The notes under the pieces are model-generated. The model worked only from the letters and a program-made list of their open reading frames with translations, did no database searches and had not been told where the DNA came from. From positions 62,001-126,000 of the IMG/VR virus record IMGVR_UViG_3300011113_000640: DNA of 64,000 nucleotides. One strand, given 5' to 3'. A program made the translations under genes and the position numbers. Positions 1 through 64,000 of the stretch are shown one piece after another (positions within the stretch are counted from its first letter, which is position 1; each line of letters starts with the position of its first letter). This DNA comes from a virus.

Positions 1-2
1 AT

Positions 3-1472
3 GGCAGCATAGGCAATGTCATACCTGTGGCTTCAAACGCATATAGTCTAGGAAACGCCACCAATCAGTGGTTGGACTTATGGGTTTCAAATGCAACCAT
101 CTACATGAATTCAGTGCCCATCACCGTGGGTGCTGGCAATGTGTTATCTGTTGCTGGCAACGCAGTTGCAACCGCTAACTCGCTGGGTAATATTGGATTT
201 GTTGGTGATACAATCTATGACCTCAACGGAATCAGCATACAAAATTCAGATTTAACACACGGTGCCACAGCGATTATAACTATCCCAGTCAATGGTGATG
301 CCAATGCTATCCTATTAAACAACACCTACGGCAACGTTATATTACAAGCAGGTGCCAATTCAGATCCAACTGCCGCCTGGACCTTCAGGAACAATGGCAA
401 CCTATCACTGCCTGGTGGTGGCCTACTGGGAAATACCTACGGTGACAATCCCAACGCTGTGGGATTACAAGCTGGCCCGGGTGGCTATGCTGGCCTTAAT
501 AGTCACGACCAAGGTCAATTTGTCCAGGCCGATGGCAATGGTGTTTACATAGGCACCGACTATACTGGAAACAGTTATATTTGGACATTCAATGCCAGTG
601 GAAACCTTGTCTTGCCTGGCAATACATCCAGTATCAATTACGCCAACGGAGCTCCTTATGGCGGCACAGGCACCACCACGACCCCGGGTGGCAACACCAC
701 TGAACTACAGTTCAACAATGCCAATGTCTTTGCTGGCAGTGGCAATCTCACATTCAATTCTGCCAATGCACTCCTGTCTGTGGGCGGACCTGTCAGTGCT
801 GTGGGCAACGTCACTGGCAACTACTTTATAGGCAATGGTAGGCAACTCACAGGCATCACAGTCACGGCCAACACCGGCAACATTACATTCAACAATTCAA
901 CCATAGTTGGACCCAGCTTTGGTGTGGCACCCAGTGCCAACAGCAGTGTGTATATCCAACCCACAGTGGATTCAGCCACTGCATATCAATTCAGCGGTTC
1001 TGCCATGTCTGCTCCTGGCAACGTCACAGTCAATGGCAATCTAACTGTTGGTGGTACATTGGTAAACAGAGTCTATTTTCTTGAAGCCTATGCAAATGTA
1101 ACTTACACCTTACCAGGTAGCTTTACTGAAGATCCTTGTAGATATAGTGTTGTAAGCAGTAATGTCAATGTATCAAGCAGTTGGTTCAATACTTCAACTT
1201 ATACATTTACACCACAAAAGGCCGGTTATTGGGAAATCACCGCCGCTTATGATGTTTATAGAAATGCTGAGGCAAGTATGGTAATTAAGAAAAATACCAG
1301 CATTGTAGCTTCGGCAGGATCTTTTAATGCAGTGGCTCAACAGATAACAAAAATTGTCTACCTAAATGGTTCAACTGATTATATAAACATTTACAATTAT
1401 GGTGGAGCAGCACTTTCAAGAAGTCAATACGCAGAAAGGTCTTGGTTCCAGGCAAGATGGGTAGGCGAATAA
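3..1472 (+). CDS. Tail fibre/adhesin with C1q-like C-terminus (5' end outside window)
   Basis: The frame is open to the left edge of the window, so the gene starts upstream and the GTG at 27 is not a real start. The body consists of short Gly-Asn-rich beta repeats of the type 'LGNATNQW' and 'AxGNVTGNYFIGNG', which recur in the next two genes and are typical of trimeric phage tail fibres. The last 130 residues change character to a compact beta domain with 'FTPQKAGYWEI' and a terminal 'SWFQARWVG'. This resembles C1q/TNF-like jelly-roll heads, which often form receptor-binding tips. Host recognition is inferred. Confidence 0.75.
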   Translation, partial: GSIGNVIPVASNAYSLGNATNQWLDLWVSNATIYMNSVPITVGAGNVLSVAGNAVATANSLGNIGFVGDTIYDLNGISIQNSDLTHGATAIITIPVNGDANAILLNNTYGNVILQAGANSDPTAAWTFRNNGNLSLPGGGLLGNTYGDNPNAVGLQAGPGGYAGLNSHDQGQFVQADGNGVYIGTDYTGNSYIWTFNASGNLVLPGNTSSINYANGAPYGGTGTTTTPGGNTTELQFNNANVFAGSGNLTFNSANALLSVGGPVSAVGNVTGNYFIGNGRQLTGITVTANTGNITFNNSTIVGPSFGVAPSANSSVYIQPTVDSATAYQFSGSAMSAPGNVTVNGNLTVGGTLVNRVYFLEAYANVTYTLPGSFTEDPCRYSVVSSNVNVSSSWFNTSTYTFTPQKAGYWEITAAYDVYRNAEASMVIKKNTSIVASAGSFNAVAQQITKIVYLNGSTDYINIYNYGGAALSRSQYAERSWFQARWVGE

Positions 1473-1498
1473 GTATTAGATAATCAAGGATTGCTGTC

Positions 1499-2284
1499 AT
1501 GCCAAACATAGGAAACGTTACGCCGGATGGTCAATACATCATTGACACAACCCCTCCTGGGCAGAGCTTAAACAGTGCTTTTGTAGATGTCAACTTGAAT
1601 TTTGACCAAGTCTGGGCCACTGGACTGGTCAACAGCAACATCCAGATAGCCAACAACACTATCTATACCACCAATACCAATGGTAACTTGATCTTGAATC
1701 CCAATGGCATAGGTGCTGTAGTTGCCAATGCGCATGTTGTACCAGATTCCACCCGTGTGCGCAATCTAGGAAGTCCCAGTCTTTATTGGGATAGCCTGTA
1801 TGTTTGGTATGGCAACATACAAAGTGCCTCAATAGCCACGGCTAACATTGGCAATGCCACAATTGATAATATCAATATTGAAAACATTGGCAACCTGACG
1901 ATTCCTGTGGGCAACCTACATATCTTAGGTGGCACCAATGGCTATGTGTTGCAGACTGATGGCACTGGAAACTTGACTTGGACTGCACAGACCGGCAGCG
2001 GCAACGGATCTCCGGGTGGGTCCAACACACAAGTACAGTTCAATGATGCTGGCTTGTTTGCTGGTACCACAGCATTTACATTTGACAAGACTTCCAACAC
2101 TCTTGCAGTTGGCAATGCAGTGGCCAGCAATCAACTGCGTGCCTTAAACGGCGTAGTTTTTAACAGTCGAACCATAACGCAAGGATTCACGCTAGATGGA
2201 TACAATGCCGAAAGTGTAGGGCCCATTGACATAGCCGCCGGAGTTGTGATTGACATCACCAATGGTGACTGGGTAATTTTATAG
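1499..2284 (+). CDS. Tail fibre-like Gly/Asn repeat protein
   Basis: This 261-residue protein has an N-terminal stretch with no recognised domain, followed by the repeat style of its neighbours ('RNLGSPSLYWDSLYVWYGNI', 'GNATIDNINIENIGN'). A linker 'GSPGGSNTQVQFNDAG' closely matches one in the preceding gene ('TPGGNTTELQFNNAN'). The ATG follows an AAGG motif (AAGGATTGCTGTC-ATG). It lies 26 nt after the previous stop and 39 nt before the next start, consistent with a tail-fibre operon. No enzymatic motif is visible. Confidence 0.7.
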   Translation: MPNIGNVTPDGQYIIDTTPPGQSLNSAFVDVNLNFDQVWATGLVNSNIQIANNTIYTTNTNGNLILNPNGIGAVVANAHVVPDSTRVRNLGSPSLYWDSLYVWYGNIQSASIATANIGNATIDNINIENIGNLTIPVGNLHILGGTNGYVLQTDGTGNLTWTAQTGSGNGSPGGSNTQVQFNDAGLFAGTTAFTFDKTSNTLAVGNAVASNQLRALNGVVFNSRTITQGFTLDGYNAESVGPIDIAAGVVIDITNGDWVIL

Positions 2285-2296
2285 CCCGCAATACGC

Positions 2297-2302
2297 TAAA
2301 TA
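2297..2302 (+). promoter_or_regulatory. Late promoter-like TAAATA (GCTAAATAC)
   Basis: GCTAAATAC lies 21 nt before the ATG of the 1087-residue fibre gene. The same nonamer precedes two minus-strand virion genes (48330-48335 and 62605-62610). It fits the TAAATA core of T4-type late promoters. Confidence 0.45.
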
Positions 2303-2323
2303 CGAAAACAACGAGAATTCACA

Positions 2324-5300
2324 ATGACAACAAGACTAACTGAACTGGCCATAAGCACCACAGGCAACATCACCGGTGGAAATGTTATTGCCAATGTGGT
2401 ACAAACCAACAATTTCCAATACGCCAATGGACAACCTTTTACGGGTGGCGGCAGCACATATGGCAATGCCAATGTGGCCGCTTACTTGCCAACTTACACA
2501 GGAGATCTCAGTGCTAACAATGTTACAGTGGGCACTGTGTATTCACCTAACTTTTATGGCAATGCGGTAATTTATACAAATGCTACCGGATATCTTACCA
2601 GCACTAATTTGTTCAAGTACAATCCCGGCACCGAAACTCTTACAGTCGGTTCTGCGAGTCTAACAGGAAATGTTTCTGCAAATATCGTGACAGCCCTGGT
2701 GGGCAACATTACCAATCTTGATAGCTTGAACTTCACAGTAGAAAACATTTCTGCCTTGGTGGGCAACAATGGAGTCAACATTGGAGCTGGAGGTAACAAC
2801 AATCTTGTTGTGTTGCCAACTGAAGTGCTGATACAAAACGTGCCGTTGTCAGCGGCAGGCAATATAATGGCCAATGGCAACATTACAGCCAACTACTTCA
2901 TTGGCGATGGCAGCCTATTAACCAACTTGCCCAGCGGCGGTGGCAACACAGGCAATGTGACCTTTAGTGATCAAACGGTCATAGGCACTGGCACCAATGA
3001 CGGTGGTGGCGGATTGTATCTGGCTCCAGGAAATGCCAGTATTGCTAACAGTGCAGTGCAATATCTCAGAGTGCGTGGTGGTGATTATCCCACACACATA
3101 CACCTTGACACCGGCAACAATCTATACTATGATCAATACTTTGGCGATGACAGCAAGTATGTGAAAATAGAAGGCACTGGTAACATTGTAATCAACCCGC
3201 AACAGGATGGCGGCCCTAGTGCTCAATGGACATTTGGTTATGATGGTGCAACAATATTCCCAACATTAAGTGTCCAACGTGGCGATAATCCTTCGGGCAC
3301 GATTACAGGTCAAACTCTGTTGATTGGTGATAACGCACAAGAAGCAATCATTTCAACACCCGACGGTGATGCCGACGGCAATCCCAATAGCCAACGCCTG
3401 GTGATCAATCCTGGTGCAGGTGCTGATACCACTTCAGGTGAAGGTGGAGACATCTATCTCTGGGCTGGTCGCGGTGGCGATGTCAACGGCAATGGCGGTG
3501 ATGTCAAGATCCGTGGCGGTTTTGGTCCCGGCAATGGCCAGGGCGGATATATTCGTATAGAAGCAGGTGATGTTGGCAATGTAGGCACCCCTGGCTATGT
3601 GTATCTCCGAGGCGGCGATGCCAACTTTGGATCTGGTGGCTACGTCTCACTCCAAGGCGGCTATGGTGGTGATGGCCCAGGCGGTGCAATAAACATCCAA
3701 GGTGGTGACAGTGGCAATGGTGATTTATACGATGGCAATGTCAATATTCTGACTGGTAGCCATACCTGGACCTTTGACAACACTGGTAACTTGACCTTGC
3801 CCGGCAACACTTTTGCTGTGAACTATGCCAATGGAACACAAGTACCACTAGGCGGTGGCGGTGCCAACACCGGCAATGTCACATTCAGTGATCAGATCGT
3901 GATAGGTACCGGCATCAGCAATCTTGTCAGTGGACTATACCTGGCACCCAGCAGTTCTAGCGCAAATGCCGTTCAATATTTGCGAGTGCGTGGAGATACC
4001 AGTTACGAACCCACTCACATACATTTTGACACCGGCAACAACCTATATTTCAATCAGTTCATCGGCGATGACAACAAGTATGTGTTGTTGAGCAACATCG
4101 GCAACATCGTGATCCGTACCGACGACTATGCAGGCAACTCAGCACAATGGACATTTGGCGCAGATGGTAATCTAACATTCCCTGATACCACAGCCTTAGT
4201 GGCCGGCAATGGTATCAGACTCGAAGCCAATTCTGACAGCAACACATCAGGCATTGTGGTCTATGGCGACGCTGACGCAAATGTCTATGCCCACAGCAAT
4301 GTAGTAATCTATACTGATTCCAACGGCGCTGGCAATACCTGGACATTTGACAACACTGGCAACTTGACAGTTCCCGGCAACATCATTATGACCACAGGTA
4401 TTGTTGGGTCTGGAGCAAGTCCAGCACCTTACCTGTCAGGATTCAGCAGTGTGTCGGCCATCACGGTCAGTGCTTCGGGCAACATCACGGCTGGCAATGT
4501 TGTTACCACAGGATCGGGCGGTGATATCACCATGACTGGCGGCAACATCACTGGTGCCAATATAGTTAGTGCCAACACATTTGTTTCCAATGCATTTAAT
4601 GTTGTCACAGCCGGTAATTTGTCGATCACTTCTCAGTATGGTCTTGGCTTCACTGGTACAATATTGGAAGATAACGGCACACTCGAACTCATTGCCAAGG
4701 GCGGTGGTGCCGTGGTTGTTGGTTGGGACAGCACCTATGGAAACGGGCTAGGCAATATTGCCACTGTAAATTTTAACGAAGTTGGTGGTGGCGAAGGTAA
4801 TATTCTGCTTCGCACAGGCAATCGTTCCGCTACTGAATACAACTGGAACTTTGATAGCACTGGTAACTTGACAGTTCCTGGTGGTATGATCATCAACGGC
4901 AACATCAACACGCTGGGCACACAGACAGCATTGTTACAACCCACTGATGATCTGCCATTAGCGTTCATAGCATCCGGAGCCAACGGTTCAGTTACATCAT
5001 TCTGGGCCGAAGATTTTGCTAACTTGATGACCAGCAACATAGCGGCCATCTACACACCGTTGCAGAACACACAGACCGTGCGTATTGTCACTGGCAACAA
5101 TGGTGGCAACATAGCCATCTACGACTTTGACAACGCAGGAACCTTTTCTACCGCTGGCGTTTCGGCCACAGGAAGTATCACAGCCAATACTATAACCTTA
5201 ACTGGATCTGGAACAGCAGTCAACGCTGGTTCTGGCGACATCTTGACCAACCAGGTCACAGGCACGCAGTTCAACTTCTTGAATGGGCTTTATACTGTAA

Positions 5301-5587
5301 ATCTCAATGCCGGACAGGCCACTGCCAACTATGCCCTGCGACTGCCGTCCACAGCCGGATCAAACAATCAAGTCTTGATCACAGATGGTACCGGAAATTT
5401 GAGCTGGACTTCATCCAGCGTAACCACGCCGGTACCCTTGGCCAATCTCACAGCAGTGGCCGGAGGTCGTGCGTTTGTCAACAACGGCAACTTGGCAGCC
5501 GCTGGCAACTTTGGAGCACAGATTGGATCAGGTGGATCCAATATTGTTCCTGTATGGAGCGATGGTAGTAACTGGTATATAGGTTAA
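2324..5587 (+). CDS. Long tail fibre/adhesin with duplicated modules and shared C-terminal cap
   Basis: This is the longest gene in the window (1087 residues), built from Gly/Asn/Thr-rich beta repeats. Two copies of a ~100-residue module ('TGNVTFSDQ..VIGTG ... THIH.DTGNNLY ... AQWTFG.DG') begin near 2940 and 3862. Between them (about 3430-3740) is a very Gly-rich segment of repeats like 'GGDVKIRGGFGPGNGQGG', suggesting a stacked glycine-rich or beta-helical structure. The last ~48 residues, ending 'VPVWSDGSNWYIG', nearly match the C-terminus of the gene at 12468. It is probably a receptor-binding fibre; the trimer is inferred. Confidence 0.8.
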   Translation: MTTRLTELAISTTGNITGGNVIANVVQTNNFQYANGQPFTGGGSTYGNANVAAYLPTYTGDLSANNVTVGTVYSPNFYGNAVIYTNATGYLTSTNLFKYNPGTETLTVGSASLTGNVSANIVTALVGNITNLDSLNFTVENISALVGNNGVNIGAGGNNNLVVLPTEVLIQNVPLSAAGNIMANGNITANYFIGDGSLLTNLPSGGGNTGNVTFSDQTVIGTGTNDGGGGLYLAPGNASIANSAVQYLRVRGGDYPTHIHLDTGNNLYYDQYFGDDSKYVKIEGTGNIVINPQQDGGPSAQWTFGYDGATIFPTLSVQRGDNPSGTITGQTLLIGDNAQEAIISTPDGDADGNPNSQRLVINPGAGADTTSGEGGDIYLWAGRGGDVNGNGGDVKIRGGFGPGNGQGGYIRIEAGDVGNVGTPGYVYLRGGDANFGSGGYVSLQGGYGGDGPGGAINIQGGDSGNGDLYDGNVNILTGSHTWTFDNTGNLTLPGNTFAVNYANGTQVPLGGGGANTGNVTFSDQIVIGTGISNLVSGLYLAPSSSSANAVQYLRVRGDTSYEPTHIHFDTGNNLYFNQFIGDDNKYVLLSNIGNIVIRTDDYAGNSAQWTFGADGNLTFPDTTALVAGNGIRLEANSDSNTSGIVVYGDADANVYAHSNVVIYTDSNGAGNTWTFDNTGNLTVPGNIIMTTGIVGSGASPAPYLSGFSSVSAITVSASGNITAGNVVTTGSGGDITMTGGNITGANIVSANTFVSNAFNVVTAGNLSITSQYGLGFTGTILEDNGTLELIAKGGGAVVVGWDSTYGNGLGNIATVNFNEVGGGEGNILLRTGNRSATEYNWNFDSTGNLTVPGGMIINGNINTLGTQTALLQPTDDLPLAFIASGANGSVTSFWAEDFANLMTSNIAAIYTPLQNTQTVRIVTGNNGGNIAIYDFDNAGTFSTAGVSATGSITANTITLTGSGTAVNAGSGDILTNQVTGTQFNFLNGLYTVNLNAGQATANYALRLPSTAGSNNQVLITDGTGNLSWTSSSVTTPVPLANLTAVAGGRAFVNNGNLAAAGNFGAQIGSGGSNIVPVWSDGSNWYIG

Positions 5588-5591
5588 TGCC

Positions 5592-6323
5592 ATGACCATA
5601 ACCGTAGGAAACGGAATCACACTAGGTGCAGGCATTACATTAGCACCATCAGTGGGGCCGTTGACTAATCAAGTATTGAGTCTTGACGCTGGCAATCCTG
5701 CCAGTTATCCTGGCACAGGCACTGTCTGGACTGACACAGTTGGATCAATGCCGTTTACACTGGTAAACGGTCCTACCTATAATAGTGCCAATGGTGGCTA
5801 CATACAATTCAATCCCAGCAGTGGACAGTATGGCTACAGCACTACAAACTTGGGCACACTGTCTAATTGGAGTATTGAAGCTTGGCATTACTATGATGGA
5901 ACCAACACTTCTTCTGGACCCAACATATTCACAGAATATCAATATGCGGGCGGCACTATCAATCTTGGCCTGGGCTGGGGAGGTGGCAGCGGAAGTGACA
6001 GTGAGTTAAATGCCTGGTGGTACGGTGGTGGCTTCCACGGTACTCCGTCATATTCACTCACACCCGGAGCATGGTATCAGATTGTGGGCACATTCGATGG
6101 CACCACTCTCAACCTGTATGTAAACAACACCCTGGTACGAACTGCTACAGAACCGCCAGGCGGTGCCGCCAATCCTGCAATTGGCTATGGTTTGATGACT
6201 CGTTGGGATCCAGGTGGGTTGTGGGGCGGCCGGTTGGCCATTGTCAATGTCTACAACTCAGCACTAAGCGGCGCAGAAGTTGCTCAAAACTTCAACTACT
6301 ATCGATCACGCTTCGGCCTTTAA
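5592..6323 (+). CDS. LamG/concanavalin A-like lectin domain protein
   Basis: After a ~25-residue lead, the protein forms one Laminin-G-type sandwich: 'LSLDAGNPASYPGTGTVWTD', 'NWSIEAWHYYDG', 'WYQIVGTFDGTTLNLYVNN' and a final 'RLAIVNVYNSALSGAEVAQNFNYYRSRF'. This family usually binds carbohydrate, and in phages often sits at the fibre tip or binds the cell surface. It starts 4 nt after the stop of the long fibre gene and is the last gene of this plus-strand block. Its 3' end overlaps the convergent SWIM gene by 18 nt. Confidence 0.8.
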   Translation: MTITVGNGITLGAGITLAPSVGPLTNQVLSLDAGNPASYPGTGTVWTDTVGSMPFTLVNGPTYNSANGGYIQFNPSSGQYGYSTTNLGTLSNWSIEAWHYYDGTNTSSGPNIFTEYQYAGGTINLGLGWGGGSGSDSELNAWWYGGGFHGTPSYSLTPGAWYQIVGTFDGTTLNLYVNNTLVRTATEPPGGAANPAIGYGLMTRWDPGGLWGGRLAIVNVYNSALSGAEVAQNFNYYRSRFGL

Positions 6324-6677
6324 CTTCGCAATATGTTTGCAATCGCCCTTTTGCCATTTGCTGGCAGGGCAAGTACATGACCAAGCACCGTTGTCGTCTG
6401 TGACAGTGTACACATTTTTACCACTACCCACGACTCTATACTCCCGACCACGCACGGGTTCGGATTGCTCATCCACACCAAAGTTCCAGACATTCTTGAC
6501 CTCTCGGAACTTGCGACCACGAGTATGGAATCTGTATGGGGTCCGCATGGTCTGGACCACCCCGTCGCTTTCACGAACATAGCCATACATTTTGTCTCGG
6601 CTGTCGTTCAAAAAGTAAACATGATTGGGGACAGCAAAGTCGCTGTCCCATTCTGTGATCTCTTGAAAGGCCTTCAT
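6306..6677 (-). CDS. Small SWIM-type zinc-finger protein
   Basis: The C-terminus carries C-x-C-x9-C-x-H ('CTCPASKWQKGDCKH'), the SWIM zinc-finger pattern associated with DNA or protein binding. The 123-residue N-terminal part is unassigned. The start overlaps the stop of the upstream gene (TAATG), so it is translated as part of the early operon starting at 6940. A regulatory role early in infection is inferred from position and domain. Confidence 0.7.
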   Translation of the reverse strand: MKAFQEITEWDSDFAVPNHVYFLNDSRDKMYGYVRESDGVVQTMRTPYRFHTRGRKFREVKNVWNFGVDEQSEPVRGREYRVVGSGKNVYTVTDDNGAWSCTCPASKWQKGDCKHIAKLKAEA

Positions 6678-6940
6678 TAGCGGCTCAGATTCATTACACG
6701 ACCTTGGAATTCGTTAAAACTAACTCTCCAAGGCACATACATTTCGATACCAACACGACCCTTGTCTTCCGAGTCGGACCATGAATCACGTGTGACGCGA
6801 ATCTTGTAGGCCTGATAACCTTGCTCAGTGCTATGGGCGTCAATCACTTGGCCTTCGATAAAGCAGTCTTCACGGCCCGCCATGGGCTTGAAGTCATATG
6901 CACGAATAATGTCACCATCTACTATTGTTAGTCCAACCAT
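6677..6940 (-). CDS. Conserved small phage protein, early operon
   Basis: This is an 87-residue protein of unknown function with alternating beta-like segments ('GLTIVDGDIIRAYDFKP', 'YQAYKIRVTRDSW'). The start is well supported by AAGGAG 7 nt before the ATG, downstream of a consensus sigma70 promoter (6972-7000). It is the first gene of a two-gene operon with the SWIM protein. Confidence 0.65.
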   Translation of the reverse strand: MVGLTIVDGDIIRAYDFKPMAGREDCFIEGQVIDAHSTEQGYQAYKIRVTRDSWSDSEDKGRVGIEMYVPWRVSFNEFQGRVMNLSR

Positions 6941-6971
6941 TTGTTCGCTCCTTTTTATTAACTATACATAC

Positions 6972-7000
6972 ATTATAACCGATCGGGCATTTTTGGTCAA
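6972..7000 (-). promoter_or_regulatory. Early sigma70 promoter (TTGACC-17-TATAAT)
   Basis: On the minus strand TTGACC (7000-6995) is followed after 17 bp by TATAAT (6977-6972). The spacer begins AAAAATGCCCGAT, as at the 8515-8543 promoter. The region around the -10 is almost identical to that at 38579-38607. It drives the gene starting at 6940. Confidence 0.85.
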
Positions 7001-7066
7001 CCGGGCAAAATACAGTATTTTTAGGTGGCGTAAGTCATTGATTTCCAAGGACTTTTTTCCTTGTGT

Positions 7067-7231
7067 TTACAAGGGATCCAAGTCCGAAATTTTAAATTCC
7101 AGGCAGTTTTCTGGGTAGTCATATTCACTGGCATCGTCGATGATCACAGCCTTGTTGCCTACAATTTCCATGACTTGGCCCGTGATGCTTAGATCCTTGG
7201 TTGTAACAAAATCGCTGATGTTGATTTTCAT
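7067..7231 (-). CDS. 54-residue acidic phage protein
   Basis: The ORF starts MKINISDFVTTKDLSITGQV and ends DLDPL. Its ATG overlaps the stop of the preceding gene (ATGA), and GAGGA lies 5 nt upstream. It is the last gene of the operon that begins at 8485. The protein looks like a small beta-barrel ('GQVMEIVGNKAVIIDD'), but the family is not recognised. Function unknown. Confidence 0.6.
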   Translation of the reverse strand: MKINISDFVTTKDLSITGQVMEIVGNKAVIIDDASEYDYPENCLEFKISDLDPL

Positions 7232-7467
7232 ATTAAGTCCTCTTCGATGTAAACTGTGAATGCCCGGGCGTCGGCCTTGTGAGTATCGCGTTGGCGTCCG
7301 TGTGGACCGCGATAGCGTATGCGGAACCTGTAGCCCAGTCGGTGCAGGCCCATTCTCACGGTTTCCACATGACCAATGGGCACCATGCGTAGATCTGGAT
7401 ATTTCTGCACCAGACTATACAACGGTGCATTCCCAGAAATAAATGATTCTACCGGCAAGTGCTTCAT
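7228..7467 (-). CDS. 79-residue basic phage protein
   Basis: This Arg/His-rich small protein includes 'YRFRIRYRGPHGRQRDTHKADA'. Its ATG overlaps the previous stop (ATGA) and its own stop overlaps the next start, so it sits inside a translationally coupled chain. A charged nucleic-acid binder is possible, but no known domain was identified. Confidence 0.6.
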   Translation of the reverse strand: MKHLPVESFISGNAPLYSLVQKYPDLRMVPIGHVETVRMGLHRLGYRFRIRYRGPHGRQRDTHKADARAFTVYIEEDLI

Positions 7468-7736
7468 GCCACTTCCAATAAATTGGCCGGAACATTGTAA
7501 CGACCTCGGGGAGTGTCAACCAGGACGTATTTCTGCTTGATGCGATTCACAGTGCCTGCGATGTAAAAATTCTGTTTGGGATGATAGAACTTCACGCTTG
7601 CCCCAGGAGCCAGTTGACGCTTGACTTCTCGACCAACTTGAGCTCGGGCGTATTTGAGAGCCTGTGCTACCTGTTCGATGTCATCGTTGGTCAAGGTGCC
7701 GCTCATGAGTTCTGTGACTATTTGATTAACTGACAT
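7464..7736 (-). CDS. Small phage protein with SH3/KOW-like C-terminus
   Basis: The start is MSVNQIVTELM at 7736, supported by AGGAG 8 nt upstream; a longer reading frame has no ribosome site. The 90-residue product has an N-terminal helical half and a C-terminal beta segment 'GASVKFYHPKQNFYIAGTVNRIKQKYVLVDT', resembling an SH3-like or KOW-type barrel. It overlaps both neighbours by a few bases. Function unknown. Confidence 0.6.
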   Translation of the reverse strand: MSVNQIVTELMSGTLTNDDIEQVAQALKYARAQVGREVKRQLAPGASVKFYHPKQNFYIAGTVNRIKQKYVLVDTPRGRYNVPANLLEVA

Positions 7737-7905
7737 TTTCTGTCTCCTGTTCAATGCTGTCGATTTCAAAATTGTCGCCGTCATAGGCCGGCCCAGTGTC
7801 GTAGTCGCCGATGTCAATCCGGGCTTGTGCCTCTTCCAGGCTGTTGGCTTCTACCACAAACTCGTAGAATACAGTTTCGCTGGCTAGTACTCGAAATTTA
7901 GACAT
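7726..7905 (-). CDS. 59-residue acidic phage protein (DpnD/PcfM-like)
   Basis: The start is MSKFRVLASE at 7905, with GGGAG 8 nt upstream inside the end of the previous gene. The sequence 'FYEFVVEANSLEEAQARIDIGDYD' followed by an acidic tail resembles short DpnD/PcfM-type domains ('vea-s-eEA'). That resemblance is weak and no activity can be assigned. Confidence 0.6.
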   Translation of the reverse strand: MSKFRVLASETVFYEFVVEANSLEEAQARIDIGDYDTGPAYDGDNFEIDSIEQETENVS

Positions 7906-8086
7906 GTGCAATCTCCCAGTTGGCAATGCGACGTTCTACTTCTGCATCTATGAGTCCTTGGTACACCAGATCACTGACACCAGGACTGGCACCGCCTTGA
8001 TACGCTTCTGACAATGTCAGTAGATCTGGTGTGCTGAGATCACGGAGCATGGCTCGGTATTCGGTCACGGTTTGGTATTTCAGCAT
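7898..8086 (-). CDS. 62-residue helical phage protein
   Basis: This small, probably helical protein contains 'YRAMLRDLSTPDLLTLSEAY'. The start has AAGGAG 6 nt upstream, overlapping the stop of the 8096 gene. It lies inside the early operon driven from 8515-8543. Function unknown. Confidence 0.6.
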   Translation of the reverse strand: MLKYQTVTEYRAMLRDLSTPDLLTLSEAYQGGASPGVSDLVYQGLIDAEVERRIANWEIAHV

Positions 8087-8095
8087 GGCTTCTCC

Positions 8096-8485
8096 TTAGT
8101 TGGCTTCGTAAGCGACCCGAACACGCTCACAGAACTCAGCACGGACTTTGGCCGCTTGCTTGGGTGTGAGTTTGACGTCATCATCTTCCGCGAGTTCACT
8201 ACGTTTTACTTTTACAGTGCGAGCTTTCTTGGGCTTGAATGGGTTTTCGTCCTTGGCATGTCGCACAAAGAACGCCACACAGGCCGGATCTTTGCCCATG
8301 TAATCCATGGCCAAGAGTTCTTTGGCGGCCGCACCTTTGGTGGCCACGGGTCGGATACTGACCATGTAAACCGACTCGCCAAATGCTTCTAGTTGGAAAA
8401 TGCGTTTTTCATCAGTGGCAGTACGGAATTTCCAGGTGCCATCTTTCAAAATGCTGTAACCTGCGTATTGGATTTGCTTGCTCAC
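8096..8485 (-). CDS. 129-residue lysine-rich early phage protein
   Basis: The start is GTG at 8485 with AAAGGAG 6 nt upstream. The N-terminal half is beta-like ('YAGYSILKDGTWKFRTATDE') and the C-terminal half is basic ('KPKKARTVKVKRSEL'). It is the first gene of a five- or six-gene operon reading down to 7067. Position behind a strong host-type promoter suggests early expression. Function unknown. Confidence 0.65.
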   Translation of the reverse strand: MSKQIQYAGYSILKDGTWKFRTATDEKRIFQLEAFGESVYMVSIRPVATKGAAAKELLAMDYMGKDPACVAFFVRHAKDENPFKPKKARTVKVKRSELAEDDDVKLTPKQAAKVRAEFCERVRVAYEAN

Positions 8486-8514
8486 GATTGCTCCTTTTTG
8501 TTTACTATAGAACT

Positions 8515-8543
8515 AGTATAGCAAATCGGGCATTTTTGGTCAA
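8515..8543 (-). promoter_or_regulatory. Early sigma70 promoter (TTGACC-17-TATACT)
   Basis: On the minus strand TTGACC (8543-8538), a 17-bp spacer beginning AAAAATGCCCGAT, and TATACT (8520-8515) precede the gene starting at 8485. The spacer start is shared with the 6972-7000 promoter. A perfect inverted repeat (8561-8578) lies 17 bp upstream of the -35. Confidence 0.85.
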
Positions 8544-8560
8544 CCGTTTGGAAATTGCTA

Positions 8561-8578
8561 GGTTAGTGCGCACTAACC
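8561..8578. repeat. Inverted repeat GGTTAGTG-CG-CACTAACC (site A)
   Basis: This is a perfect 18-bp palindrome lying between the stop of the AsnB-like gene and the -35 of an early promoter. Related copies occur at 39004-39021 and 39278-39293. It could be an operator or an RNA hairpin; neither strand has a proper T-tract for an intrinsic terminator. Confidence 0.7.
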
Positions 8579-8579
8579 T

Positions 8580-9698
8580 TTAAAGCATGCTGTTGTTATT
8601 ATGCCATTGGAAAAAGTCGGGCAAGACCTGTTTGTTATTTGTATTTTTAAATTTGCTGAGAAAATCAACGGCGCCTGGGTAAAAATCCTCAATCAAAGAT
8701 TTATTAAATTGGCCATCCAAAAATTGTGGCAACAAATCCTGCAGGTCGCAACGCAGTAAGATTTTGGCTATTTCTATATTTTTAAAAGGTGTCCAGGTTG
8801 TGGTATTGCCAAGATGCCAATGTTGATGATCATTGACCAAATGATTGATAATTTGCCGGTTCAGATCATGTATCGTGGGATATTGATGTCGCAGTTGATG
8901 TCTTGTGTTCCACGATTCAGTCCAGAGATCGTGATATTTGCTAAAATGATAGTAATGATATTTGTCTTTGTTTTGTTCCAACAACTGGCCAAAATTGATG
9001 TCATGCCAACTTGTCAACATGGCGATGACCGCAGGACCACGTAAAAAATATTCATCCCCGCAACTGCCGGTGGCCAACCATGTGGGTTGATTCCAATGAT
9101 GTATCTGCCCATAGGCCCAAAATGATTTGAGAGTTTTATTGTTATGACAAGTGAACATATCATAGTCATAGTATTCGTGAGTGATCAACTCAAAATCAAT
9201 CCGATCTCGCATCAGCATGGCATACAACAACAAGGTATCAACTCCACCCGAACAAAACAATTTTAAATTTTGAATCTGCAGGCTCGATAATCGATCCAAT
9301 GACTGAGACAAATGATCGCCAACTCGTTCCTGAGCTTGTTGCAAGGTCAAGGGTTGATCGGGCACGGAATAATCAATTGGACGTTTGGTGACCAGCACAT
9401 TGCCTTCAAAATCAATCAGCAAATCATCATCGGCCCAGGCCTGTGTGCTGGCCGCATCACAAGGTAGATTTGTTGATATTCCTGCGCCGTGCCACAGCGG
9501 AAAACTTCTCGGAGTGCTGTGGTTGATTTTCACGCCAATTTCAGTCATTTGCAACGCACAATGATTGTCGTAGTAGCCCTTGGTCCACTGGTCTAGCGTG
9601 GGTCGTTGCCAACCATGGTCACAGTTGATCCATAGATTTCCGCACTGCCAATGGTTGGGAAATCTACTATCTTGTTGTTTGGTTATGCTAAAAAACAT
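8580..9698 (-). CDS. AsnB-like PP-loop ATP pyrophosphatase, no glutaminase cysteine
   Basis: A PP-loop motif SGGVDT is at about residues 150-155, and 'GSCGDEYF' at 211-218 matches the 'G-x-GDE-x-F' region of asparagine synthetase C-terminal domains. These enzymes adenylate a carboxylate and transfer an amine. The N-terminal ~120 residues lack the Cys2 needed for glutamine hydrolysis, so ammonia or another amine donor is likely. The substrate could be an amino acid, a base or a cell-surface sugar acid. No clear ribosome site is seen before the ATG. It is divergent from the gene at 9762. Confidence 0.7.
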   Translation of the reverse strand: MFFSITKQQDSRFPNHWQCGNLWINCDHGWQRPTLDQWTKGYYDNHCALQMTEIGVKINHSTPRSFPLWHGAGISTNLPCDAASTQAWADDDLLIDFEGNVLVTKRPIDYSVPDQPLTLQQAQERVGDHLSQSLDRLSSLQIQNLKLFCSGGVDTLLLYAMLMRDRIDFELITHEYYDYDMFTCHNNKTLKSFWAYGQIHHWNQPTWLATGSCGDEYFLRGPAVIAMLTSWHDINFGQLLEQNKDKYHYYHFSKYHDLWTESWNTRHQLRHQYPTIHDLNRQIINHLVNDHQHWHLGNTTTWTPFKNIEIAKILLRCDLQDLLPQFLDGQFNKSLIEDFYPGAVDFLSKFKNTNNKQVLPDFFQWHNNNSML

Positions 9699-9761
9699 TT
9701 GGTTTTTGGAAAAATCTTATGTATACATTGATAAGTATAACATAGTAATTATGAAAACACA

Positions 9762-11333
9762 ATGAGAAATCTAATAAACTTAATAGAAGCGGTGTTATTG
9801 ACCGAAAAAAGTCGCGGTTTATTGTATCGCGAAAAAGGTGATGGTTTTTTTCAAGGCAACAAGGACAACCCCACAGCCGAAATAGTGTTTGATCGGGTGG
9901 ATTATTTTCCCAGTCAGCCCGGTGCTTATGCCAACTATGAAGAAATGGCCGAAGCTGGACAAGAACTGTTTCGACAGTATCCCAATATCATCTGGAGCAA
10001 CAAACCTACCAACGCCAGCAAGGCCTTTGCTATTATAACTTTTGACGGCCCGGCCAAAGGACAAAAAACCTACTACGGTCGATTCTTTGGCGAAATCAAA
10101 CAAGACATGGCCGGACTTTGGAAGAACAATGAACTACCCGGCGGCTGGCAACTCAACAAACAAGTTAGCCTGAAAGGCAGTTACTACAAATTAAAACCTG
10201 TGGACCTGTTTCCTGTCAACAGTACATTTGCCACTCCGGCCGATGCAGTATCGGCCATGGGCTCCAGACCTGGAACCACCCCCGACGAATTGGCCAACAT
10301 TGACAAAATACGTCCTGGTATGGATCAGTTGCTGGGTGGAAAATTGCCTACATTTGAGAACGTAGGCGAAATGTCCACCGCAGTGCGTGATGATCTTGGC
10401 GAAACCATTGGTCCTATAGCTCTTGTTCAAGGTATGATCACCTCGGGTGGAGCAGAAGCTGCAAGAAAAGATATCTTAGGGCCACAAGGTTCATTCTCTG
10501 GCAGTGCCATAAACTTTCCAGCGGCTAAGAACAATGGCCTGGTAGACAGCTATTTGTTACATCCGTCGGGTGTGGAAATTGGTATCAGCTCTAAAGGTGA
10601 AAAAGGTGCTTCTGCATCAGTCAAAAACATTGCCGACGGTATTGTGGCGGCCAGAGACAAAGGCATGGACAAGTTGTTGAAACAATACGCACCACAAGTT
10701 GACGTAATTGAAAAAGTAGGAACCTTAGGATCTGTGGATTTTCCTTTAGTGTTTGGTATCGAGCAAGGCATCATTGATGACACCACCGCACAAACAATCA
10801 AACAGTTGATCAAGAGTGGTGCGACCTCTACAGACGATCCAGAAGTGTTGGCGTTGATGAAAGACATCAAGGCCAAAACTGACAATCCCAGATACAATGT
10901 CGGCTATCATGCTCTGGCTTCGTTGGCACGACGAGTAGCTGTCAACATCAACTCGGATCCCAAGTTTGGTGAAGCCTGCTTGAAATTTTTGAATACCAGC
11001 CCTATCATACAACTACATTTAAATGGTTCAGACAAGGCCGGCACTTACACTGTCACAGGGTTTACATCAAAGTATCCGCCTGACTTCAAAGGCACGGTGG
11101 GTTTGGATGCTGGCAAAGTTTATGCAGCCACGGGCACAATTGGTCGTGTGAGTTTTAGTTACAACGGTGGCGGAGACAAAGACACTGATGTTGAAGTAGA
11201 CGTTGCTCCAGCAAAAACCGCCGCAACCGATTTAGATGTAGTCACACAAAAACGCAGTGCTATCACAGCCGCTCCTGACGAGCCCAAGAAATACGGCACA
11301 GAAAAAACCCTGGGCCGTAAAAGACAACGATAA
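9762..11333 (+). CDS. Unassigned 523-residue phage protein
   Basis: No known family was recognised with confidence. The N-terminal 130 residues form one compact region ('YYGRFFGEIKQDMAGLW'). The middle has 'GVEIGISSKGEKGASAS', where E-x-x-x-S-S-K recalls the catalytic E-x-K area of some PD-(D/E)xK nucleases. The C-terminal region, about 385 onward, is a beta domain with a Lys/Arg-rich tail. It stands alone on the plus strand and converges on clpP with no gap. A nuclease role is only a suggestion. Confidence 0.6.
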   Translation: MRNLINLIEAVLLTEKSRGLLYREKGDGFFQGNKDNPTAEIVFDRVDYFPSQPGAYANYEEMAEAGQELFRQYPNIIWSNKPTNASKAFAIITFDGPAKGQKTYYGRFFGEIKQDMAGLWKNNELPGGWQLNKQVSLKGSYYKLKPVDLFPVNSTFATPADAVSAMGSRPGTTPDELANIDKIRPGMDQLLGGKLPTFENVGEMSTAVRDDLGETIGPIALVQGMITSGGAEAARKDILGPQGSFSGSAINFPAAKNNGLVDSYLLHPSGVEIGISSKGEKGASASVKNIADGIVAARDKGMDKLLKQYAPQVDVIEKVGTLGSVDFPLVFGIEQGIIDDTTAQTIKQLIKSGATSTDDPEVLALMKDIKAKTDNPRYNVGYHALASLARRVAVNINSDPKFGEACLKFLNTSPIIQLHLNGSDKAGTYTVTGFTSKYPPDFKGTVGLDAGKVYAATGTIGRVSFSYNGGGDKDTDVEVDVAPAKTAATDLDVVTQKRSAITAAPDEPKKYGTEKTLGRKRQR

Positions 11334-11912
11334 TTATTTTTTCAAGTCGCTGACATAGTCGCAGATTTTTAATTCCAAGGCTTCCTCTGCTGACAAGTAT
11401 ATGTCACTGGGTGGCAACAATTTTTCCAAGATGGTATCAGTGTCCAAGCCCGTGGCCGCCCGATAGTGTTCCAGCATGCGCCACTGTATGAGATTGTGCT
11501 CTTTGGCTATGGCAAATAGTTCATGATGCTTGCCTTCGTGGCTGTTGCTATACTGATGGCTTAGTATTGAAGTGTTGGGCGTTAGCACTCTACGTCCAGC
11601 GTGTCCGGCCAAGAATATCATGAGCCCGGCACTGGCTATCACTCCCAGGCCCACGGTCTTGATTGCGATGCTCGACGCTTTCATCACGTCGATCAAAGCA
11701 AAAGCATCTTCCACGCTGCCGCCTTCCGAACATACCATGAGTAAGAGCTCTTTTTTCTTTTTCTTTACCACATGATTTTCCACCAAGATCCATTCAATGA
11801 TGGGCTTGATGGTGTCATCGTTGACTTCGCCCATGAACACATACATGCCGGCTTCCTGCAACAGGCGGGATGGTTCTTTTTCTGAATTATCAGGTTCTTG
11901 TAGTATTGGCAT
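11334..11912 (-). CDS. clpP: ClpP-like serine protease subunit
   Basis: This ATP-dependent protease chamber subunit has a readable catalytic triad: Ser94 in 'VIASAG', His119 in 'LSHQY' and Asp170 in 'PPSDIYLSAEEA'. Its 192 residues fit the family length. The canonical 'ASMG' and 'HQP' are varied ('ASAG', 'HQY'), so the protein is diverged from host ClpP. A Lys-rich loop at 50-55 is unusual. The window also encodes ClpX and ClpS, so a phage-specific or mixed Clp protease is plausible. Its own promoter has an extended -10. Confidence 0.88.
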   Translation of the reverse strand: MPILQEPDNSEKEPSRLLQEAGMYVFMGEVNDDTIKPIIEWILVENHVVKKKKKELLLMVCSEGGSVEDAFALIDVMKASSIAIKTVGLGVIASAGLMIFLAGHAGRRVLTPNTSILSHQYSNSHEGKHHELFAIAKEHNLIQWRMLEHYRAATGLDTDTILEKLLPPSDIYLSAEEALELKICDYVSDLKK

Positions 11913-11931
11913 TTTGGAGTTCTCTACGTAT

Positions 11932-11940
11932 ATTATAGCA
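11932..11940 (-). promoter_or_regulatory. Extended -10 promoter upstream of clpP
   Basis: On the minus strand TGC-TATAAT ends 19 nt before the clpP ATG, with no good -35. The same TTGTGC-TATA(A/C)T context occurs at the uvsE and 36386 lipoprotein promoters. Confidence 0.5.
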
Positions 11941-12001
11941 CAAGATTCTGGGCCACTCTAGTACTTATGATAATTCTGTTCAAACGATTTATTCAAAAGA
12001 A

Positions 12002-12025
12002 AACCCCCAATTTGGGGGTTTTTTG
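12002..12025 (-). terminator. Intrinsic terminator after phasin gene (possibly bidirectional)
   Basis: AACCCCCAATTTGGGGGTT forms a GC-rich stem with T-rich flanks on both strands. It lies 18 nt beyond the phasin stop and so terminates the minus-strand phasin transcript. Confidence 0.8.
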
Positions 12026-12042
12026 TATTACAAACTAGCAAA

Positions 12043-12309
12043 TTAGGCCGCTACTTTGGTGGCCTTTTCTACAGTTTTGGTGATTTCTTTTTGTGTTTCT
12101 TTGGCCACTGCTTCTACAGTTTCAGCAAACTCTTTCACAGCCTTGTTGGTTGTGCGGATCAAGCTGAACTGGGCATCTACCACAGTGTGAGCACTCTTAC
12201 GAACTTGCTCAGGCATGTAGGTAATCATTGTGGTGGCACCTTTGTGCATGTTGTCGATGGCAACAGTTACATCAAATAATTTTGCAAAGTCGATTTTGTT
12301 GAATTCCAT
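12043..12309 (-). CDS. Phasin-like protein
   Basis: This 88-residue amphipathic helical protein ('MITYMPEQVRKSAHTVVDAQFSLI', 'KEFAETVEAVAKETQKEI') resembles phasins, which coat polyhydroxyalkanoate granules in bacteria. The start has TAGGAGAA 7 nt upstream, and a strong terminator follows. A phage copy could redirect stored carbon or act as a general surface-active or chaperone-like protein. The family assignment rests on overall pattern rather than a catalytic motif. Confidence 0.6.
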   Translation of the reverse strand: MEFNKIDFAKLFDVTVAIDNMHKGATTMITYMPEQVRKSAHTVVDAQFSLIRTTNKAVKEFAETVEAVAKETQKEITKTVEKATKVAA

Positions 12310-12445
12310 TTTGTTTTCTCCTATGTTGAAATGGGTTACTACTAAACTATTATATATGAATATTTATTGCAGTGCAACAATTATTATATATCTATATTAC
12401 TCGTTTTTTAGATTTTGGCAAGATTGATTGCACAAACCCTATGGA

Positions 12446-12451
12446 TAAATA
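12446..12451 (+). promoter_or_regulatory. Late promoter-like GATAAATA
   Basis: GATAAATAAT lies 16 nt before the ATG of the fibre gene at 12468, with AAGGA between. It matches the T4 late core except for the first base. Confidence 0.5.
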
Positions 12452-12467
12452 ATAAAAAGGATCAAAA

Positions 12468-13205
12468 ATGGCGTCTTACAACAACTACAGCGACAATTGG
12501 TATGTGACCGTAAATGGTGGAACTGGCACAGTTTATCTTGATGCCTCACTACAAGTAAATGGCAACATCACCTATGTCAGTCAGCTAGAGGTCAATGACG
12601 CTTTTATCATAGCAGCCGCCAACAACAGCAGCTCTGCCAATGTAACAGCCGTGGGCTTTTTGGCAGGCAAACCCACCACACCCATCAGCTATGCTGGAAT
12701 CCAATACAACGCCACAGCCGATGCCTGGCAAATATCCACCAATGTTTTTGCCAATGGCGTAGCCAACACAGCCTATGCCAATATCAGTACTTCAACATAC
12801 GGAAACACAAATGTTGTGGCCTTGTTATCGGCATTTGGTAGCAACACCATTTCAACTACCGGAACCATTAATTCCGGCAACATTGTAGCTCCCAATGTCA
12901 TTGTGGGCAACGTTACCACCAATCTAATAAGATCAGACGATTCTTCTTATCTAACTGTGCAAGATGGGTTGAATGTGGTTGGCGACGTTGAAGTATCGGG
13001 TAACATAACCGGTGGTAACACAATATCAGATTCAAGCATAACTCCTTCCAAAGCACTAGCCGACCTTACTGCTACAGATGGTGCACGGGCATTTGTAAAC
13101 GATGCTAACTTGGTGGCTGCAGGTAACTTTGGAAATCAGATCGGCAGTGGTGGATCAAATGTGGTGCCAGTCTGGTCGGATGGCTCCAACTGGTATATAG
13201 GCTAA
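12468..13205 (+). CDS. Short tail-fibre-like protein with the shared C-terminal cap
   Basis: This 245-residue protein of the Gly/Asn repeat type ('VNGNITYVSQLEVND', 'SGNITGGNTI') has a C-terminal ~48 residues ending 'VPVWSDGSNWYIG' that nearly match the end of the fibre at 2324-5587. It sits alone, about 6 kb from the main fibre block, behind its own late-type promoter and AAGGA ribosome site. It may be an alternative tip or an accessory adhesin. The end converges on the desaturase gene (4-nt overlap). Confidence 0.75.
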   Translation: MASYNNYSDNWYVTVNGGTGTVYLDASLQVNGNITYVSQLEVNDAFIIAAANNSSSANVTAVGFLAGKPTTPISYAGIQYNATADAWQISTNVFANGVANTAYANISTSTYGNTNVVALLSAFGSNTISTTGTINSGNIVAPNVIVGNVTTNLIRSDDSSYLTVQDGLNVVGDVEVSGNITGGNTISDSSITPSKALADLTATDGARAFVNDANLVAAGNFGNQIGSGGSNVVPVWSDGSNWYIG

Positions 13206-13918
13206 ACTGACTGTTCGCGTAGTGTGGCCAGTTTATAACGTTCCAGCAGTTTGATATAAGTCCAACCCAGGTCCCATTCCCATTTCTTCACGCTGAGTTT
13301 GGGACTAGCTGGATCTGCGTGATGATTGTTGTGCAATTCCTCGCCACCAATGAAAAATGCCCAAGGCACTATGTTGGTCGAATAGTCCTTGGTGGCTGTG
13401 TTTCTGTAGCCCCACCAGTGCCCCAGGCCGTTGATGACTCCGGCCGCAAACAAAGGTATCCAGATCATTTGCCAGCCCCAGGCCAACCATCCCCAGGCCC
13501 AGCCAAATATCATGCAATCAATAAAGAACATGATAACAATACCCAACCAGTTGAATCTTGTGTAGATGTTGCGTTCCATCCAGTCGTCAGGTGTGCCTAC
13601 TCCGTACTGTTCAACCATTTTTTTATCTTGTGCAGCCCAGGCATAGTAGAAAGCACCTCCCAGCAAGATCTGCCAGATTCCTTCATTTTGCGGGCTATGC
13701 GGATCACCTTCTTTGTCGGTAAATCTGTGATGTTTTCTATGAGTGGCCACCCACTGCCGAGTGACCATGCCTGTGGTCAGCCACAGCCAAAATCTCATGA
13801 AGTGTGCGACCCTGGGATCGAATGTGACTCCTCTATGTGCTTGACTGCGATGCAAATAAAGTGTGACACAGGCTATGGTGATGTGTGTCATCACCAGGAT
13901 GTAGATGAGTAGGCCCAT
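13202..13918 (-). CDS. Membrane fatty-acid desaturase (delta-9 type)
   Basis: The three histidine boxes of the membrane desaturase family are present: HRSQAHR (23-29), HRKHH (60-64) and HNNHH (near 197, followed by ADPASPK). Several hydrophobic segments surround them. The enzyme would insert a cis double bond into acyl chains using a di-iron centre and electrons from the host. A phage copy could adjust membrane fluidity during infection. It follows the GNAT gene by 7 nt and is probably co-transcribed with it. Confidence 0.88.
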   Translation of the reverse strand: MGLLIYILVMTHITIACVTLYLHRSQAHRGVTFDPRVAHFMRFWLWLTTGMVTRQWVATHRKHHRFTDKEGDPHSPQNEGIWQILLGGAFYYAWAAQDKKMVEQYGVGTPDDWMERNIYTRFNWLGIVIMFFIDCMIFGWAWGWLAWGWQMIWIPLFAAGVINGLGHWWGYRNTATKDYSTNIVPWAFFIGGEELHNNHHADPASPKLSVKKWEWDLGWTYIKLLERYKLATLREQSV

Positions 13919-13925
13919 GTTTTAC

Positions 13926-14480
13926 TTAGCCAAAACTTTCCTGGAATGGCCGCCAGCTTTGTTGCAGAGCCATGTAAAACAAATTGCGTTGCCGTGTGAC
14001 CAGTTCTTGATTCAAGGTGATCCAGGTAGCAGGTGCCAGGGCAATCTTGGTTTCGCTGTCGCCACCTAGATCTCGTGGTTCCAGACCGTGTTTGTCACAC
14101 AGGTGCTTAATGGCTGCATTATGACCCAGGCAGTGCATGAACAGTTCGTTATAGCCACGATTTCTAGCCCAGACTATGCCTTGTGTGAGCAAGTCATCAC
14201 CGATGCCTAGGCCTCTATGATCGCGGTGCACTATGAGCCCAAATTCCACCTGCGCTTTGCTGATTTCGGCTATGTGCAAGGTGCCCAGCCAGCCCTCACA
14301 GTTGGCGGCTATCAGGAAAGCATGACCATTGGGCTCGGCTTCTATTCGTAGCATGAGGCTTTCTATGATGCCCACACCGGTGGTTCCAAAATACATGTGC
14401 TGGGTGTCGGCATCTTGCTCCTGCAACCATTCACCGTAGCGATGATATTTGTCAGGATCTAGAAATTGGGTGGTGTACAT
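13926..14480 (-). CDS. GNAT-family N-acetyltransferase
   Basis: The acetyl-CoA binding signature 'HRDHRGLGIGDDLLTQGIVWA' type (R/Q-x-x-G-x-G/A) is followed by 'GHNAAIKHLCDKHGL', the usual C-terminal helix of the GNAT fold. The substrate is unknown; proteins, aminoglycosides or nucleotides are all possible. Its ATG overlaps the stop of a 39-residue gene (TAATG), and the desaturase follows. A late-type promoter lies upstream of the three-gene set. Confidence 0.75.
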   Translation of the reverse strand: MYTTQFLDPDKYHRYGEWLQEQDADTQHMYFGTTGVGIIESLMLRIEAEPNGHAFLIAANCEGWLGTLHIAEISKAQVEFGLIVHRDHRGLGIGDDLLTQGIVWARNRGYNELFMHCLGHNAAIKHLCDKHGLEPRDLGGDSETKIALAPATWITLNQELVTRQRNLFYMALQQSWRPFQESFG

Positions 14481-14599
14481 TATTTTTTATACATGGCCTG
14501 TGCTCGTTGCACCTGTCCATTGCGTGCCAGATGTGCGGCATAACTGGCCTGTCCAAGATCGCACATGAATTGCCATACTGTTGATAAGATTGATTTCAT
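14480..14599 (-). CDS. 39-residue microprotein upstream of GNAT
   Basis: The ORF MKSILSTVWQFMCDLGQASY... ends AMYKK, has AAGGA 7 nt before the ATG, and its stop overlaps the GNAT start (TAATG). It may be a real peptide or a leader that couples translation to the GNAT gene. It lies 72 nt downstream of a TATAAATA late promoter. Confidence 0.55.
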   Translation of the reverse strand: MKSILSTVWQFMCDLGQASYAAHLARNGQVQRAQAMYKK

Positions 14600-14671
14600 T
14601 ACATTTTCCTTTTGGGTTATTTTCGGACCCAGACTCTTGATCTGAGCTTCTCAGTGAAAACACTGACTTTG

Positions 14672-14679
14672 TATTTATA
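14672..14679 (-). promoter_or_regulatory. T4-type late promoter TATAAATA
   Basis: This is an exact minus-strand match to the T4 late promoter core in an intergenic region, 72 nt upstream of the microprotein/GNAT/desaturase operon. Confidence 0.7.
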
Positions 14680-14750
14680 TTGTGCAGTGCCACATAATAG
14701 CAAAACATAATGATCAAAAGGCAAATAAATATCCTACAAGGAGAACTACC

Positions 14751-14942
14751 ATGTTATCATTCTTAAAGAAAATTTTCGGAGCTAAACCTGCTGAGCCCAC
14801 TGCGGCGCCTTACAAGGTAGAAGAGCCCAGTCAGTTTCCGTTTCCTAAAACTGTCAAGGAAGAAAAGCCGTCTGTAAAGGCCAAAAAACCTGCAACCAAA
14901 AAACCCGCCGCTAAAAAAACTGCTAAAAAATCAGCTCAATAA
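14751..14942 (+). CDS. Small Lys/Ala/Pro-rich basic protein
   Basis: This 63-residue protein starts at the ATG with AAGGAG 8 nt upstream. After a short hydrophobic N-terminus (MLSFLKKIFG), the C-terminal half is a run of 'AKKPATKKPAAKKTAKK', like histone H1 or bacterial HU tails. That composition suggests DNA or RNA binding. It overlaps the convergent membrane gene by 12 nt. An AATAAATAT lies upstream and may be a late promoter. Confidence 0.7.
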   Translation: MLSFLKKIFGAKPAEPTAAPYKVEEPSQFPFPKTVKEEKPSVKAKKPATKKPAAKKTAKKSAQ

Positions 14943-15221
14943 CAAGCGGGCAAGTCCCACAGTATCAATGGTGACCAACAAGACATAGTTGGCCAGCATG
15001 CCAAAACTCCTGCGTGTCCAGGCGGCCCAGGCCATCATGCCACATCCAGCAATAAACAAAGGATACAAGATCAAGAAAGGTGGATGAGGAATAGTAATGG
15101 CCATGACCACACTACAACCTACACTGATCAACCATGCCGCTACTTCGGCCATGAATCTCACAGGATAGCTGTGATAGTCTTCACAGATCCAACTCCAAAT
15201 GTCCGCAATGGTCTGGGTCAT
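14931..15221 (-). CDS. Small membrane protein, three hydrophobic segments
   Basis: The start is MTQTIADIWSW at 15221, coupled to the preceding stop (ATGA). The 96-residue product has hydrophobic stretches around residues 30-50, 50-68 and 75-95. No family was recognised. It is the last gene of the uvsE operon. Confidence 0.6.
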   Translation of the reverse strand: MTQTIADIWSWICEDYHSYPVRFMAEVAAWLISVGCSVVMAITIPHPPFLILYPLFIAGCGMMAWAAWTRRSFGMLANYVLLVTIDTVGLARLLLS

Positions 15222-15391
15222 ACAGGACCACGCAAGAAATACATGGCACAATAGATCACAAATCCCGAGAACAGAATCAAGGCCAATGTTGCAGCCAACT
15301 CCATGCTATCAACATCACCGTCGATCTTGATCATGTGTGTGACAACAAACACACCAAATATCACTACAAGCAAAAAGACGCCGAAGGCCAT
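15218..15391 (-). CDS. 57-residue membrane protein
   Basis: Two hydrophobic helices ('FGVFLLVVIFGVFVV' and 'ATLALILFSGFVIYCAMYFL') are separated by a short acidic loop. The ATG overlaps the uvsE stop (TAATG) and the stop overlaps the next gene (ATGA). Function unknown. Confidence 0.6.
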   Translation of the reverse strand: MAFGVFLLVVIFGVFVVTHMIKIDGDVDSMELAATLALILFSGFVIYCAMYFLRGPV

Positions 15392-16422
15392 TATACCAAC
15401 CCCAATTCTACTGCACGATTGTAAACCTGCGCACTGGCCAGGTTCTTACCTTTGCTTTCGCACTGTATGTCAAACTGGTTCCAGAAACCCAACACCCAAT
15501 CTGTGACAGCCGGGTTCCAGTAAAAGTCAGAATGTGCTCGTAGTTTTTGTTTTTTGTAGCCGGCTTCTAACAGACTTGCATGATCTGGACGATGCTGAAC
15601 TGCATGGTCCACAAGTACATCTTCACGGCTAACGCTGTAGTGCATAGCAGGACGAACACCGCGCCAGCTGTCCACGACACGTTTGACACGGTCGTCCGTG
15701 GGTGAAATATATTCTCCCGTTTTGATCCAGTGATGGTGAACATCAAGCACAGTAGGAACAATATCACCAAGTTCAAGACAACGATCCAGGCCATGTGTTA
15801 TTTCTTCGTTTTCAAATGTAATACAACTGCGGGCTGTGGGTGATAATCGCGACCAGGCACGGCGTGCACCGGCGGCACCGGCTTTACCTGATATGTGTAC
15901 GTTGATTTTAAAATCCTGGAAGGATTTGCCATAACCCATCCATCTGGCCATATCCGCATGATATTCAAACTCCTCTATGCTTCTATTTACGATTTCTTCG
16001 CTTTCCGACCCCAGCACACAGAACTGTCCAGGATGAAACGACAAACGAACATCCAGTCTGCGTGCGGTTTCACCAATGGGCGCAAAAATCCGTTCACAGT
16101 GATCTTGTATTTCCCTACGTTGCCACCAGGCCTTCCAGTCTTTCTCTGTGTAGCCTTGTAGCATTTCACTGCCCAGACGCACCATTCTACGATTTGGGAG
16201 CAATGAGGCCACACGCTCGATCAGTTTCACAGCGGCCGAGGCGTTGTGGTTCATGATGTCCCACTGGCGTTGTTCGGCTTCGGCTGGATGCTCACGCAAC
16301 CAACGCATGGTGGTTGATCGGCCGTTGAGGTCGCGGTCTTTGGCATTGACTTTCATGCCGCCGCATTCGGACGGATCATTGAGCCATTTGCAACAGAAAC
16401 CAATGCGTTTGAGTGTAGTCAT
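15391..16422 (-). CDS. uvsE: UV damage endonuclease (UvdE/UvsE family)
   Basis: This TIM-barrel metal-dependent endonuclease nicks 5' of UV photoproducts to start alternative excision repair. Typical motifs include 'RLSFHPGQFCVLGS', 'FENEEIT' and 'VLDVHHHW', and the length (343 residues) fits the family. The ATG at 16422 is chosen because family members start close to 'LKRIGFCCKW'; an upstream in-frame GTG lies inside the promoter. The ATG coincides with the predicted transcription start, so the mRNA should be leaderless. It is the first gene of a three-gene operon. Confidence 0.9.
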   Translation of the reverse strand: MTTLKRIGFCCKWLNDPSECGGMKVNAKDRDLNGRSTTMRWLREHPAEAEQRQWDIMNHNASAAVKLIERVASLLPNRRMVRLGSEMLQGYTEKDWKAWWQRREIQDHCERIFAPIGETARRLDVRLSFHPGQFCVLGSESEEIVNRSIEEFEYHADMARWMGYGKSFQDFKINVHISGKAGAAGARRAWSRLSPTARSCITFENEEITHGLDRCLELGDIVPTVLDVHHHWIKTGEYISPTDDRVKRVVDSWRGVRPAMHYSVSREDVLVDHAVQHRPDHASLLEAGYKKQKLRAHSDFYWNPAVTDWVLGFWNQFDIQCESKGKNLASAQVYNRAVELGLV

Positions 16423-16428
16423 GCATAC

Positions 16429-16457
16429 ATTATAGCACAAACTGTGCCAAATGTCAA
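16429..16457 (-). promoter_or_regulatory. Consensus sigma70 promoter of uvsE with extended -10
   Basis: On the minus strand TTGACA (16457-16452), 17 bp, TATAAT (16434-16429) with TGC before the -10. Six bases separate the -10 from the ATG, so +1 should fall on the A of ATG. Confidence 0.8.
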
Positions 16458-16459
16458 GG

Positions 16460-17026
16460 TCAAATAGTGCCTAAAATAGAATCCAGGGTGTCAGTGACCA
16501 CATTTGGTAAGTTTGCTATGTTTTGGTCCAAAGCCGTGGCGTGATCCACTATAACCCATTGTGTTTGGTCATAGGTTAGAAAAGCCTGACGCACCATGTT
16601 GCGATGATGTCGTTCTCGATTGGCGGTCAATAGATCTGAGTCGGGTTTCAACTCCGCAAGATTCCAACCCAGCATCAACACTATGTCACTGGTGGTTGCA
16701 GCCAAGTGCATGGCCACCAATTCTTCTTGATGTATGACATCGTGAACAAACTCTCCGGCGTAAATTTTGACTCCTGTGGGTCTGTCCAGGTTGGCATACG
16801 CTGTGTCAGGCACATAAAAATTACAACTGCGTTGAAAATCTCGCTTGATAAATTCAGAGGCCTTGACCTGATCATGACAAATCACGTTGTCGGTTTGGCA
16901 GGCTCGCCAGGTACGCCATGATCCCCAAAATGCACCAATGGTCTTCAACACTGCAATGTCTTGGGTAGGATCCAGTTGCACACTGTCACTGAGCACCCAA
17001 CTGATCTTTTCTCTGGCTCTATGCAT
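16460..17026 (-). CDS. Unassigned 188-residue phage protein after amidinotransferase
   Basis: No known domain was recognised. The protein is mixed alpha/beta with 'TSDIVLMLGWNLAELKPD' and 'TQWVIVDHATALDQNIANLPNVV', a pattern suggesting a P-loop-free Rossmann-like fold. It overlaps the amidinotransferase by 8 nt, so the two are probably translated together. Confidence 0.6.
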   Translation of the reverse strand: MHRAREKISWVLSDSVQLDPTQDIAVLKTIGAFWGSWRTWRACQTDNVICHDQVKASEFIKRDFQRSCNFYVPDTAYANLDRPTGVKIYAGEFVHDVIHQEELVAMHLAATTSDIVLMLGWNLAELKPDSDLLTANRERHHRNMVRQAFLTYDQTQWVIVDHATALDQNIANLPNVVTDTLDSILGTI

Positions 17027-17942
17027 GAGATCGTTGTGTGTCCAAGGTCACACAGTGGAATCCGCCGCCCAGGGTTCGGCTGTGTCTAAGACGCAAAGGA
17101 ATGGTATCAAAACCATGTGATTGTAACACTGGTATTAACGCAGTTTGATCAGCATCAACTATGACAGTTTCTGGATCCAGGACCAGCATGTTCATGGCTA
17201 TCCATTTACTAGCATAAGGATACTGATAAAAATTTTGTGGTACTATCATGTCATCAGTTACCCAGATCTTTTCCCAGTAGTCAAAAGCTCGAGGACAGTT
17301 GTCGGGAGTGACGCGACCAGCGTTTAACATGACCAGACCTTCACGCAAGGGCACTATGGTTGAATCTATATGCACTCCAGCATAAAAATTACACAATTCT
17401 ATGTTTACCGCAGGAAATCGATCACACAACCATTCATAGGCCGCACGATTTCCTGAAGCTGATTCCAGGAACAACCAGGTATCGCCTAACCTGCACACAT
17501 TAGCAGCGTCCATGACCATGCCTGAATCTCTGGGCATGGTCAAGACGTTTCTTGCTTGGGCTACAAGCCTTGTATAGTTTTTTATCTCTTGATTGCGACA
17601 TGGATACATCATGTTGACATCAACCATGGTGTCTTCGTACACCAAGAGTCGATCTCTAGGACAATAGTTGTACATGCCCTGGGTGGCTACAAAATCCATG
17701 TCTTGGGGGCGGTACACCGTGGCACCGTACCGCAACAAGGTCTCACACAATAGATCGAGATCTTCATTGGCTTCGTCGACAATCCATTGCGGCACTGGGC
17801 CCGCGGGCACCGGTGTTTCTGTCCAGGTAGTTTTTTCAGATTCCAGGGCAAACACAGGATCCGATGTAGGCCAATTGGCATGAGTGGCTGTGCCTACCAC
17901 TATGGCCTTGAGAGGATCCCACTCGTTGATTGAATTAATCAT
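17019..17942 (-). CDS. Glycine/arginine amidinotransferase-like enzyme
   Basis: The protein has the amidinotransferase beta/alpha propeller fold with a readable triad: Asp145 in 'VMDAANV', His191 in 'GVHIDST' and Cys297 in 'GGGFHCVTLD'. Members move the amidino group of arginine to an amine, or act as arginine deiminases. Its 307 residues are near the lower end of the family. It lies between a 2OG-oxygenase-like protein and an unknown protein, each overlapping by 8 nt. The acceptor is unknown; a modified amino acid or base, or a small guanidino compound, is possible. Confidence 0.85.
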   Translation of the reverse strand: MINSINEWDPLKAIVVGTATHANWPTSDPVFALESEKTTWTETPVPAGPVPQWIVDEANEDLDLLCETLLRYGATVYRPQDMDFVATQGMYNYCPRDRLLVYEDTMVDVNMMYPCRNQEIKNYTRLVAQARNVLTMPRDSGMVMDAANVCRLGDTWLFLESASGNRAAYEWLCDRFPAVNIELCNFYAGVHIDSTIVPLREGLVMLNAGRVTPDNCPRAFDYWEKIWVTDDMIVPQNFYQYPYASKWIAMNMLVLDPETVIVDADQTALIPVLQSHGFDTIPLRLRHSRTLGGGFHCVTLDTQRSHA

Positions 17943-18456
17943 CTACATGTCCGGTGATTTGCAAGGTGTATCGAGGAGTCAGTCCCAGATTGGCAGCCAT
18001 GTGTGGAGTATCATAGGTCCATTCAATCACAGCACCTGCACGCCAATTTACAAAGGCCTGGTCCATGTACTCAGCGTAGTGTCCAGGTTGCCAGTCTTCT
18101 AAAAAGATAATTGCGCGACGTATGGTGTGTTCCCGGCCTTGTAGTTTGAAAACATCTATGTATTTCAAGTAAAGATCGCCGTGTGTGGGCAACACTGTGC
18201 CTGTGTCCATTCTGTAATAACTGGTGCCCACATCACGCCATCCCTGGCCTTGGAATATTTCCACAATCCTTTGATTCCAACTAGGTTGTTGACTTCTCAT
18301 GTCGCACATGTTACCAGTGAACTTGTTGGGATATCCTTGTGAGGTCCAAACTTCTAATAGTTGTGTGTCATTGAAAGATTCATTGATGTAGTCAAGTGTT
18401 TTGTAGTCTTCATTCCAAAAAGGATAAAGTTGATATTTGTGAATGCTGTGAGTCAT
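17935..18456 (-). CDS. 2-oxoglutarate/Fe(II) oxygenase-like protein
   Basis: The facial triad and cosubstrate arginine can be placed at His92-x-Asp94 ('THGDLY'), His152 ('DTPHMAANLG') and Arg162 ('TPRYTLQITG'). This layout fits prolyl-hydroxylase-like enzymes. It would hydroxylate a protein, amino acid or small molecule. It starts the operon with the amidinotransferase; AGGAC precedes the ATG. The substrate is not known. Confidence 0.75.
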   Translation of the reverse strand: MTHSIHKYQLYPFWNEDYKTLDYINESFNDTQLLEVWTSQGYPNKFTGNMCDMRSQQPSWNQRIVEIFQGQGWRDVGTSYYRMDTGTVLPTHGDLYLKYIDVFKLQGREHTIRRAIIFLEDWQPGHYAEYMDQAFVNWRAGAVIEWTYDTPHMAANLGLTPRYTLQITGHVDD

Positions 18457-18485
18457 AATTCTAAGTCCTGATCAAATTAACTGCG

Positions 18486-18491
18486 TAAATA
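18486..18491 (+). promoter_or_regulatory. TAAATA 6 nt before ATG (leaderless-type late promoter)
   Basis: CGTAAATA-GTCCAC-ATG leaves no room for a ribosome site if transcription starts about 6 nt after the late core. The same spacing occurs at 25515 and 62598. Confidence 0.5.
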
Positions 18492-18497
18492 GTCCAC

Positions 18498-19781
18498 ATG
18501 AACATTCCTATAGACCGCTTGTATCATTACATTGAGAGCTGTGCCAAAAAAATCTACGGTGATCATGTTTTAATTTATCGTTTTTGGCCGCATGGTTCAA
18601 AAAACATTGAGAATCTGACTTCATTACACCCTCTAAAGTCTTGGCTGGAACTGCAGACCTTGCCTGTAATATATTGCAATGATCAAGAACCTCTACAATA
18701 TGACTACTACAAAAACAATTTAAAACAATTCGACGGGAAATTTGCAGATCTGTTGGTAAAATTAAATTTGGATTACAAAGTAACAAATCTAAATTCTTAT
18801 CAAAATATATTTGCCAAAAACATACTGTTGCACAGTGAAAAAAATTCAACTGATTTAGAAAAATATCAAAAACATGACCAATTAATTTTGGTCTATTACT
18901 GGAGTCATGCTGTCATAGCCCGAGACTGGTATAGATTTGCAGAGCATGTAGATTTTCAAAAAAGTCCTAAAAGATTTTTTTTGATTTACAATCGCTCTTG
19001 GACCGGTACTAGAGAATACCGGCTTAAATTTTCTGATTTGTTGATTGATGCCGAGCTAGTCAAGCATTGTCAAAGCACATTTAATCCTCAAGATTCTGAA
19101 ACAGATGTACGTTATACAAACTATGCGTTTCAAACAAAAAAATGGCAACCAACACACAAATTAGAAAAATATTTTGCTCCAAACAGTGCACCTGCTAGTA
19201 GCAGTGCGGATTTTGAGATTCTTGATTACTGTGACACAGAAGTTGAAGTTGTGCTTGAAACTTTGTTTGACGACAATCGTTGGCATTTGACTGAAAAAAT
19301 TCTTAGACCCATTGCATGCGGTCAACCGTTTATCTTGGCCAGCACGCCGGGCAGTCTAGAATATTTAAAACAATATGGTTTTCAAACCTACCAAGAGGTC
19401 TGGAACGAAGACTATGACACCGTTACTGACCCAGAATCAAGATTACATAAAATCATTGACTTGATGAAATATCTGGTTGGTCTCAACGACAGACAAAAAA
19501 AAGATATCATGCATCGAGCGCAGAAGATAGCCGATCACAATCGAAAGTTATTTTTCAGTAAAGAATTTTTTGATAGAATAACAAATGAGTTAGAAACAAA
19601 TTTGGTGGCGGCTTTTGCCTGCCTAAAAGTGTTGCCGGCAAATCAAAATTTCATAGATAGATACACTAAGATACTAGCAAATCCTATCACAAAAAATTTT
19701 TTAAGTCTCGATCAAGATATTCTGTCCCCTAATTTGCACATGGTTGACCAAGCATTAAAGTTAGCTCAAAGCAGACCATAA
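18498..19781 (+). CDS. Glycosyltransferase-like protein (phage family, paralogue 1)
   Basis: The C-terminal half carries 'LTEKILRPIACGQPFILASTPGSLEYLKQYGFQTY', a pattern like the acceptor/donor region of exostosin or fucosyltransferase-type GT-B enzymes ('TEK' plus G-x-PF). The same block occurs in the genes at 49365 and 63582, so the phage has at least three paralogues. The N-terminal half is AT-rich and divergent. A role in modifying host surface sugars or DNA is possible. Only weak upstream signals other than TAAATA are present. Confidence 0.7.
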   Translation: MNIPIDRLYHYIESCAKKIYGDHVLIYRFWPHGSKNIENLTSLHPLKSWLELQTLPVIYCNDQEPLQYDYYKNNLKQFDGKFADLLVKLNLDYKVTNLNSYQNIFAKNILLHSEKNSTDLEKYQKHDQLILVYYWSHAVIARDWYRFAEHVDFQKSPKRFFLIYNRSWTGTREYRLKFSDLLIDAELVKHCQSTFNPQDSETDVRYTNYAFQTKKWQPTHKLEKYFAPNSAPASSSADFEILDYCDTEVEVVLETLFDDNRWHLTEKILRPIACGQPFILASTPGSLEYLKQYGFQTYQEVWNEDYDTVTDPESRLHKIIDLMKYLVGLNDRQKKDIMHRAQKIADHNRKLFFSKEFFDRITNELETNLVAAFACLKVLPANQNFIDRYTKILANPITKNFLSLDQDILSPNLHMVDQALKLAQSRP

Positions 19782-19804
19782 ATGCATCACATTTAGAATA
19801 CCCG

Positions 19805-20038
19805 TTAATTGGGTCGGCAGATGTTTGAACTTTTGATGCCATTCAAGGTAAACTGACTCACAAATTTGTCCACATCACTGTGTAAACCGGGCATGCGATG
19901 TGGCAAGAACCACAAGTTTAAATAAGTCCAAGTCCAAGAATCAATCCACCAATTTACGTAATTGTCAACAGGTTGCCGCACAACATCCCAACCAGAAATC
20001 CGTGAAATTTCAGGCCAGTATGTTTGCCAGTAGATCAT
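19805..20038 (-). CDS. 77-residue Trp-rich protein
   Basis: This Trp/Tyr-rich small protein ('YWQTYWPEISRISGW', 'NWWIDSWTWTYLNLWF') is translationally coupled to the preceding membrane peptide (ATGA). It is the last gene of a three-gene operon from 20569. No family was recognised. Confidence 0.55.
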   Translation of the reverse strand: MIYWQTYWPEISRISGWDVVRQPVDNYVNWWIDSWTWTYLNLWFLPHRMPGLHSDVDKFVSQFTLNGIKSSNICRPN

Positions 20039-20196
20039 GATAAACTGGTGGTCAATACCACCATGCAGGTCAACAGCATAGCGGTCATGATGGCAAATAG
20101 ATTGGTATAATCTCCAAACATGGTTTTGACACTCAAGATTAGAGTAAGGTAAACCACTGTTACCAAAAGCAGGATGTGCGTGAATTGTAGCATCAT
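20035..20196 (-). CDS. 53-residue membrane protein
   Basis: Two hydrophobic helices ('ILLLVTVVYLTLILSV' and 'FAIMTAMLLTCMVVLTTSL') are visible. Two consecutive ATGs (20196, 20193) are possible starts; TAAATA lies 1 or 4 nt upstream. The stop overlaps the next ATG. Function unknown. Confidence 0.55.
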   Translation of the reverse strand: MMLQFTHILLLVTVVYLTLILSVKTMFGDYTNLFAIMTAMLLTCMVVLTTSLS

Positions 20197-20200
20197 GTAT

Positions 20201-20569
20201 TTAATACTGAATGCGTAATCCTATACTGAGATTGTTTGCCACTGCGGCGGCTTCGAGCACTGTGATGCCGATCAACCAGTTTTTGCGTTGGCTTTCCCAG
20301 TTATTTGCTACTAGAAAAATCAAAGGCACCGAAATCATAAAATGCCTGTTGACCTGTGCTGTGGTTGGATGAGATCCCAGGAAGGGATTGCGTTCATAAT
20401 ACCCTTCATTGTAGCGATGGGTCATGTTGCGTGTGGTCAACCAATCACCTACCAGCAAGGCCCCAGCAGCCCAACCCCAGGCTCGTTCCTCTGAGGTCCA
20501 AGGACGGGTTTCGGCCTGGGCCAAATTTACCATCACTGCCATTAACAAGCAAACAAATATTTTAGACAT
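20201..20569 (-). CDS. Membrane protein with signal peptide
   Basis: An N-terminal signal-like segment (IFVCLLMAVMVNLAQA) is followed by about three hydrophobic segments. The sequence 'NEGYYERNPFLGSHPTTAQVN' in the loop is reminiscent of small inner-membrane proteins found in large phages. TAAATA lies 7 nt before the ATG. The function is unknown. Confidence 0.65.
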   Translation of the reverse strand: MSKIFVCLLMAVMVNLAQAETRPWTSEERAWGWAAGALLVGDWLTTRNMTHRYNEGYYERNPFLGSHPTTAQVNRHFMISVPLIFLVANNWESQRKNWLIGITVLEAAAVANNLSIGLRIQY

Positions 20570-20576
20570 GATGGAA

Positions 20577-20582
20577 TATTTA
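20577..20582 (-). promoter_or_regulatory. TAAATA 7 nt before ATG (leaderless-type late promoter)
   Basis: CTTAAATA-TTCCATC-ATG on the minus strand precedes the membrane protein gene at 20569. The transcript would have almost no leader. Confidence 0.45.
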
Positions 20583-20604
20583 AGATATCAACCGGTGGAT
20601 TAAA

Positions 20605-20628
20605 ATAAAAAGCCCCTTGCGGGGCTTT
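20605..20628 (-). terminator. Intrinsic terminator after the 54-residue gene
   Basis: AAAGCCCC-GCAA-GGGGCTTT followed by TTATTTTA on the minus strand. It ends the operon that runs from about 25094 down to 20724. Confidence 0.85.
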
Positions 20629-20723
20629 GGAGTATGGAGCAGGGTCGATTCCTTGTTTTTTTATATCGACTCAGTATTTACAGGTAGGTTTATAAAAAAT
20701 TACCACGCATATTATGTGTCAGC

Positions 20724-20888
20724 TCAAGAGCGAACGTCGGGCGGCCAAAATGTTTCTATGTAATCCTGCTCAACTCCATTGGTATCAGTCACACGATCTT
20801 CATATTCTTCTGGTTTTTCCAGATTCTGTTTGTTGTTGTTAAGCTTCACAATATACTCAGCCAAGGTTTTAATAGTGTTGCCATCCAT
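20724..20888 (-). CDS. 54-residue acidic protein
   Basis: The ORF MDGNTIKTLAEYIVKLNNNK... ends FWPPDVRS. AGGAGG lies 6 nt before the ATG, the strongest ribosome site in this operon. It is the last gene before a terminator, which suggests high expression. No family was recognised. Confidence 0.65.
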   Translation of the reverse strand: MDGNTIKTLAEYIVKLNNNKQNLEKPEEYEDRVTDTNGVEQDYIETFWPPDVRS

Positions 20889-20909
20889 ACAATATCCTCC
20901 TACAAATAC

Positions 20910-21386
20910 TTATTTGGCTAGAGGATTGTCCATGGCCTTTTGTATCTTGACATCTACTTCCCGGCGCATCTGCCGCAGGTCCTGATCCACTTCACGGTTC
21001 AACTGCTTGCCATCACGCTCAACTTGCTCCACGATCTTTTCTAACCTACGTATATCTTGTTTAAGATCGTTCTTGATGTCCTGGGTGTACTGAACCGATT
21101 TTTCCGAATTCTGCATGGTCAGTTCCATCTTCTTGTTGAGCTCACTCAAATCAGGTGCTACATATTCGGCAATGCGTTTCTTCATTCCTTGATAGTCCTT
21201 GTACACTTCAAAAGCACCATACAGAGCACCCAAGGTACTGCTGACAATGGTTGCAGCAACCATGAGCTTGGCTGGTGTGAATTCGTAGCCGCCGATGCTG
21301 ATCACAGTATCTTTGCTCATATACTTTTTGGCGGCAGCTTCTAGCTCGTCGACTTTTTTGTTTACATCTTTTATTTCTTCAGTCAT
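20910..21386 (-). CDS. Membrane-anchored coiled-coil protein
   Basis: The start is MTEEIKDVNKK at 21386, with GAGGAA upstream. One hydrophobic segment (about residues 35-60) precedes a long coiled coil ('SELNKKMELTMQNSEKSVQYTQDIKNDLKQDIRRLEKIVEQVERDG'). The layout resembles phage membrane-linked spanin-like or holin-associated proteins, but no lysis motif was identified. It overlaps nothing and follows the large secreted protein by 1 nt. Confidence 0.6.
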   Translation of the reverse strand: MTEEIKDVNKKVDELEAAAKKYMSKDTVISIGGYEFTPAKLMVAATIVSSTLGALYGAFEVYKDYQGMKKRIAEYVAPDLSELNKKMELTMQNSEKSVQYTQDIKNDLKQDIRRLEKIVEQVERDGKQLNREVDQDLRQMRREVDVKIQKAMDNPLAK

Positions 21387-21387
21387 G

Positions 21388-22899
21388 TTACTTTCCTCTT
21401 TGATATTGTTGATCCACCATGTCCGAGTGGAGGCGGTCGCTGGCACCAGTTAACCCACGCAAGGCCGCGCGATTGTCCACAGTGGGTCGTCCATTCACAT
21501 ACAAGCGAGCCATCCGTAGACCATTTACATCTACAAGTCCACCACCATAAGAATCAAAACCTGGCACAAATCCCATGAGTGCCACTACCACACCTTGTGT
21601 AGCTGTCTGTGCTTCAAAGGTTCGGGCACCGGCACTTTGTCGGGCCACTTCTTGTGCTTGAGCTTCTATTCTGGCCTTGGCTGTGTTAGTTGATCCACTG
21701 GCAACAGATTTGATTTCACCGTCAGCTTTTTTGGTTTCTTGTGTTTGAGTCTGTGGTGACGAAGCAGTAGATGTAGTCTGAGCAGGTTGACTTGACACAG
21801 TGTTAGAGATTGTGGTTGATATGTCAGTTTTGTTTATAGTGCTGGTAGAACTTGTCACTGATGTAACACCTGTGGTGCTGGTAGTGCTGGGGGTAGTGAT
21901 AGTACTGTCTACTGTGCTGTCACCGGTGCGACTGACTTCGGTGTTGACTGTGCCGTCGGATCGGACAGTGGTAGTAGGAGTAGAGGTGCTTACAGTCGCG
22001 GTAGTGATGGTAGGAGTAGAGATGCTGGGTATGTTCAGGATGTTTCGCTTGGTGTAGGCCTGCGAATAGTTAGGACAGCTTTGGCTGTACAGACCATCTA
22101 GATTGCACTGATAAGCCAGATAGGCTTCAGCATATCCAGGACAGGCTGGATTATAAAGTGGGTTGGCTGTGCATTGTTGTGTAAAGTAAGCGGCCGCATA
22201 CCCAGGACAGGCTGGATTGTAAAGAGCACTGATGGTGCACTGCTGATTGAAATAGGCCGTGGCATAGTTGAGACAAGTAGGACTACTCAAGGGATTGGCC
22301 GCACACTGATCAAAACTGTAGTTCAATGACAGACTAGGATCTCGCAATCGCGGACCATATAGGCCCATCCAGAATCTATCATCTACTCCAGAAACTGCCA
22401 TGCTGAGATATCCAGTGGATGCCAGAGCATAAGGATTCGTAAAAGTTTTAGTGCCTTGTTCCAAGTTCCAACCTGCTGATTCTTGCACAGCATGTGTCAT
22501 GGTCTGGCTTTCCAGCGTGCTGCCGCCAGGATCACTCAGCAGGATGGCCACACCCAAACTGCCACTGTTGTATCCACCATTCATCCATTGATACCGCCAG
22601 TTGAATCCGTTGATCTGTATGCCCGTGCCTTGCAGGGCCGTGTTGATGGCTATGGTCTGGCTCACTGTGCTGGGCAAGTAGCCAAATCTTATGGTGTTGG
22701 TGTCGGAGTTGTAGTAGGCCGAGCCCGTGGTATAGCCGGCACCCTCCACAGCGGCGATACCTCCATTATTGAGCACCTGGTTGCTGGGTATGCCCCAGGC
22801 TGTGCCCGCAGGATTGATCAGATTGGGTGTGGTCTGTGTCTGTGCCTGGACGGTCAGGCTCAAGGTCATGCCCAACAACCACGTGATCAAGTATTTCAT
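21388..22899 (-). CDS. Secreted Ser/Thr-rich protein with Cys-containing tandem repeats
   Basis: A cleavable signal peptide (LLGMTLSLTVQAQ) leads a 503-residue protein. The N-terminal ~190 residues form a beta domain. Near 200-285 there are about four ~22-residue repeats of the type 'QQCTxNPLYNPACPGYAxAYF', each with two cysteines. A long Ser/Thr-rich linker follows, then a globular end. Such architecture suggests an exported, disulfide-stabilised surface or periplasmic protein. It overlaps the next secreted protein by 4 nt. Function unknown. Confidence 0.7.
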   Translation of the reverse strand: MKYLITWLLGMTLSLTVQAQTQTTPNLINPAGTAWGIPSNQVLNNGGIAAVEGAGYTTGSAYYNSDTNTIRFGYLPSTVSQTIAINTALQGTGIQINGFNWRYQWMNGGYNSGSLGVAILLSDPGGSTLESQTMTHAVQESAGWNLEQGTKTFTNPYALASTGYLSMAVSGVDDRFWMGLYGPRLRDPSLSLNYSFDQCAANPLSSPTCLNYATAYFNQQCTISALYNPACPGYAAAYFTQQCTANPLYNPACPGYAEAYLAYQCNLDGLYSQSCPNYSQAYTKRNILNIPSISTPTITTATVSTSTPTTTVRSDGTVNTEVSRTGDSTVDSTITTPSTTSTTGVTSVTSSTSTINKTDISTTISNTVSSQPAQTTSTASSPQTQTQETKKADGEIKSVASGSTNTAKARIEAQAQEVARQSAGARTFEAQTATQGVVVALMGFVPGFDSYGGGLVDVNGLRMARLYVNGRPTVDNRAALRGLTGASDRLHSDMVDQQYQRGK

Positions 22900-23411
22900 T
22901 TTCTGCTCATGGGTTTGACTGCATCTGCCTGTGGCGCATAATTGCCAACATTTTCTCGCTTGACCGCATCAAGCACACCACGACGTTGCCATTCTTCTTT
23001 GGCTTCAGCACCAATCTTGCCATCCACTGGGCATGGTGTGCCTGCAGCAATCATGGCAGTGAATATACGATCGTCCTGGCACAGCGTGGCCACAGCCGCG
23101 ACCTTCATGCCCATGTCAAACAAATTCTTGGACAACTTGATGCGTTCGCAGTTCATGTCACGCATGGTACCACCCATCGAAATACCCAGGATCTGTGTCT
23201 GCACAGCACCCGAGGCTGCCACGGCACACACATCATTGTTGATGGTGGTTATGGCCGGCGCTATGGCCGTGGGTGGCGGGCTTTTGACCGTGGTTTCACT
23301 GCGAGTAGTCGAATCGGTGACAATGTTGCTGGTATCAGCCACAGCAGGTGCGGCCGCTAAAACGGCAGATACAATGGCCCATCTGCCCAGGCTTTGAATT
23401 GTGTTGATCAT
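22896..23411 (-). CDS. Secreted protein with six cysteines
   Basis: The start is MINTIQSLGRWAIVSAVLAAAPAVADTSN at 23411, a good signal peptide. The mature part contains Cys residues (DVCAV, MNCER, LCQDD, TPCPV) that could form disulfides. It is coupled to the next secreted gene (ATGA). An upstream TTG start at 23435 preceded by GGAG is an alternative. Function unknown. Confidence 0.6.
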   Translation of the reverse strand: MINTIQSLGRWAIVSAVLAAAPAVADTSNIVTDSTTRSETTVKSPPPTAIAPAITTINNDVCAVAASGAVQTQILGISMGGTMRDMNCERIKLSKNLFDMGMKVAAVATLCQDDRIFTAMIAAGTPCPVDGKIGAEAKEEWQRRGVLDAVKRENVGNYAPQADAVKPMSRK

Positions 23412-23508
23412 TTTTCTTTGGATTGGTTTTGCCAATCTTCTCCATGTGTTCCTTATCTTGGAACATCATGTATATTTAACGAAAAAATACTGGAAAAATG
23501 TTGCTACA

Positions 23509-23709
23509 TTACTTGTTTGCGTGGTACACTCGACCATTTAGAACAACAGCACCATCTTTGACTGCTTCTCGATACAGTTGACCCCATCGTTCAGCCACAG
23601 CCGAATCACCCATGTAAGGTGAAATCACCCGGCCATGTTCGTCAGTCCAATACCAACTGGTATTGACCGCGTCACCATAGTGCTTTAATTGTATGTTGGC
23701 CGAGCTCAT
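23509..23709 (-). CDS. 66-residue phage protein
   Basis: This small soluble protein ('YGDAVNTSWYWTDEHGRVISPYMGD') is coupled to the previous gene by ATGA. No family was recognised. The 97 nt after it up to the next start contain no clear signal. Confidence 0.55.
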   Translation of the reverse strand: MSSANIQLKHYGDAVNTSWYWTDEHGRVISPYMGDSAVAERWGQLYREAVKDGAVVLNGRVYHANK

Positions 23710-23897
23710 GGTTTTTGTTCTTTGTTTTTCAAATCTCTCAAGGCTGTGCGATAGGCCTCTTCATGGTCCAAGGCCTCCACGGTTTCAAAGTCTTGGGTTC
23801 CGTCCGCAGTCAAATAGGTCACGTTCCATAGTTTGCCTGCGATGTGTTTGACTTCAACCACATGGAATGTTGAGTTTAGGTTATTTTTTGCAGGCAT
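23706..23897 (-). CDS. 63-residue phage protein
   Basis: This small beta-like protein ('FHVVEVKHIAGKLWNVTYLTADGTQDFETVEALDHEEAY') resembles short DpnD/PcfM-like domains. Its start lies inside the 3' end of a 28-residue membrane ORF. Function unknown. Confidence 0.55.
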   Translation of the reverse strand: MPAKNNLNSTFHVVEVKHIAGKLWNVTYLTADGTQDFETVEALDHEEAYRTALRDLKNKEQKP

Positions 23898-23962
23898 TCC
23901 AATATCATGATGCCTAGTGATCCCAAAACAACCAAAACAAAAAATATAGGTTCTAGATTCAT
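23876..23962 (-). CDS. 28-residue membrane microprotein
   Basis: The ORF MNLEPIFFVLVVLGSLGIMILECLQKIT is a single hydrophobic helix. AAGGAG lies 6 nt before the ATG, strong support for translation. It is similar in style to the preceding 44-residue membrane peptide. Confidence 0.55.
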   Translation of the reverse strand: MNLEPIFFVLVVLGSLGIMILECLQKIT

Positions 23963-23963
23963 G

Positions 23964-24098
23964 TCATGCTCCTTTCACGTGAACAGCGGGTGTGGCTCTT
24001 GGCGGAGCCACATTCTTGCGCATGACATCGGATTCTATCACTATCAGCGCAAGTAACACACACAACACCGCTACAAATATAAATGGTTGCGGATTCAT
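23964..24098 (-). CDS. 44-residue membrane microprotein
   Basis: The ORF MNPQPFIFVAVLCVLLALIVIE... has one N-terminal membrane helix and a basic/Pro-rich tail ending HVKGA. Its ATG overlaps the stop of the upstream gene (ATGA), and its 3' end contains the ribosome site of the 28-residue ORF. Function unknown. Confidence 0.55.
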   Translation of the reverse strand: MNPQPFIFVAVLCVLLALIVIESDVMRKNVAPPRATPAVHVKGA

Positions 24099-24529
24099 TT
24101 ATACAGTTTGAAAAAATAAGTGACCGCTGCTGCCGCAGTCATGCACCACCAAAAAACTTGTACTTGGCGAGCACGGTCCTTATCCATGTATTTTAGCTCT
24201 TCCTGTCGTTCACGTTCCATCTTGGCCTTGACTGCTTCCACTTCGGTCCAGGCCGTTTTGCCATACTTGGATATGGTTTGTTGTTTGATGCGTTCTACTT
24301 CACGCTGGTGTGCTTTTTCGGCTTCGTAGCGTTCTACAGCCTTGAACTCGGCCATGGCGGCCCGGCGTGCTTCCTCGGCCTTGGCTCTGAGTCGAGCCTG
24401 ATGTTGTTGTTGTACCGCAGCTTCCATGTCGGCCTGCTGTGAGGTCACAACTGACCCTAGCTCTTTTCCAGCCGCCTGGGCTCCTTTGAGTGTGTTGGCT
24501 GCTGATTTGGCTCCGGCCACTGGATCCAT
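24095..24529 (-). CDS. Helical Ala/Glu/Arg-rich protein with C-terminal membrane anchor
   Basis: Residues 30-115 form a highly charged Ala/Glu/Arg-rich helix, probably a coiled coil, and the last ~20 residues (WWCMTAAAAVTYFFKLY) form a tail anchor. AAGGAG precedes the ATG. It follows the DUF4337-like gene in one operon. It could be a membrane scaffold or lysis accessory. No family assignment. Confidence 0.6.
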   Translation of the reverse strand: MDPVAGAKSAANTLKGAQAAGKELGSVVTSQQADMEAAVQQQHQARLRAKAEEARRAAMAEFKAVERYEAEKAHQREVERIKQQTISKYGKTAWTEVEAVKAKMERERQEELKYMDKDRARQVQVFWWCMTAAAAVTYFFKLYK

Positions 24530-24539
24530 GATGGCTCCT

Positions 24540-25094
24540 TTATATGATAACAGGCAACCACAACCATATGGCCTGGCTCAGCAGGATCATGGCCACAGCT
24601 CCAACTGCAATGCTGGCCCGATACATTTTATTGCTCACGGCCAAGATGCTGGCTGTCAACAACACGATGGCTATCTGGAACAGACTGCCGGCATAGGTAT
24701 ACCAGGGGCTACGATGTTTGGCTTCGGCGCGGCTGGCTTCAAGACTGCGAGCTTTGGCCATGAGTTCTTGCTTGCCTTCACCGGACTTGGGATCACTTTC
24801 ATAGCGATCGATCTTGGCCTGCAGGTCTGCGGCTTTCTTACGATCGCCTGCCCGCACTGCATCTTCGTAGGCCATTTCGGCTAGAGTTTGTTTGATGCTT
24901 TTGGCTTGATAGAATGCCCAGGTGTTGTTGGCATCTATGGTGTTGTTGAGTATTCTACTAGAGTTGGCACCACCCATGAGTGTGTTGATGGCCAACATGG
25001 CAGCCAACACAGTGATTACCCATCCAGCTTTGTCTTTGATCTGTGCTTCACGCTCGCTGCGACTCAGCGGCTTTGTTTCCGTTGCTACACTCAT
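24540..25094 (-). CDS. DUF4337-like membrane protein
   Basis: An N-terminal cytoplasmic region, one helix (VITVLAAMLAINTLM), a segment 'NNTWAFYQAKSIKQTLAEMA', a helical linker and two C-terminal helices match the layout of DUF4337 proteins. The function of this family is unknown. AAGGAG precedes the ATG, and GATAAATA lies 39 nt upstream. Confidence 0.65.
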   Translation of the reverse strand: MSVATETKPLSRSEREAQIKDKAGWVITVLAAMLAINTLMGGANSSRILNNTIDANNTWAFYQAKSIKQTLAEMAYEDAVRAGDRKKAADLQAKIDRYESDPKSGEGKQELMAKARSLEASRAEAKHRSPWYTYAGSLFQIAIVLLTASILAVSNKMYRASIAVGAVAMILLSQAIWLWLPVII

Positions 25095-25133
25095 AATTGC
25101 TCCTTTTTTTTAAGAGTCTTTTTATTATGTAGG

Positions 25134-25139
25134 TATTTA
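25134..25139 (-). promoter_or_regulatory. Late promoter-like GATAAATA
   Basis: On the minus strand GATAAATA lies 39 nt upstream of the DUF4337-like gene, with AAGGAG in the leader. It probably starts the 25094-20724 operon. Confidence 0.5.
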
Positions 25140-25145
25140 TCCAGA

Positions 25146-25496
25146 TTAAGTTTTTGGTATCACCGGGCTCCAACTATCGTCCAGATCCAAAGTTTTCAAC
25201 AGATCTATGCGAGTGTTTAAATCCGCATAGAATGTGTCCAATTCGCCGCCCCATTTGCCCACAAGTTGTTCTATGGCCTGTTCGCAGTAATTCCAATTGC
25301 GTTTTCCATACTCCAGGATGAGATTGGCATGTAATTCTTTAAAATTATCTGCTTGAGCCAATTCTTGTATGGGCATGTTTTCAACCACACAACAGGCTGT
25401 GTGGACGTTGCCATCAGGCAACCTAAAGGTATCCAGATCCAACACTGTGTATTTTTCTTCTAGGCCTGATATGTGATTTTTGAATATGATGTGCAT
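25146..25496 (-). CDS. Unassigned 116-residue protein
   Basis: The protein begins 'MHIIFKNHISGLEEKYTVLDLDTF' and is otherwise helical. It lies divergent to the metallophosphoesterase. No motif was recognised. The intergenic 18 nt contain the TAAATA element of the plus-strand gene. Confidence 0.55.
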   Translation of the reverse strand: MHIIFKNHISGLEEKYTVLDLDTFRLPDGNVHTACCVVENMPIQELAQADNFKELHANLILEYGKRNWNYCEQAIEQLVGKWGGELDTFYADLNTRIDLLKTLDLDDSWSPVIPKT

Positions 25497-25502
25497 GATG
25501 TT

Positions 25503-25508
25503 TAAATA
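25503..25508 (+). promoter_or_regulatory. TAAATA 6 nt before ATG (leaderless-type late promoter)
   Basis: TTTAAATA-GTTATC-ATG has the same geometry as at 18498 and 62598. No ribosome site can fit between element and start codon. Confidence 0.5.
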
Positions 25509-25514
25509 GTTATC

Positions 25515-26306
25515 ATGTCAGTGAGCTTTGATTTAATTTCAGATTTGCATGTAGAGACTTGGGACCAATTTGATTGGAGTGATCAGGCCACTTCGCCCTA
25601 TTGCATAGTGGCAGGAGATGTGGCACGCAACCGAGAAAGATTATTACAATCACTTGAGAATCTTGGCCGCTGTTATCCTGGTGGAGTTTTTTATGTAGAT
25701 GGCAATGAGGAACACAAAGATTACATAGACGATCTAGTGGCCAGTTACCGAGATCTTGCCAAGGATATTTCGACCATAAAAAATGTAGTTTACATGCAAG
25801 ACAATGTTGTCATCATCAATGGTGTTGCTCTGTTAGGAACCAATGCCTGGTGGACCTATGACTTTGATCCGGACATTGACGTTGAATCCAGCATACAAGC
25901 CATACAAGATCATTTTGGCATTTCAAATTCAGCAGCCACCAATATTGTAGGAGTGGCCTACAATGATGCCAATTACATGATCAACAGTGTGCGCAAATTA
26001 CAAACTCACAAAGAAGTGGCTACCATAGTTATTGTCAGTCATACTGTGCCAGCACCTTGGATTGTGTCACATGATCCTGATCTAGTAGGAACCTGGAGAT
26101 ACAACGGCATGGGCAACAGTGTTATCACTAGAGCCATCGACGAGGATACCGAAAACAAAATCCATACCTGGTGTTTTGGTCATTATCATAGACCTGTTGA
26201 CCAGAATTTTGGCGGTATCAGATACGTGAGCAATCCACGGGGTCGCGGCGGCACACCATGGAGCCAACCTGTGTATTATCCCAAAAGAATTGTTGTGGAC
26301 TTCTAA
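25515..26306 (+). CDS. Calcineurin-like metallophosphoesterase
   Basis: The metal-binding motifs appear in order: D-x-H ('SDLHVE'), GD ('AGDVARN'), GN-E-H ('DGNEEH'), 'VSH' and GHxH ('FGHYHR'). At 263 residues it fits single-domain phosphoesterases that cleave phosphomonoesters, diesters or nucleotides. The substrate is unknown; RNA ends or signalling nucleotides are candidates. It overlaps the convergent clpS gene by 4 nt. Confidence 0.85.
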   Translation: MSVSFDLISDLHVETWDQFDWSDQATSPYCIVAGDVARNRERLLQSLENLGRCYPGGVFYVDGNEEHKDYIDDLVASYRDLAKDISTIKNVVYMQDNVVIINGVALLGTNAWWTYDFDPDIDVESSIQAIQDHFGISNSAATNIVGVAYNDANYMINSVRKLQTHKEVATIVIVSHTVPAPWIVSHDPDLVGTWRYNGMGNSVITRAIDEDTENKIHTWCFGHYHRPVDQNFGGIRYVSNPRGRGGTPWSQPVYYPKRIVVDF

Positions 26307-26611
26307 GCTGTCTCGGGTTCGAGCTTGATCTGCAAGGGATAATTGTTGTTGCGTGCCTGCACCGTGACTTCGATGCCTTTTTGTTCGGCGATTTCATAAG
26401 GCAATACAGCTACCACAGCACTGCCTGCTTCGTGTATGTCGTGAGTGATTTGCACAGCAGTTTGTTCGTTGTAGTTGAAAGATTCTATCAAGGTCTCAAT
26501 CACAAACTCCATGGGTGTGGCATTGTCATTGAGATAGATAATTTTGAACATGGGTGGTTCAGCTAGTCCCAAGTTTGTTTTGGTTTTTGTGATTGAATCA
26601 GCTTGTGACAT
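26303..26611 (-). CDS. clpS: ClpS-like N-degron adaptor
   Basis: This is a ClpS-fold adaptor: 'FKIIYLNDNATPMEFVIETLIESF', 'TAVQITHDIHEAGSAVVAVLPYEIAE' and 'NNYPLQIKLEPE' follow the family pattern, including the N-degron pocket 'LNDNATPMEFV' and a His in 'DIHEAG'. ClpS normally delivers substrates with destabilising N-terminal residues to ClpA/ClpC. Here the phage encodes ClpX and ClpP but no ClpA in this window. The ribosome site AAGGA is preceded by a strong hairpin (26629-26653). Confidence 0.88.
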   Translation of the reverse strand: MSQADSITKTKTNLGLAEPPMFKIIYLNDNATPMEFVIETLIESFNYNEQTAVQITHDIHEAGSAVVAVLPYEIAEQKGIEVTVQARNNNYPLQIKLEPETA

Positions 26612-26628
26612 TGCGTTTCCTTGTTGGT

Positions 26629-26653
26629 AGTAGGGAGCGACATGCCCCCTACT
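26629..26653 (-). promoter_or_regulatory. Stable hairpin in the clpS leader
   Basis: AGTAGGGGGC-ATGTC-GCTCCCTACT forms a 10-bp stem (one G-U) 10 nt before the AAGGA of clpS. There is no T-tract, so it is not an intrinsic terminator. It could stabilise or regulate clpS mRNA or be a processing site. Confidence 0.5.
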
Positions 26654-26670
26654 GTATTTACTACATTATA

Positions 26671-27111
26671 CTATTTTGCGTAGGTGATCGCAATGGTCTT
26701 TGGCTTCATGGCCTCGGGCACACGACGCTCCAAACGCACTGTAAGAATACCATCCTTGCTTTCGGCCGTGACTACTTCCACATAGTCGGCCATGGTAAAG
26801 GTACGGATGAACTTGCGGGCACTGATGCCTTGATGCAAGTATTCGGTGCCAACCAACATGGCTTCGGGTTGTTTTTCACCTGTGATGATCAATTCTCCAT
26901 CCTTGACGTGAACGTCAATCTCACCTTGTGCAAAGCCTGCTACTGCGACCTGGATTTCAAAGGTCTCATCGCCGGTTTTCAAGATGTTGTAGGGTGGATA
27001 GTTGGTGTTGCTGGCATGATCCATTTGATCCATGATACGACCAAACAAACGATCTACACCAATGCTGTTACGATAAAATGGACTGAGGTCCAGAGCTGTG
27101 ATTTTTGTCAT
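26671..27111 (-). CDS. Small heat-shock protein Hsp20/IbpA family
   Basis: An alpha-crystallin domain is recognisable: 'PPYNILKTGDETFEIQVAVAGFAQGEIDVHVKDGELIITGEKQ', then 'GISARKFIRTFTMADYVEVVTAESKDGILTVRLER' and a C-terminal anchor 'KTIAI' (I-x-I like). It holds unfolding proteins and hands them to other chaperones or proteases. It sits between ClpX/bS21 and ClpS, behind a TATAAATA promoter with AAGGAG. Confidence 0.92.
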   Translation of the reverse strand: MTKITALDLSPFYRNSIGVDRLFGRIMDQMDHASNTNYPPYNILKTGDETFEIQVAVAGFAQGEIDVHVKDGELIITGEKQPEAMLVGTEYLHQGISARKFIRTFTMADYVEVVTAESKDGILTVRLERRVPEAMKPKTIAITYAK

Positions 27112-27177
27112 GTTTTTCTCCTTTAGTTAAGCAAGTATGACTTTAATGTAGACCCGACCATCGGCATCTACATAATA

Positions 27178-27185
27178 TATTTATA
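27178..27185 (-). promoter_or_regulatory. T4-type late promoter TATAAATA upstream of hsp20
   Basis: This exact TATAAATA lies 66 nt before the hsp20 ATG on the minus strand, in a non-coding gap with AAGGAG at the end of the leader. Confidence 0.7.
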
Positions 27186-27191
27186 ACACAT

Positions 27192-27449
27192 TTACCACCG
27201 TCTGTCAATAAGTCGATATTCGAATTTGCTGTTCCAGGTCGTGGCAAACACAGTATAGAAACGGTCTTGATCAAAGGCCAATCTATGTGTATATTTTATT
27301 GTTTTTTGTGTGTAAGGAATGTTGTAGCGAGTTGCCCAATCAACTATATCAAGACGAACAAGATTTAAAACAAACCCGTAACTTTCGTCCTGAGGCAATG
27401 CAAATTCTACAAACACATCAATAGAGTTTTTTTGGTAGTTGTTGATCAC
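27192..27449 (-). CDS. Unassigned ~85-residue protein downstream of bS21
   Basis: The C-terminal 75 residues look like a folded protein ('[47 protein letters not shown]'). The start is uncertain: GTG at 27449 overlaps the bS21 gene by 32 nt, and a GTG just after the bS21 stop is also possible. Neither has a clear ribosome site. Function unknown. Confidence 0.5.
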
Positions 27450-27639
27450 GCAGTTTTTTGCGCCAGCGTGCAGCGGCACCACCTTTTTTGCGTTTTCTTT
27501 TGGTAGTGGGTTTTTCGTAGGTTTCGCGACCTCGCAGTTCCTCCAAGAGGCCTTGTTCTTGGATCTTTTTCTTGAACTTGCGCAGAGCACGTTCCACATT
27601 GCCGTCTCGGACGACCACGCTTCTGCGATACTCTTTCAC
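27418..27639 (-). CDS. rpsU: Ribosomal protein bS21 (phage-encoded)
   Basis: The 73-residue protein matches bS21 along its length: '[19 protein letters not shown]', '[23 protein letters not shown]' and a basic tail. bS21 sits near the anti-Shine-Dalgarno region of the 30S subunit and affects initiation. Phage copies of bS21 are known and may bias host ribosomes towards phage mRNA. The start is GTG, overlapping the clpX stop (GTGA), so the two are translationally coupled. Confidence 0.9.
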
Positions 27640-28889
27640 GAATTTTCCTGTAACAGTGTCATGGGTGTATTTACCTGGGTTTTATTGATTGTGACCTGTA
27701 ATATATTTTGTCGACGGTACCGGGGCAGATCAAACATGTGCGGCAATAACACCCGCTCCAGTTCGCTGTGTAATCCGCGGGCACCTGTGCCGGTTCTCAG
27801 TGTGCGTTCCACTATGAGATCCAGGCTTTCGGGATCAAATTGTAGATTTACCTGATCTTGATCAAACAACCATTGGTATTGACCCACAAAATTGTTTTTG
27901 ATTTCTGTCAACACACTGATCAATTGTGCCCGGGTCAGGGCATGTAGGTTTACATAGTTGCTGAATCTACCCACAAATTCGGGTATCATTCCATACCGCA
28001 CCAGGTCTTCTGGAGTAATGGGTTCTTGTCGGGTATCATCCGCCGATGAGATTTGTGCAGCAAATCCCATGGCTGTGCCTTGCACACGATTTTGTATGAT
28101 ACGGTCCATGCCCACAAACGCACCGCCGGCTATAAACAATATATTTGAAGTGTCAATCTCTACAGTTTCTGTAGTGTTGCTTTTTCTTGTTCCTTGCACA
28201 GGCACCTTGCATCGAGTGCCTTCGACCAATTTCAGCAAGGCCTGTTGCACACCTTCGCCGCTGACATCTCGACTGACCGTTGCACTTTCGCTTTTACGAG
28301 CTATCTTGTCAATTTCGTCCAGGAACACTATGCCGCGCTGACAGCGTTCTACATCGCCATCGGTGGCCATGTATAATCTTGTGATCATGCTTTCTACGTC
28401 ATCGCCTACATAGCCTGCTTCGGTCAAACAGGTGGCATCGGCTATGACAAACGGCACATCAAGATATTCGGCTACGGTGCGGGCCATCAAGGTTTTGCCT
28501 GTGCCAGTAGGACCGATCATGAGTATGTTGGCCTTGGCTATGCGTCGGTCGGCCTGACCGATACGTTTGTAATGATTGGCTATGGCTACGCTGAGCACAA
28601 TCTTGGCTGAATCCTGCCCTACCACGTGCTGATCAAGGTAATCTCTTATGTCTTTGGGATCAGGAACTGAAACTGTGGCGGGCTTTTTTTCTGGTGTGGC
28701 CTTGGTATCTTTGAGAAGCCCGCCACACAGATCCACACACTCGTTGCAGATGGCTACCTTGTGACTGACTATGAGTTTGCCCACACGATCTTTGTGTTTG
28801 TCACAGAAACTGCAATGTTCTATGGCCGGGCTCACGTCAGGCCTGTCCGGTAGATCGTAATCTTTGTTCAATGCTGTCACGTTCAGCAT
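27636..28889 (-). CDS. clpX: ClpX-like AAA+ unfoldase
   Basis: The N-terminal zinc domain (C26, C29, C48, C51), Walker A GPTGTGKT (126-133), Walker B 'IVFLDEID' (187-194), '[17 protein letters not shown]' and '[13 protein letters not shown]' are all present. The ClpP-docking loop that is IGF in bacterial ClpX is MGF (274-276) with different flanks. That suggests co-adaptation with the phage ClpP at 11334. The ATG at 28889 overlaps the previous gene by 53 nt; a GTG at 28834 is an alternative start. bS21 follows directly. Confidence 0.93.
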
Positions 28890-30420
28890 CGCTCAACAAC
28901 TCAGGATCATATTCACCTGTGCTGATTTTTTCTATGAGATGATCTATGTAGTCGTCATTGTAGGCATGGGTATCACTTTGAGACTTGTCTACTTCAATCC
29001 AGGTTTTGCCATTGAACTTGTATAGCACACTGGGCAGTTGATCCACACGCAAGAACATGTCACTCTTGTTGGGGTTTGGTGGAAACGCGGTACCAAACCC
29101 GCGGACTTCACCCATTAATCCTTCAGGACGGTTGTCAGCTTCTAGGCCCAGTTGATCTTGATAGGCAGGATGATTCCAAGGAAAGTCTTCTACCTGTCCT
29201 GTTTGATGCATGCGGCGCCAATGTTTGATTGTTTCTCTTGGGTTGGCTTCTTTCCATTTTCTAATGGCTTCTTTTTCTCGAGGATCAATGCTGTCATCTA
29301 TGTCATCATCTGTTTTAATTTCATCAACAACTGTGTCTACCGGCTGGTTTAATGGAGCATGATCAGCTTCAGGATCTCGGTTAACGATTTTTTTGGCACG
29401 TGTCCACATGCTGTCTAGGCCAGCCAACACTGTCTGTTTAACAGTCTTTGCGGATTTAGCCGGGTCTTGTTCATCGGGCACATCAATTTCCGGGCCGGTC
29501 TGCGTCCATTCGTCTGTGCCCGAACGTATACCTTCAAACTCTCGAGGGAATGGCCATGGCACAGGTTTTTCCTTTTGTTGTTGATCCCAAAATCTGGCAC
29601 GCTCACGAGCTCGATCAAACCAAGATTGGACTTCTGGATCCTTATCGTTGACTTGCGTTTGATTTTCGCGCTCCCATTCAAAGGTCTTGGTGGCGGCCAA
29701 CAACAGGGTCAGGGCCAAGGGATCAAACACTATGACTATGAGTATGATTACCCAACGCACGGCCTTTTCTAACAGATTGGCATCGGGATTGTCACCATAT
29801 ATGAGTGCGGCAATGTATTTGATAGGACCTACTTCGGCTTCAATCTGCCGAGCTTGGCTGGCTATGGGTGCTCGTTGTTCTTGTAGTTTGGTAATCTCGC
29901 TCTGTGCCCGAGAAATGTCGTTCTGTAGATTGCCACGTTCACGGGCCTGACTACGGCGCAGGTTGGCAGCTTTGTCTGCCCCTTGCTCGCTAATGCTACG
30001 ACTCATGGTCTGATCCACGGCTTCATCCATTTGGCGCAGGGCCTTTCTGGCTGCTTCTATGTTGTCACGCTGTGTCCGGATCTTGTCATCGTAGATCTGC
30101 ACCTGGGCCTGTATGTCGCCCGACGGTACAGCCTGATCCAGGTGTGCCTTGGAAAGGAAGCCAAACACGCCCATGCTGGTCAAGACCATGAGTATGGCCA
30201 CAGCGGCACTGAGATATATCTTGTACTGCATTTCTGCACGGTGCCAATACTTGTGCAACCAGAGAGTTGATACCACCTTGCCTACTTCAAGACTGCTACC
30301 AAGAATAACAATGGGCCAGAAGGCCGCGGCAAATATGGCTGTGAGACCAAGTATGCTGTAATAGGCTGCACTCACTGATATGATCAGTGCAGTTGCGAGA
30401 GTTAGTATGCCAAACCACAT
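28837..30420 (-). CDS. Large membrane protein with periplasmic coiled coil
   Basis: Three helices in the first 90 residues, a charged coiled-coil domain (about 95-205, 'YDDKIRTQRDNIEAARKALRQMDEAVDQ'), another helix near 225-250, and a long hydrophilic cytoplasmic tail of ~275 residues. The layout resembles DUF4407-type proteins found in T4-like phages. It is unassigned in function; a membrane stress, superinfection or lysis-control role is possible. The gene leads the clpX-bS21 set and overlaps clpX. Confidence 0.7.
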   Translation of the reverse strand: MWFGILTLATALIISVSAAYYSILGLTAIFAAAFWPIVILGSSLEVGKVVSTLWLHKYWHRAEMQYKIYLSAAVAILMVLTSMGVFGFLSKAHLDQAVPSGDIQAQVQIYDDKIRTQRDNIEAARKALRQMDEAVDQTMSRSISEQGADKAANLRRSQARERGNLQNDISRAQSEITKLQEQRAPIASQARQIEAEVGPIKYIAALIYGDNPDANLLEKAVRWVIILIVIVFDPLALTLLLAATKTFEWERENQTQVNDKDPEVQSWFDRARERARFWDQQQKEKPVPWPFPREFEGIRSGTDEWTQTGPEIDVPDEQDPAKSAKTVKQTVLAGLDSMWTRAKKIVNRDPEADHAPLNQPVDTVVDEIKTDDDIDDSIDPREKEAIRKWKEANPRETIKHWRRMHQTGQVEDFPWNHPAYQDQLGLEADNRPEGLMGEVRGFGTAFPPNPNKSDMFLRVDQLPSVLYKFNGKTWIEVDKSQSDTHAYNDDYIDHLIEKISTGEYDPELLSDAERDSIEQRLRSTGQA

Positions 30421-30430
30421 AATCTAATAT

Positions 30431-30610
30431 TTATTCTGTGTCTTCTGGTTGGATAAACTGGCTGGCCATGTCGCACATACAGCTAAAGCAGGTGGGACAA
30501 AAGCTCACTGGAAGGATACCAAAATAGCCTTGGATGCCGCCTTCGTCATCGGTGTAGTCGCAACTACAGACCGAACATTGATGAGCGTCTACTGCTTCTT
30601 GCCTGGCCAT
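30431..30610 (-). CDS. 59-residue zinc-ribbon-like protein
   Basis: Two cysteine clusters (CSVCSC near residues 12-17 and CPTCFSCMC near 39-47) suggest a metal-binding, rubredoxin-like microprotein. It overlaps the preceding gene by 22 nt. Its ribosome site is weak. Function unknown. Confidence 0.55.
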   Translation of the reverse strand: MARQEAVDAHQCSVCSCDYTDDEGGIQGYFGILPVSFCPTCFSCMCDMASQFIQPEDTE

Positions 30611-30819
30611 GTTTTACTGAATAGATTGAACTCGCGTTCGTTGGTTATAATACGATTTTCTAATCTATCCACTCTGCGTTGTAGATTGATGGTACGGATC
30701 AGCAAGATGATCAAGGCCGCTACAACAAGAGTGAAAGTCAGACCCCACCCGGCAATGATACCATAGGTCCATAACCAGAGATTGTCTATGGTTGTGGTCA
30801 GAAGGGTGATGGGATTCAC
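30589..30819 (-). CDS. 76-residue single-helix membrane protein
   Basis: Start GTG at 30819, overlapping the stop of the previous gene (GTGA). A hydrophobic segment (GWGLTFTLVVAALIILLI) is followed by a short amphipathic helix 'NLQRRVDRLENRI'. It may pair with other small membrane proteins here. Function unknown. Confidence 0.55.
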   Translation of the reverse strand: MNPITLLTTTIDNLWLWTYGIIAGWGLTFTLVVAALIILLIRTINLQRRVDRLENRIITNEREFNLFSKTWPGKKQ

Positions 30820-30938
30820 GGTTTCTTGCCTATTCGATGTTTGGTATAATCACATAATACATGATATCCCATTTTATAGCAAGAGCAATGGTTGCCTAAT
30901 ATTTTTCTAGCCAACCAGATTCGGAATCTTCTAATCAT
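30816..30938 (-). CDS. 40-residue basic Cys-containing microprotein
   Basis: The ORF MIRRFRIWLARKILGNHCSCYKMGYHVLCD... ends IGKKP. It bridges the gap between the BI-1 gene (8-nt overlap) and the next gene (GTGA overlap), so translational coupling supports it. Function unknown. Confidence 0.5.
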   Translation of the reverse strand: MIRRFRIWLARKILGNHCSCYKMGYHVLCDYTKHRIGKKP

Positions 30939-31599
30939 CACGATTGCCAAACAGTTGCAACAGGCTGACAAAAATGTTAATAAAGTTCATGTACAGGCTC
31001 AAAGCACCCAAGATCTCGGCCTTGCTGTCTGGTTCAAGAATGCTGACCTCTTGGCGGATACGTTGTGTGTCATAGGCAGTGAGACCCAAGAACACGATAA
31101 TAGCCACTGCACTCACAACCATGGCCAAGGTGCTACTGCCAATGAACACATTGACAACGCTGGCGATTACCACTGCAATCACACCTACCATCAAGAAACT
31201 GCCCCATCCTTCCAGGCTTTTCTTGGTAAAGTATCCCCACAAGCTCATGGTACCAAACAAGATGGTTGCGCCCATGAAAGCAGTGACTATACTGGTAGTA
31301 GTAAACGTAATGAATATGGTGCTCATGCTGAGACCCATCAAAGCCGCAAAGATATGTAGCATGCCCCGGGCTTCACCATAGGTGGCCTTTTCCATGATCC
31401 AGGTCATGGCAAAAATCATCACAAGGGGTGCAAAAATCACAATCCATTTCATGATACCAGTGAACAGAAATGCCATGAGTCCCGGACTTGACGCTACCAA
31501 TAGACTGACCAACATGCTGTTGACCACGGCCAAAAACATGTTGTTGTAGACCGAAATCATTCGGTTGTTGATATCACTCACACTTGCATAGGTATTCAT
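30931..31599 (-). CDS. Bax inhibitor-1/YccA family membrane protein
   Basis: Seven hydrophobic segments and the family features 'GLSMSTIFITFTTTSIVTAFMGATILFG' and 'AYDTQRI' (the conserved Asp near the C-terminus) identify a BI-1/YccA-like channel. YccA in E. coli binds and modulates the FtsH protease; other members leak Ca2+/H+. A phage copy could protect phage membrane proteins from FtsH. AAGGAG precedes the ATG. Confidence 0.88.
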   Translation of the reverse strand: MNTYASVSDINNRMISVYNNMFLAVVNSMLVSLLVASSPGLMAFLFTGIMKWIVIFAPLVMIFAMTWIMEKATYGEARGMLHIFAALMGLSMSTIFITFTTTSIVTAFMGATILFGTMSLWGYFTKKSLEGWGSFLMVGVIAVVIASVVNVFIGSSTLAMVVSAVAIIVFLGLTAYDTQRIRQEVSILEPDSKAEILGALSLYMNFINIFVSLLQLFGNRDD

Positions 31600-31608
31600 C
31601 GCTTCTCC

Positions 31609-31857
31609 TTAATTGATATTGGGTGTGCCTGGGCCCTTGGCTCCAGTACACGAACCGCCGTTGTCAAACCACAGGCTCATGGCCTGATCGCGGTAAGATT
31701 CTAACTCATCTTGTCGTTGCTTTTGCTGTTCACTGTCATTGTGTTCAGCCAAGCGTTGTTGGTAGGCTTCTTCAGTCAGGGCGTGCCATCCACAACACAC
31801 GCCTGTGGGGCTACGCCCGCACCCGCAACGGCCTGCTGTTTCAGGTTTGGCCATCAT
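31609..31857 (-). CDS. Small Cys-rich protein
   Basis: This 82-residue protein has an N-terminal Cys cluster (GRCGCGRSPTGVCCGWH), followed by a charged helix. The cluster could bind zinc or an Fe-S cluster. It overlaps the preceding stop (ATGATG). Either of two adjacent ATGs may be used. Function unknown. Confidence 0.55.
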   Translation of the reverse strand: MMAKPETAGRCGCGRSPTGVCCGWHALTEEAYQQRLAEHNDSEQQKQRQDELESYRDQAMSLWFDNGGSCTGAKGPGTPNIN

Positions 31858-33041
31858 TGTGCTGTCTCCTCATCTGTCATAGATTTTACAATCCTATCCA
31901 TTGACACTGCTGGATCCCATTCCTTACAATACTTAGCACGGTTTTTACGACCCGTAGCTGTGTCTGGATCGTAGTCGATCCACGAAAACTCTGTGCCGTC
32001 ACATTCTGGGCAATGGCTGTTGTATTCTTCATCTTCACGGCGGTCATCACTGCTGCCTACCCAACCACACGATTTATTGTCGCAGATCAGGCTGGGTGGC
32101 TCGGGAGGTTGATTGACCCATGAGCTTGTGTCCCAGTTGTAGCCTTGCCATGATACTATGCCATCATCGTCTTTGGGATGGAACTTGCCGTATTCCCAGT
32201 CACCAAAATTCTTGCCATCCCAATACAGGCTACCATAGGTACTACCATGACCATAGTTACAACTATAGTAACCTGGGATTGTGGGTTTTTGTTTTTTGAA
32301 TTTGAAATTAGAGCTCTTTTCCCAGTCGCTAGGGCTAGTACCATAAGGTGGGTGACCCCAATCTTTTTCTTCGGGTTCATAGCGTTCCCAGTTGCCTTCA
32401 TCGTCAGTGACCCGCGCCATGGTAAAATCAGAACTCTTACCATCGGTGCTGCCGCCGTTGTTGTCGATCTCATCGCCATCGTAGTACACTGAATTGACGA
32501 TCTCTTCGCCATCTACTTCTTCGTAGTGCAGTTCCAGTTTGGTGATGTCAAACGGTGCTCGTAGTTCTATTTCGCCTTCAAAGAAAGTGCCTTTTTCGTT
32601 GCTACTTCCAACAAACACCACTTCACCTTTCTTGCGCTGACCAATGTAGGTCTCATCATCACATGACCACTCAGGACTGTCTTCACAGCCATCGCAGTCT
32701 TCTAGCTGTTTTTCAAACACAGAATTCCCATTTTCATCTTCGATCTGTATGTGTCCGGCGTTGCGGCTCACACCGTTGACGTGTGTCATGCTGTCGCATT
32801 CGTACCATGACCCAGGAGTGAATGGCAACATATCTTCGTCCAAGTCCATTTCTTCACAGGCGTCATAGTTCCAAGCTATGTCACTGAGATCAACTTGGTG
32901 CTCCATGCAGTAGTCCCAACATTTGGGATCCACGGTGCCCATGACCTTTTCACCACCGTAGCCCCACATGCTGATCTTGTAGGTTCTGGGTGTGAACTTT
33001 AATGTGTCTATGAGTTGTTGTTTCTCTTCTTTGGTTGCCAT
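31854..33041 (-). CDS. Acidic 395-residue phage protein with C-terminal zinc ribbon
   Basis: This very Asp/Glu/Trp-rich protein has no catalytic motif that I recognise. The C-terminal 80 residues contain 'CDNKSCGW' and 'CPEC', the layout of a zinc ribbon. AAGGAAA precedes the ATG. The acidic middle region could mimic DNA, but that is only a suggestion. Confidence 0.6.
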   Translation of the reverse strand: MATKEEKQQLIDTLKFTPRTYKISMWGYGGEKVMGTVDPKCWDYCMEHQVDLSDIAWNYDACEEMDLDEDMLPFTPGSWYECDSMTHVNGVSRNAGHIQIEDENGNSVFEKQLEDCDGCEDSPEWSCDDETYIGQRKKGEVVFVGSSNEKGTFFEGEIELRAPFDITKLELHYEEVDGEEIVNSVYYDGDEIDNNGGSTDGKSSDFTMARVTDDEGNWERYEPEEKDWGHPPYGTSPSDWEKSSNFKFKKQKPTIPGYYSCNYGHGSTYGSLYWDGKNFGDWEYGKFHPKDDDGIVSWQGYNWDTSSWVNQPPEPPSLICDNKSCGWVGSSDDRREDEEYNSHCPECDGTEFSWIDYDPDTATGRKNRAKYCKEWDPAVSMDRIVKSMTDEETAQ

Positions 33042-33050
33042 GATCTTTCC

Positions 33051-33326
33051 TTATCGATAATCTTTGTTTAACTGTGCCCAAGTCATCCAGGACTTGAATG
33101 CATTATACACTGTTAGAGCCTCTGTGTCATCCTGTTCGACTTTGACACCACGCACCCAAAATCCTTCAGGGCTGACTCGCAACATTTCGGCTCCGCCGGC
33201 CAAGCAGGTTATGTTGTTCATAGGTAATTGAGAGCCGGGTGGTACTGCTCCATAAAGTGGATCCAATTTCATTTCTTCCATGATTCGATCATGAGCCTCT
33301 TGCCAATAATCGTGTTGTGTTTTCAT
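33051..33326 (-). CDS. 91-residue phage protein
   Basis: This mixed alpha/beta small protein ('QHDYWQEAHDRIMEEMKLDPLYG', 'MLRVSPEGFWVRGVKV') is coupled to a 27-residue ORF (ATGA). Function unknown. Confidence 0.55.
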   Translation of the reverse strand: MKTQHDYWQEAHDRIMEEMKLDPLYGAVPPGSQLPMNNITCLAGGAEMLRVSPEGFWVRGVKVEQDDTEALTVYNAFKSWMTWAQLNKDYR

Positions 33327-33406
33327 GCCATGAACTGACGGATGCGTTTTAGGGCTTTTTCAATACGCCATTTGATATAGGCGATCCATTCCTTGGGATG
33401 TATCAT
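33323..33406 (-). CDS. 27-residue basic microprotein
   Basis: The ORF MIHPKEWIAYIKWRIEKALK... ends QFMA, forming one amphipathic basic helix. GGAG lies 6 nt before the ATG, which directly follows the previous stop. It is too short to assign. Confidence 0.45.
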   Translation of the reverse strand: MIHPKEWIAYIKWRIEKALKRIRQFMA

Positions 33407-33517
33407 TTATTCTCCAATCATGTCTGCAAACTTACGAACCAAAACCGCCATGACTATGGCAGCACCAATAATGCATACTGCTTCTACAAACCAGTTCTCT
33501 AGCATCCAACTCATCAT
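33407..33517 (-). CDS. 36-residue membrane microprotein
   Basis: The ORF MMSWMLENWFVEAVCIIGAA... ends ADMIGE, a single hydrophobic helix. The ATG overlaps the methyltransferase stop (ATGA), and its own stop abuts the next ATG. It lies in a chain of coupled small ORFs. Confidence 0.5.
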   Translation of the reverse strand: MMSWMLENWFVEAVCIIGAAIVMAVLVRKFADMIGE

Positions 33518-34260
33518 AACTTGTTTACCTTTACAAATAATTGATTATCACTGGGTAACTGCCAACCTGGATCAAAAATATGTGATATTTTTCCCTGCAA
33601 CAAATATAGAGTAATAATATTTCTTACGTTTTCGCCATCTGCATCATCAAAACAAATAACCGAGTTATTCTTTGCTGTATTAAGAATGTTACATAAATCT
33701 GCTTCGACACTACTTGCACTATGGTCACCATCAATATGATAACCATCAAAGTTGTTGTCAGCACAGAGATATATAGGCAATACTTCTCTTGAATCACCTG
33801 CTATCAAAGTAAATCTGTCGCCAAACGTTTTTTTCAAATACCTTGCACATGGTTGCACATAAGAATGATATCCTATGTCTACACTGACAACTTCAAGATT
33901 AGGATTTGACGATAACATAAGCAAGCTGCTGAATCCACAATTGAACCCAACTTCTAAAACACGAGTCTTAGATAATGCAAATAAAGCTATTCCTCTTCTT
34001 TTTTGTCTGGCAGACTGATCTAACTGTGGTGAAACAACTTCTTTGTTCAGATTGATCATTTCTAGACTATTATCAGTAAAAAATATGCTACCTTCTAGTT
34101 CTTCGCCTGAATCTTGAACAATCTTCAATAAAGCAGACACGTGTTCATTGTAAACATGTAAAAAAGGTTCATTGTAAGAACTATTGTCAGGATTTGACCA
34201 TTTGTCAAACTGTCTAAGAATATCATATCTTACTTTTAAAATATTATGATACATTGACAT
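33514..34260 (-). CDS. SAM-dependent methyltransferase (class I)
   Basis: The start is MSMYHNILK at 34260, with AAGGAG 13 nt upstream in the ligase end. The class I motifs are 'VLEVGFNCGFSSLL' (SAM-binding loop), 'VVSVDIG' (acidic residue), 'IAGDSREVLP' and 'GYHIDGDHSASSVEADL'. This matches O-methyltransferase or Methyltransf_24-type enzymes that act on small molecules or sugars. Gene body is AT-rich compared with neighbours, which suggests recent transfer. It follows the DNA ligase by 1 nt. Confidence 0.8.
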   Translation of the reverse strand: MSMYHNILKVRYDILRQFDKWSNPDNSSYNEPFLHVYNEHVSALLKIVQDSGEELEGSIFFTDNSLEMINLNKEVVSPQLDQSARQKRRGIALFALSKTRVLEVGFNCGFSSLLMLSSNPNLEVVSVDIGYHSYVQPCARYLKKTFGDRFTLIAGDSREVLPIYLCADNNFDGYHIDGDHSASSVEADLCNILNTAKNNSVICFDDADGENVRNIITLYLLQGKISHIFDPGWQLPSDNQLFVKVNKL

Positions 34261-34261
34261 T

Positions 34262-35626
34262 TTACAGTTTTTCTCCTTGTTCAAATCCACGGAAGCGGAC
34301 AAAGCGGGGGAACCTTAGGCTATAGGTTCCATCTTGATTTTGGGTGACAGCGTCTGCCGCAACCTCAACCACTCGGCCAAGTAGGTCATTTCGGGAATGC
34401 CAATATTCATCACGATCAGCATCGGAAAGGCCACTGCCCACATTAACACGAATATTACGATCATTATCATTTCCTTCGCATATTATAGCACCCAAACGCC
34501 CTTGATTGCGACCTGTGCCTTCTTCAAATCCTACAATATTTAAGTCCACGGTCATCACAGGTTTCCATTTCATCCAGAAACTCGACCGTTTGCACTCGTA
34601 GGGTGCACCTACGTCTTTGATCATGACGCCTTCAAAGCCTTGGGCCACAGCATCCTCGGCAAATCTGCGCATGACATCTTGTCCTTCTGCGGTGCCGAGA
34701 TCCACATCCATACCAGGCATGATTCGGAGATTTGTTTCGGCTTCGATCTCTTGTCGGTTGATCTCCAACATCAAAGTGCGTTTATGTTGTTGGGCATTCC
34801 AAAATCCACGCTCAAAGTCTGCCAACGGAATCACATCAAAAATATAGTAGTTCATGTCCTTGGTCTTGACATTGTCTTTTCGTTGCGCCTGTTTCATCAA
34901 GGCCTGGAAACTTTCGCCCACGATCTCACCATCCAGCACAAACGGACCTTTGGTCTCAAGACTGATGCGATGTTTGATTCGGTTCAGTTGTTCTTGGATA
35001 TCTGGAAAGTTTTCAAATATCTTACCGTTGCGACTGTACAAGGTCACACGGTTCTTGGTGCATAACGCCAGCACACGCACACCATCCAGCTTGCACTCTA
35101 TACGTTTGATGCCCTTCATCTTGTTGGCGTGATCATTGCTGTCTGTGGCCAATTGGCAAGTGAACACAGGAATCCTCCACTCGGTCTTGCCCAGGATCTT
35201 GTTGAGTGTTTTTTCACTGATACCACAGCGCAGGTCTTTGATGATGACTCTGCGGCACAGGCCATTCCACTCTTCGCTGTCAAACTGCTCACTCATGGCC
35301 AGGATGGCATCTCTAGCATCATGTCCAGTGACACTACGAGTCCGCAAACTTTCTAACAGTCCCCAGAATGCCGGCCAAGGGTTAGGCCTGCCTGTCAGCC
35401 CTTCGGTCTCTGGCACTTGACGCACACCAAACACATGGAAGGGATTATAGGCTTCATAGCAGTTGAACAAGAAACATTGAGCATTGGCACTGCCCAGCTT
35501 GGCAGCCATGAGTGCTTTTTCAATTACTTTTTCTTTGTGTATTCTGCTGTCACTGCTTTCGAGATCGCGGATCCAGTCTGCGGCCAATTTTAATCCTTGG
35601 AATTTGACATCTTGCATGACTATCAT
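34262..35626 (-). CDS. ATP-dependent DNA ligase
   Basis: The nucleotidyltransferase motif I 'CKLDGVR' (lysine receives AMP), 'FVLDGEIVGE', 'FEGVMIKDVGAPYECKRSSFWMKWKP' (motifs IV/V) and a C-terminal OB domain are visible. The 454 residues include an N-terminal helical domain, as in T4 gp30. It seals nicks in replicated phage DNA. GGGAG precedes the ATG. Confidence 0.9.
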   Translation of the reverse strand: MIVMQDVKFQGLKLAADWIRDLESSDSRIHKEKVIEKALMAAKLGSANAQCFLFNCYEAYNPFHVFGVRQVPETEGLTGRPNPWPAFWGLLESLRTRSVTGHDARDAILAMSEQFDSEEWNGLCRRVIIKDLRCGISEKTLNKILGKTEWRIPVFTCQLATDSNDHANKMKGIKRIECKLDGVRVLALCTKNRVTLYSRNGKIFENFPDIQEQLNRIKHRISLETKGPFVLDGEIVGESFQALMKQAQRKDNVKTKDMNYYIFDVIPLADFERGFWNAQQHKRTLMLEINRQEIEAETNLRIMPGMDVDLGTAEGQDVMRRFAEDAVAQGFEGVMIKDVGAPYECKRSSFWMKWKPVMTVDLNIVGFEEGTGRNQGRLGAIICEGNDNDRNIRVNVGSGLSDADRDEYWHSRNDLLGRVVEVAADAVTQNQDGTYSLRFPRFVRFRGFEQGEKL

Positions 35627-35663
35627 TATTTACTAGCTCCCAGTCAATACAAATGTTGATAGA

Positions 35664-36386
35664 TTAGTTGGCTTGCACAGTGTATTGTCCGATCACAGCA
35701 CCGGGTTTTTTCAAGGCCTCGGCTCGACGAGCCTTGTATTCTTCGTTGTCAACTTGGACCAGTCCAATGTTTTGGGTAGTACCATCTGGGCCTACCACGC
35801 TGATTGTTTCAGACTTTTTGTCTGTGGCTGGTGCCCGGTTTTGTTCTTTGGTCACGTTGTCTAATTCTTTGAATGCTTCAGGCGCACGAGCCGCGGCATC
35901 CTTGGCCGACTTCATGACATTCTTGTCGCCTATGGGCAGGGCTACCAACACATAGGTACGGATACGATTGCCTTCGGACACATGTTTCATTTCCACGGTT
36001 TCTACACCAGTGATGTCCACGTCGGGGCACATGCTACGCAAGGCCATTTCGCTTTGGTCAGTGCTGGAGTCTCCGCTGTCACTTCTAAACATCTTGACCT
36101 GGCTACGCACTTTGCCTCCGGCGGCTGTGCAAATCTTGGCATAGGCCATGCTCTTGGCCTTGATGTCGGCAAAGGCAAAGTCTCCGCTGGTGGCCGTGCC
36201 GTTTTCAAACACATAACCTGCGGCCTTGGGCAACTTGCTCATCCAAGGCGGTGCCTCTTTAATGGCTGACGCCATCTGTGCAGATTGCAGTCCATTGTCT
36301 GCACTGAACTGTTTACTGTAGTTTGGCGTTGAGCTACAGGCACTCAAGGCCAAAGTGATACCGGTTACGATTGCTAATTTTTTCAT
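35664..36386 (-). CDS. Secreted lipoprotein
   Basis: The N-terminus has a lipobox (TLALSAC-SS), so the Cys should be lipidated and the protein anchored in an outer or inner membrane. The 240-residue mature part is mixed alpha/beta with 'AAGGKVRSQVKMF' and 'TYVLVALP', like LPP20/curli-assembly type lipoproteins. A consensus promoter (36419-36447) and AGGA precede the ATG. Phage lipoproteins often mediate superinfection exclusion or bind phage receptors. Function here is unknown. Confidence 0.75.
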   Translation of the reverse strand: MKKLAIVTGITLALSACSSTPNYSKQFSADNGLQSAQMASAIKEAPPWMSKLPKAAGYVFENGTATSGDFAFADIKAKSMAYAKICTAAGGKVRSQVKMFRSDSGDSSTDQSEMALRSMCPDVDITGVETVEMKHVSEGNRIRTYVLVALPIGDKNVMKSAKDAAARAPEAFKELDNVTKEQNRAPATDKKSETISVVGPDGTTQNIGLVQVDNEEYKARRAEALKKPGAVIGQYTVQAN

Positions 36387-36418
36387 TTCCTACCTCTTCT
36401 TAGAGTTGCGATTAATAA

Positions 36419-36447
36419 AGTATAGCACAAATGCTACCATTTGTCAA
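36419..36447 (-). promoter_or_regulatory. Sigma70 promoter (TTGACA-17-TATACT) of lipoprotein gene
   Basis: On the minus strand TTGACA (36447-36442), 17 bp, TATACT (36424-36419) with an upstream TGC that forms an extended -10. It overlaps the end of the preceding gene. Confidence 0.75.
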
Positions 36448-36997
36448 CTACACGCCATTGTGAACCATGCGACAAGCATATGATGCCTTGATACTGTCCA
36501 AGATCCTGTTTGCGATATGTGGGCTCAATGAACCAACGGCACTGGGCACCAAGATATCTAAAGGTCTTGGGAAAGTTTGGATGGACTCGGACTTCGCTTT
36601 CACGCACAGTGTCGCCAATGCGAACATTACGGACCTGTATTTCTGGACGCTCGTCGCAGACCATGTTGGTCTCCACAGTGAGATTTTTGGCTGTAGCTCG
36701 ACTCACAACCTGTACTCGTCCAGAATCCATGGCCTGGCGGCACAGCTCGGCTTCGGTGACTGTTCTGGGTGCGGTCTTTTCGCCTTCGCCCGAAATCCAC
36801 TCATTGTCGATCAAGGCTCTGAATGTGACTATGCACTTGTGGTGGGTGTTTGATACCGGCACAGCCAAGGTCTGTACATCAGTGATCCTGGCAATGCTGG
36901 CCTGTTGTTGTGTGGTCATGGCCTGCCGCACATAGCACTGTGCCATGACAGAGTTGGTCACGGCCAACCCCAAGATCAACGCTGTAGTGCGGAGCAT
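36434..36997 (-). CDS. Secreted Cys-containing protein
   Basis: The start is MLRTTALILGLAVTNSVMAQC, a signal peptide; an alternative ATG lies 18 nt upstream. The ~168-residue mature part contains several Cys residues (QCYVR, HKCIV, LCRQ, VCDER, QCRWF, ICLSH) that could form disulfides. It overlaps the preceding lipoprotein gene by 22 nt. Function unknown. Confidence 0.65.
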   Translation of the reverse strand: MLRTTALILGLAVTNSVMAQCYVRQAMTTQQQASIARITDVQTLAVPVSNTHHKCIVTFRALIDNEWISGEGEKTAPRTVTEAELCRQAMDSGRVQVVSRATAKNLTVETNMVCDERPEIQVRNVRIGDTVRESEVRVHPNFPKTFRYLGAQCRWFIEPTYRKQDLGQYQGIICLSHGSQWRVVDKW

Positions 36998-37251
36998 GAT
37001 GCTCTTAGACTCCATAGGTTATTTTTCAAACGAGTGTAGTATTGACGATAAGATTGGGTGAGTTGATCAGGTTTGGAGCCAAAGTAGGCATGGAATTCGT
37101 CAATGCGTGACTTTAAATACACCGCCTGTGACTGTGCCTGGCCACAATCGGGTCGCAGGTTGTCAAAATCTGAAATGTCATAGCCGGGCTTGGTAGGGTG
37201 TGAAGCACAGCCAACCAACAACATCACAGCAACAAAAAACAACTGTCTCAT
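36976..37251 (-). CDS. Small lipoprotein
   Basis: A lipobox (LLVGC-AS) is followed by ~75 residues that are mostly helical ('QSYRQYYTRLKNNLWSLRASC'). It is coupled to a 58-residue ORF upstream (ATGA). A spanin-like or exclusion protein is possible; nothing decisive is visible. Confidence 0.65.
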   Translation of the reverse strand: MRQLFFVAVMLLVGCASHPTKPGYDISDFDNLRPDCGQAQSQAVYLKSRIDEFHAYFGSKPDQLTQSYRQYYTRLKNNLWSLRASCSALQR

Positions 37252-37424
37252 AGTTCAGCAGTATTTTGCTGTTGATGACGGTATTCTCTTTTGAGCCAAT
37301 ACTTGTACATGCGGAAATAGGTTGCGGCATCGCAGGTAGGAAAACCATAGGCGTTGGCTTCGTCCTTGTGATCCATGTAGATGCGTTGTAACCAAATTTG
37401 AAATGGACTGTCAGAACGTTTCAT
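37248..37424 (-). CDS. 58-residue early-cluster protein
   Basis: The ORF MKRSDSPFQIWLQRIYMDHK... ends QQNTAEL. GGAG lies just upstream and the ATG overlaps the previous stop (ATGA). Function unknown. Confidence 0.55.
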   Translation of the reverse strand: MKRSDSPFQIWLQRIYMDHKDEANAYGFPTCDAATYFRMYKYWLKREYRHQQQNTAEL

Positions 37425-37639
37425 TTCATCTCCATGATCCGCTTGATTGCGGCTGTAGCTTCAGGAAAGCCTTGCCGCTCACGACTGCTGACCACGGCTT
37501 CAATTAATTCCATCTGTGTTTCATGCAAGCCGCCCACAAAAGTCATGATCTGATCACGGGTCAAGGTCATTTTGATATTGCCCAAGATCTGACGTTTGCG
37601 ATTGGCACTTGGCCGTTCTTCATAATCATCTTCAAACAC
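37421..37639 (-). CDS. 72-residue early-cluster protein
   Basis: The start is GTG at 37639 (VFEDDYEERPS...), with AGGAGAA directly upstream. The C-terminal helix 'RDQIMTFVGGLHETQMELIEAVVSS' suggests an interaction helix. Function unknown. Confidence 0.6.
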   Translation of the reverse strand: MFEDDYEERPSANRKRQILGNIKMTLTRDQIMTFVGGLHETQMELIEAVVSSRERQGFPEATAAIKRIMEMK

Positions 37640-37769
37640 GATTCTTCTCCTGTTCAATTTGTTTCAGCAGGTCTGCAATAAATCTCTTGGCCAGTTCGCT
37701 CCAGATAGAGCTGTCTATGATATGGAATCCAGCTTGTCTGGCAATCTCACGAATCTGCTGTTCGGTCAC
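37632..37769 (-). CDS. 45-residue early-cluster protein
   Basis: The ORF starts GTG (VTEQQIREIARQ...) and ends QEKNRV. GAGGAG lies upstream, and the GTG overlaps the preceding stop (GTGA). The sequence is helical. Function unknown. Confidence 0.55.
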   Translation of the reverse strand: MTEQQIREIARQAGFHIIDSSIWSELAKRFIADLLKQIEQEKNRV

Positions 37770-37918
37770 ACGGTCTCCTCATCACAGTCTCTGGCAAAGA
37801 TACGAGCCACATCTTCCTGGGTCACATAGTCTTTGAAATAGATATAAGTTTCATCCTGGGTGCGACCACGGGCCTGCCATTGCATGATTTCTATTTCGAT
37901 GTCTTTGTAGAATCCCAT
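37766..37918 (-). CDS. 50-residue early-cluster protein
   Basis: The start is MGFYKDIEIEIMQW at 37918, where TAATG overlaps the preceding stop and GGGGAG lies 9 nt upstream. The sequence 'ETYIYFKDYVTQEDVARIFARD' is helical and acidic. Function unknown. Confidence 0.55.
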   Translation of the reverse strand: MGFYKDIEIEIMQWQARGRTQDETYIYFKDYVTQEDVARIFARDCDEETV

Positions 37919-38229
37919 TATGCCATCTCCCCATAGGCTTGTGCATCCAGGTCGGCTGACCATTCAGCGTACTCTCGTGGATCAATCACTTCGGGTTCGT
38001 CATCAATGACCCAACCGGCCTCACGTAATTCTGCACGGCCCGATTCGGTCTTCTTCATGGCATCCAAAGCGGCATGGATACCGTTGATCTGGGCTACCAA
38101 GAACTCACGATCACGCCACTGCTCAGGAGTGGCACCACGTGGACGCCACCCGTGAAAATCCTTGTGGAAATCGCTGTAATAGCTCTGCAAGTCTTCTACC
38201 GATAAATCTGCAAAATCGCTGTGTGCCAT
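37918..38229 (-). CDS. 103-residue early protein
   Basis: This acidic helical protein ('SVEDLQSYYSDFHKDFHGWRPRGAT') has AAGGAG 7 nt before the ATG and lies behind the promoter 38258-38286. It is the first gene of an operon reading to 36976 or beyond. Function unknown. Confidence 0.65.
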   Translation of the reverse strand: MAHSDFADLSVEDLQSYYSDFHKDFHGWRPRGATPEQWRDREFLVAQINGIHAALDAMKKTESGRAELREAGWVIDDEPEVIDPREYAEWSADLDAQAYGEMA

Positions 38230-38257
38230 GCTATGCTCCTTTATTGTTTATAATACT

Positions 38258-38286
38258 ATTATAACAAATGGGCCTTTTTTGGTCAA
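38258..38286 (-). promoter_or_regulatory. Early sigma70 promoter (TTGACC-17-TATAAT)
   Basis: On the minus strand TTGACC (38286-38281), 17 bp, TATAAT (38263-38258). It belongs to the set at 6972, 8515, 38579 and 39241, and overlaps the stop of the 38283 gene. Confidence 0.85.
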
Positions 38287-38549
38287 TCCCACGACTTTTT
38301 GTCGCCATACTGCTCGTTGTAGTCGTAACCGGCTAGATATTCAGCAATTTCAGCTTCATTGAGCTCAGTGACCTGCTTGCCGTGCCCAGTGCCTTCTGGC
38401 CAGTAGTGCGGATCACGGGGACGACCATAATATGAATCTGCACTGCCACGGTCAAACAGGCCACCGTGCAGTTTGCGATCAAACTGCGGGCCACGCAAGG
38501 CCTGGACGATTTGTTCTTGTTCTGTGGGTTCTAACATTCCTATATACAT
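38283..38549 (-). CDS. 88-residue early protein
   Basis: This protein ('LEPTEQEQIVQALRGPQFDRKLHGGLFDRGSADSYYGRP') has no recognised domain. TAGGAG precedes the ATG 7 nt upstream, and an early promoter lies at 38579-38607. A second promoter follows directly after it. Confidence 0.65.
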   Translation of the reverse strand: MYIGMLEPTEQEQIVQALRGPQFDRKLHGGLFDRGSADSYYGRPRDPHYWPEGTGHGKQVTELNEAEIAEYLAGYDYNEQYGDKKSWD

Positions 38550-38578
38550 TATTGCTCCTAATTTCTAACTATACATAC

Positions 38579-38607
38579 ATTATAACCGAAATGCCTTTAT
38601 TGGTCAA
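38579..38607 (-). promoter_or_regulatory. Early sigma70 promoter (TTGACC-17-TATAAT)
   Basis: On the minus strand TTGACC (38607-38602), 17 bp, TATAAT (38584-38579). The ~20 bases around the -10 are identical to those of the 6972-7000 promoter. Confidence 0.85.
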
Positions 38608-38954
38608 CCATTACCACATAAACGGTCTACACGTGGTTGTATCTTGTACACAAATTCATCCACGCTATTTTCAGCCCAAACATGCAAACGGTAATCAGCT
38701 ACAGCCAATCTAAAATAGGCTATAGAGTCATCGCGGTCACAGGTTGTAAACATTCGATAAAAAAAATCATGACACATTTTCTTATAGGTGTCATTGATTT
38801 CATCAAGACTTTCGAAATACCTTGCCAATTCTAGTAGATCAGTGTCCAGGTTCCTCAGATCCAATTGATCACTGAGATCCAACTGTTGAAAATCCGGACT
38901 CCGGTGCAATGCCAGTATTTTTTGTGCCGATTCGCTTAGTAAGTATTCTCTCAT
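38604..38954 (-). CDS. Unassigned 116-residue helical protein
   Basis: This helical protein ('YLLSESAQKILALHRSPDFQQLD', 'FRLAVADYRLHVWAENS') has a short AAAGA before the ATG. A TTGACC (38972-38977) lies upstream, but no -10 follows at the usual spacing. Function unknown. Confidence 0.55.
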   Translation of the reverse strand: MREYLLSESAQKILALHRSPDFQQLDLSDQLDLRNLDTDLLELARYFESLDEINDTYKKMCHDFFYRMFTTCDRDDSIAYFRLAVADYRLHVWAENSVDEFVYKIQPRVDRLCGNG

Positions 38955-39003
38955 ATGTCTTTAATTAGCATGGTCAACCATTGTCCCGGACTTAGGATTT
39001 ATT

Positions 39004-39021
39004 GGTTAGTGAACACTAACC
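39004..39021. repeat. Inverted repeat GGTTAGTG-AA-CACTAACC (site B)
   Basis: This is a perfect two-arm copy of the palindrome at 8561-8578, with a different 2-nt centre. It lies in the non-coding gap between the 51-residue gene and the gene starting at 38954, 26 bp upstream of a TTGACC. Confidence 0.7.
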
Positions 39022-39053
39022 TACCCTGGTTGGCGCCGGGTCGGAGATAATGA

Positions 39054-39209
39054 CTATATGTTACAGGCCGAAAAGAAACGGTCCTGATCGAATCTCTGAT
39101 TTGCTTCTTTGCAGGCACTGGCCACTGCAACTGCGGCCTGGAGACGAGCATGGGGATCCATGATTGAATTGATATACTTGGCGAGTAGTTCGAAATGTTT
39201 CTTGGACAT
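39054..39209 (-). CDS. 51-residue early phage protein
   Basis: The ORF MSKKHFELLAKYINSIMDPH... ends FFSACNI. The pattern 'KKHFELLAKYI ... AVASACKEANQRFDQDRFFSAC' is a small protein type common in phages of many hosts. AAGGAG lies 9 nt before the ATG behind the promoter 39241-39269. Function unknown. Confidence 0.7.
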   Translation of the reverse strand: MSKKHFELLAKYINSIMDPHARLQAAVAVASACKEANQRFDQDRFFSACNI

Positions 39210-39240
39210 ACTGTGGCTCCTTTTGATTAACTATACTGCT

Positions 39241-39269
39241 ATTATACAAAAAGGACAGTTTTTGGTCAA
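39241..39269 (-). promoter_or_regulatory. Early sigma70 promoter (TTGACC-17-TATAAT)
   Basis: On the minus strand TTGACC (39269-39264), 17 bp, TATAAT (39246-39241) precede the 51-residue gene. The inverted repeat site C lies 8 bp upstream of the -35. Confidence 0.85.
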
Positions 39270-39277
39270 CCGCCAAA

Positions 39278-39293
39278 GTTAGTGAGCACTAAC
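39278..39293. repeat. Inverted repeat GTTAGTG-AG-CACTAAC (site C)
   Basis: This 16-bp copy of the 8561 palindrome lies directly after the stop of the 63-residue gene (TAAAGGTTAGTGC on the minus strand). Site A follows its stop codon in the same way. Confidence 0.65.
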
Positions 39294-39295
39294 CT

Positions 39296-39487
39296 TTATT
39301 TTCTGGGCTCCAACTGCACGGCCATGACGGGCTGGCAACGAGTACGGATCTGTTGTTTCTTTTGTTGATATCTGACATGCAATCTTTCCTGGGTGGTCAG
39401 GCAATTGACGTGATGTTGATACCCTCCCCAGATTTCAAACTCTGGACTGGTTACGGATAAATGCACGATCAGGATCCATTCGATCAT
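39296..39487 (-). CDS. 63-residue protein behind a late promoter
   Basis: The start is MIEWILIVHLSVTS at 39487; TATAAATA lies 5 nt before the ATG, leaving no ribosome site and suggesting a leaderless transcript. A short hydrophobic N-terminus is followed by a basic Gln-rich region. Function unknown. Confidence 0.55.
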   Translation of the reverse strand: MIEWILIVHLSVTSPEFEIWGGYQHHVNCLTTQERLHVRYQQKKQQIRTRCQPVMAVQLEPRK

Positions 39488-39492
39488 GGCAA

Positions 39493-39500
39493 TATTTATA
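39493..39500 (-). promoter_or_regulatory. T4-type late promoter TATAAATA, leaderless spacing
   Basis: Exact TATAAATA on the minus strand, 5 nt before the ATG of the 63-residue gene, directly after a terminator for the upstream unit. Confidence 0.65.
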
Positions 39501-39505
39501 GCCAA

Positions 39506-39530
39506 GAAAAAGCCCACAAAAATGTGGGCT
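39506..39530 (-). terminator. Intrinsic terminator
   Basis: AGCCCACA-TTTT-TGTGGGCT followed by TTTTTCTT on the minus strand. It lies 3 nt after the stop of the open frame at 39534-39722. Confidence 0.85.
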
Positions 39531-39533
39531 TGT

Positions 39534-39722
39534 TCATCCCCAGACTTGCTGGTATCGTTGCATGGCTCGGATTCGAGCTATCAACAATCGCAGTCGAATT
39601 TCATCTGAAAGTTCAGATTCTTCAACTGGTTCCAGTTCTGGGCGACGATATCCAACATGAAACCCGCAGGTCTCATCATAGTATTGGACATCATCGTCCT
39701 CAAAGGCTAAATTACTTCTTTG
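39534..39722 (-). other. Open frame without start; possible +1 frameshift extension of the 62-residue secreted protein
   Basis: This frame encodes a protein-like acidic sequence ('GYRRPELEPVEESELSDEI', then 'LRLLIARIRAMQRYQQ') and ends 3 nt before a terminator. It has no ATG, GTG or TTG before most of the sequence. It is open through the end of the secreted protein gene in the +1 frame, so a frameshift or a one-base assembly error could join them. A short overlapping ORF from ATG (39676) in another frame is an alternative. Confidence 0.35.
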
Positions 39723-39900
39723 CAGCGTCCTTGGCAGGAGCAGCCTTGGCGTCGCTTTTGGCGTCAGACTTTTTGGCTTCTTCTTTCTTAGCAGGAGCAG
39801 CGGCGGCTGGCTTTGCTTCTTCTTTCTTAGCAGGAGCTGGTGCCTGTGCTACAGCGGATAATGCAAATGCGGATGCTACGATTGCGATTAATGCTTTCAT
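39712..39900 (-). CDS. Secreted Ala/Lys-rich protein
   Basis: A signal peptide (MKALIAIVASAFALSAVAQA) is followed by about 40 residues of repeats 'PAKKEEAKPAAAAPAKKEEAKKSDAK'. AAAGGAAA precedes the ATG. The mature part would be unstructured and charged, as in some periplasmic proteins of proteobacteria. It may continue in another frame. Confidence 0.65.
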   Translation of the reverse strand: MKALIAIVASAFALSAVAQAPAPAKKEEAKPAAAAPAKKEEAKKSDAKSDAKAAPAKDAAKK

Positions 39901-39996
39901 TTTAATTTCCTTTAGGTTAAAACACAGTTGTATCCTGTGTTATATATTTAACGCCTTGCCCTGGATCTGCGTTGACTTTTTTGATATAAATTTCTA

Positions 39997-40989
39997 TTAT
40001 TTGATTACCAAATTGGCTGCTTGTTGTGCAGTATAAGTGGCTGGTATCAAAGGAGCTGGCGGAATTGGTGGATTGGGATCAGCCGGTATGGTGGCGTTGG
40101 TAGTTATACCAGCATTGTCCAAATAAGGACGGTTTTGTCCTTCTCTCATGGCACCGACCATGGCCTGTCCGGTAAATGTTGACAGATTGGCCACGCCTTC
40201 CCAGAACTGTGCTTGTCCACCTTGTTCGGTCTGTTGTCCGTAGATGGGCAAGCTGAAAACCAAACTGTAGATTGAAGAGTTGTTGTTAGGCAACAAATTG
40301 GCAAAATCCACAGGTATCTGAGCCTGTAGTGTATTTTCCAGCGTGATCTGTTGTGCCATGCTGTTGAAATATGAATTCAAAGATGCAGTCTGATTGGCGT
40401 AGGCAACTGTGATATTTCCTATTTCTGTCAAGGCCACCGGTATCAAGCCAGGACCGGTGGGTGGAAAATCACCACCTGAGCCTGTAAAGGCCACATCGGC
40501 AGCATTGACAATTACAATGGTGTTACTGGTTTCAGCATAGTATGTTCCGGCAGCAGGCTGGCCACCTGGTATGGTCACAGGGCCAAGGTTGGGATCACCG
40601 TAGACCCCACCAACTACACTGTTCATAGTTTGATATGTTGTAGTTAGATACGCGATATTGGTATTGGCCAACACCGAAATTGTGTTTGCAAAAAGATCCG
40701 TGATCTGATAGCCGGCTGCCACTCCCAGCACATCGCAAACACCCACACTATTGCCATTGGTGCCGGCTATATTGCTCAAGTAGTTGGCCACCGAATCGGG
40801 CACTGGTTCAGTCAAGGCCGAAATCAAAGGAAGGTTATTAGTGGTTTGCTGATTGGTCACTGTGTTGGCCAGCACCGGCAAAATGGTATCAACAATACCA
40901 CCTATTTGTTGCAGAGCTACAGATAGGGCTTTGTTTGCCAGAGCTTGATCAGCTGGTATTATTTGACTGAGTCGATCGTAAGGTATCAT
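39997..40989 (-). CDS. Probable virion structural protein (330 residues)
   Basis: This Asn/Thr/Ala-rich protein has no recognised domain ('LPLISALTEPVPDSVANYLSNIAGTNGNSVGVCDVLGVAAGYQ'). It overlaps the next upstream gene by 4 nt and lies downstream of the PAAR gene, which suggests a baseplate or tail-tip role. The C-terminal Pro-rich tail 'PADPNPPIPPAPLIPA' is notable. Confidence 0.6.
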   Translation of the reverse strand: MIPYDRLSQIIPADQALANKALSVALQQIGGIVDTILPVLANTVTNQQTTNNLPLISALTEPVPDSVANYLSNIAGTNGNSVGVCDVLGVAAGYQITDLFANTISVLANTNIAYLTTTYQTMNSVVGGVYGDPNLGPVTIPGGQPAAGTYYAETSNTIVIVNAADVAFTGSGGDFPPTGPGLIPVALTEIGNITVAYANQTASLNSYFNSMAQQITLENTLQAQIPVDFANLLPNNNSSIYSLVFSLPIYGQQTEQGGQAQFWEGVANLSTFTGQAMVGAMREGQNRPYLDNAGITTNATIPADPNPPIPPAPLIPATYTAQQAANLVIK

Positions 40990-41963
40990 ATGTAGGTTCG
41001 CTCAGGAATAATATCAGTCAGCACATACGAGGGCAATTCTGTCAGCAAATTTTGATTGACCGAACCCGATTGATTTACATAGATTGCTATGGGAATCTTG
41101 AATGAGGTACCTGGCACTGTGAGACTTTGATAACTGTTGGGAAACAGTTTCACAGGATTTAACAAATCGGCCATGGTGTTTATGCCCACAGTGGTAACTT
41201 TTAACACGCTGAGTATCTGTGCTAGGTCATTGCCGGTGATTTGGGTCATGGCCTGATACATGAGTCGTTGTATGCTGTCAGTGACACTGATGGTTGGGTT
41301 GGTGAGATTCAAAACTATTTCTGTGGGTATTCCTATGGCCACAAAAGTCAAAGATACTATGGGTATGGTTCCAGTAATAGAATATATTTGTTGTATCAAG
41401 GCCAAGGGACTACCTAGGTTGTCAAGATCGTTGAGATTTATCAGCTGGCCCAAATTCTGCAAATCTTGACCAAAGGCGGTAGTAGCCAAGTTTATAGATG
41501 TGACCCCACCAGTGATCATGTTGTTCATGTTTGTGAAGGTGTTGCCAAGGTAGGTCTGGCTGTTGACAGCACTGTTGATAAACAAGCTGGTCAGGCTGGT
41601 ATACGCACTGACCTGATCCAAGGCCTGCACCAGTTGACTGACATTGTTGCCACAGATATCTTTGTTGGCTTGATTGAGCACAACTGTGGTCATTTGCACA
41701 CCAAGTGTGCTGTAGGCTCCTGGCACGCTGTCACTGAGAGCCGGACATGTATTAGCGGCCAAGGTTTCTAGGCTGGTTACCACATTGCCTGACAGTATAT
41801 TGGCACTGCCCACTGCAATGGTATTGAGAAAAGGAGAAATAAGTGCGCTGTTTTCATAACTGGATATGTTTGCCAGCAGGTCGGCATTGACAGCAATGCC
41901 TTGATTCTGTAACAGTCCGGCTGCGGCATCTAGCTGTAAGGGAGTTAAAACGCTGACAGTCAT
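40986..41963 (-). CDS. Probable virion structural protein (325 residues)
   Basis: The start is MTVSVLTPLQL at 41963, overlapping the PAAR stop (ATGA). The sequence is Leu/Asn/Thr-rich and helical, with no enzymatic motif. Its composition resembles the following gene, with which it overlaps, so the two may act together in the baseplate. Confidence 0.6.
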   Translation of the reverse strand: MTVSVLTPLQLDAAAGLLQNQGIAVNADLLANISSYENSALISPFLNTIAVGSANILSGNVVTSLETLAANTCPALSDSVPGAYSTLGVQMTTVVLNQANKDICGNNVSQLVQALDQVSAYTSLTSLFINSAVNSQTYLGNTFTNMNNMITGGVTSINLATTAFGQDLQNLGQLINLNDLDNLGSPLALIQQIYSITGTIPIVSLTFVAIGIPTEIVLNLTNPTISVTDSIQRLMYQAMTQITGNDLAQILSVLKVTTVGINTMADLLNPVKLFPNSYQSLTVPGTSFKIPIAIYVNQSGSVNQNLLTELPSYVLTDIIPERTYI

Positions 41964-42253
41964 TTGCCCACAATCACATTCAAACTGCCACCTACCCGGG
42001 GATGAGCACAAGTGTCTAAATCCCCTGCTGTGACCACGGGTTTACCCCCTGCTAGAACGGTAAAGTTTTTACTTGTGGTTTTAGCAGCGCAATGCACCGG
42101 AGGACAACCTTTTCGACCGCAACACGGATGAGGAGTTACTTTAGCACCGAACACCGCTATGGGTCGACCATTGACCAGCACTGTAGGATCCCCAACAAGT
42201 ATTACTCCGCCTACAGCGTTTTTATCTCCTACTCTACATACTGGTCCCGGCAC
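41960..42253 (-). CDS. PAAR-repeat spike tip protein
   Basis: The PAAR fold is visible: 'GDKNAVGGVILVGDPTVLVNGRPIAVFGAKVTPHPC' and 'NFTVLAGGKPVVTAGDLDTCAH', with His/Cys residues that bind the tip metal. PAAR proteins sharpen the central spike of contractile tails. Start GTG at 42253. This is direct evidence for a contractile-tail machine. A TATAAATA inside the upstream gene may give extra late expression. Confidence 0.85.
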   Translation of the reverse strand: MPGPVCRVGDKNAVGGVILVGDPTVLVNGRPIAVFGAKVTPHPCCGRKGCPPVHCAAKTTSKNFTVLAGGKPVVTAGDLDTCAHPRVGGSLNVIVGK

Positions 42254-42259
42254 AATATA

Positions 42260-42562
42260 TTATCCCATTAAAATCTTGCTGTTTCTCACTGTCTTGATAC
42301 CAGTGGTGGCTTCCACATAGCTGTCCTGCACTTCATCACGTGCTGGTGCAATCAGGGCCACTTGTGCTTTATTTATAGTGACGGATTTGTCAGGATTTGC
42401 TGTGAAAAGGCTGAAAATCATCTGTATGCCTTCCCTGCCCGGAACCACTGTCAGTGGACGAGCTACAGTAAAACTACTGTCGTCCTCTGCGGTGATTTTT
42501 GCCACCATTTCGTCGCCGTTGGCAATTTTCATTGTGTAAACCTGATCTAGTTCTACTTTCAT
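42260..42562 (-). CDS. Small LSm/SH3-like phage protein
   Basis: The start is MKVELDQVYTMKIANGDEMVAKI at 42562, with AAGGA upstream. The sequence 'DQVYTMKIANGDEMVAKITAEDDSSFTVARPLTVVP' resembles Sm-like or SH3 barrels found in phages. It lies between glutaredoxin and PAAR. A role in RNA binding or baseplate assembly is possible. Confidence 0.6.
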   Translation of the reverse strand: MKVELDQVYTMKIANGDEMVAKITAEDDSSFTVARPLTVVPGREGIQMIFSLFTANPDKSVTINKAQVALIAPARDEVQDSYVEATTGIKTVRNSKILMG

Positions 42563-42563
42563 G

Positions 42564-42788
42564 TTATCCTTGTAAGTGTTTGCGTAATTCTGTAAACCCG
42601 CCAATCAACTGCTGATCTAGAAAAATCTGCGGTACCGTGCGGGCATTAGGTACCGCTTCCAACAACTGTTCACGTGTCCAGTCTGTGCTGATGTTGCGTT
42701 CTTCAAACTCAATGCCTTTTAACTTGAGTAAATTTTTTGCTTGATCGCAAAAAGGACAGGCGTTTTTGCTCCATACTATGGCTTTCAT
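42564..42788 (-). CDS. grx: Glutaredoxin
   Basis: The CPFC active site (residues 11-14), 'TVPQIFLDQQLIGGFTEL' (the cis-Pro loop and glutathione-binding GG) and the length (74) identify a dithiol glutaredoxin. It supplies electrons to the ribonucleotide reductase encoded just upstream. A promoter with TATAAT and an 18-bp spacer lies in the end of nrdB. Confidence 0.92.
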   Translation of the reverse strand: MKAIVWSKNACPFCDQAKNLLKLKGIEFEERNISTDWTREQLLEAVPNARTVPQIFLDQQLIGGFTELRKHLQG

Positions 42789-42807
42789 ATAGGTCTCCTT
42801 GATTGTT

Positions 42808-42837
42808 ATTATAAGCTAGGTAATGCGTTGTAGTCAA
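42808..42837 (-). promoter_or_regulatory. Promoter of the glutaredoxin operon (TTGACT-18-TATAAT)
   Basis: On the minus strand TTGACT (42837-42832), 18 bp, TATAAT (42813-42808) lie at the end of nrdB, followed by AAGGAG and the glutaredoxin ATG. It would allow expression separate from nrdAB. Confidence 0.6.
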
Positions 42838-43909
42838 TGGTATCACTCATGACACCAATTACATAGTTGGTTGATTCATTTTCTTGCAATGCTGTCTGTT
42901 TGTTTGAAGTGTTCACATGTTTGTTGAACCAAGGAATTGGAGTGGTCCTGGGAGCAACACCTTGATATTTGACTCCAATCTCTTTGAGTGCGTTGACTGC
43001 GGTATAGTCTACGAAGTCACGCAAGATGTTGGCATTGAGACCAATCACTGGTCCTTTCTTGAACAGGTAATCAGCCCAGGCTTTTTCCTCACGGATCACA
43101 TCCTGATACATGGCATACACTTCAGATTCGCATTCTGCTTTGGCACGTGCGAAACGTGGATCTTCTTTGACCACCTGATTGATGATCCAGGCCGTCCAGT
43201 CCTTGTGCAGGATCTCGTCTTGTAGGATCAACTGTATGATGTTGCCGTTGCCGATGAATATGCGATTCTCAACCATGGCCAAGCTGGTAGCAAAGCTGAC
43301 CATGAAGCGGAAGGCTTCTAGACCATAGCTGGCATTGAGTGCCAACCATATGGCCTTGATGTGTTCGTACTCATCAAATTCTTCCTGCAACTCTTTACGG
43401 CAGTTGATCATGTGCAGGCGATCGTAGTAAAGTCCAATGGTTGAAGCCATGTCCACAATCTCTGCGGTGTCATGAATCTTGTTGAACTCTTCCTTGGGCA
43501 CATTGTAGATGTTGCGTATGATGTGACTGTAACTACGGCTGTGGATGTTGGTTTCAAAGAATCCCCAGTTGTACATGAGTGCTTCCAGTTCAGGAATGCT
43601 GACCACAGGAGTGAATACCTGTGTGGGGCCACGGCCTTGTAAACTGTCCAAGGCAGTTTGTCGTAATAGATTGCTGGTAAAGATATGACGCACTGTGTCA
43701 GAAGCTTCTTTGAAATCGCCAGCATCCTTGGTCAGACTGATCTCTTCTGGCACCCAGAAGAATCCACGTGCCTCTTGTTCAAATTTCACAACCTTGTTGT
43801 ATTTGACTTCTTCAAAGCGTTGTATGGTCACTGGACCTGCTGGGTCTAAAAACATTTTGCGATTTAGATAATCAGTCTTGGTGTGTAAATTGTATTGTGC
43901 TTGGCTCAT
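42809..43909 (-). CDS. nrdB: Ribonucleotide reductase class Ia, beta subunit
   Basis: The di-iron ligands can be placed in 'SIPELEALMYNWGFFETNIHSRSYSHI' (E, H), 'EAFRFMVSF' and 'LQDEILHKDW' (E, H). The 366 residues match class Ia R2 proteins, which hold the tyrosyl radical. It pairs with nrdA (16 nt upstream) to make dNTPs for phage replication. GAGAA precedes the ATG. Confidence 0.95.
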   Translation of the reverse strand: MSQAQYNLHTKTDYLNRKMFLDPAGPVTIQRFEEVKYNKVVKFEQEARGFFWVPEEISLTKDAGDFKEASDTVRHIFTSNLLRQTALDSLQGRGPTQVFTPVVSIPELEALMYNWGFFETNIHSRSYSHIIRNIYNVPKEEFNKIHDTAEIVDMASTIGLYYDRLHMINCRKELQEEFDEYEHIKAIWLALNASYGLEAFRFMVSFATSLAMVENRIFIGNGNIIQLILQDEILHKDWTAWIINQVVKEDPRFARAKAECESEVYAMYQDVIREEKAWADYLFKKGPVIGLNANILRDFVDYTAVNALKEIGVKYQGVAPRTTPIPWFNKHVNTSNKQTALQENESTNYVIGVMSDTIDYNALPSL

Positions 43910-43925
43910 AGTTTTCTCTTTGTTG

Positions 43926-46253
43926 TTATAGTTTGCATGCTAGACAATCTTCCTCTAAGAGGTCGCTGTCGGGTTCTTGAGTGTGCAAGACCTGTGGTGC
44001 TTCGTCTTGACCTTTGGATCCTTGTTTGTTGATCAGACTGTAGTAGAATGTTTTTAAACCCCAACGATGTGCTTGCATGAGGTTGGTGGCGATCAAGGTT
44101 GTAGGCACCTTGCGATCCGCAAAGTGCGCAGGGTTATAGAATGTGTTGGTTGAGATGCTTTGATCCACATAGGCAGCAATCACAGCTGCGGTCTTCAAGT
44201 AATTTGCACAGTCTCGTTGTTCCCACATGAGTTGATATCTGTTCTTCAACTTGTTGTACTCTGGAGCCACCTGGATCAAACTTCCTGCTTTGGATTCTTT
44301 GACAGTGATCAAGCTCATAGGCATTTCAATACCATTGGTTGAGTTGATCACAACCGATGACGACTCAACCGGAGCCACTGCCATGAGTGTGGCATTGCGC
44401 ACACCATGGATCTTCATCTTTTCACGCAGTGATTCCCAATCAAGTTCTGGTTTGAAGTTGGCCAGTTCGTTGACAGCCTTGGCGCGAAGCTCCCATGGAA
44501 ACACACCTTGTCCGTAGCGTGTTAATCCGCTGTGACTGCATGGTCCACGTTCTTTGGCCAATTCAACTGTGGCTTCTGTCAAATAGTAGGCTTGATGTTC
44601 CATCCACGACTTGACTTCTTGCAAGGCATCTTTTTCACCATACAGCAAGCCACGTTTTGCGTGCCAGTATGCTAGATTAGTGATGCCAATGCCCAAGGGT
44701 TGTATCTCTTGGTTTGACAGCATGCTCTGGATACTCAAATAGTCTTGATAATCAAGTATGTTACATAGACTGCGCTGTAAGATACGGCAGGCTCTGCGCA
44801 TGTCTTCGGGATTACGGAACGCACCCCAGTTGATGCTCCCCAATGTGCATAGTGCGATACGTCCGGCATCGTCATCGAGCCGCTTGAATGGCTTGGTGGG
44901 CAACAAAATTTCACAGCAAAGGTTGCTCTGATAGATGGCATGATACTCAGGATCAAATGGACCTTGGTTGACCACGTTGTCAATGTACACCAGATAGATG
45001 CGTCCGGTGTCAGTGCGCTCTTTGAGGATGCCGCCTTTGAACACATCCTCGGCACTCATGATTTTCTTTCTTAGATCTTTTCTTTTTTCATACTTGACAT
45101 AGAGTTCTTCAAACCGCTCTGGATCTGTATAAAATGCTTCATACATGTCTGGCACTTGGTTAGGATCAAAGAACGTGATTTGTTCCTTGTTCTTAAAACG
45201 CCGCCAAAAGAACGATGATAATACCACTCCGTAATCCATGTGTCGGACTCGTGTTTCTTCAGTGCCTTGATTGTTCTTGAGCACAATGAGATCATCAAAC
45301 TGATAATGCCAGATAGGATAGAACACAGTAGCACTCGCATTACGGATACCTCCTTGTGAACAACTACGCAAATCACCAAACCATTTTTTCAGGAATGGTA
45401 TCATGCCAGTGTGCATGACTTCACCACCGCGAATGGCGGCACCCAAGGGACGCAGACGACCAACTTCCAGGCCAATACCTGCACGTTTGGCCGCATACTT
45501 GGCCATCATTTCGCCACTAGCAAATATAGAGTCCAAATCGTCGTCGGCGCGAATAAGTACACAACTCGAAAACTGTTTGGTGGGAGTACCCAGACCAGCC
45601 AGTACAGGTGTAGCCAGAGTAAAAAGGCCATCACTGGCACAATTATAATATTCTTTGATGTAACGCATCCTAGCAGTGTTGGGTTCTTCTCGATGGAACA
45701 CAGTAGCTGCTGCCACCATGTATCTAACTTGTGGGGTTTCATAGATCTCCTTGGTGGCACGATTGCGTACCAGATATTTTTCAATCAACTGTTCAATGGC
45801 CGCATATGAATACTGTTCGTCTTTTTCATGATCGATCATGTCGTTCATGCGATTCCAGTCTTCTTCGGTATACCACTCCAACAACTCTGCGGTATACAGA
45901 CCAGTGGCTACATTCTTCTTGACAATTTCGTACAGGTGGGGAGGTGTGTAACTGCCATACACATCCTTCCTCAACATGCTGAGTCGTTGTTTACCTGCCA
46001 CGAACTGATAGTTGGTGTGGCCCACGTCAGGATTGGCTTCTACATCAATCAAGTCCACAGTGGCACGCAAGGTAATACCATCAATCTCTTGTGTGGTAAT
46101 ACCATCATAAAAGTGCAACTGTGCTTTGATTTCTATCATGCTCTGACTTACGTCAGCAATGCCCTGGCAGACCTTGGCAACCTGTGCCTGCCACTTGTCA
46201 ATCTGTAGTGGCTCTTTTCGTCCGCTTCTTTTTTCTACCGTAATCTGCGTCAT
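43926..46253 (-). CDS. nrdA: Ribonucleotide reductase class Ia, alpha subunit
   Basis: An N-terminal ATP-cone (about 1-90), the active-site cysteines 'FSSCVLI', 'SNLCCEI' and 'IALCTLGSINW', and the C-terminal CLACKL pair that is re-reduced by glutaredoxin are present. The 775 residues match NrdA. Together with nrdB and glutaredoxin it forms a complete reduction system. GAGAGACGG precedes the ATG. Confidence 0.96.
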   Translation of the reverse strand: MTQITVEKRSGRKEPLQIDKWQAQVAKVCQGIADVSQSMIEIKAQLHFYDGITTQEIDGITLRATVDLIDVEANPDVGHTNYQFVAGKQRLSMLRKDVYGSYTPPHLYEIVKKNVATGLYTAELLEWYTEEDWNRMNDMIDHEKDEQYSYAAIEQLIEKYLVRNRATKEIYETPQVRYMVAAATVFHREEPNTARMRYIKEYYNCASDGLFTLATPVLAGLGTPTKQFSSCVLIRADDDLDSIFASGEMMAKYAAKRAGIGLEVGRLRPLGAAIRGGEVMHTGMIPFLKKWFGDLRSCSQGGIRNASATVFYPIWHYQFDDLIVLKNNQGTEETRVRHMDYGVVLSSFFWRRFKNKEQITFFDPNQVPDMYEAFYTDPERFEELYVKYEKRKDLRKKIMSAEDVFKGGILKERTDTGRIYLVYIDNVVNQGPFDPEYHAIYQSNLCCEILLPTKPFKRLDDDAGRIALCTLGSINWGAFRNPEDMRRACRILQRSLCNILDYQDYLSIQSMLSNQEIQPLGIGITNLAYWHAKRGLLYGEKDALQEVKSWMEHQAYYLTEATVELAKERGPCSHSGLTRYGQGVFPWELRAKAVNELANFKPELDWESLREKMKIHGVRNATLMAVAPVESSSVVINSTNGIEMPMSLITVKESKAGSLIQVAPEYNKLKNRYQLMWEQRDCANYLKTAAVIAAYVDQSISTNTFYNPAHFADRKVPTTLIATNLMQAHRWGLKTFYYSLINKQGSKGQDEAPQVLHTQEPDSDLLEEDCLACKL

Positions 46254-46282
46254 CCGTCTCTCGTTCTTAAATTTTTTTACTA

Positions 46283-46699
46283 CTACTTTATGTGGTGTTG
46301 CTGGTATTGCCGTTTGATCGTTACTGCTTGGATGGTATTTAATATTGAATTAGTTTCCCAATTCAGTATATATTTTGATTGTTCCACCAGGACTAAATTA
46401 TGCCCAGTTTCAGTCAAAACCAGGCGTGCCGGCTGTAAATCTGGTCGTTCCAGCAAAGTTATAGTATACAGGATTCCTAAGCCTCTTGCAAGTTCACAGT
46501 AGATGTCATCACTCAAAAGTTGCCAAGGATCGGGCCAGGTTTTTTGGTCATCCCAGTGTAGATAGTAAGGTCGCCAAGGTGCTCGAAACCACCAAGCATT
46601 AATGTGTTCTAGTGCAGATTGAGCAGAGAGATTTTGGCAATGGACACGCAACTGATTCCAGCTTTCCAGCCGAGCGGCAAATGTAACAGGCCAGATCAA
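46283..46699 (-). CDS. Unassigned phage protein, Trp-rich
   Basis: The segment 'NAWWFRAPWRPYYLHWDDQKTWPDPWQLLSDDIYCELARGLGILY' is a recognisable, highly conserved phage motif of unknown function. The likely start is TTG at 46699, overlapping the tail-spike stop (TTGA), but no ribosome site is seen. Its position next to the tail spike suggests a structural or assembly role. Confidence 0.65.
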   Translation of the reverse strand: MIWPVTFAARLESWNQLRVHCQNLSAQSALEHINAWWFRAPWRPYYLHWDDQKTWPDPWQLLSDDIYCELARGLGILYTITLLERPDLQPARLVLTETGHNLVLVEQSKYILNWETNSILNTIQAVTIKRQYQQHHIK

Positions 46700-48303
46700 G
46701 CTAGATAAGTGACAGAGTAGTAAATGGTGCCATTGATGCCAGTGTCTGTGGTAGTGTAATCCAAAGATACATCAGACCCTGTTTGACTGACAGACAGTGT
46801 GGCGCCGGTACTGCCATTCTCTACATAGTCATCGTTGAAGGTTAGAACTGTTCCTGCACCCCCATCTGAAGCAATCAAGATAAAACCTGTGCGATAAAAA
46901 TTATCGCGTATGATGGTGTAATCAATTTTGAAACATTTATTAAACTCGGTGCTGAGCGTAACAACCGTGCCTGTGGAATCGTTGATCAAAGTTGCTTGGG
47001 AGCCGCTGAGTCTGGTATACTGTCCCATCTGCAGGCTTTCGCCATTGGTAGTGGCGATACTGAGAGTGGTAGTACCATTGCCGGGATTGGTCAAACTAAT
47101 ACGCGGATAAATTTCAGCCGAGGTGTCATTGCGTTCAAACATGTCACCTATGCTGACATTGTTGTTGCTTTCAATACTGATGTTGGAAGCAATTACTGTG
47201 TTGTTTGACCCAGTAAATTCATTTCCAACGTCATAGAATACATTGTTGGCACTGGCATTCAAAGCTGTGTTTAAATATTGTCCAAATATGATACCTTCGG
47301 CATAGATATTATCAAATACATTGCCTGTGATCCTGGAACCAGTTGGACCGCCATCAACTGTTGAGCCTGTGCCCAGCAAGATACCTTGATACAAAACATT
47401 TAAATAACTGTTGGTCACAGTCAATCCCTTGGTAGGATAGTCTGTGTACACAGCATTGACCAACCCAGAGAATGTGCAAGTGTCGAACACAATCTGTTGG
47501 CATATGAAACTGGCATCGCTGAGCAGGCTGACACCAATGCTGCCATTGGTGTCTGTTGTGAGATCTGTTGTGGTGCTGGCGCCTGTGATGCCTACGTTTT
47601 TGAATGACATGTTGATGGCGTCTTGTACTAAAAACACGCTGCCAGTGGGATCCAGATGTGTGAATCCCATGTTGGAGATGGTAATGTTCTGTGGGCCGGT
47701 GGCTCCTGCGTTGCCAATGTTGTTGCCAGTTTGTTGCAAGCTGTCAGCTGTGCGTGCCACATAATCCGCCACACCGTCGTCCATGGCGATTACGCTGTTG
47801 TCGCCACCTTCACCAAACAGTGTGGCATACGGCGGAATATTGATACTCGAGGTAATACGATACACGCCAGCTGGAAAATACAAGCTACGACGTATTTGTG
47901 GGTTGACTTCTCGGCAAAACAGCTGATACAGGGCGCGATTAATGGCCGCGGTGTCGTCAGTTGACCCATCGCCTACTGCTCCAAAATCCGTGACCGATGC
48001 ATACTGATCCAACCAACTCTGTAAACTCTGTGTCACAGGTGTGCCCAGAGTAGGTCCGGTCTGCACTGTGTAGCCTGCTGCTTGACCTTTATAGGTATAG
48101 GTGTTGGTAAAAGCCAGGATGTCGCTGAATTCTGTCAGTATTTCTGTGTTGCCTATGACCGGAGCACCATCTTGTATGGTGCCGTTGCCGATGAATAATC
48201 TGCGCGAATCAGTGCTCCACCCTAATTCAGCTCCAGCTAATTGAGGAAGATTTTCTTGTAATCCTTTGCGATTGGTAATCTGCGAAATCTGTACTATGGC
48301 CAC
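46696..48303 (-). CDS. Tail spike with Mtd-like N-terminus and pectate-lyase beta-helix
   Basis: The N-terminal ~60 residues ('LAGAELGWSTDSRRLFIGNGTIQDGAPV') resemble the N-terminal domain of phage tropism/tail-fibre proteins. From about 110 ('VTDFGAVGDGSTDDTAAINRAL') a right-handed beta-helix begins, as in pectate lyase-like tail spikes. It may bind or cleave surface polysaccharide; no catalytic residues were assigned. Start GTG at 48303 with AAGGA 7 nt upstream and a TAAATA 26 nt upstream. Confidence 0.85.
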   Translation of the reverse strand: MAIVQISQITNRKGLQENLPQLAGAELGWSTDSRRLFIGNGTIQDGAPVIGNTEILTEFSDILAFTNTYTYKGQAAGYTVQTGPTLGTPVTQSLQSWLDQYASVTDFGAVGDGSTDDTAAINRALYQLFCREVNPQIRRSLYFPAGVYRITSSINIPPYATLFGEGGDNSVIAMDDGVADYVARTADSLQQTGNNIGNAGATGPQNITISNMGFTHLDPTGSVFLVQDAINMSFKNVGITGASTTTDLTTDTNGSIGVSLLSDASFICQQIVFDTCTFSGLVNAVYTDYPTKGLTVTNSYLNVLYQGILLGTGSTVDGGPTGSRITGNVFDNIYAEGIIFGQYLNTALNASANNVFYDVGNEFTGSNNTVIASNISIESNNNVSIGDMFERNDTSAEIYPRISLTNPGNGTTTLSIATTNGESLQMGQYTRLSGSQATLINDSTGTVVTLSTEFNKCFKIDYTIIRDNFYRTGFILIASDGGAGTVLTFNDDYVENGSTGATLSVSQTGSDVSLDYTTTDTGINGTIYYSVTYLA

Positions 48304-48329
48304 TTGAGTTGTCCTTGAATTCTATCCAG

Positions 48330-48335
48330 TATTTA
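48330..48335 (-). promoter_or_regulatory. Late promoter-like GCTAAATAC upstream of tail spike
   Basis: GCTAAATAC on the minus strand, 26 nt before the GTG of the tail spike, with AAGGA between. The same nonamer occurs at 2295-2303 and upstream of 62598. Confidence 0.5.
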
Positions 48336-48341
48336 GCTGGT

Positions 48342-49079
48342 TTAGGTCCGTAGGTAGTACTGCTCAAGTCTACGCCACCAAGCATCGGCCCAGTGGTCAA
48401 ATTCTGCGTTTTCCAGCACAAATTCTTGATATTCTGGGCGGGCTGTTGGACGGCCTTGGATATCCACTGGTGGTTTTACGCACATCAAAACCACACCCTT
48501 GCGTATGCGTGTGCCATAAACTTCATTGTGTGCCAAGGCATAGGCTGCCAACTGTAGAAAGTAATCTTCTATCCACTCTCGGCGCTTGGGCTTGTTGGTT
48601 TGCTTGTAGTCCAGTATGCTTTCTTCATTTAAATGTATGCCCGCACCATCACTGGTTCCAGCATACAGTTTGGGGAAATACAAGGGTATTTCTACTCCCC
48701 AAAACTCATCTACATTTTTCAATCCATCTTCAATCACAGTTTCAGCCATGGCATGGCTGGCCCATCCAAATGGATTACTTCCTCGGTCTTTAAGTTCACC
48801 ATTTTTTACATAGTGCTCAAGATAGGTATGCATGCGGGTGCCGCGGTTAGCAGCTTCGGTGGTTATGGCCTGTGCTTGGGCATGACCCACTCGGTTGCGC
48901 CATTCCTGCAAGGCCTGTTTCTTTTCCTCGGGTTTGGTTTTTTCCAACACAGTGGTCACACTGGGCAACTTGCCGCCCGGAGTGTCATACAGTCTGCTAC
49001 CGTCCTCAGTGACCCGGCTCAGGGGTTGATAATCAAATCTAGGATTGTACAATATTATACCCGAAAACTTTCTCCGCAA
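48342..49079 (-). CDS. PD-(D/E)xK nuclease (RecB/Cas4-like)
   Basis: The motifs 'GTRMHTYLEHY', 'GTSDGAG' (D) and 'ILDYKQTNK' (D-x-K), then 'WIEDYFLQLAAYALA' (Q-x-x-x-Y), match the RecB-type nuclease pattern of phage exonucleases. It would degrade or trim DNA in recombination or host-DNA breakdown. The start is uncertain: a TTG at 49079 and a TTG nine codons later are both possible. It overlaps the A-type carrier gene. Confidence 0.8.
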   Translation of the reverse strand: MRRKFSGIILYNPRFDYQPLSRVTEDGSRLYDTPGGKLPSVTTVLEKTKPEEKKQALQEWRNRVGHAQAQAITTEAANRGTRMHTYLEHYVKNGELKDRGSNPFGWASHAMAETVIEDGLKNVDEFWGVEIPLYFPKLYAGTSDGAGIHLNEESILDYKQTNKPKRREWIEDYFLQLAAYALAHNEVYGTRIRKGVVLMCVKPPVDIQGRPTARPEYQEFVLENAEFDHWADAWWRRLEQYYLRT

Positions 49080-49399
49080 CCACAGCGATCCTTTTCAGCC
49101 TGATTACGGAATTCAAACCCTTCGTTGAGACCTTGACGCACATAATCTATTTCTAAATTTTCAAAATAAGGTAGGTCTTTGTCAGAAACATATACACAAA
49201 AATTTTCAAAAAGTTTTTTATATCCAGATTCTAAATAATCAACTGTGTCTAAATATTCTAGCGTGTAAGCCAGTCCTGAGCAACCTGTGGTTCTTACTCC
49301 TATACGGATGCCCACTCCTTTTCCACGACGTTTGAGATTGGCTTGGATTTTTGAGATGGCCTGATCAGTTACTGTTATCAAATTTTCTTTTGTAGTCAT
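49055..49399 (-). CDS. A-type Fe-S cluster carrier (IscA/ErpA-like)
   Basis: The three conserved cysteines are present: 'TTGCSGLAYTLEY' and C-terminal 'DRCGCGESF' (C-x-C-G). The 114 residues match IscA-type carriers that deliver Fe-S clusters. It lies near IscU (50379), separated by a glycosyltransferase-like gene, so the phage brings two Fe-S assembly proteins. It overlaps that gene by 35 nt. Confidence 0.9.
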   Translation of the reverse strand: MTTKENLITVTDQAISKIQANLKRRGKGVGIRIGVRTTGCSGLAYTLEYLDTVDYLESGYKKLFENFCVYVSDKDLPYFENLEIDYVRQGLNEGFEFRNQAEKDRCGCGESFRV

Positions 49400-50378
49400 T
49401 CAATATACTCTGATAATTATTTGCATTATAGTCTGCCACAAGATTAATTTGGTACAGTAATTCTTGCAGTTGATCATTGGGCATGGCACTTATGCGGCGT
49501 ATTTCTTCTTGGATCATGTCAAACCGCCGATCGGTGTTGGGTTCTTGATCATAGCTTTCGTTGATCCAGGGTCTGAATGTGCGAAATCCTATATTTTTCA
49601 AATGCTCCAGTTGACCATGTGTGCCCATCAAAATAAAAGGTTTGCCTGCGTATAAACATCTAGTGGTTTTTTCCGTCCACCAACCATTTTCATAAGCATT
49701 AGTTTCAAGCACCACATCTATATGACATAGTCCAAAGATGTTGTGATAATCTTTGAGTGCCATGTAATCATCCAAACGACCGTTGTATCCTGAAATAATT
49801 TTTTTCAACTGTTGAGAATGTCTGTTGTGCAACCATTCCATCTGCCGAGGGTAATGATTTATAACCGCATCCATCTGTTGTTCTACCCATTTTATACTAG
49901 GATGAAAGGCCACCACACTGTGTTCAGTCATCTCGGTTTCTAGAAAATACGCCATCAACAGTCGATGAGGGGTGTATCTGCCATAAAATCCACCAAACAG
50001 TTTTGCATTTGAATTTCGTTGACACTTGTCTTTTTGTACATATATTATAGCATGATCAAAACTGCTGCTGGGTGCAGTGATTACAGTGACCCAATCACTT
50101 TCGGTAAGAGGCCAATGATCCCATATTTCAAGAATCATCCTTGATCGAGGTATATCATATGTGGTTGATATGTATTCGCACACCCGATCAAATGCTACCA
50201 TCTTAAACGGATGACCATCTTCGGCAAAATTAAATCTTACAGTTTTTGTTTTTAATTGTTCTCTCAGTTCATGTAAGGTTCTATACAATTCTTGAAGATG
50301 AAAACAATATCCATCAATTTCTATAAACCCAATGCCGCGAATCGTAATTTCTGTGTCAGTGACTGTTACGCAATCCAT
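49365..50378 (-). CDS. Glycosyltransferase-like protein (paralogue 2)
   Basis: The C-terminal half ('VLETNAYENGWWTEKTTRCLYAGKPFILMGTHGQLEHLKNIGFRTF', then 'ESYDQEPNTDRRFDMI') aligns with the genes at 18498 and 63582. The 'TEK' and G-K-PF elements are like the GT-B donor-binding region. The N-terminal half is different. The ATG follows the IscU stop directly. It could modify host surface glycans or phage components. Confidence 0.7.
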   Translation of the reverse strand: MDCVTVTDTEITIRGIGFIEIDGYCFHLQELYRTLHELREQLKTKTVRFNFAEDGHPFKMVAFDRVCEYISTTYDIPRSRMILEIWDHWPLTESDWVTVITAPSSSFDHAIIYVQKDKCQRNSNAKLFGGFYGRYTPHRLLMAYFLETEMTEHSVVAFHPSIKWVEQQMDAVINHYPRQMEWLHNRHSQQLKKIISGYNGRLDDYMALKDYHNIFGLCHIDVVLETNAYENGWWTEKTTRCLYAGKPFILMGTHGQLEHLKNIGFRTFRPWINESYDQEPNTDRRFDMIQEEIRRISAMPNDQLQELLYQINLVADYNANNYQSILNDYKRKFDNSN

Positions 50379-50765
50379 CTATGATTCGCCTAGATGTTTT
50401 CTCTTATAATCTTCAATAGCAGCCTTGATCGCGTCCTCAGCCAGGATGGAGCAATGGATCTTAACGGGCGGTAAGGCAAGTTCTTCTGCAATCTGTGAGT
50501 TCTTAATCTCTCCTGCCTGCTCCAACGTTTTGCCCTTGACCCACTCTGTGACAAGTGAGGAGCTCGCAATAGCTGAACCGCAACCGTAAGTTTTAAATTT
50601 CGCATCTTGGATGACACCATCTTGTACCCTTATTTGCAGTTTCATCACGTCGCCACAGGCCGGAGCACCAACCATGCCGGTACCTACATTGACATCGCCA
50701 GTATCCATCTTGCCCACGTTGCGTGGATTCTCATAGTGATCAATTACTTTTTCTGAATAGGCCAT
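50379..50765 (-). CDS. iscU: IscU-like Fe-S cluster scaffold
   Basis: The three scaffold cysteines are in 'GAPACGDV', 'YGCGSAIASSS' and 'IHCSILAEDA'; the conserved Asp follows the first. The 128 residues match IscU. It builds 2Fe-2S or 4Fe-4S clusters; a cysteine desulfurase must come from the host. It has its own promoter (50783-50811) and AGGAG. The nearby radical SAM protein and A-type carrier suggest a coordinated set. Confidence 0.94.
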   Translation of the reverse strand: MAYSEKVIDHYENPRNVGKMDTGDVNVGTGMVGAPACGDVMKLQIRVQDGVIQDAKFKTYGCGSAIASSSLVTEWVKGKTLEQAGEIKNSQIAEELALPPVKIHCSILAEDAIKAAIEDYKRKHLGES

Positions 50766-50782
50766 TTGACTCTCCTAGTAAT

Positions 50783-50811
50783 ATTATAACACTGTATGTA
50801 AGTATTTACAA
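50783..50811 (-). promoter_or_regulatory. Sigma70-like promoter of iscU (TTGTAA-17-TATAAT)
   Basis: On the minus strand TTGTAA (50811-50806), 17 bp, TATAAT (50788-50783), then AGGAG and the iscU ATG. A GTAAATAC overlaps the -35 and could act later in infection. Confidence 0.65.
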
Positions 50812-50820
50812 CCTTTTTGA

Positions 50821-51720
50821 TTAAACCGGTTCCAGGGTATATTGTTTTCGGGCTTCTTTTTTGCTGACAGCAAACAATCTGTTTTTGTAGTCTAAACTTT
50901 CTGGACAAAATTTACACATTTCTAATTGATCGTCAATGGTAGACAAAAAGTCCTGGCCTCGTTGTGCATATTCATATGGCGATAAGGGTTGGTAGGAATT
51001 TAAAATAGCTCTATCTTCGTCTGAGATATCAAATCGATGTTGATGGTCAAACTCTGGAAATAGTGCTGCCGGTCCACATTTATACAGCCGGCCTTTGATC
51101 ATGTGATAATTTTTATGTCTGCGGAATCCGCAACTGTTGTGGGCCACTTCGGGTCTGCTGTTGTGAAGTGTAAATTTACCTGATTGGTCACGTTTGATTG
51201 CACTATCGTAAAAATCATATTGTATCCACAACGGGATGGCAACTTTGTTTTCATCAATCCAGGCAATATGAGCACCAAACTCGTTGCGAGGATCATCTTT
51301 TTCTACTTTTGTAATTTTACCTCGAAGAAACTTGTGAACTTCAGCTTCAAATTCATCAATGGTATTGGGATTATGCCAACTGATGCCCATCCAATTGCCA
51401 TTGACCTGTAGTGCTTCGTACAGTCCCTTTACGTTGTTTAAACGTGTGCCATTTGAAAGTATCTGCACATTGGTTCCAAATATGCGATTGAGTCCATGGA
51501 TCCAATCCATGATGTCAGGATTCAACAAGGGTTCACCACCCAGGAGCACCATGTGATCAATGTCCACATACTCGGCCCATTTTTCATAGTCAGCTTCGTA
51601 ATCTGCCCAGCGTTGCCAGCCAGCGAAATTGTAGTTGTTGAAACGGTTGCAACCTTCACAGGTAAGGTTACACACATTGGTTATGTAAAACTCAATTTTT
51701 GAAAATTTGTGTTTGATCAC
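50821..51720 (-). CDS. Radical SAM protein A
   Basis: The 4Fe-4S motif C-x3-C-x2-C ('CNLTCEGC') lies at residues 17-24, followed by 'VLLGGEPLLNPD' (the GGE motif of radical SAM enzymes). A second Cys set near the C-terminus ('CGFRRH', 'YKCGPA', 'MCKFCPE') suggests a SPASM-like auxiliary cluster. The substrate is unknown. The GTG start overlaps the upstream stop (GTGA). IscU follows 56 nt downstream. Confidence 0.85.
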   Translation of the reverse strand: MIKHKFSKIEFYITNVCNLTCEGCNRFNNYNFAGWQRWADYEADYEKWAEYVDIDHMVLLGGEPLLNPDIMDWIHGLNRIFGTNVQILSNGTRLNNVKGLYEALQVNGNWMGISWHNPNTIDEFEAEVHKFLRGKITKVEKDDPRNEFGAHIAWIDENKVAIPLWIQYDFYDSAIKRDQSGKFTLHNSRPEVAHNSCGFRRHKNYHMIKGRLYKCGPAALFPEFDHQHRFDISDEDRAILNSYQPLSPYEYAQRGQDFLSTIDDQLEMCKFCPESLDYKNRLFAVSKKEARKQYTLEPV

Positions 51721-52058
51721 TGACGACGTTTCATTGCTGCTTTGGCGTTGGAATCTACCACGGCACGAGCTTGATCCACACTCATGCCTGTGGTGGCCTC
51801 AGTGTCACCTTTGAAGCGAACCACGCCTGAGTTGGGTTCCAACGGTTCTAGCAAATTTTTCAATGGATCTTGTGTGATCAAATCGGCTAGTGTCTCTGGT
51901 GTAAGCTCGACACCCACGCTTTTGGCTGCTTGGATATAAGCATCCTGGCTGATCTGCTTGCGAGCAGATTCGTCCTTGGCTCGATCAACAAGAAACTTGG
52001 TTATGGCTACTAACTTGTCGGCGTTGGGACGGGTTTCAGCAAACTCACGAATTAACAT
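51717..52058 (-). CDS. 113-residue helical phage protein
   Basis: This helical protein ('LVAITKFLVDRAKDESARKQISQDAYIQAAKSVGVELTPETLADLI') is coupled to the previous gene (TAATG). It lies among probable head proteins. No motif was recognised. Confidence 0.6.
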   Translation of the reverse strand: MLIREFAETRPNADKLVAITKFLVDRAKDESARKQISQDAYIQAAKSVGVELTPETLADLITQDPLKNLLEPLEPNSGVVRFKGDTEATTGMSVDQARAVVDSNAKAAMKRRQ

Positions 52059-52951
52059 TATCTACGGGCACGACCCAATGATGCGGCTGGTGTTTCTGCA
52101 CCGGGCTCTTCAATGTCAATGTCAGTGACATCAATTTCTTCTTCACCGGGCGCTGGTAACTCGGCTGGCATTTCGGCACCAAGGTCTGCGCCCATGTCGG
52201 CGCCTGGTACTGTAGGAGCTTGACCTGTGACCACACCCAAGGCAGCTTCCAACTGTGTCTTGGCGCCTTGTAAGTTTTGCAACAGGCCTGCTAGAGCAGC
52301 TGTGGCATCGGTGTTGAACTGCATGGCCTGATCCGTGCCAACTTCGTTCTTGATCTGATCTACCAGGGCTGGTAGGTCTTTGAACTGCATGGCCGAGATC
52401 TGTTCGCTCATTTTCTGTACTTGATCAACCATATCTTGGCTGGCCAAGACCACTTGAGCTTGCTGAACTTCACTGGCTTCTTTGAGTCGTTGACGAAGAC
52501 TTCTACGACCTTCCATGGTAGGCACGTTCATGCCACGTTGTAAGTCAGCTTTTTGTTTGTTGAGATCAGTGACTTGCTTTTCAATGTCACGGATTTGATC
52601 TTGTTTGTTGCGTTTGTCCTGGGCCACCTGAGCACTCTGCAGAGCCGCTTGTTTGCGTGGATCCACCGGCGCTGTGGCAGGTGCCATGGCCTGTGTGGCC
52701 AGAGCCTGTTCCATGACTACCAATTTCAAATAAGCAGGATTTTGTTCACTGTGATGGAATTCCGGAGTCCGACGATGTTCAGCTATCATGCCACGCACAC
52801 GCTTGAGCATGCCGCGGGCTTGCGATGGGGTTATCTGGTCAAATTTGACGGTATTGCCAAAGTAGCTTTCAAATACTTTAGCGGCTTGTTTTGTTGGGTT
52901 GGCCGCGGCCAATTCGTTGAGTTTCATCTTCAAATCCTCGTTGTTGAACAT
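52058..52951 (-). CDS. Probable virion/scaffold-type coiled-coil protein
   Basis: The start is MFNNEDLKMKLNELAAANPTKQ at 52951; an in-frame GTG at 52969 is possible. The N-terminal 100 residues are a recognisable phage motif region ('AAKVFESYFG ... ARGMLKRVRGMIAEHRRTPEFHHSEQNPAYLKLVVMEQAL'). Coiled-coil and Gln/Ala-rich regions and an acidic C-terminus follow. This resembles phage prohead-core or internal head proteins; the role is inferred. Confidence 0.65.
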   Translation of the reverse strand: MFNNEDLKMKLNELAAANPTKQAAKVFESYFGNTVKFDQITPSQARGMLKRVRGMIAEHRRTPEFHHSEQNPAYLKLVVMEQALATQAMAPATAPVDPRKQAALQSAQVAQDKRNKQDQIRDIEKQVTDLNKQKADLQRGMNVPTMEGRRSLRQRLKEASEVQQAQVVLASQDMVDQVQKMSEQISAMQFKDLPALVDQIKNEVGTDQAMQFNTDATAALAGLLQNLQGAKTQLEAALGVVTGQAPTVPGADMGADLGAEMPAELPAPGEEEIDVTDIDIEEPGAETPAASLGRARR

Positions 52952-53375
52952 ATTTAGCCCACTTGACACATTTGGTCAGTTGATTTTCCAAGTGTTTTTT
53001 GTGGATGATCTTGCTTTCCAGCTTGGCCAAAATAGTTTCGCGCAACACAGGATCACGGCTACGATCACCAATGCCGGCTCTAGTGGCTATGTCATGGGTC
53101 AAATAAGCCAATTTGCGGTCGGTTTCTAATAGTTCTCGGGCAGTGTTGTAGGCACGATTTTTGTCGGCTATGCACCAGCTGAGTGCTGAACGAGTAGAGC
53201 TGAATGTGCCCACTTCGGTGGCCGAGCAAAACACTGTATAACCTGTTTTCGCCGGTGAGATCCTGTAGCGATCAAACACTTGATAAATTCCATCGTCATT
53301 TTGGTAAATTACATTGGGCATGAGATCGCGAAATTCCTGGCGGAACATGCGCTCAACATCTTGTTCTCGAATCAT
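52878..53375 (-). CDS. 165-residue phage protein, overlapping next gene
   Basis: The start is MIREQDVERMFRQEF at 53375, overlapping the preceding stop (ATGA). A helical segment 'LAYLTHDIATRAGIGDRSRDP' and a basic C-terminus are visible. The last 74 nt overlap the following gene in another frame. Function unknown; probably head or neck related. Confidence 0.6.
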   Translation of the reverse strand: MIREQDVERMFRQEFRDLMPNVIYQNDDGIYQVFDRYRISPAKTGYTVFCSATEVGTFSSTRSALSWCIADKNRAYNTARELLETDRKLAYLTHDIATRAGIGDRSRDPVLRETILAKLESKIIHKKHLENQLTKCVKWAKYVQQRGFEDETQRIGRGQPNKTSR

Positions 53376-53635
53376 TTCAATACGTAGTTGGTGACCAGAT
53401 ATATCACAGCGGCTGTCAGGGCACCAATCAGGCCCACACCCCAACCTATGAGTTGGTCTGTGCGTTTTTCACTCATGCGTTGCACCATGTCATGCACTTC
53501 ACGCAACAGGGTTTCCAGGTGGTTGATCTTGCCATCCACATGCTCAAATCTGGCTTCCAGCTGGTTGTAGCGTTCGGCACACAGTTCCACGTGTGCTTCC
53601 AGGCTCTTCTTTTCAATTTCAGTGGCTTCGCTCAT
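53372..53635 (-). CDS. Membrane-anchored helical protein
   Basis: The start is MSEATEIEKKSLE at 53635. A coiled coil ('ERYNQLEARFEHVDGKINHLETLLREVHDMV') precedes a C-terminal membrane helix (LIGWGVGLIGALTAAVIYLVTNYVL). CATAAATA lies 7 nt before the ATG, leaving no ribosome site. It resembles holin-like or haemolysin XhlA-type small proteins, which have the same coiled coil plus helix. A lysis role is possible. Confidence 0.65.
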   Translation of the reverse strand: MSEATEIEKKSLEAHVELCAERYNQLEARFEHVDGKINHLETLLREVHDMVQRMSEKRTDQLIGWGVGLIGALTAAVIYLVTNYVLK

Positions 53636-53637
53636 GA

Positions 53638-54066
53638 TCAAGTATTTATGGACATAGGTGCGAACCAAATATTCTGACGTGGGCCCAAGGTCACTAGATA
53701 AGGGTCAACGTCAGGGTCGTTGTTTAATGCTATCAACATGGGCACACCTTCTGCGTCTGCACGCAGAACCTGTGTAGGGTCATCTTCAGCACCATAGATA
53801 CCTTCGCTTTCGGTTTCAAATTCAAACATCCAGCGTGTGCCCGTGATGTCCAACACTGGATCAGTAAGGTCAAACAACTGTGTGCGCAGGCCCAGTATTT
53901 GTGTTATGGTTTCCCAGTTGCGTTGTTGATTGCGGCTGCGATTCCAACTTTCAGTGTCACGGATTTCCTGGCCAGCGCGGTCATGAAATGGCATGCGTGT
54001 GATCTTGCAGTGTCCTGTGACTCCGGTGGCCGTGATATCAAACAGGGTTTGGCACATGTATCTCAT
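53638..54066 (-). CDS. 142-residue phage protein
   Basis: The N-terminal half is basic ('CKITRMPFHDRAGQEIRDTESWNRSRNQQRNWETITQILGLRTQ') and the rest is beta-rich. It lies with probable head or neck genes and is coupled to the previous one (ATGA). No domain was recognised. Confidence 0.6.
   Translation of the reverse strand: MRYMCQTLFDITATGVTGHCKITRMPFHDRAGQEIRDTESWNRSRNQQRNWETITQILGLRTQLFDLTDPVLDITGTRWMFEFETESEGIYGAEDDPTQVLRADAEGVPMLIALNNDPDVDPYLVTLGPRQNIWFAPMSINT
53643..53650 (-). promoter_or_regulatory. CATAAATA 7 nt before ATG (leaderless-type late promoter)
   Basis: CCATAAATA-CTTGATC-ATG on the minus strand, within the end of the preceding gene. It fits the spacing seen at 20569, 25515 and 62598. 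Confidence 0.5.
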
Positions 54067-54314
54067 TCTTGTCGACCTAGTTCATAGATGATTTCCACCT
54101 GTTCGCACAGTCGATCCAGTTCAGGATTGCCTCGACGGGCTTGGAATATGTCCACCCAGCGTTTTTGTGCTTCTAGTTCTTTGAGTTCTTGTTGCAGGTT
54201 GGGATCTTGCCAATGCAACTCTCGTTTGATGGTGCCGGGTTTTCTGGCATACACTGTGCGGCCACCGTCGGGGCTTTCAAATATAGTTACTTCGGTGATT
54301 TTACTGACTTCCAT
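54063..54314 (-). CDS. 83-residue phage protein
   Basis: This small protein has a beta start ('MEVSKITEVTIFESPDGGRTVYARKPG') and helical end. TAAATA lies 4 nt before the ATG, and a TTGACT-16-TACAAT promoter is further upstream. It follows a strong terminator. Function unknown. Confidence 0.6.
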   Translation of the reverse strand: MEVSKITEVTIFESPDGGRTVYARKPGTIKRELHWQDPNLQQELKELEAQKRWVDIFQARRGNPELDRLCEQVEIIYELGRQE

Positions 54315-54318
54315 GATG

Positions 54319-54355
54319 TATTTAACTATTGTAACAGGGTGCTAGATAAAGTCAA
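54319..54355 (-). promoter_or_regulatory. Overlapping early (TTGACT-16-TACAAT) and late (TAAATA) elements
   Basis: On the minus strand TTGACT (54355-54350) and TACAAT (54333-54328) form a sigma70-like promoter; TAAATA (54324-54319) follows and lies 4 nt before the ATG at 54314. Confidence 0.5.
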
Positions 54356-54356
54356 C

Positions 54357-54379
54357 AAAAAACCCGCCGCAGCGGGTTT
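54357..54379 (-). terminator. Intrinsic terminator after the 133-residue gene
   Basis: AAACCCGC-TGCG-GCGGGTTT followed by TTTTG on the minus strand, 24 nt after the stop of the gene at 54403. Confidence 0.85.
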
Positions 54380-54402
54380 GATGTGATAACAAATTCAACT
54401 GA

Positions 54403-54804
54403 TTAGATATCAGCCTGGTTTGTGAATGCGGCTGTGCCAGTGGCAGAGCTGATACCATAAGCACCGGCATTTGCACCTTGTGCAGCAGCCAAAGCAAGAG
54501 CAACGTTGGCAAATGCGCCAGTTGGATATACACCAACTGCAATGGTGGTTGTTGTTGGAACTTGATACAAAGCAACCGTGGTTGTCTGTTGCAACGCTTG
54601 TAACACGTTACCAACAAAACCATTTACACCACCTTGTGCAACCAAAGTTGCATTAGCTGTAAAAGTGTAAAAGTCTAACTTGGGACCGGCTACTTGAACA
54701 GGACCTTGAGCAACAATGTTAGCACCTTGAGCAACTGTACCGTTGAGCTCGTCTGTTGCGAATACTGGTTGTGTACTACCAGAAACTTTAGTGATAAATG
54801 CCAT
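54403..54804 (-). CDS. Probable abundant virion protein (133 residues)
   Basis: This Ala/Thr/Val/Gly-rich protein ('VFATDELNGTVAQGANIVAQGPVQVAGPKLDFYTF') has no Cys or Trp-rich catalytic motif. It is a monocistronic unit with TATAAATA, AAGGAG and a strong terminator, which suggests high late expression, as for a head decoration or tail tube-like protein. The family was not recognised. Confidence 0.7.
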   Translation of the reverse strand: MAFITKVSGSTQPVFATDELNGTVAQGANIVAQGPVQVAGPKLDFYTFTANATLVAQGGVNGFVGNVLQALQQTTTVALYQVPTTTTIAVGVYPTGAFANVALALAAAQGANAGAYGISSATGTAAFTNQADI

Positions 54805-54844
54805 TTTAAATCTCCTTAATATATGGCCACAATGGGCCTACTTT

Positions 54845-54852
54845 TATTTATA
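54845..54852 (-). promoter_or_regulatory. T4-type late promoter TATAAATA of the 54403 gene
   Basis: Exact TATAAATA on the minus strand, 40 nt before the ATG, with AAGGAG close to the start. This is the cleanest late transcription unit in the window. Confidence 0.8.
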
Positions 54853-54873
54853 CCTTTTGGAGAAAATCTGGAG

Positions 54874-56751
54874 TTAGGTGACCAGATTTGGGTTGTTTAA
54901 GATGCGGTTTCCGGCACTGAACCCAAAGCGATTTACCAACTTGGCACGTCCGGCATCGGTGGCTAGGACCCAGCCTTCTTGTCCGGGTTGTTGGCGATCC
55001 AACTGTGCCAGCATGTCCATCTTGATTTCATGCAACAGCAAGAACGCTGTGAATGCGGCTGTGATGCCCGACATGTTGCTTCTGGGGCTCTGCAGGTATT
55101 CCACTATGTTGTTGTATTTTCTTGGAGTTACGTTTTTCTGCAACCAAGCTCCAAAGTCTGGCAATAAATTTTCATAGTCAGTGGTGATCCTGCTGTTGAT
55201 GTAGCGTTTGCACAAGGCAGGCAGGTCACTGAGTTGTGCACCGCGAAGTTCAGCAGGATTGAACAGACCGTTGATGTCAGAACCGTGAGAGCTGACCACT
55301 GCACGCAGTTGATCTACGAGCTTTTTGTTGGGTGTGACATTCTTGATGTCTTTGACCGTGGGCTCAATTATGAGCAAGCCCGGCACTGGATCTAGATTTG
55401 CACTGCGTATGGGTTCTGCTGCGGCATCGGCAGTTTTGTATCGGGTATGCACGGCTATGCCCACTTCACTGTTGCCAATGGCCTGGCCCAATTTACTGGC
55501 GGCCGGAATGCGATATTCCACAAAGTTGGGTTTGAATTCATAGTTGCCCGACACTTCAGGTGGAGTTTCAGTGTACAGCAGATCGCCTTGCAAGTATCCG
55601 CGGAAGTTTTCAGGCGTGGCAGCTTCCAGCATGGGCCATAGTTTAGCATAAATGCCTATCAACTCACCACGTTCCCCGCCACGCTGATTCATGATACCAG
55701 CCAACTGCTGTATACTGGTAGCACGGCCCTCGTAACCTTTGGCACCAAATCCGCTCTTGTCTGTGAGAACAAAACGACCTTGTTCGTCGCGGCCCCAGAT
55801 AATAGCGGGTTTGCCATCCCATTTGACTGTGGTGGTTCGGCGTGTGTCTTCGGCGGCTGCACGTATGATGGCCATGGCTTCTTCTATACCACGTGTGCCG
55901 CGATCAAACACCAGATCTTCTATGTGTGGAATCCTTGCTTCGGCTTCCATCAAAGTGGATTCGATCAAGGGCGTCATGCCTTGATTTACAATCCTGTCTC
56001 TCAGTTTGGCCAAGAAATGCACATCAGTTACAGGTTTGAACAATTCTGCACTTTCCAAGAATGGCAGGCCTTCGCGCTTCATGTGTTCGCGGAAGTCGGC
56101 CAGTTTAGATTCACGTTGAGCATCGGTGCTGAGTGCTTGTAGTATGCTTTCCACCGAAGCTAGGTCTTGCCGGGTGGCTGTTTTATTGAGCAGTAGTTTG
56201 GCCACAGCATCTGGATCATCGGTGATAATTTTGTCTGTGGTACGATCTGCTATGCCAGAGATTTGATTGAGTTTGTAGCCCATGCTCTTGGCTATGCTGT
56301 TCATGAGCACATTGCGTTCTTTGCCTTTGTATTTGGAATCCGCAGGCATGGCACCCAACACAAACTTTGACCATGGCACGTTTTTAAGAAACATAAAGTC
56401 AGTTTGCACGTAGCCCTGTTCTGGTCTACCAGTGATAGGTGTAAGGAAATGCACTGCTGTGCCGCTTTTGCGAACCCACTCATCGGGTTTGAATCCATGA
56501 CTGGCGGCCCATTGTCGGAGTCTTGTTTCCAACTGTTCTTTGGTTACCCGGGTAGAATCTACGGCGATATCTAAATCACCACTGGTGTCTTTGATACCAG
56601 TGCTACCAAGTGTGTTGTTTTGTAGATCCAGCCCAGGCAGCAGTTCTTCCAACCAGGCCAAGGTAGGTTTGACATCAGTCTGGTTGATGCGTTGTGTCAG
56701 ACTACGGCCGTCGGCATCTTTGAATACGTTGCCACCTTCAAAAATGTTCAT
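54874..56751 (-). CDS. Two-domain protein: nucleotidyltransferase plus ligase-like domain
   Basis: The N-terminal part has a nucleotidyltransferase signature, GS (49-50) then DLD (59-61) and a third Asp in 'QTDFMF' (117-122). A second region has 'VKWDGKPAIIWG' (K310), like motif I of covalent DNA/RNA ligases. This is followed by 'FVLTDKSGFGAKGYEGRA' and 'GDLLYTETPP ... YEFKPNFVEY', which could be later motifs. Proteins of this kind occur in T4-like phages (DUF6267-type). A role in RNA or DNA end modification is inferred. ATGA overlap with the upstream gene. Confidence 0.65.
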   Translation of the reverse strand: MNIFEGGNVFKDADGRSLTQRINQTDVKPTLAWLEELLPGLDLQNNTLGSTGIKDTSGDLDIAVDSTRVTKEQLETRLRQWAASHGFKPDEWVRKSGTAVHFLTPITGRPEQGYVQTDFMFLKNVPWSKFVLGAMPADSKYKGKERNVLMNSIAKSMGYKLNQISGIADRTTDKIITDDPDAVAKLLLNKTATRQDLASVESILQALSTDAQRESKLADFREHMKREGLPFLESAELFKPVTDVHFLAKLRDRIVNQGMTPLIESTLMEAEARIPHIEDLVFDRGTRGIEEAMAIIRAAAEDTRRTTTVKWDGKPAIIWGRDEQGRFVLTDKSGFGAKGYEGRATSIQQLAGIMNQRGGERGELIGIYAKLWPMLEAATPENFRGYLQGDLLYTETPPEVSGNYEFKPNFVEYRIPAASKLGQAIGNSEVGIAVHTRYKTADAAAEPIRSANLDPVPGLLIIEPTVKDIKNVTPNKKLVDQLRAVVSSHGSDINGLFNPAELRGAQLSDLPALCKRYINSRITTDYENLLPDFGAWLQKNVTPRKYNNIVEYLQSPRSNMSGITAAFTAFLLLHEIKMDMLAQLDRQQPGQEGWVLATDAGRAKLVNRFGFSAGNRILNNPNLVT

Positions 56752-57755
56752 CGCACTTGCACTCCCATTCTTTGCAACATAGCGTCAACTTCTGCATTGC
56801 CAGTGGATCGAGCTTGATTGGATTTAAATTTGTTGGTCACTGATTTGATAGGGTTTAGATTAACTCCGGCCTGTGTCAGAGCTTGCATAACAGCACCTTG
56901 CTGACTTTGAGCTTGACTGGCAGCAGATAGACTGCTTTGAGGTTCTTCATTTTTCAATGACTGACTGCGTGCTTGTACCCCTGCTATGGCCACTTGTAAG
57001 TACGCACGAATAGCTTCGTCGGCCTGTGGTGTGCCACGTGCTTTGACCACATCATTTAATTTTTTTTCCAATACGGCGGCAATGTTTGGCACGTGTTTTC
57101 TAACGTCGTTCATGGTGATAGCATTGTAACGGCTGTCTCTACTGGCCAGTTGCTGATCTGTCCAGTCTTGGAATGCCTTCTTATAATCCGCCGCATTCAT
57201 TTGTACTGCTTCCTGTAGTTTGCCCTGTTTTTTAAGTTGCGCCAAAATCTGTGCATCTTTGGGATTGTTGGGATCCAAAGGCTTTTGACGTTGTCCTGCA
57301 AAACTCACAGTAGTGCCAGGTTTGCCATAAGTCGGTCGTGCCTTGGAAGCGGTCGACGAGGCAGTTGATTGTGTAGCTGGTTGTGGTGAGGTTTGTTGAG
57401 CAACAGTTGTTACAGCCTGCGACGATGGTTGTGCCAGACTTGCCTGGCGTTGTTGTTGTTGAGTTTGGGCCATCTGCTTGCTCCAACCCTGCATGATCGA
57501 ATTTATATACTGGCCCACGGCTGGGTCCTTTTGCAAGGTCTGGTATTTGTCTGCCCAGTTGGATGAGGGCAAGGCTGACCCTCCTGGACCATAGCCTTGT
57601 TTGCTCAAAGCCGCTGCGCTTTTGGCCGCACTTTTGGCCGCACTGCCTGGGCTTTGTGGTAGGTCTGGACCACCTGCGGCTGAAACCAATCCACGCCCAA
57701 TGTCGCCTAGCAAGCCTTCTTGAACCGGACGTTGAGTTACTTCATAGATTTGCAT
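56748..57755 (-). CDS. Ala/Ser/Gln-rich probable internal head protein
   Basis: The sequence is low-complexity Ala/Ser/Gln/Thr-rich ('QTQQQQRQASLAQPSSQAVTTVAQQ'), with a compact helical region near 195-290 ('NAADYKKAFQDWTDQQLASRDSRYNAITMNDVRKHVPN'). Such proteins are often packaged with DNA or form scaffold cores. ATGA overlap with the next gene. The role is inferred. Confidence 0.6.
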   Translation of the reverse strand: MQIYEVTQRPVQEGLLGDIGRGLVSAAGGPDLPQSPGSAAKSAAKSAAALSKQGYGPGGSALPSSNWADKYQTLQKDPAVGQYINSIMQGWSKQMAQTQQQQRQASLAQPSSQAVTTVAQQTSPQPATQSTASSTASKARPTYGKPGTTVSFAGQRQKPLDPNNPKDAQILAQLKKQGKLQEAVQMNAADYKKAFQDWTDQQLASRDSRYNAITMNDVRKHVPNIAAVLEKKLNDVVKARGTPQADEAIRAYLQVAIAGVQARSQSLKNEEPQSSLSAASQAQSQQGAVMQALTQAGVNLNPIKSVTNKFKSNQARSTGNAEVDAMLQRMGVQVR

Positions 57756-57990
57756 CAGTGCGCCTTACTGTGCGAGTAAATTTGCCAGGGTCACGCTGAT
57801 TGATAGCATTGAGCAGTTTGCGTTTTAAATTTTCAGCCTGTTCTTCAGGATAGGTTTCATCAATCTGCTCCATCAAACGTATGGCACTGGCAATCACGTT
57901 GCTGGCACGGTTTTCTATGACATGGCGCTGATCGCGCTCGATGTACATGGCATCTAATTCTTCTAGTAGACTTCTTGTTTTTTTCTGCAT
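57742..57990 (-). CDS. Small helical charged protein
   Basis: This 82-residue charged helical protein ('LLEELDAMYIERDQRHVIENRASNVIASAIRLMEQIDETYPEEQAENLKRKLL') resembles the small prohead-core proteins of T4-like phages in size and composition only. AATAAATA lies upstream, near the end of the radical SAM gene. Confidence 0.55.
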   Translation of the reverse strand: MQKKTRSLLEELDAMYIERDQRHVIENRASNVIASAIRLMEQIDETYPEEQAENLKRKLLNAINQRDPGKFTRTVRRTDANL

Positions 57991-58014
57991 TTTGGGCCAG
58001 GACCTTTTTATTAT

Positions 58015-59025
58015 TTATTGGTTTTGGCCACAGTTGTCATCACAAATAACCAAACGTCCTTGTTCATAGTTTGGTATTTTCCATGCTTTTTCAACAGATT
58101 TAAACCATTCTACACATTCTTGCAAAGGGTGTTCTAGGGCATTGTTTTTAACTATCAGTGGAATCAACTGTGCATTGGCCGCTTGATGGTATTGTCCGGC
58201 ACCATATGTCTTAGGATAAAAACCTGTGTAGCAACATGGGCTAACATCACCGGTGGCTGAAATATAAATGGATTTTAAATTCTTGGTTTCACAGCTAATA
58301 GATGTTGCAGGTACTTGATCAGCTGTGATATCCTCTAGCAAAACATGGTCTGTTTTTTTCTTGTGAAACAAAATCTCAAAATTACGTTCACCTGTGTAGT
58401 TGCCCATGACATGTACCAAATTGCCATGCTGATCAAACACCGGCGCAGTATCACGTCCGTCATTTTTTAATTTAAACTCTTTAAATCCTAGGTCTTGGCT
58501 TATTTTTTTGCAGGTATCAATTTGATGTCTATTGTGATCAAATGGAATCATACTCCAAATAGCATATCCGCCTGCACTGATAAATTCTTTGGCATTCTTG
58601 ATAACCGTGGACCATTGCGTGTTTTGTCGGTAAAGGTGATGTGTGTCCTTGAGCCCATCTAAACAAAATTGCACGGTAGCTGGTGTACGTGCCAGTCTAG
58701 TCCAAAAATCTTTGTTTCTAGCACCACCATTGGTACTGATAGTTACTGCAAGTTCTGGATTGTGAGAGAAAAAATAGTCTACTATTGCCGGCCCTTCGGA
58801 ATTCATAACGATGTCACCAAAATTGCCGTTGATACGAATACTGGTCAACTGTTGTAAAAACTCAGGGCGAAAGATATGTCGGGCTTGTGTTAAACTGAGA
58901 TTGGTTTCAGGGTACCCGCCGTTGTAGGGATACCCCCAGAATGTTCTAGGACACCAAGAACAACTGGCGTTGCAAAGGCTAGAGATTTCCAAATGAACAT
59001 CTCTTATGTCTTGATACGCAATCAC
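58015..59025 (-). CDS. Radical SAM/SPASM protein B
   Basis: The radical SAM motif C-x3-C-x2-C ('CNASCSWC') lies at residues 18-25. The C-terminal 'SISCETKNLKSIYISATGDVSPCCYTGFYP' and 'CVEWF ... CDDNCGQ' resemble SPASM auxiliary-cluster cysteines. Such enzymes modify peptides, sugars or small molecules. The GTG start overlaps the helicase stop (GTGA), a surprising neighbour. The substrate is unknown. Confidence 0.85.
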   Translation of the reverse strand: MIAYQDIRDVHLEISSLCNASCSWCPRTFWGYPYNGGYPETNLSLTQARHIFRPEFLQQLTSIRINGNFGDIVMNSEGPAIVDYFFSHNPELAVTISTNGGARNKDFWTRLARTPATVQFCLDGLKDTHHLYRQNTQWSTVIKNAKEFISAGGYAIWSMIPFDHNRHQIDTCKKISQDLGFKEFKLKNDGRDTAPVFDQHGNLVHVMGNYTGERNFEILFHKKKTDHVLLEDITADQVPATSISCETKNLKSIYISATGDVSPCCYTGFYPKTYGAGQYHQAANAQLIPLIVKNNALEHPLQECVEWFKSVEKAWKIPNYEQGRLVICDDNCGQNQ

Positions 59026-60419
59026 GTGGTTTTGATTTTGCCTAATAGTTGTTTGAGTTTGGCACTCTGCACATCTGCTGTGATTTTGCCAGACTCTACA
59101 ATTTCTTCTTCTACAGGTGTGGTCATACGGCTTTGTGTTCTAATACTGCTTAAAATATCAGGTTTCTTGAACGCATTGACTGGTCCAGCGTCTTCGCCTG
59201 GATCGGTGATACGCATGGTTTCAATGTTGTAATCCAAGTCAATCTTTTGTCCTACACCTGTACTGCTACGGCTCTTCATACACTGTATCTGATACTTGCC
59301 ACGTTCACGCATGGCTCTTGATGTAAAGATACCAAACACGTTGTCTGCTGTGTTGATCTTTGAGATACCACCCGATATATGGCTGTGATCGAATTCAATT
59401 TCCTCCACAGCACTTCTGTTCAACTGACTTGCTGTCACAAACAACACATTGAGTTCTTTGGCCAAGTTACGCAATTCTTCACTCACATATTTGTCTTTGA
59501 CAAACAAGTCATTTGGTGATACTTTGGCACTCACGGGCATCAGCAAGTCCAAGTAATCACACATGACGAAATCCACTTTCAATCCTGTTTGTACTTGGAC
59601 TTCTTTGATGTAGCTTCGTATATCATTGATGTTGCTCTGTGCCGGCAAGGCCTTGATACGATACTGTCCGGCTTTCTTGCTCACAAGTTTGACCTTGAGT
59701 TCGGTCTGATCAATGTCCTTGCGGATCTCCTTGGTGCTCATGCCTGCCAACATGGCATCGGTTCTCAACGCACAAAGTTCTTCACTAAGTTCTAAACTGA
59801 TATACACACCAGACAAGCCAGCCTGCAACCAGCTCAATGCTATGTTCATCATGACTAAGGATTTACCACTACCCGATCCACCTGCAAATATGTTCAATTC
59901 GCCGCGGCTGAATCCGCCATACAGGATCTTGTCCATCTGTGGCCATCCTGTGCTCACTTGTCCACCGCTGTTAAAGTATTTGTTGATCCTTGCTTTGGGA
60001 TCAGACCAGTAGTCTGTGCCCATGTCTTTGGTCAGACTGATCTGTACCGCATCCTTGATCAGTTTCTCCACAGGATCGTACTCGCCTTTTTCCAGCAAGT
60101 CTGCACTCTTTAGGATTGCACGTTCCAGTTCCTGGCGTCTAGTAAAGCCTTCAAACTCGTCCATGAACCACTCAAAGTGTCCGTCGTTCAAATCTGGAAT
60201 ATGATTCAGTTGCACACCTGTGCTGGCTGCGATCTGTTCCGTGGTGGGCAAGGTCTTATGATCGTCACTGTGTTTGGCAATAAACTCGGCCGCAGGTCGC
60301 AAACTTCTATCAAAGTTTTCGGGATTGTAGATGTTCTGCACACGCACATAACTTTCTGCGTCTTGCAACATCATTTCTAAGAATAGGCGTTGGACTTCAA
60401 GTCCGTAATCTTTTAACAA
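59022..60419 (-). CDS. Replicative DNA helicase (T4 gp41/DnaB-like)
   Basis: The RecA-type core has Walker A 'GGSGSGKS' (180-187), a Walker B-like 'VDFVMCDYLDLL' and 'LFVTASQLNRSA' (the H3 region). The N-terminal ~150 residues form the helical collar domain. The length and layout fit gp41 of T4. It unwinds the replication fork together with the primase upstream. The TTG start follows AAGGAAG and overlaps the primase by 23 nt. Confidence 0.9.
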   Translation of the reverse strand: MLKDYGLEVQRLFLEMMLQDAESYVRVQNIYNPENFDRSLRPAAEFIAKHSDDHKTLPTTEQIAASTGVQLNHIPDLNDGHFEWFMDEFEGFTRRQELERAILKSADLLEKGEYDPVEKLIKDAVQISLTKDMGTDYWSDPKARINKYFNSGGQVSTGWPQMDKILYGGFSRGELNIFAGGSGSGKSLVMMNIALSWLQAGLSGVYISLELSEELCALRTDAMLAGMSTKEIRKDIDQTELKVKLVSKKAGQYRIKALPAQSNINDIRSYIKEVQVQTGLKVDFVMCDYLDLLMPVSAKVSPNDLFVKDKYVSEELRNLAKELNVLFVTASQLNRSAVEEIEFDHSHISGGISKINTADNVFGIFTSRAMRERGKYQIQCMKSRSSTGVGQKIDLDYNIETMRITDPGEDAGPVNAFKKPDILSSIRTQSRMTTPVEEEIVESGKITADVQSAKLKQLLGKIKTT

Positions 60420-61383
60420 GTTGTTTCTTCCTTAGTTCTATTTTAATTTTACTGGTTTCCTTGGCCTGCATGATAGTTATCAAAGTTGCTACCTTTCCCC
60501 AACGAATCACAGCATCGTTGACATCTTTTACATCCGCAGGCCATGTAGGCATGCTTACACTCCATCCAAGTTCCACAGCACGATCCACCAACTTCATACC
60601 TGCTTCGTCTTGATCTGGAACCACTATGACTTCACGATCTAAACTGCGAATTAGACGTACCTGGGAGTCATTGATCTCAGCATGCAACACAGCCAAGCCG
60701 CCGATGCTGAGTGCGTCAAACACACCTTCGACCACTAGAGCATAACGCCAGTCTGCCCCTTGCAGATCTGTGCCAAACACATAACCTGGTTGTGTGTCGT
60801 GGATATACTTGGGCTGACGATTGTCCAGCATCCTACTGCTGTAGCCTACCACGCGATTGTCATAGGTAAATGGAACTATGACCTGTGGACGTGTCCAATG
60901 CACACTGTCATTTTCCAACACAGTCATCACAGGATAGTCTTCGGGTATTGCACGGCCACGCAAGTAATCCCAGTGCGGACTATGTTTTGTGGTGACCAGT
61001 TCTGCAGCAGGTGGCAGGTCACGTTCTTCAAACTCTATGCCTTGCAAGGTGTTGCTTAACCTTTGACGATCTGTCAACAGACCTTCCATGCTACGATGGC
61101 GCAGGCTTTCAAGATTGATGCGTTCTATTTCTTCCGTGGGCACACCCAACCATGACATGAACTTGCGTGCTTTGAAACTGAGATTACGACCTATGATAAA
61201 GCTGGCAGTGTAACCACAATTGAAACAATGATAACTCCACCCTGCGTCAGAAGTTTTGATGCCGCCTCGGTTGCGACGGTCTCGACTTTCTCCCATGTGC
61301 TCACAACAGGGTGCATTAAAACTGATCCACCCCGAAGCACTGGGCTTGCGTCGTGCGGGTAAATAAGAAATCACATCAATCAT
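60397..61383 (-). CDS. DNA primase (T4 gp61/DnaG-type)
   Basis: The zinc-binding N-terminus has 'CCEH' and 'CFNC', and the TOPRIM core has 'VVEGVFDAL' (E) and 'VVPDQDEAG' (D-x-D). The 328 residues match T4 gp61. It makes RNA primers at the fork. A TTGACC is found upstream of the ATG, but its -10 is not clear. Confidence 0.92.
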   Translation of the reverse strand: MIDVISYLPARRKPSASGWISFNAPCCEHMGESRDRRNRGGIKTSDAGWSYHCFNCGYTASFIIGRNLSFKARKFMSWLGVPTEEIERINLESLRHRSMEGLLTDRQRLSNTLQGIEFEERDLPPAAELVTTKHSPHWDYLRGRAIPEDYPVMTVLENDSVHWTRPQVIVPFTYDNRVVGYSSRMLDNRQPKYIHDTQPGYVFGTDLQGADWRYALVVEGVFDALSIGGLAVLHAEINDSQVRLIRSLDREVIVVPDQDEAGMKLVDRAVELGWSVSMPTWPADVKDVNDAVIRWGKVATLITIMQAKETSKIKIELRKKQLVKRLRT

Positions 61384-61428
61384 GTTGTTATTTTAACATG
61401 ATTTTTGGTCAACTGCAATGAATTTGGT

Positions 61429-62598
61429 TTATCTGTAAAGAAGGTCAAGCACATAACCTGTGCTGATTACCACAGCAGCACTGGACACTGATGGTGGAGT
61501 AGGACTGGTCACACTGGTTGAGCCTGCATTAGGCAGATACCAATAACCACTTCCACCATTGGTCACTGTGATACCTGTGACCACACCGCCCGAGATAGTG
61601 GCTTCTGCTGTGGCTCCAGCACCGCTGCCAATGATGTTGATCTTGGGAGGCGCCAAGTACCCGCTTCCGCCATTGACCACGTTGATTGCAGTGACCACAC
61701 CATCTTCGGTCACAGCCGTGGCCAGGGCAGGAGTGCCCGGTTGGTCGGGCACAGCAAAAATGCTGTTGTTGAAACACAATCTAATTATAGGATACCAGCC
61801 CACAATATTCATGTATATGGTGCCAGTTTTGTTGTAATAAGTCCAAGATAGCCCGGGGCCGTCTATGGTTTCGGTGGGCACATTGTAAAACAGGCTTTGG
61901 TAGTTTTCTGCGGCCTGCGCTTTGATTGTTCCTGTGTAACCGTCCAGGGTCATCTGCACCGTGGTAATGCCCTTGGTGGGTTCAATAAAACTGCTGAAGT
62001 ATTCGGTATTTAAGAAACTGTTGTAGTAATTTCCACCATTAGGGTTGCCAGAATAGTACGGATTAGAAGGCCATTGGGTCCATCCAATGCCATCTGGACT
62101 GCCTTGAGCACTGAGTTTGATGGTAGGTATGGTGAGTGGTGCACTGGGCACATACTGTGGTAAGATTGAATCCACAATGTTTACAGGGGCACGGGCACCG
62201 GCCTGCGCATCCACAAACACAGCTTCCACAAGGTTACCACTGCTGCGTTGTATGCTGTAGTTGGCCGGTTGTGCCAAGACTTCTAGCAGTTCTGCACTGG
62301 TCAAAGTTACCTTGGCGCGGCCGGTGGGAGCATTCAAGATCACCATGGGTTTTTCTATCAGCAATACATCACCTTCAGTGCTGATCACTCGGAACAGGAA
62401 CGTGCTACCTGTGATGTTCACAGGTTTTTCTTGCTGGTTGATAAACTCAAACAAGAGCACGTTATCAACACCTTTGTTTATGGTCAGGACTTTGGCGTAC
62501 ACAGGATCATACCTATAGATAAAAGTTTCGCCCGCGCCGGTGTCCATGAGCAAGACTCTGGTGATCTGCTGATAGATATAGGCTTGGGTGGAATACAT
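61429..62598 (-). CDS. Structural protein with BppU-like N-terminus and Gly-rich repeats
   Basis: The N-terminal ~130 residues resemble an Ig-like or baseplate upper protein domain ('LTINKGVDNVLLFEFINQQEKPVNITGSTFLFRVIS'). The C-terminal ~110 residues contain two copies of a 'GVVTxIxVxNGGSGY' repeat, a motif frequent in phage fibres. The ATG lies 6 nt after a TAAATA. The role is inferred to be baseplate or tail. Confidence 0.7.
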   Translation of the reverse strand: MYSTQAYIYQQITRVLLMDTGAGETFIYRYDPVYAKVLTINKGVDNVLLFEFINQQEKPVNITGSTFLFRVISTEGDVLLIEKPMVILNAPTGRAKVTLTSAELLEVLAQPANYSIQRSSGNLVEAVFVDAQAGARAPVNIVDSILPQYVPSAPLTIPTIKLSAQGSPDGIGWTQWPSNPYYSGNPNGGNYYNSFLNTEYFSSFIEPTKGITTVQMTLDGYTGTIKAQAAENYQSLFYNVPTETIDGPGLSWTYYNKTGTIYMNIVGWYPIIRLCFNNSIFAVPDQPGTPALATAVTEDGVVTAINVVNGGSGYLAPPKINIIGSGAGATAEATISGGVVTGITVTNGGSGYWYLPNAGSTSVTSPTPPSVSSAAVVISTGYVLDLLYR

Positions 62599-62604
62599 AC
62601 AGAG

Positions 62605-62610
62605 TATTTA
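62605..62610 (-). promoter_or_regulatory. TAAATA 6 nt before ATG (leaderless-type late promoter)
   Basis: GCTAAATA-CTCTGT-ATG on the minus strand has the same spacing as at 18498 and 25515 and shares GCTAAATAC with 2295-2303 and 48329-48337. Confidence 0.55.
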
Positions 62611-62658
62611 GCAGGTTATGCTAGGGCTCAAAAACGGTCTGGTAAATATCCGTAACTT

Positions 62659-63036
62659 ATGAGCACTGAATTTTTTGCCCAACTAGCGGAAAAATATCCG
62701 TTTATCACCTTGTGTGTGTATGCTACCACGGAATATGTGGGCATCATACAGAATCAAGACGATGCTATAACCACCATCTATGATTTTGGAGCCATACAAG
62801 ATCTAGCAATCAAACGCAGATTTCTTGAGCTGGCCAACGTTTGGTGGTGGGAAAGCAATAGAACTGTGCCTATAAACATATTCTTGAAAGGTGAGTGGGA
62901 CGTGTTCCGCCCCTATCTGCGTACATTTACCAACAAGGACCTGGAAATCCTGCACGGGCCCATATGCAGTCTCAGTGAAATGAGCCGCAAAAAAAGCAAG
63001 AGAAAAAGTATTACCTTAGTTCGGCGTGTTGAGTAG
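62659..63036 (+). CDS. Unassigned 125-residue phage protein
   Basis: This protein ('LAEKYPFITLCVYATTEYVGIIQNQDDAITTIYDFGAIQD') has a recognisable style of T4-like phage proteins, with a basic C-terminus ('MSRKKSKRKSITLVRRVE'). TAAATA lies 10 nt upstream. It converges on the DnaE-like gene (21-nt overlap). Function unknown. Confidence 0.65.
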   Translation: MSTEFFAQLAEKYPFITLCVYATTEYVGIIQNQDDAITTIYDFGAIQDLAIKRRFLELANVWWWESNRTVPINIFLKGEWDVFRPYLRTFTNKDLEILHGPICSLSEMSRKKSKRKSITLVRRVE

Positions 63037-63585
63037 ATTCATGTGCAGGGCTACCAAGGCCGCATAACTAATCGCATGTGATTTCTTGAACACAAATCCT
63101 CGGCTGTCATCACCGTCCCACACTGAGGTAAACACTTGCTCCCAAGGCAGATTCTGTAGGTGTGCTTTGCCGGGTCTAATAATAGATATGAAAGCTGCCA
63201 TCCTAGGGATGCTGTCAGGGCGCATGGTTTTTAACAGTTCTGTATAGTTGCCCACGTGCACCAGTTGGCCTGCCCAATCCGAGTCGGTCCGTAGTCGCGA
63301 CCAAGGTGGTTCCAGGGCCAACATCGCTTCATAGTGTGATGGACTCTTTATCAGTTGATACACACTCATGTTCAGCAGATCGATCTTGAAATAACCCAAC
63401 TGTTCGGCTGTTTCGTAGTCTATGGCCGCACAGGCATTAACAGGATCCTGGGGTATGTCTGTGACATATATGCCACTGTTGTGACGACGCACCTGTCCTT
63501 GATTGATTTGTCGTGCTGGAACAGATTGTATCAATCGCAACAACTGATCTCTGTCAGCCAAGTCGATGTCAATGTCTGCGCTCAT
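63016..63585 (-). CDS. Small DnaE-like protein (DNA polymerase III alpha fragment-like)
   Basis: The order 'ADIDIDLADRDQLL' (DnaE 'PDIDIDF'), 'RRHNSGIYVTDIPQDP' (like 'HAAGVVIs' in DnaE) and 'LGYFKIDLLNMSVYQLI' (like 'GLVKMDFLGLkTL') follows the palm and nearby region of PolIII alpha. The protein is only 189 residues, so it cannot be a full polymerase. It may be a regulatory or structural relic that binds the clamp or DNA. It starts 3 nt before the stop of the next gene. Confidence 0.6.
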   Translation of the reverse strand: MSADIDIDLADRDQLLRLIQSVPARQINQGQVRRHNSGIYVTDIPQDPVNACAAIDYETAEQLGYFKIDLLNMSVYQLIKSPSHYEAMLALEPPWSRLRTDSDWAGQLVHVGNYTELLKTMRPDSIPRMAAFISIIRPGKAHLQNLPWEQVFTSVWDGDDSRGFVFKKSHAISYAALVALHMNLLNTPN

Positions 63586-63998
63586 TTTGAATATTTCCGC
63601 AAAATCTGATCAAGTTTCATTGGTCCTAGGGCTTCTATTGTGTTAGAAAAAAAGTAATTGTAGTTGTGTTCGACAAGATCTCGAGCCTGAGCACTGACCA
63701 AAATTTCAGGATGTTGGGCCATCCAGTTGATGGCCTCTGCACACATGCGATATCTTGCTATATGATCTTTTTCGTAATTATATGATTGTAACTGTTCTGG
63801 CAACAAATTCCAAGCAGTTTTAAATCCTAATTGGTTATACAACACGTCGGTGTTGGCCCCAGCAATGGGCCAAGGTATAGATTTAGTGATTGCACATTTA
63901 AGCAGTTTTTCAGTGATCCAGACTTCGTCATTTAACCATGTGGTTTCAGGAAATATCACACAATGATATGCAAGATATTCATCAATGACAAAGAAGCC
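63582..63998 (-). CDS. Glycosyltransferase-like protein, paralogue 3 (5' end outside window)
   Basis: The frame is open to the right edge, so the gene starts beyond the window. The readable 138 residues contain 'VWITEKLLKCAITKSIPWPIAGANTDVLYNQLGFKTA', aligning with the C-terminal block of the genes at 18498 and 49365 ('TEK', G-F). The end overlaps the DnaE-like gene by 4 nt. Confidence 0.65.
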   Translation of the reverse strand, partial: GFFVIDEYLAYHCVIFPETTWLNDEVWITEKLLKCAITKSIPWPIAGANTDVLYNQLGFKTAWNLLPEQLQSYNYEKDHIARYRMCAEAINWMAQHPEILVSAQARDLVEHNYNYFFSNTIEALGPMKLDQILRKYSK

Positions 63999-64000
63999 CG

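What the first reader, a model, noticed from the sequence alone, without database searches (positions are those of the whole stretch)
16460..18456. Operon of 2OG-oxygenase-like, amidinotransferase and unknown protein
Three genes overlapping by 8 nt each combine a His-x-Asp...His...Arg oxygenase pattern, an amidinotransferase with a Cys/His/Asp triad, and an unassigned protein. Such a set could install a guanidino group on a hydroxylated amino acid or nucleotide. A small-molecule or base-modification pathway carried by a phage would be new.
Basis: inference. Interest (0 to 1): 0.6.

Follow-up and report, generated by a model that had tools for sequence, protein, structure and literature searches.

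The report
Phage oxygenase–amidinotransferase sugar-modification gene pair
A very large, uncultivated bacterial virus carries side by side a gene for an oxygen-using enzyme and a gene for an enzyme that adds a guanidine group, a pair that recurs in many other aquatic phages next to sugar genes, so these phages probably build an unusual guanidine-bearing sugar that nobody has yet isolated.

Summary
In detail: three minus-strand genes (18456-17935, 17942-17019, 17026-16460) overlap by exactly 8 nt. Gene 1 (OX) has the conserved HxD...H...R set and a confidently predicted Fe(II)/2OG-oxygenase fold. Gene 2 (AMT) is a relative of the streptomycin-pathway amidinotransferase StrB1 (PDB 1bwd, E 3e-60) with every catalytic position kept. 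Gene 3 (U3) has no recognisable family or fold match.

OX-AMT is a real unit: AMT is the next gene in 71 of 76 distinct viral loci, and the pair recurs in a second, distant phage AMT clade that includes cultured cyanophage S-SCSM2R. The pair is linked to sugar genes. A UDP-sugar dehydrogenase (UGD) often lies directly upstream of OX, and independently lies next to AMT in the second clade; all 7 large records tested carry one UGD, the window's own phage at another place. The second clade sits among glycosyltransferases and sugar-aminotransferase-like genes.

I therefore favour a phage-borne pathway for a guanidino- (probably hydroxylated) sugar or glycan substituent over a modified DNA base. 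U3 is an optional neighbour, not core. Acceptor, product and glycan target are inferred.

The parts
17935..18456 (-). OX: putative Fe(II)/2-oxoglutarate oxygenase, 173 aa; metal triad H92-x-D94...H152, putative 2OG-binding R162
   Evidence: conserved residues; AF2 model, pLDDT 94; top PDB fold matches are mostly 2OG oxygenases, E from 3e-5; PF05118 hit in 9 of 38 relatives, best E 8.8e-6
17019..17942 (-). AMT: StrB1-like amidinotransferase, 307 aa; nucleophile C297, H191, D145, D97
   Evidence: 1bwd, E 2.7e-60; human AGAT 1e-26; HsvA 1e-27; catalytic columns conserved; phrog_25854, unknown function
16460..17026 (-). U3: conserved protein of unknown function, 188 aa, predicted compact alpha/beta fold; optional neighbour, probably not a pathway step
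   Evidence: pLDDT 92; no PDB match at E<=0.001, TM below 0.4; present in only part of the loci
17935..17942 (-). 8-nt overlap of OX end and AMT start
   Evidence: relatives mostly overlap too, commonly by 4, 10 or 14 nt
17019..17026 (-). 8-nt overlap of AMT end and U3 start, at a junction where relatives carry a structural-like gene
18498..19781 (+). GTL: divergently transcribed 427-aa protein, conserved neighbour of OX-AMT; belongs to a family with at least 8 copies in this phage; a relative overlaps the third AMT gene of the phage. Glycosyltransferase-like by eye only
   Evidence: (neighbour in most loci); no Pfam, NCBIfam or PDB match
15391..16440 (-). UvdE-type UV endonuclease; conserved downstream neighbour, not thought part of the pathway
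   Evidence: (PF03851, E 8.5e-28)

Best explanation
OX and AMT are two steps of a phage-encoded sugar-modification pathway. Shown by sequence: OX is a 2OG-oxygenase-fold protein with a complete metal triad, AMT is a StrB1-type amidinotransferase with all catalytic residues, and the two genes are a recurrent unit in two distant phage AMT clades. Inferred: a UDP-sugar dehydrogenase (UGD) and DegT-type aminotransferases, encoded beside the pair or elsewhere in the same phage, supply an amino (uronic) sugar or a similar amine. AMT moves the amidino group of arginine onto that amine through a Cys297 amidino-enzyme intermediate, giving a guanidino sugar. OX uses O2, Fe(II) and 2-oxoglutarate to hydroxylate the sugar or the group attached to it. 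Phage transferases then place the unit in a glycan, on the virion or on the host surface. Rough confidence: OX is a 2OG oxygenase 0.93; AMT is an amidinotransferase 0.95; both act in one pathway 0.85; the pathway is sugar or glycan chemistry 0.55; U3 belongs to it 0.2.
For: AMT matches StrB1, which acts on an aminocyclitol phosphate, far better than glycine or polyamine-type enzymes (E 3e-60 against about 1e-27). AMT is next to OX in 71 of 76 distinct loci. Cultured cyanophage S-SCSM2R has OX then AMT (28% and 33% identity) inside a glycosyltransferase, DegT-like and radical SAM cluster. In 62 distinct loci of that second clade or its neighbourhood set, a mini-DegT gene is found in 54, a GT like S-SCSM2R gene 307 in 50, the OX homologue in 42 (directly upstream in 28) and UGD in 10. 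UGD lies directly upstream of OX in about half of clade-1 loci and directly downstream of AMT in several clade-2 loci, so the link arose in two arrangements. UGD has the invariant catalytic Cys motif GDAGxCHPRD and matches UDP-glucose dehydrogenases. All 7 large records have exactly one UGD and at least one full-length DegT enzyme; in the window's phage they are at 284-285, 291-292 and 258 kb of the 320.5-kb record, with epimerase/dehydratase genes nearby. A second AMT of the phage overlaps a GTL-family gene at 254.9 kb and lies close to a DegT gene.
Against: No substrate or product is known, and gene neighbourhood is indirect: these phages are rich in sugar genes in general, and I had no matched control for that. 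In the window's phage, UGD and DegT are 170-220 kb away from OX-AMT. GTL has no family or fold assignment. Protein distances of OX and AMT correlate only moderately (r 0.61), less than GTL with the structural-like FIB gene (0.88) or with UGD (0.84), so OX and AMT are not shown to be inherited as one tighter unit. The UGD product would carry a carboxylate but no amine, so the aminotransferase step is assumed.
Confidence: 0.5

Rival explanations
1. Free small molecule: AMT and OX turn a host amino acid or amine into a hydroxylated guanidino compound (a homoarginine-, guanidinoacetate- or guanidino-polyamine-like metabolite) that acts as a metabolite, stress protectant or inhibitor in the infected cell.
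For: AMT relatives act on free amines (human AGAT 1e-26, HsvA 1e-27). OX has fold matches to free-amino-acid hydroxylases, proline 3-hydroxylase and proline cis-4-hydroxylase. Ocean viruses were reported enriched in guanidinoacetate N-methyltransferase (PMC11360552).
Against: AMT is much closer to StrB1 than to these enzymes. UGD and glycosyltransferase linkage is unexplained.
Confidence: 0.18
2. DNA base modification: the pair decorates a modified base of the phage DNA, for example a 7-deazaguanine derivative, with a guanidino group.
For: QueD (PF01242) is in 7 of 7 clade-1 records and in two further AMT-bearing phages; a QueE-like gene lies near UGD in the window's phage; GTP cyclohydrolase I lies between OX and AMT in L014. 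Phage 7-deazaguanine DNA is known (PMC6884629).
Against: No TGT (PF01702), no QueF (PF14489), and the QueC match is an NAD synthase in the window's phage (PF02540, E 6e-47). No thymidylate-synthase-family base hydroxymethylase (PF00303) in 7 records. QueD was not found in S-SCSM2R or in the other clade-2 records searched. Divergent phage DpdA could escape PF01702.
Confidence: 0.1
3. Protein modification: OX hydroxylates and AMT amidinates side chains of a virion protein, such as the structural-like FIB protein often encoded next to the pair.
For: The FIB gene directly follows AMT in many loci; 2OG oxygenases of the prolyl-hydroxylase kind act on proteins (P. putida P4H, TMq 0.59).
Against: FIB is absent from many OX-AMT loci and was not found in the window's phage. 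No amidinotransferase of this family known to me acts on protein lysines.
Confidence: 0.1
4. All three genes form one pathway, with U3 a third enzyme.
For: U3 overlaps AMT by 8 nt here and directly follows it in a subset of loci; U3 is well conserved, with invariant residues.
Against: U3 is missing from about half of the OX-AMT loci and usually sits behind FIB; U3 distances track FIB best (r 0.86); no fold match to any enzyme.
Confidence: 0.12

Closest known systems
StrB1, L-arginine:inosamine-phosphate amidinotransferase of streptomycin biosynthesis (PDB 1bwd)
   Same: Homologous over nearly the whole length (E 2.7e-60); all catalytic positions kept
   Different: No streptomycin-type cluster was seen around it; the acceptor is unknown; the phage sequences form two clades of their own
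AMT gene with radical SAM and nucleotide-diphospho-sugar-transferase genes in Campylobacter phages CP220 and CPt10 (PMC2853527)
   Same: A phage amidinotransferase in a cluster with radical SAM and putative sugar-transferase genes
   Different: About 25% identity; no OX partner recognised there; authors gave no product
S-SCSM2R cyanophage glycan cluster (PQ898602: '2OG-Fe(II) oxygenase', 'inosamine amidinotransferase', glycosyltransferases)
   Same: Same OX-AMT order, homologous proteins
   Different: Lies inside a cluster of five annotated glycosyltransferases; window locus has one divergent unassigned neighbour; no FIB, U3 or UvdE there
PF05118 family (aspartyl/asparaginyl beta-hydroxylases, proline cis-4-hydroxylase and similar enzymes)
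   Same: Fold type, HxD...H...R order, weak profile matches in relatives
   Different: The window protein itself has no Pfam match; substrate unknown

Membership tests
Fe(II)/2-oxoglutarate oxygenase superfamily (OX) | HxD...H metal triad | tested here: met
   H92, D94 and H152 invariant in 38 sequences
Fe(II)/2-oxoglutarate oxygenase superfamily (OX) | basic residue that binds 2OG near the second His | tested here: met
   R162, nearly invariant, ten residues after H152; replaced by K in the second L014 copy
Fe(II)/2-oxoglutarate oxygenase superfamily (OX) | double-stranded beta-helix fold | tested here: met
   AF2 model pLDDT 94.2; PDB matches mostly 2OG oxygenases, E from 2.8e-5, prob 1.00; a prediction, TM only 0.4-0.6
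Fe(II)/2-oxoglutarate oxygenase superfamily (OX) | 2OG- and Fe-dependent oxidation | not testable with these tools
   needs assay
PF05118 Asp_Arg_Hydrox | profile match | tested here: inconclusive
   no match for the window protein; 9 of 38 relatives match, best E 8.8e-6
StrB/AGAT-type amidinotransferases | homology over the catalytic domain | tested here: met
   1bwd E 2.7e-60, residues 3-124 and 139-305
StrB/AGAT-type amidinotransferases | catalytic Cys, His and Asp residues | tested here: met
   C297, H191, D97, D145, conserved in phage relatives
StrB/AGAT-type amidinotransferases | curated family profile match (Pfam, NCBIfam) | tested here: not met
   no Pfam match at E<=1; NCBIfam only a sub-cut-off dimethylargininase match; classification therefore rests on PDB homology and residues
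Inosamine-phosphate amidinotransferase as a function | aminocyclitol acceptor and aminoglycoside gene cluster | tested here: not met
   no aminoglycoside-type cluster seen around the phage genes; acceptor not testable here
Phage sugar or glycan biosynthesis cassette | genes for nucleotide-sugar conversion and sugar transfer with the pair | tested here: met
   UGD next to the pair in two arrangements; UGD and DegT in 7 of 7 records; annotated glycosyltransferases in S-SCSM2R, one confirmed by PF00535/PF02709
Phage sugar or glycan biosynthesis cassette | a glycan with the predicted unit | not testable with these tools
   needs chemistry
Phage DNA base hypermodification | pyrimidine hydroxymethylase of the thymidylate synthase family | tested here: not met
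   PF00303 in 0 of 7 records; some records may be incomplete
Phage 7-deazaguanine DNA modification | QueC plus a TGT/DpdA enzyme | tested here: inconclusive
   QueD present, PF01702 and PF14489 absent, QueC match is an NAD synthase in G000; divergent DpdA not excluded

The most novel reading that the evidence does not exclude
Hundreds of aquatic phages share a previously unrecognised pathway that makes a hydroxylated guanidino sugar (perhaps a guanidino uronic acid), a building block not known from any virus, and mount it on their virions or on the infected cell's surface.
Probability: 0.3. Interest if true: 0.8.

Novelty: new variant of a known kind. Interest (0 to 1): 0.55.

Why it matters
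Phages with large genomes carry many sugar genes whose products are almost all unknown. A conserved pair with two assignable chemistries, recurring in many aquatic phages and in one cultured cyanophage, gives a concrete and testable guess at one product. A guanidino group is positively charged at all physiological pH, so putting it on a virion or cell-surface glycan would change binding, charge or recognition by other phages. It would also show StrB-type chemistry, known from antibiotic pathways, at work in viruses.

Tried and rejected
(1) Third gene as a pathway enzyme: no family, no PDB profile match, no fold match at E<=0.001, patchy presence. (2) DNA base modification through a thymidylate-synthase-type hydroxymethylase: PF00303 absent from 7 records. 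(3) 7-deazaguanine route: an apparent QueC hit proved to be NAD synthase in the window's phage; no TGT or QueF; QueD missing from the clade-2 records searched. (4) OX-AMT co-inheritance from protein distances: correlation not higher than for neighbouring genes, so no extra evidence. (5) Naming GTL: no match in Pfam, NCBIfam, PDB or named phages. (6) Host origin of AMT: a genome scan with two peptide patterns gave one 62% hit in a small MAG contig that carries the same phage-type gene order (OX, AMT, FIB-like), so probably a phage fragment; other bacterial relatives were at most about 45% over the best segment, with no OX-AMT pair in those inspected. (7) Literature on phage amidinotransferases: only Campylobacter phage clusters and KEGG-type listings found; subscription papers are not covered.

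Full report
What is there. The window is bases 62001-126000 of a 320,541-base uncultivated virus record. All three have relatives in other viral contigs, and substitutions between relatives are mostly silent (median pN 0.22-0.25, pS about 0.77 and near saturation), so they are genes under purifying selection.

OX (17935-18456). The single sequence has no Pfam, PHROG, NCBIfam or PDB-sequence match that counts. In an alignment of 38 relatives, H92, D94 and H152 are invariant and R162 nearly so. AlphaFold2 gave a model with mean pLDDT 94.2. Foldseek against the PDB returned mostly 2OG oxygenases, from E 2.8e-5 at probability 1.00; the TM-scores are modest (0.4-0.6) because most targets are larger. 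Nine of 38 relatives match the Pfam family PF05118, best E 8.8e-6. The assignment to the superfamily is sound; the substrate is open.

AMT (17019-17942). The best solved relative is StrB1, inosamine-phosphate amidinotransferase (1bwd, E 2.7e-60), well ahead of HsvA (1e-27), human AGAT (1e-26) and SxtG (1e-21). D97, R116, D145, H191, D193 and C297 align with StrB1 D108, R127, D179, H227, D229 and C332; the first, third and last of these and H191 are the catalytic positions as I know them. They are invariant or nearly so down to Campylobacter and Enterococcus phage relatives of about 25% identity. Curated Pfam and NCBIfam profiles do not recognise it above cut-off.

U3 (16460-17026). AlphaFold2 gave a confident alpha/beta model (pLDDT 92.2), but no PDB structure matched at E<=0.001 and TM-scores stayed below 0.4. 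It remains unassigned.

The pair is a unit. A scan of IMG/VR with the OX alignment gave at least 591 relatives, of which the best 80 were fetched. Together with earlier loci these give 76 distinct OX genes; the next gene is AMT in 71, and one more lies at a contig end. Overlaps of 4, 8, 10 or 14 nt are usual. The neighbourhood is a variable cassette: a divergent gene (GTL), an optional UGD, OX, AMT, an optional 245-aa gene, an optional structural-like gene (FIB), an optional U3, then UvdE. The window has the form GTL, OX, AMT, U3, UvdE. U3 is therefore one of the optional pieces, and its distances follow FIB (r 0.86) and GTL (0.78) more than OX (0.61) or AMT (0.66). Correlation of OX with AMT distances (0.61) is not higher than for other neighbours, so adjacency, not co-evolution, carries the argument.

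A second, independent setting. Cyanophage S-SCSM2R has an OX homologue directly before an AMT homologue, annotated 2OG-Fe(II) oxygenase and inosamine amidinotransferase, inside a run of glycosyltransferase, DegT-like and radical SAM genes. Its AMT has 330 relatives in IMG/VR. In a set of 62 distinct loci (most from this clade, a few from the L014 branch and one bacterial-labelled contig), a short DegT-like gene is present in 54, a GT like gene 307 in 50, an OX2-type gene in 42 (28 immediately upstream) and UGD in 10, several times immediately downstream of AMT. In a maximum-likelihood tree the two phage AMT sets are separate supported clades (98/81 and 100/100); whether they are sisters is not resolved.

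Why sugar. UGD carries the invariant GDAGxCHPRD motif that holds the catalytic Cys of UDP-glucose dehydrogenases and matches those structures (E 1e-23). It adjoins the pair in two different arrangements in two AMT clades. All seven large records tested have exactly one UGD, whether or not it is adjacent, and at least one full-length DegT aminotransferase. In the window's own phage, UGD is at 284.2-285.4 kb (57% identical to the L015 copy), near DegT at 291-292 kb, three epimerase/dehydratase-family genes, transketolase halves and a radical SAM-SPASM gene. The phage also has two further AMT paralogues; one (253.9-254.9 kb) overlaps a GTL-family gene and a radical SAM gene and lies close to a DegT gene and a carbamoyltransferase. 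Many of these genes are simply common in such phages, and I have no matched background count; this is the main weakness.

Why not a base. PF00303 was absent from all seven records. QueD was present in all seven and a QueE-like gene in the window's phage, but no TGT or QueF was found, the QueC match in the window's phage is an NAD synthase, and no QueD was found in S-SCSM2R or the other clade-2 records searched. Phage DpdA enzymes are divergent (PMC6884629), so the 7-deazaguanine rival is weakened, not excluded.

Mechanism proposed. Shown: enzyme classes and gene linkage. Inferred from StrB1-type chemistry: arginine gives its amidino group to C297, ornithine leaves, and an amine acceptor takes the group. 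Inferred from context: the acceptor is an amino sugar or sugar-linked amine, OX hydroxylates the same product, and the product enters a glycan. I put 0.5 on the whole.

Known and new. Phage amidinotransferases next to radical SAM genes were reported in Campylobacter phages in 2010 (PMC2853527), and S-SCSM2R carries the annotations above. I found no paper that describes the OX-AMT pair, its spread, or its UGD link, within an open-access library only. I call it a new variant of a known kind, phage sugar-modification cassettes.

Noticed in passing
G000 169.4-170.6 kb (L002) and 253.9-254.9 kb (L003): Two further amidinotransferase paralogues (389 and 339 aa) in the same phage; the second overlaps a GTL-family gene and a radical SAM gene.
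   Followed up: partly
G000 301815-302441 (L031:15815-16441), L016:9293-9880: A miniature DegT-like protein of about 200 aa that keeps the N-terminal part and the lysine region of the 360-aa family but lacks the rest; in 54 of 62 loci of the second set it accompanies AMT.
   Followed up: partly
window 18498-19781 and about seven other places in G000 (111, 164, 204, 244, 255, 274, 318 kb): A multi-copy family sharing a domain with a TEK...G-PF-L-GSL-YL-GF motif, no match in Pfam or PDB; resembles glycosyltransferase C-terminal domains by eye only.
   Followed up: partly
window 15391-16440: UvdE-type UV endonuclease conserved directly downstream of the cassette in many phages.
   Followed up: no
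G000 246-262 kb (L029): Cluster of several radical SAM-like proteins, a carbamoyltransferase (PF16861 E 3e-49), a DegT aminotransferase (PF01041 E 1e-58) and an amidinotransferase.
   Followed up: partly
G000 285.2-287.4 kb (L271, L031): NAD synthase (PF02540 E 6e-47) next to UGD, followed by a QueE-like radical SAM gene; QueD at 296.5 kb.
   Followed up: partly
L005-L008, L010 between AMT and U3/UvdE: A structural-like protein of 350-430 aa (FIB) that the window's phage lacks, leaving U3 fused onto the end of AMT with an 8-nt overlap.
   Followed up: partly
L120 (Bacteroidetes MAG) and L138 (Chloroflexi MAG): Contigs binned as bacterial that look like phage fragments: L120 has OX, AMT and FIB-like genes; L138 has AMT, a mini-DegT and a PrnA-like gene.
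   Followed up: no
window 13205-13918 and 13929-14480: Fatty acid desaturase (PF00487 E 7e-17) and a GNAT acetyltransferase close to the cassette in the phage.
   Followed up: no
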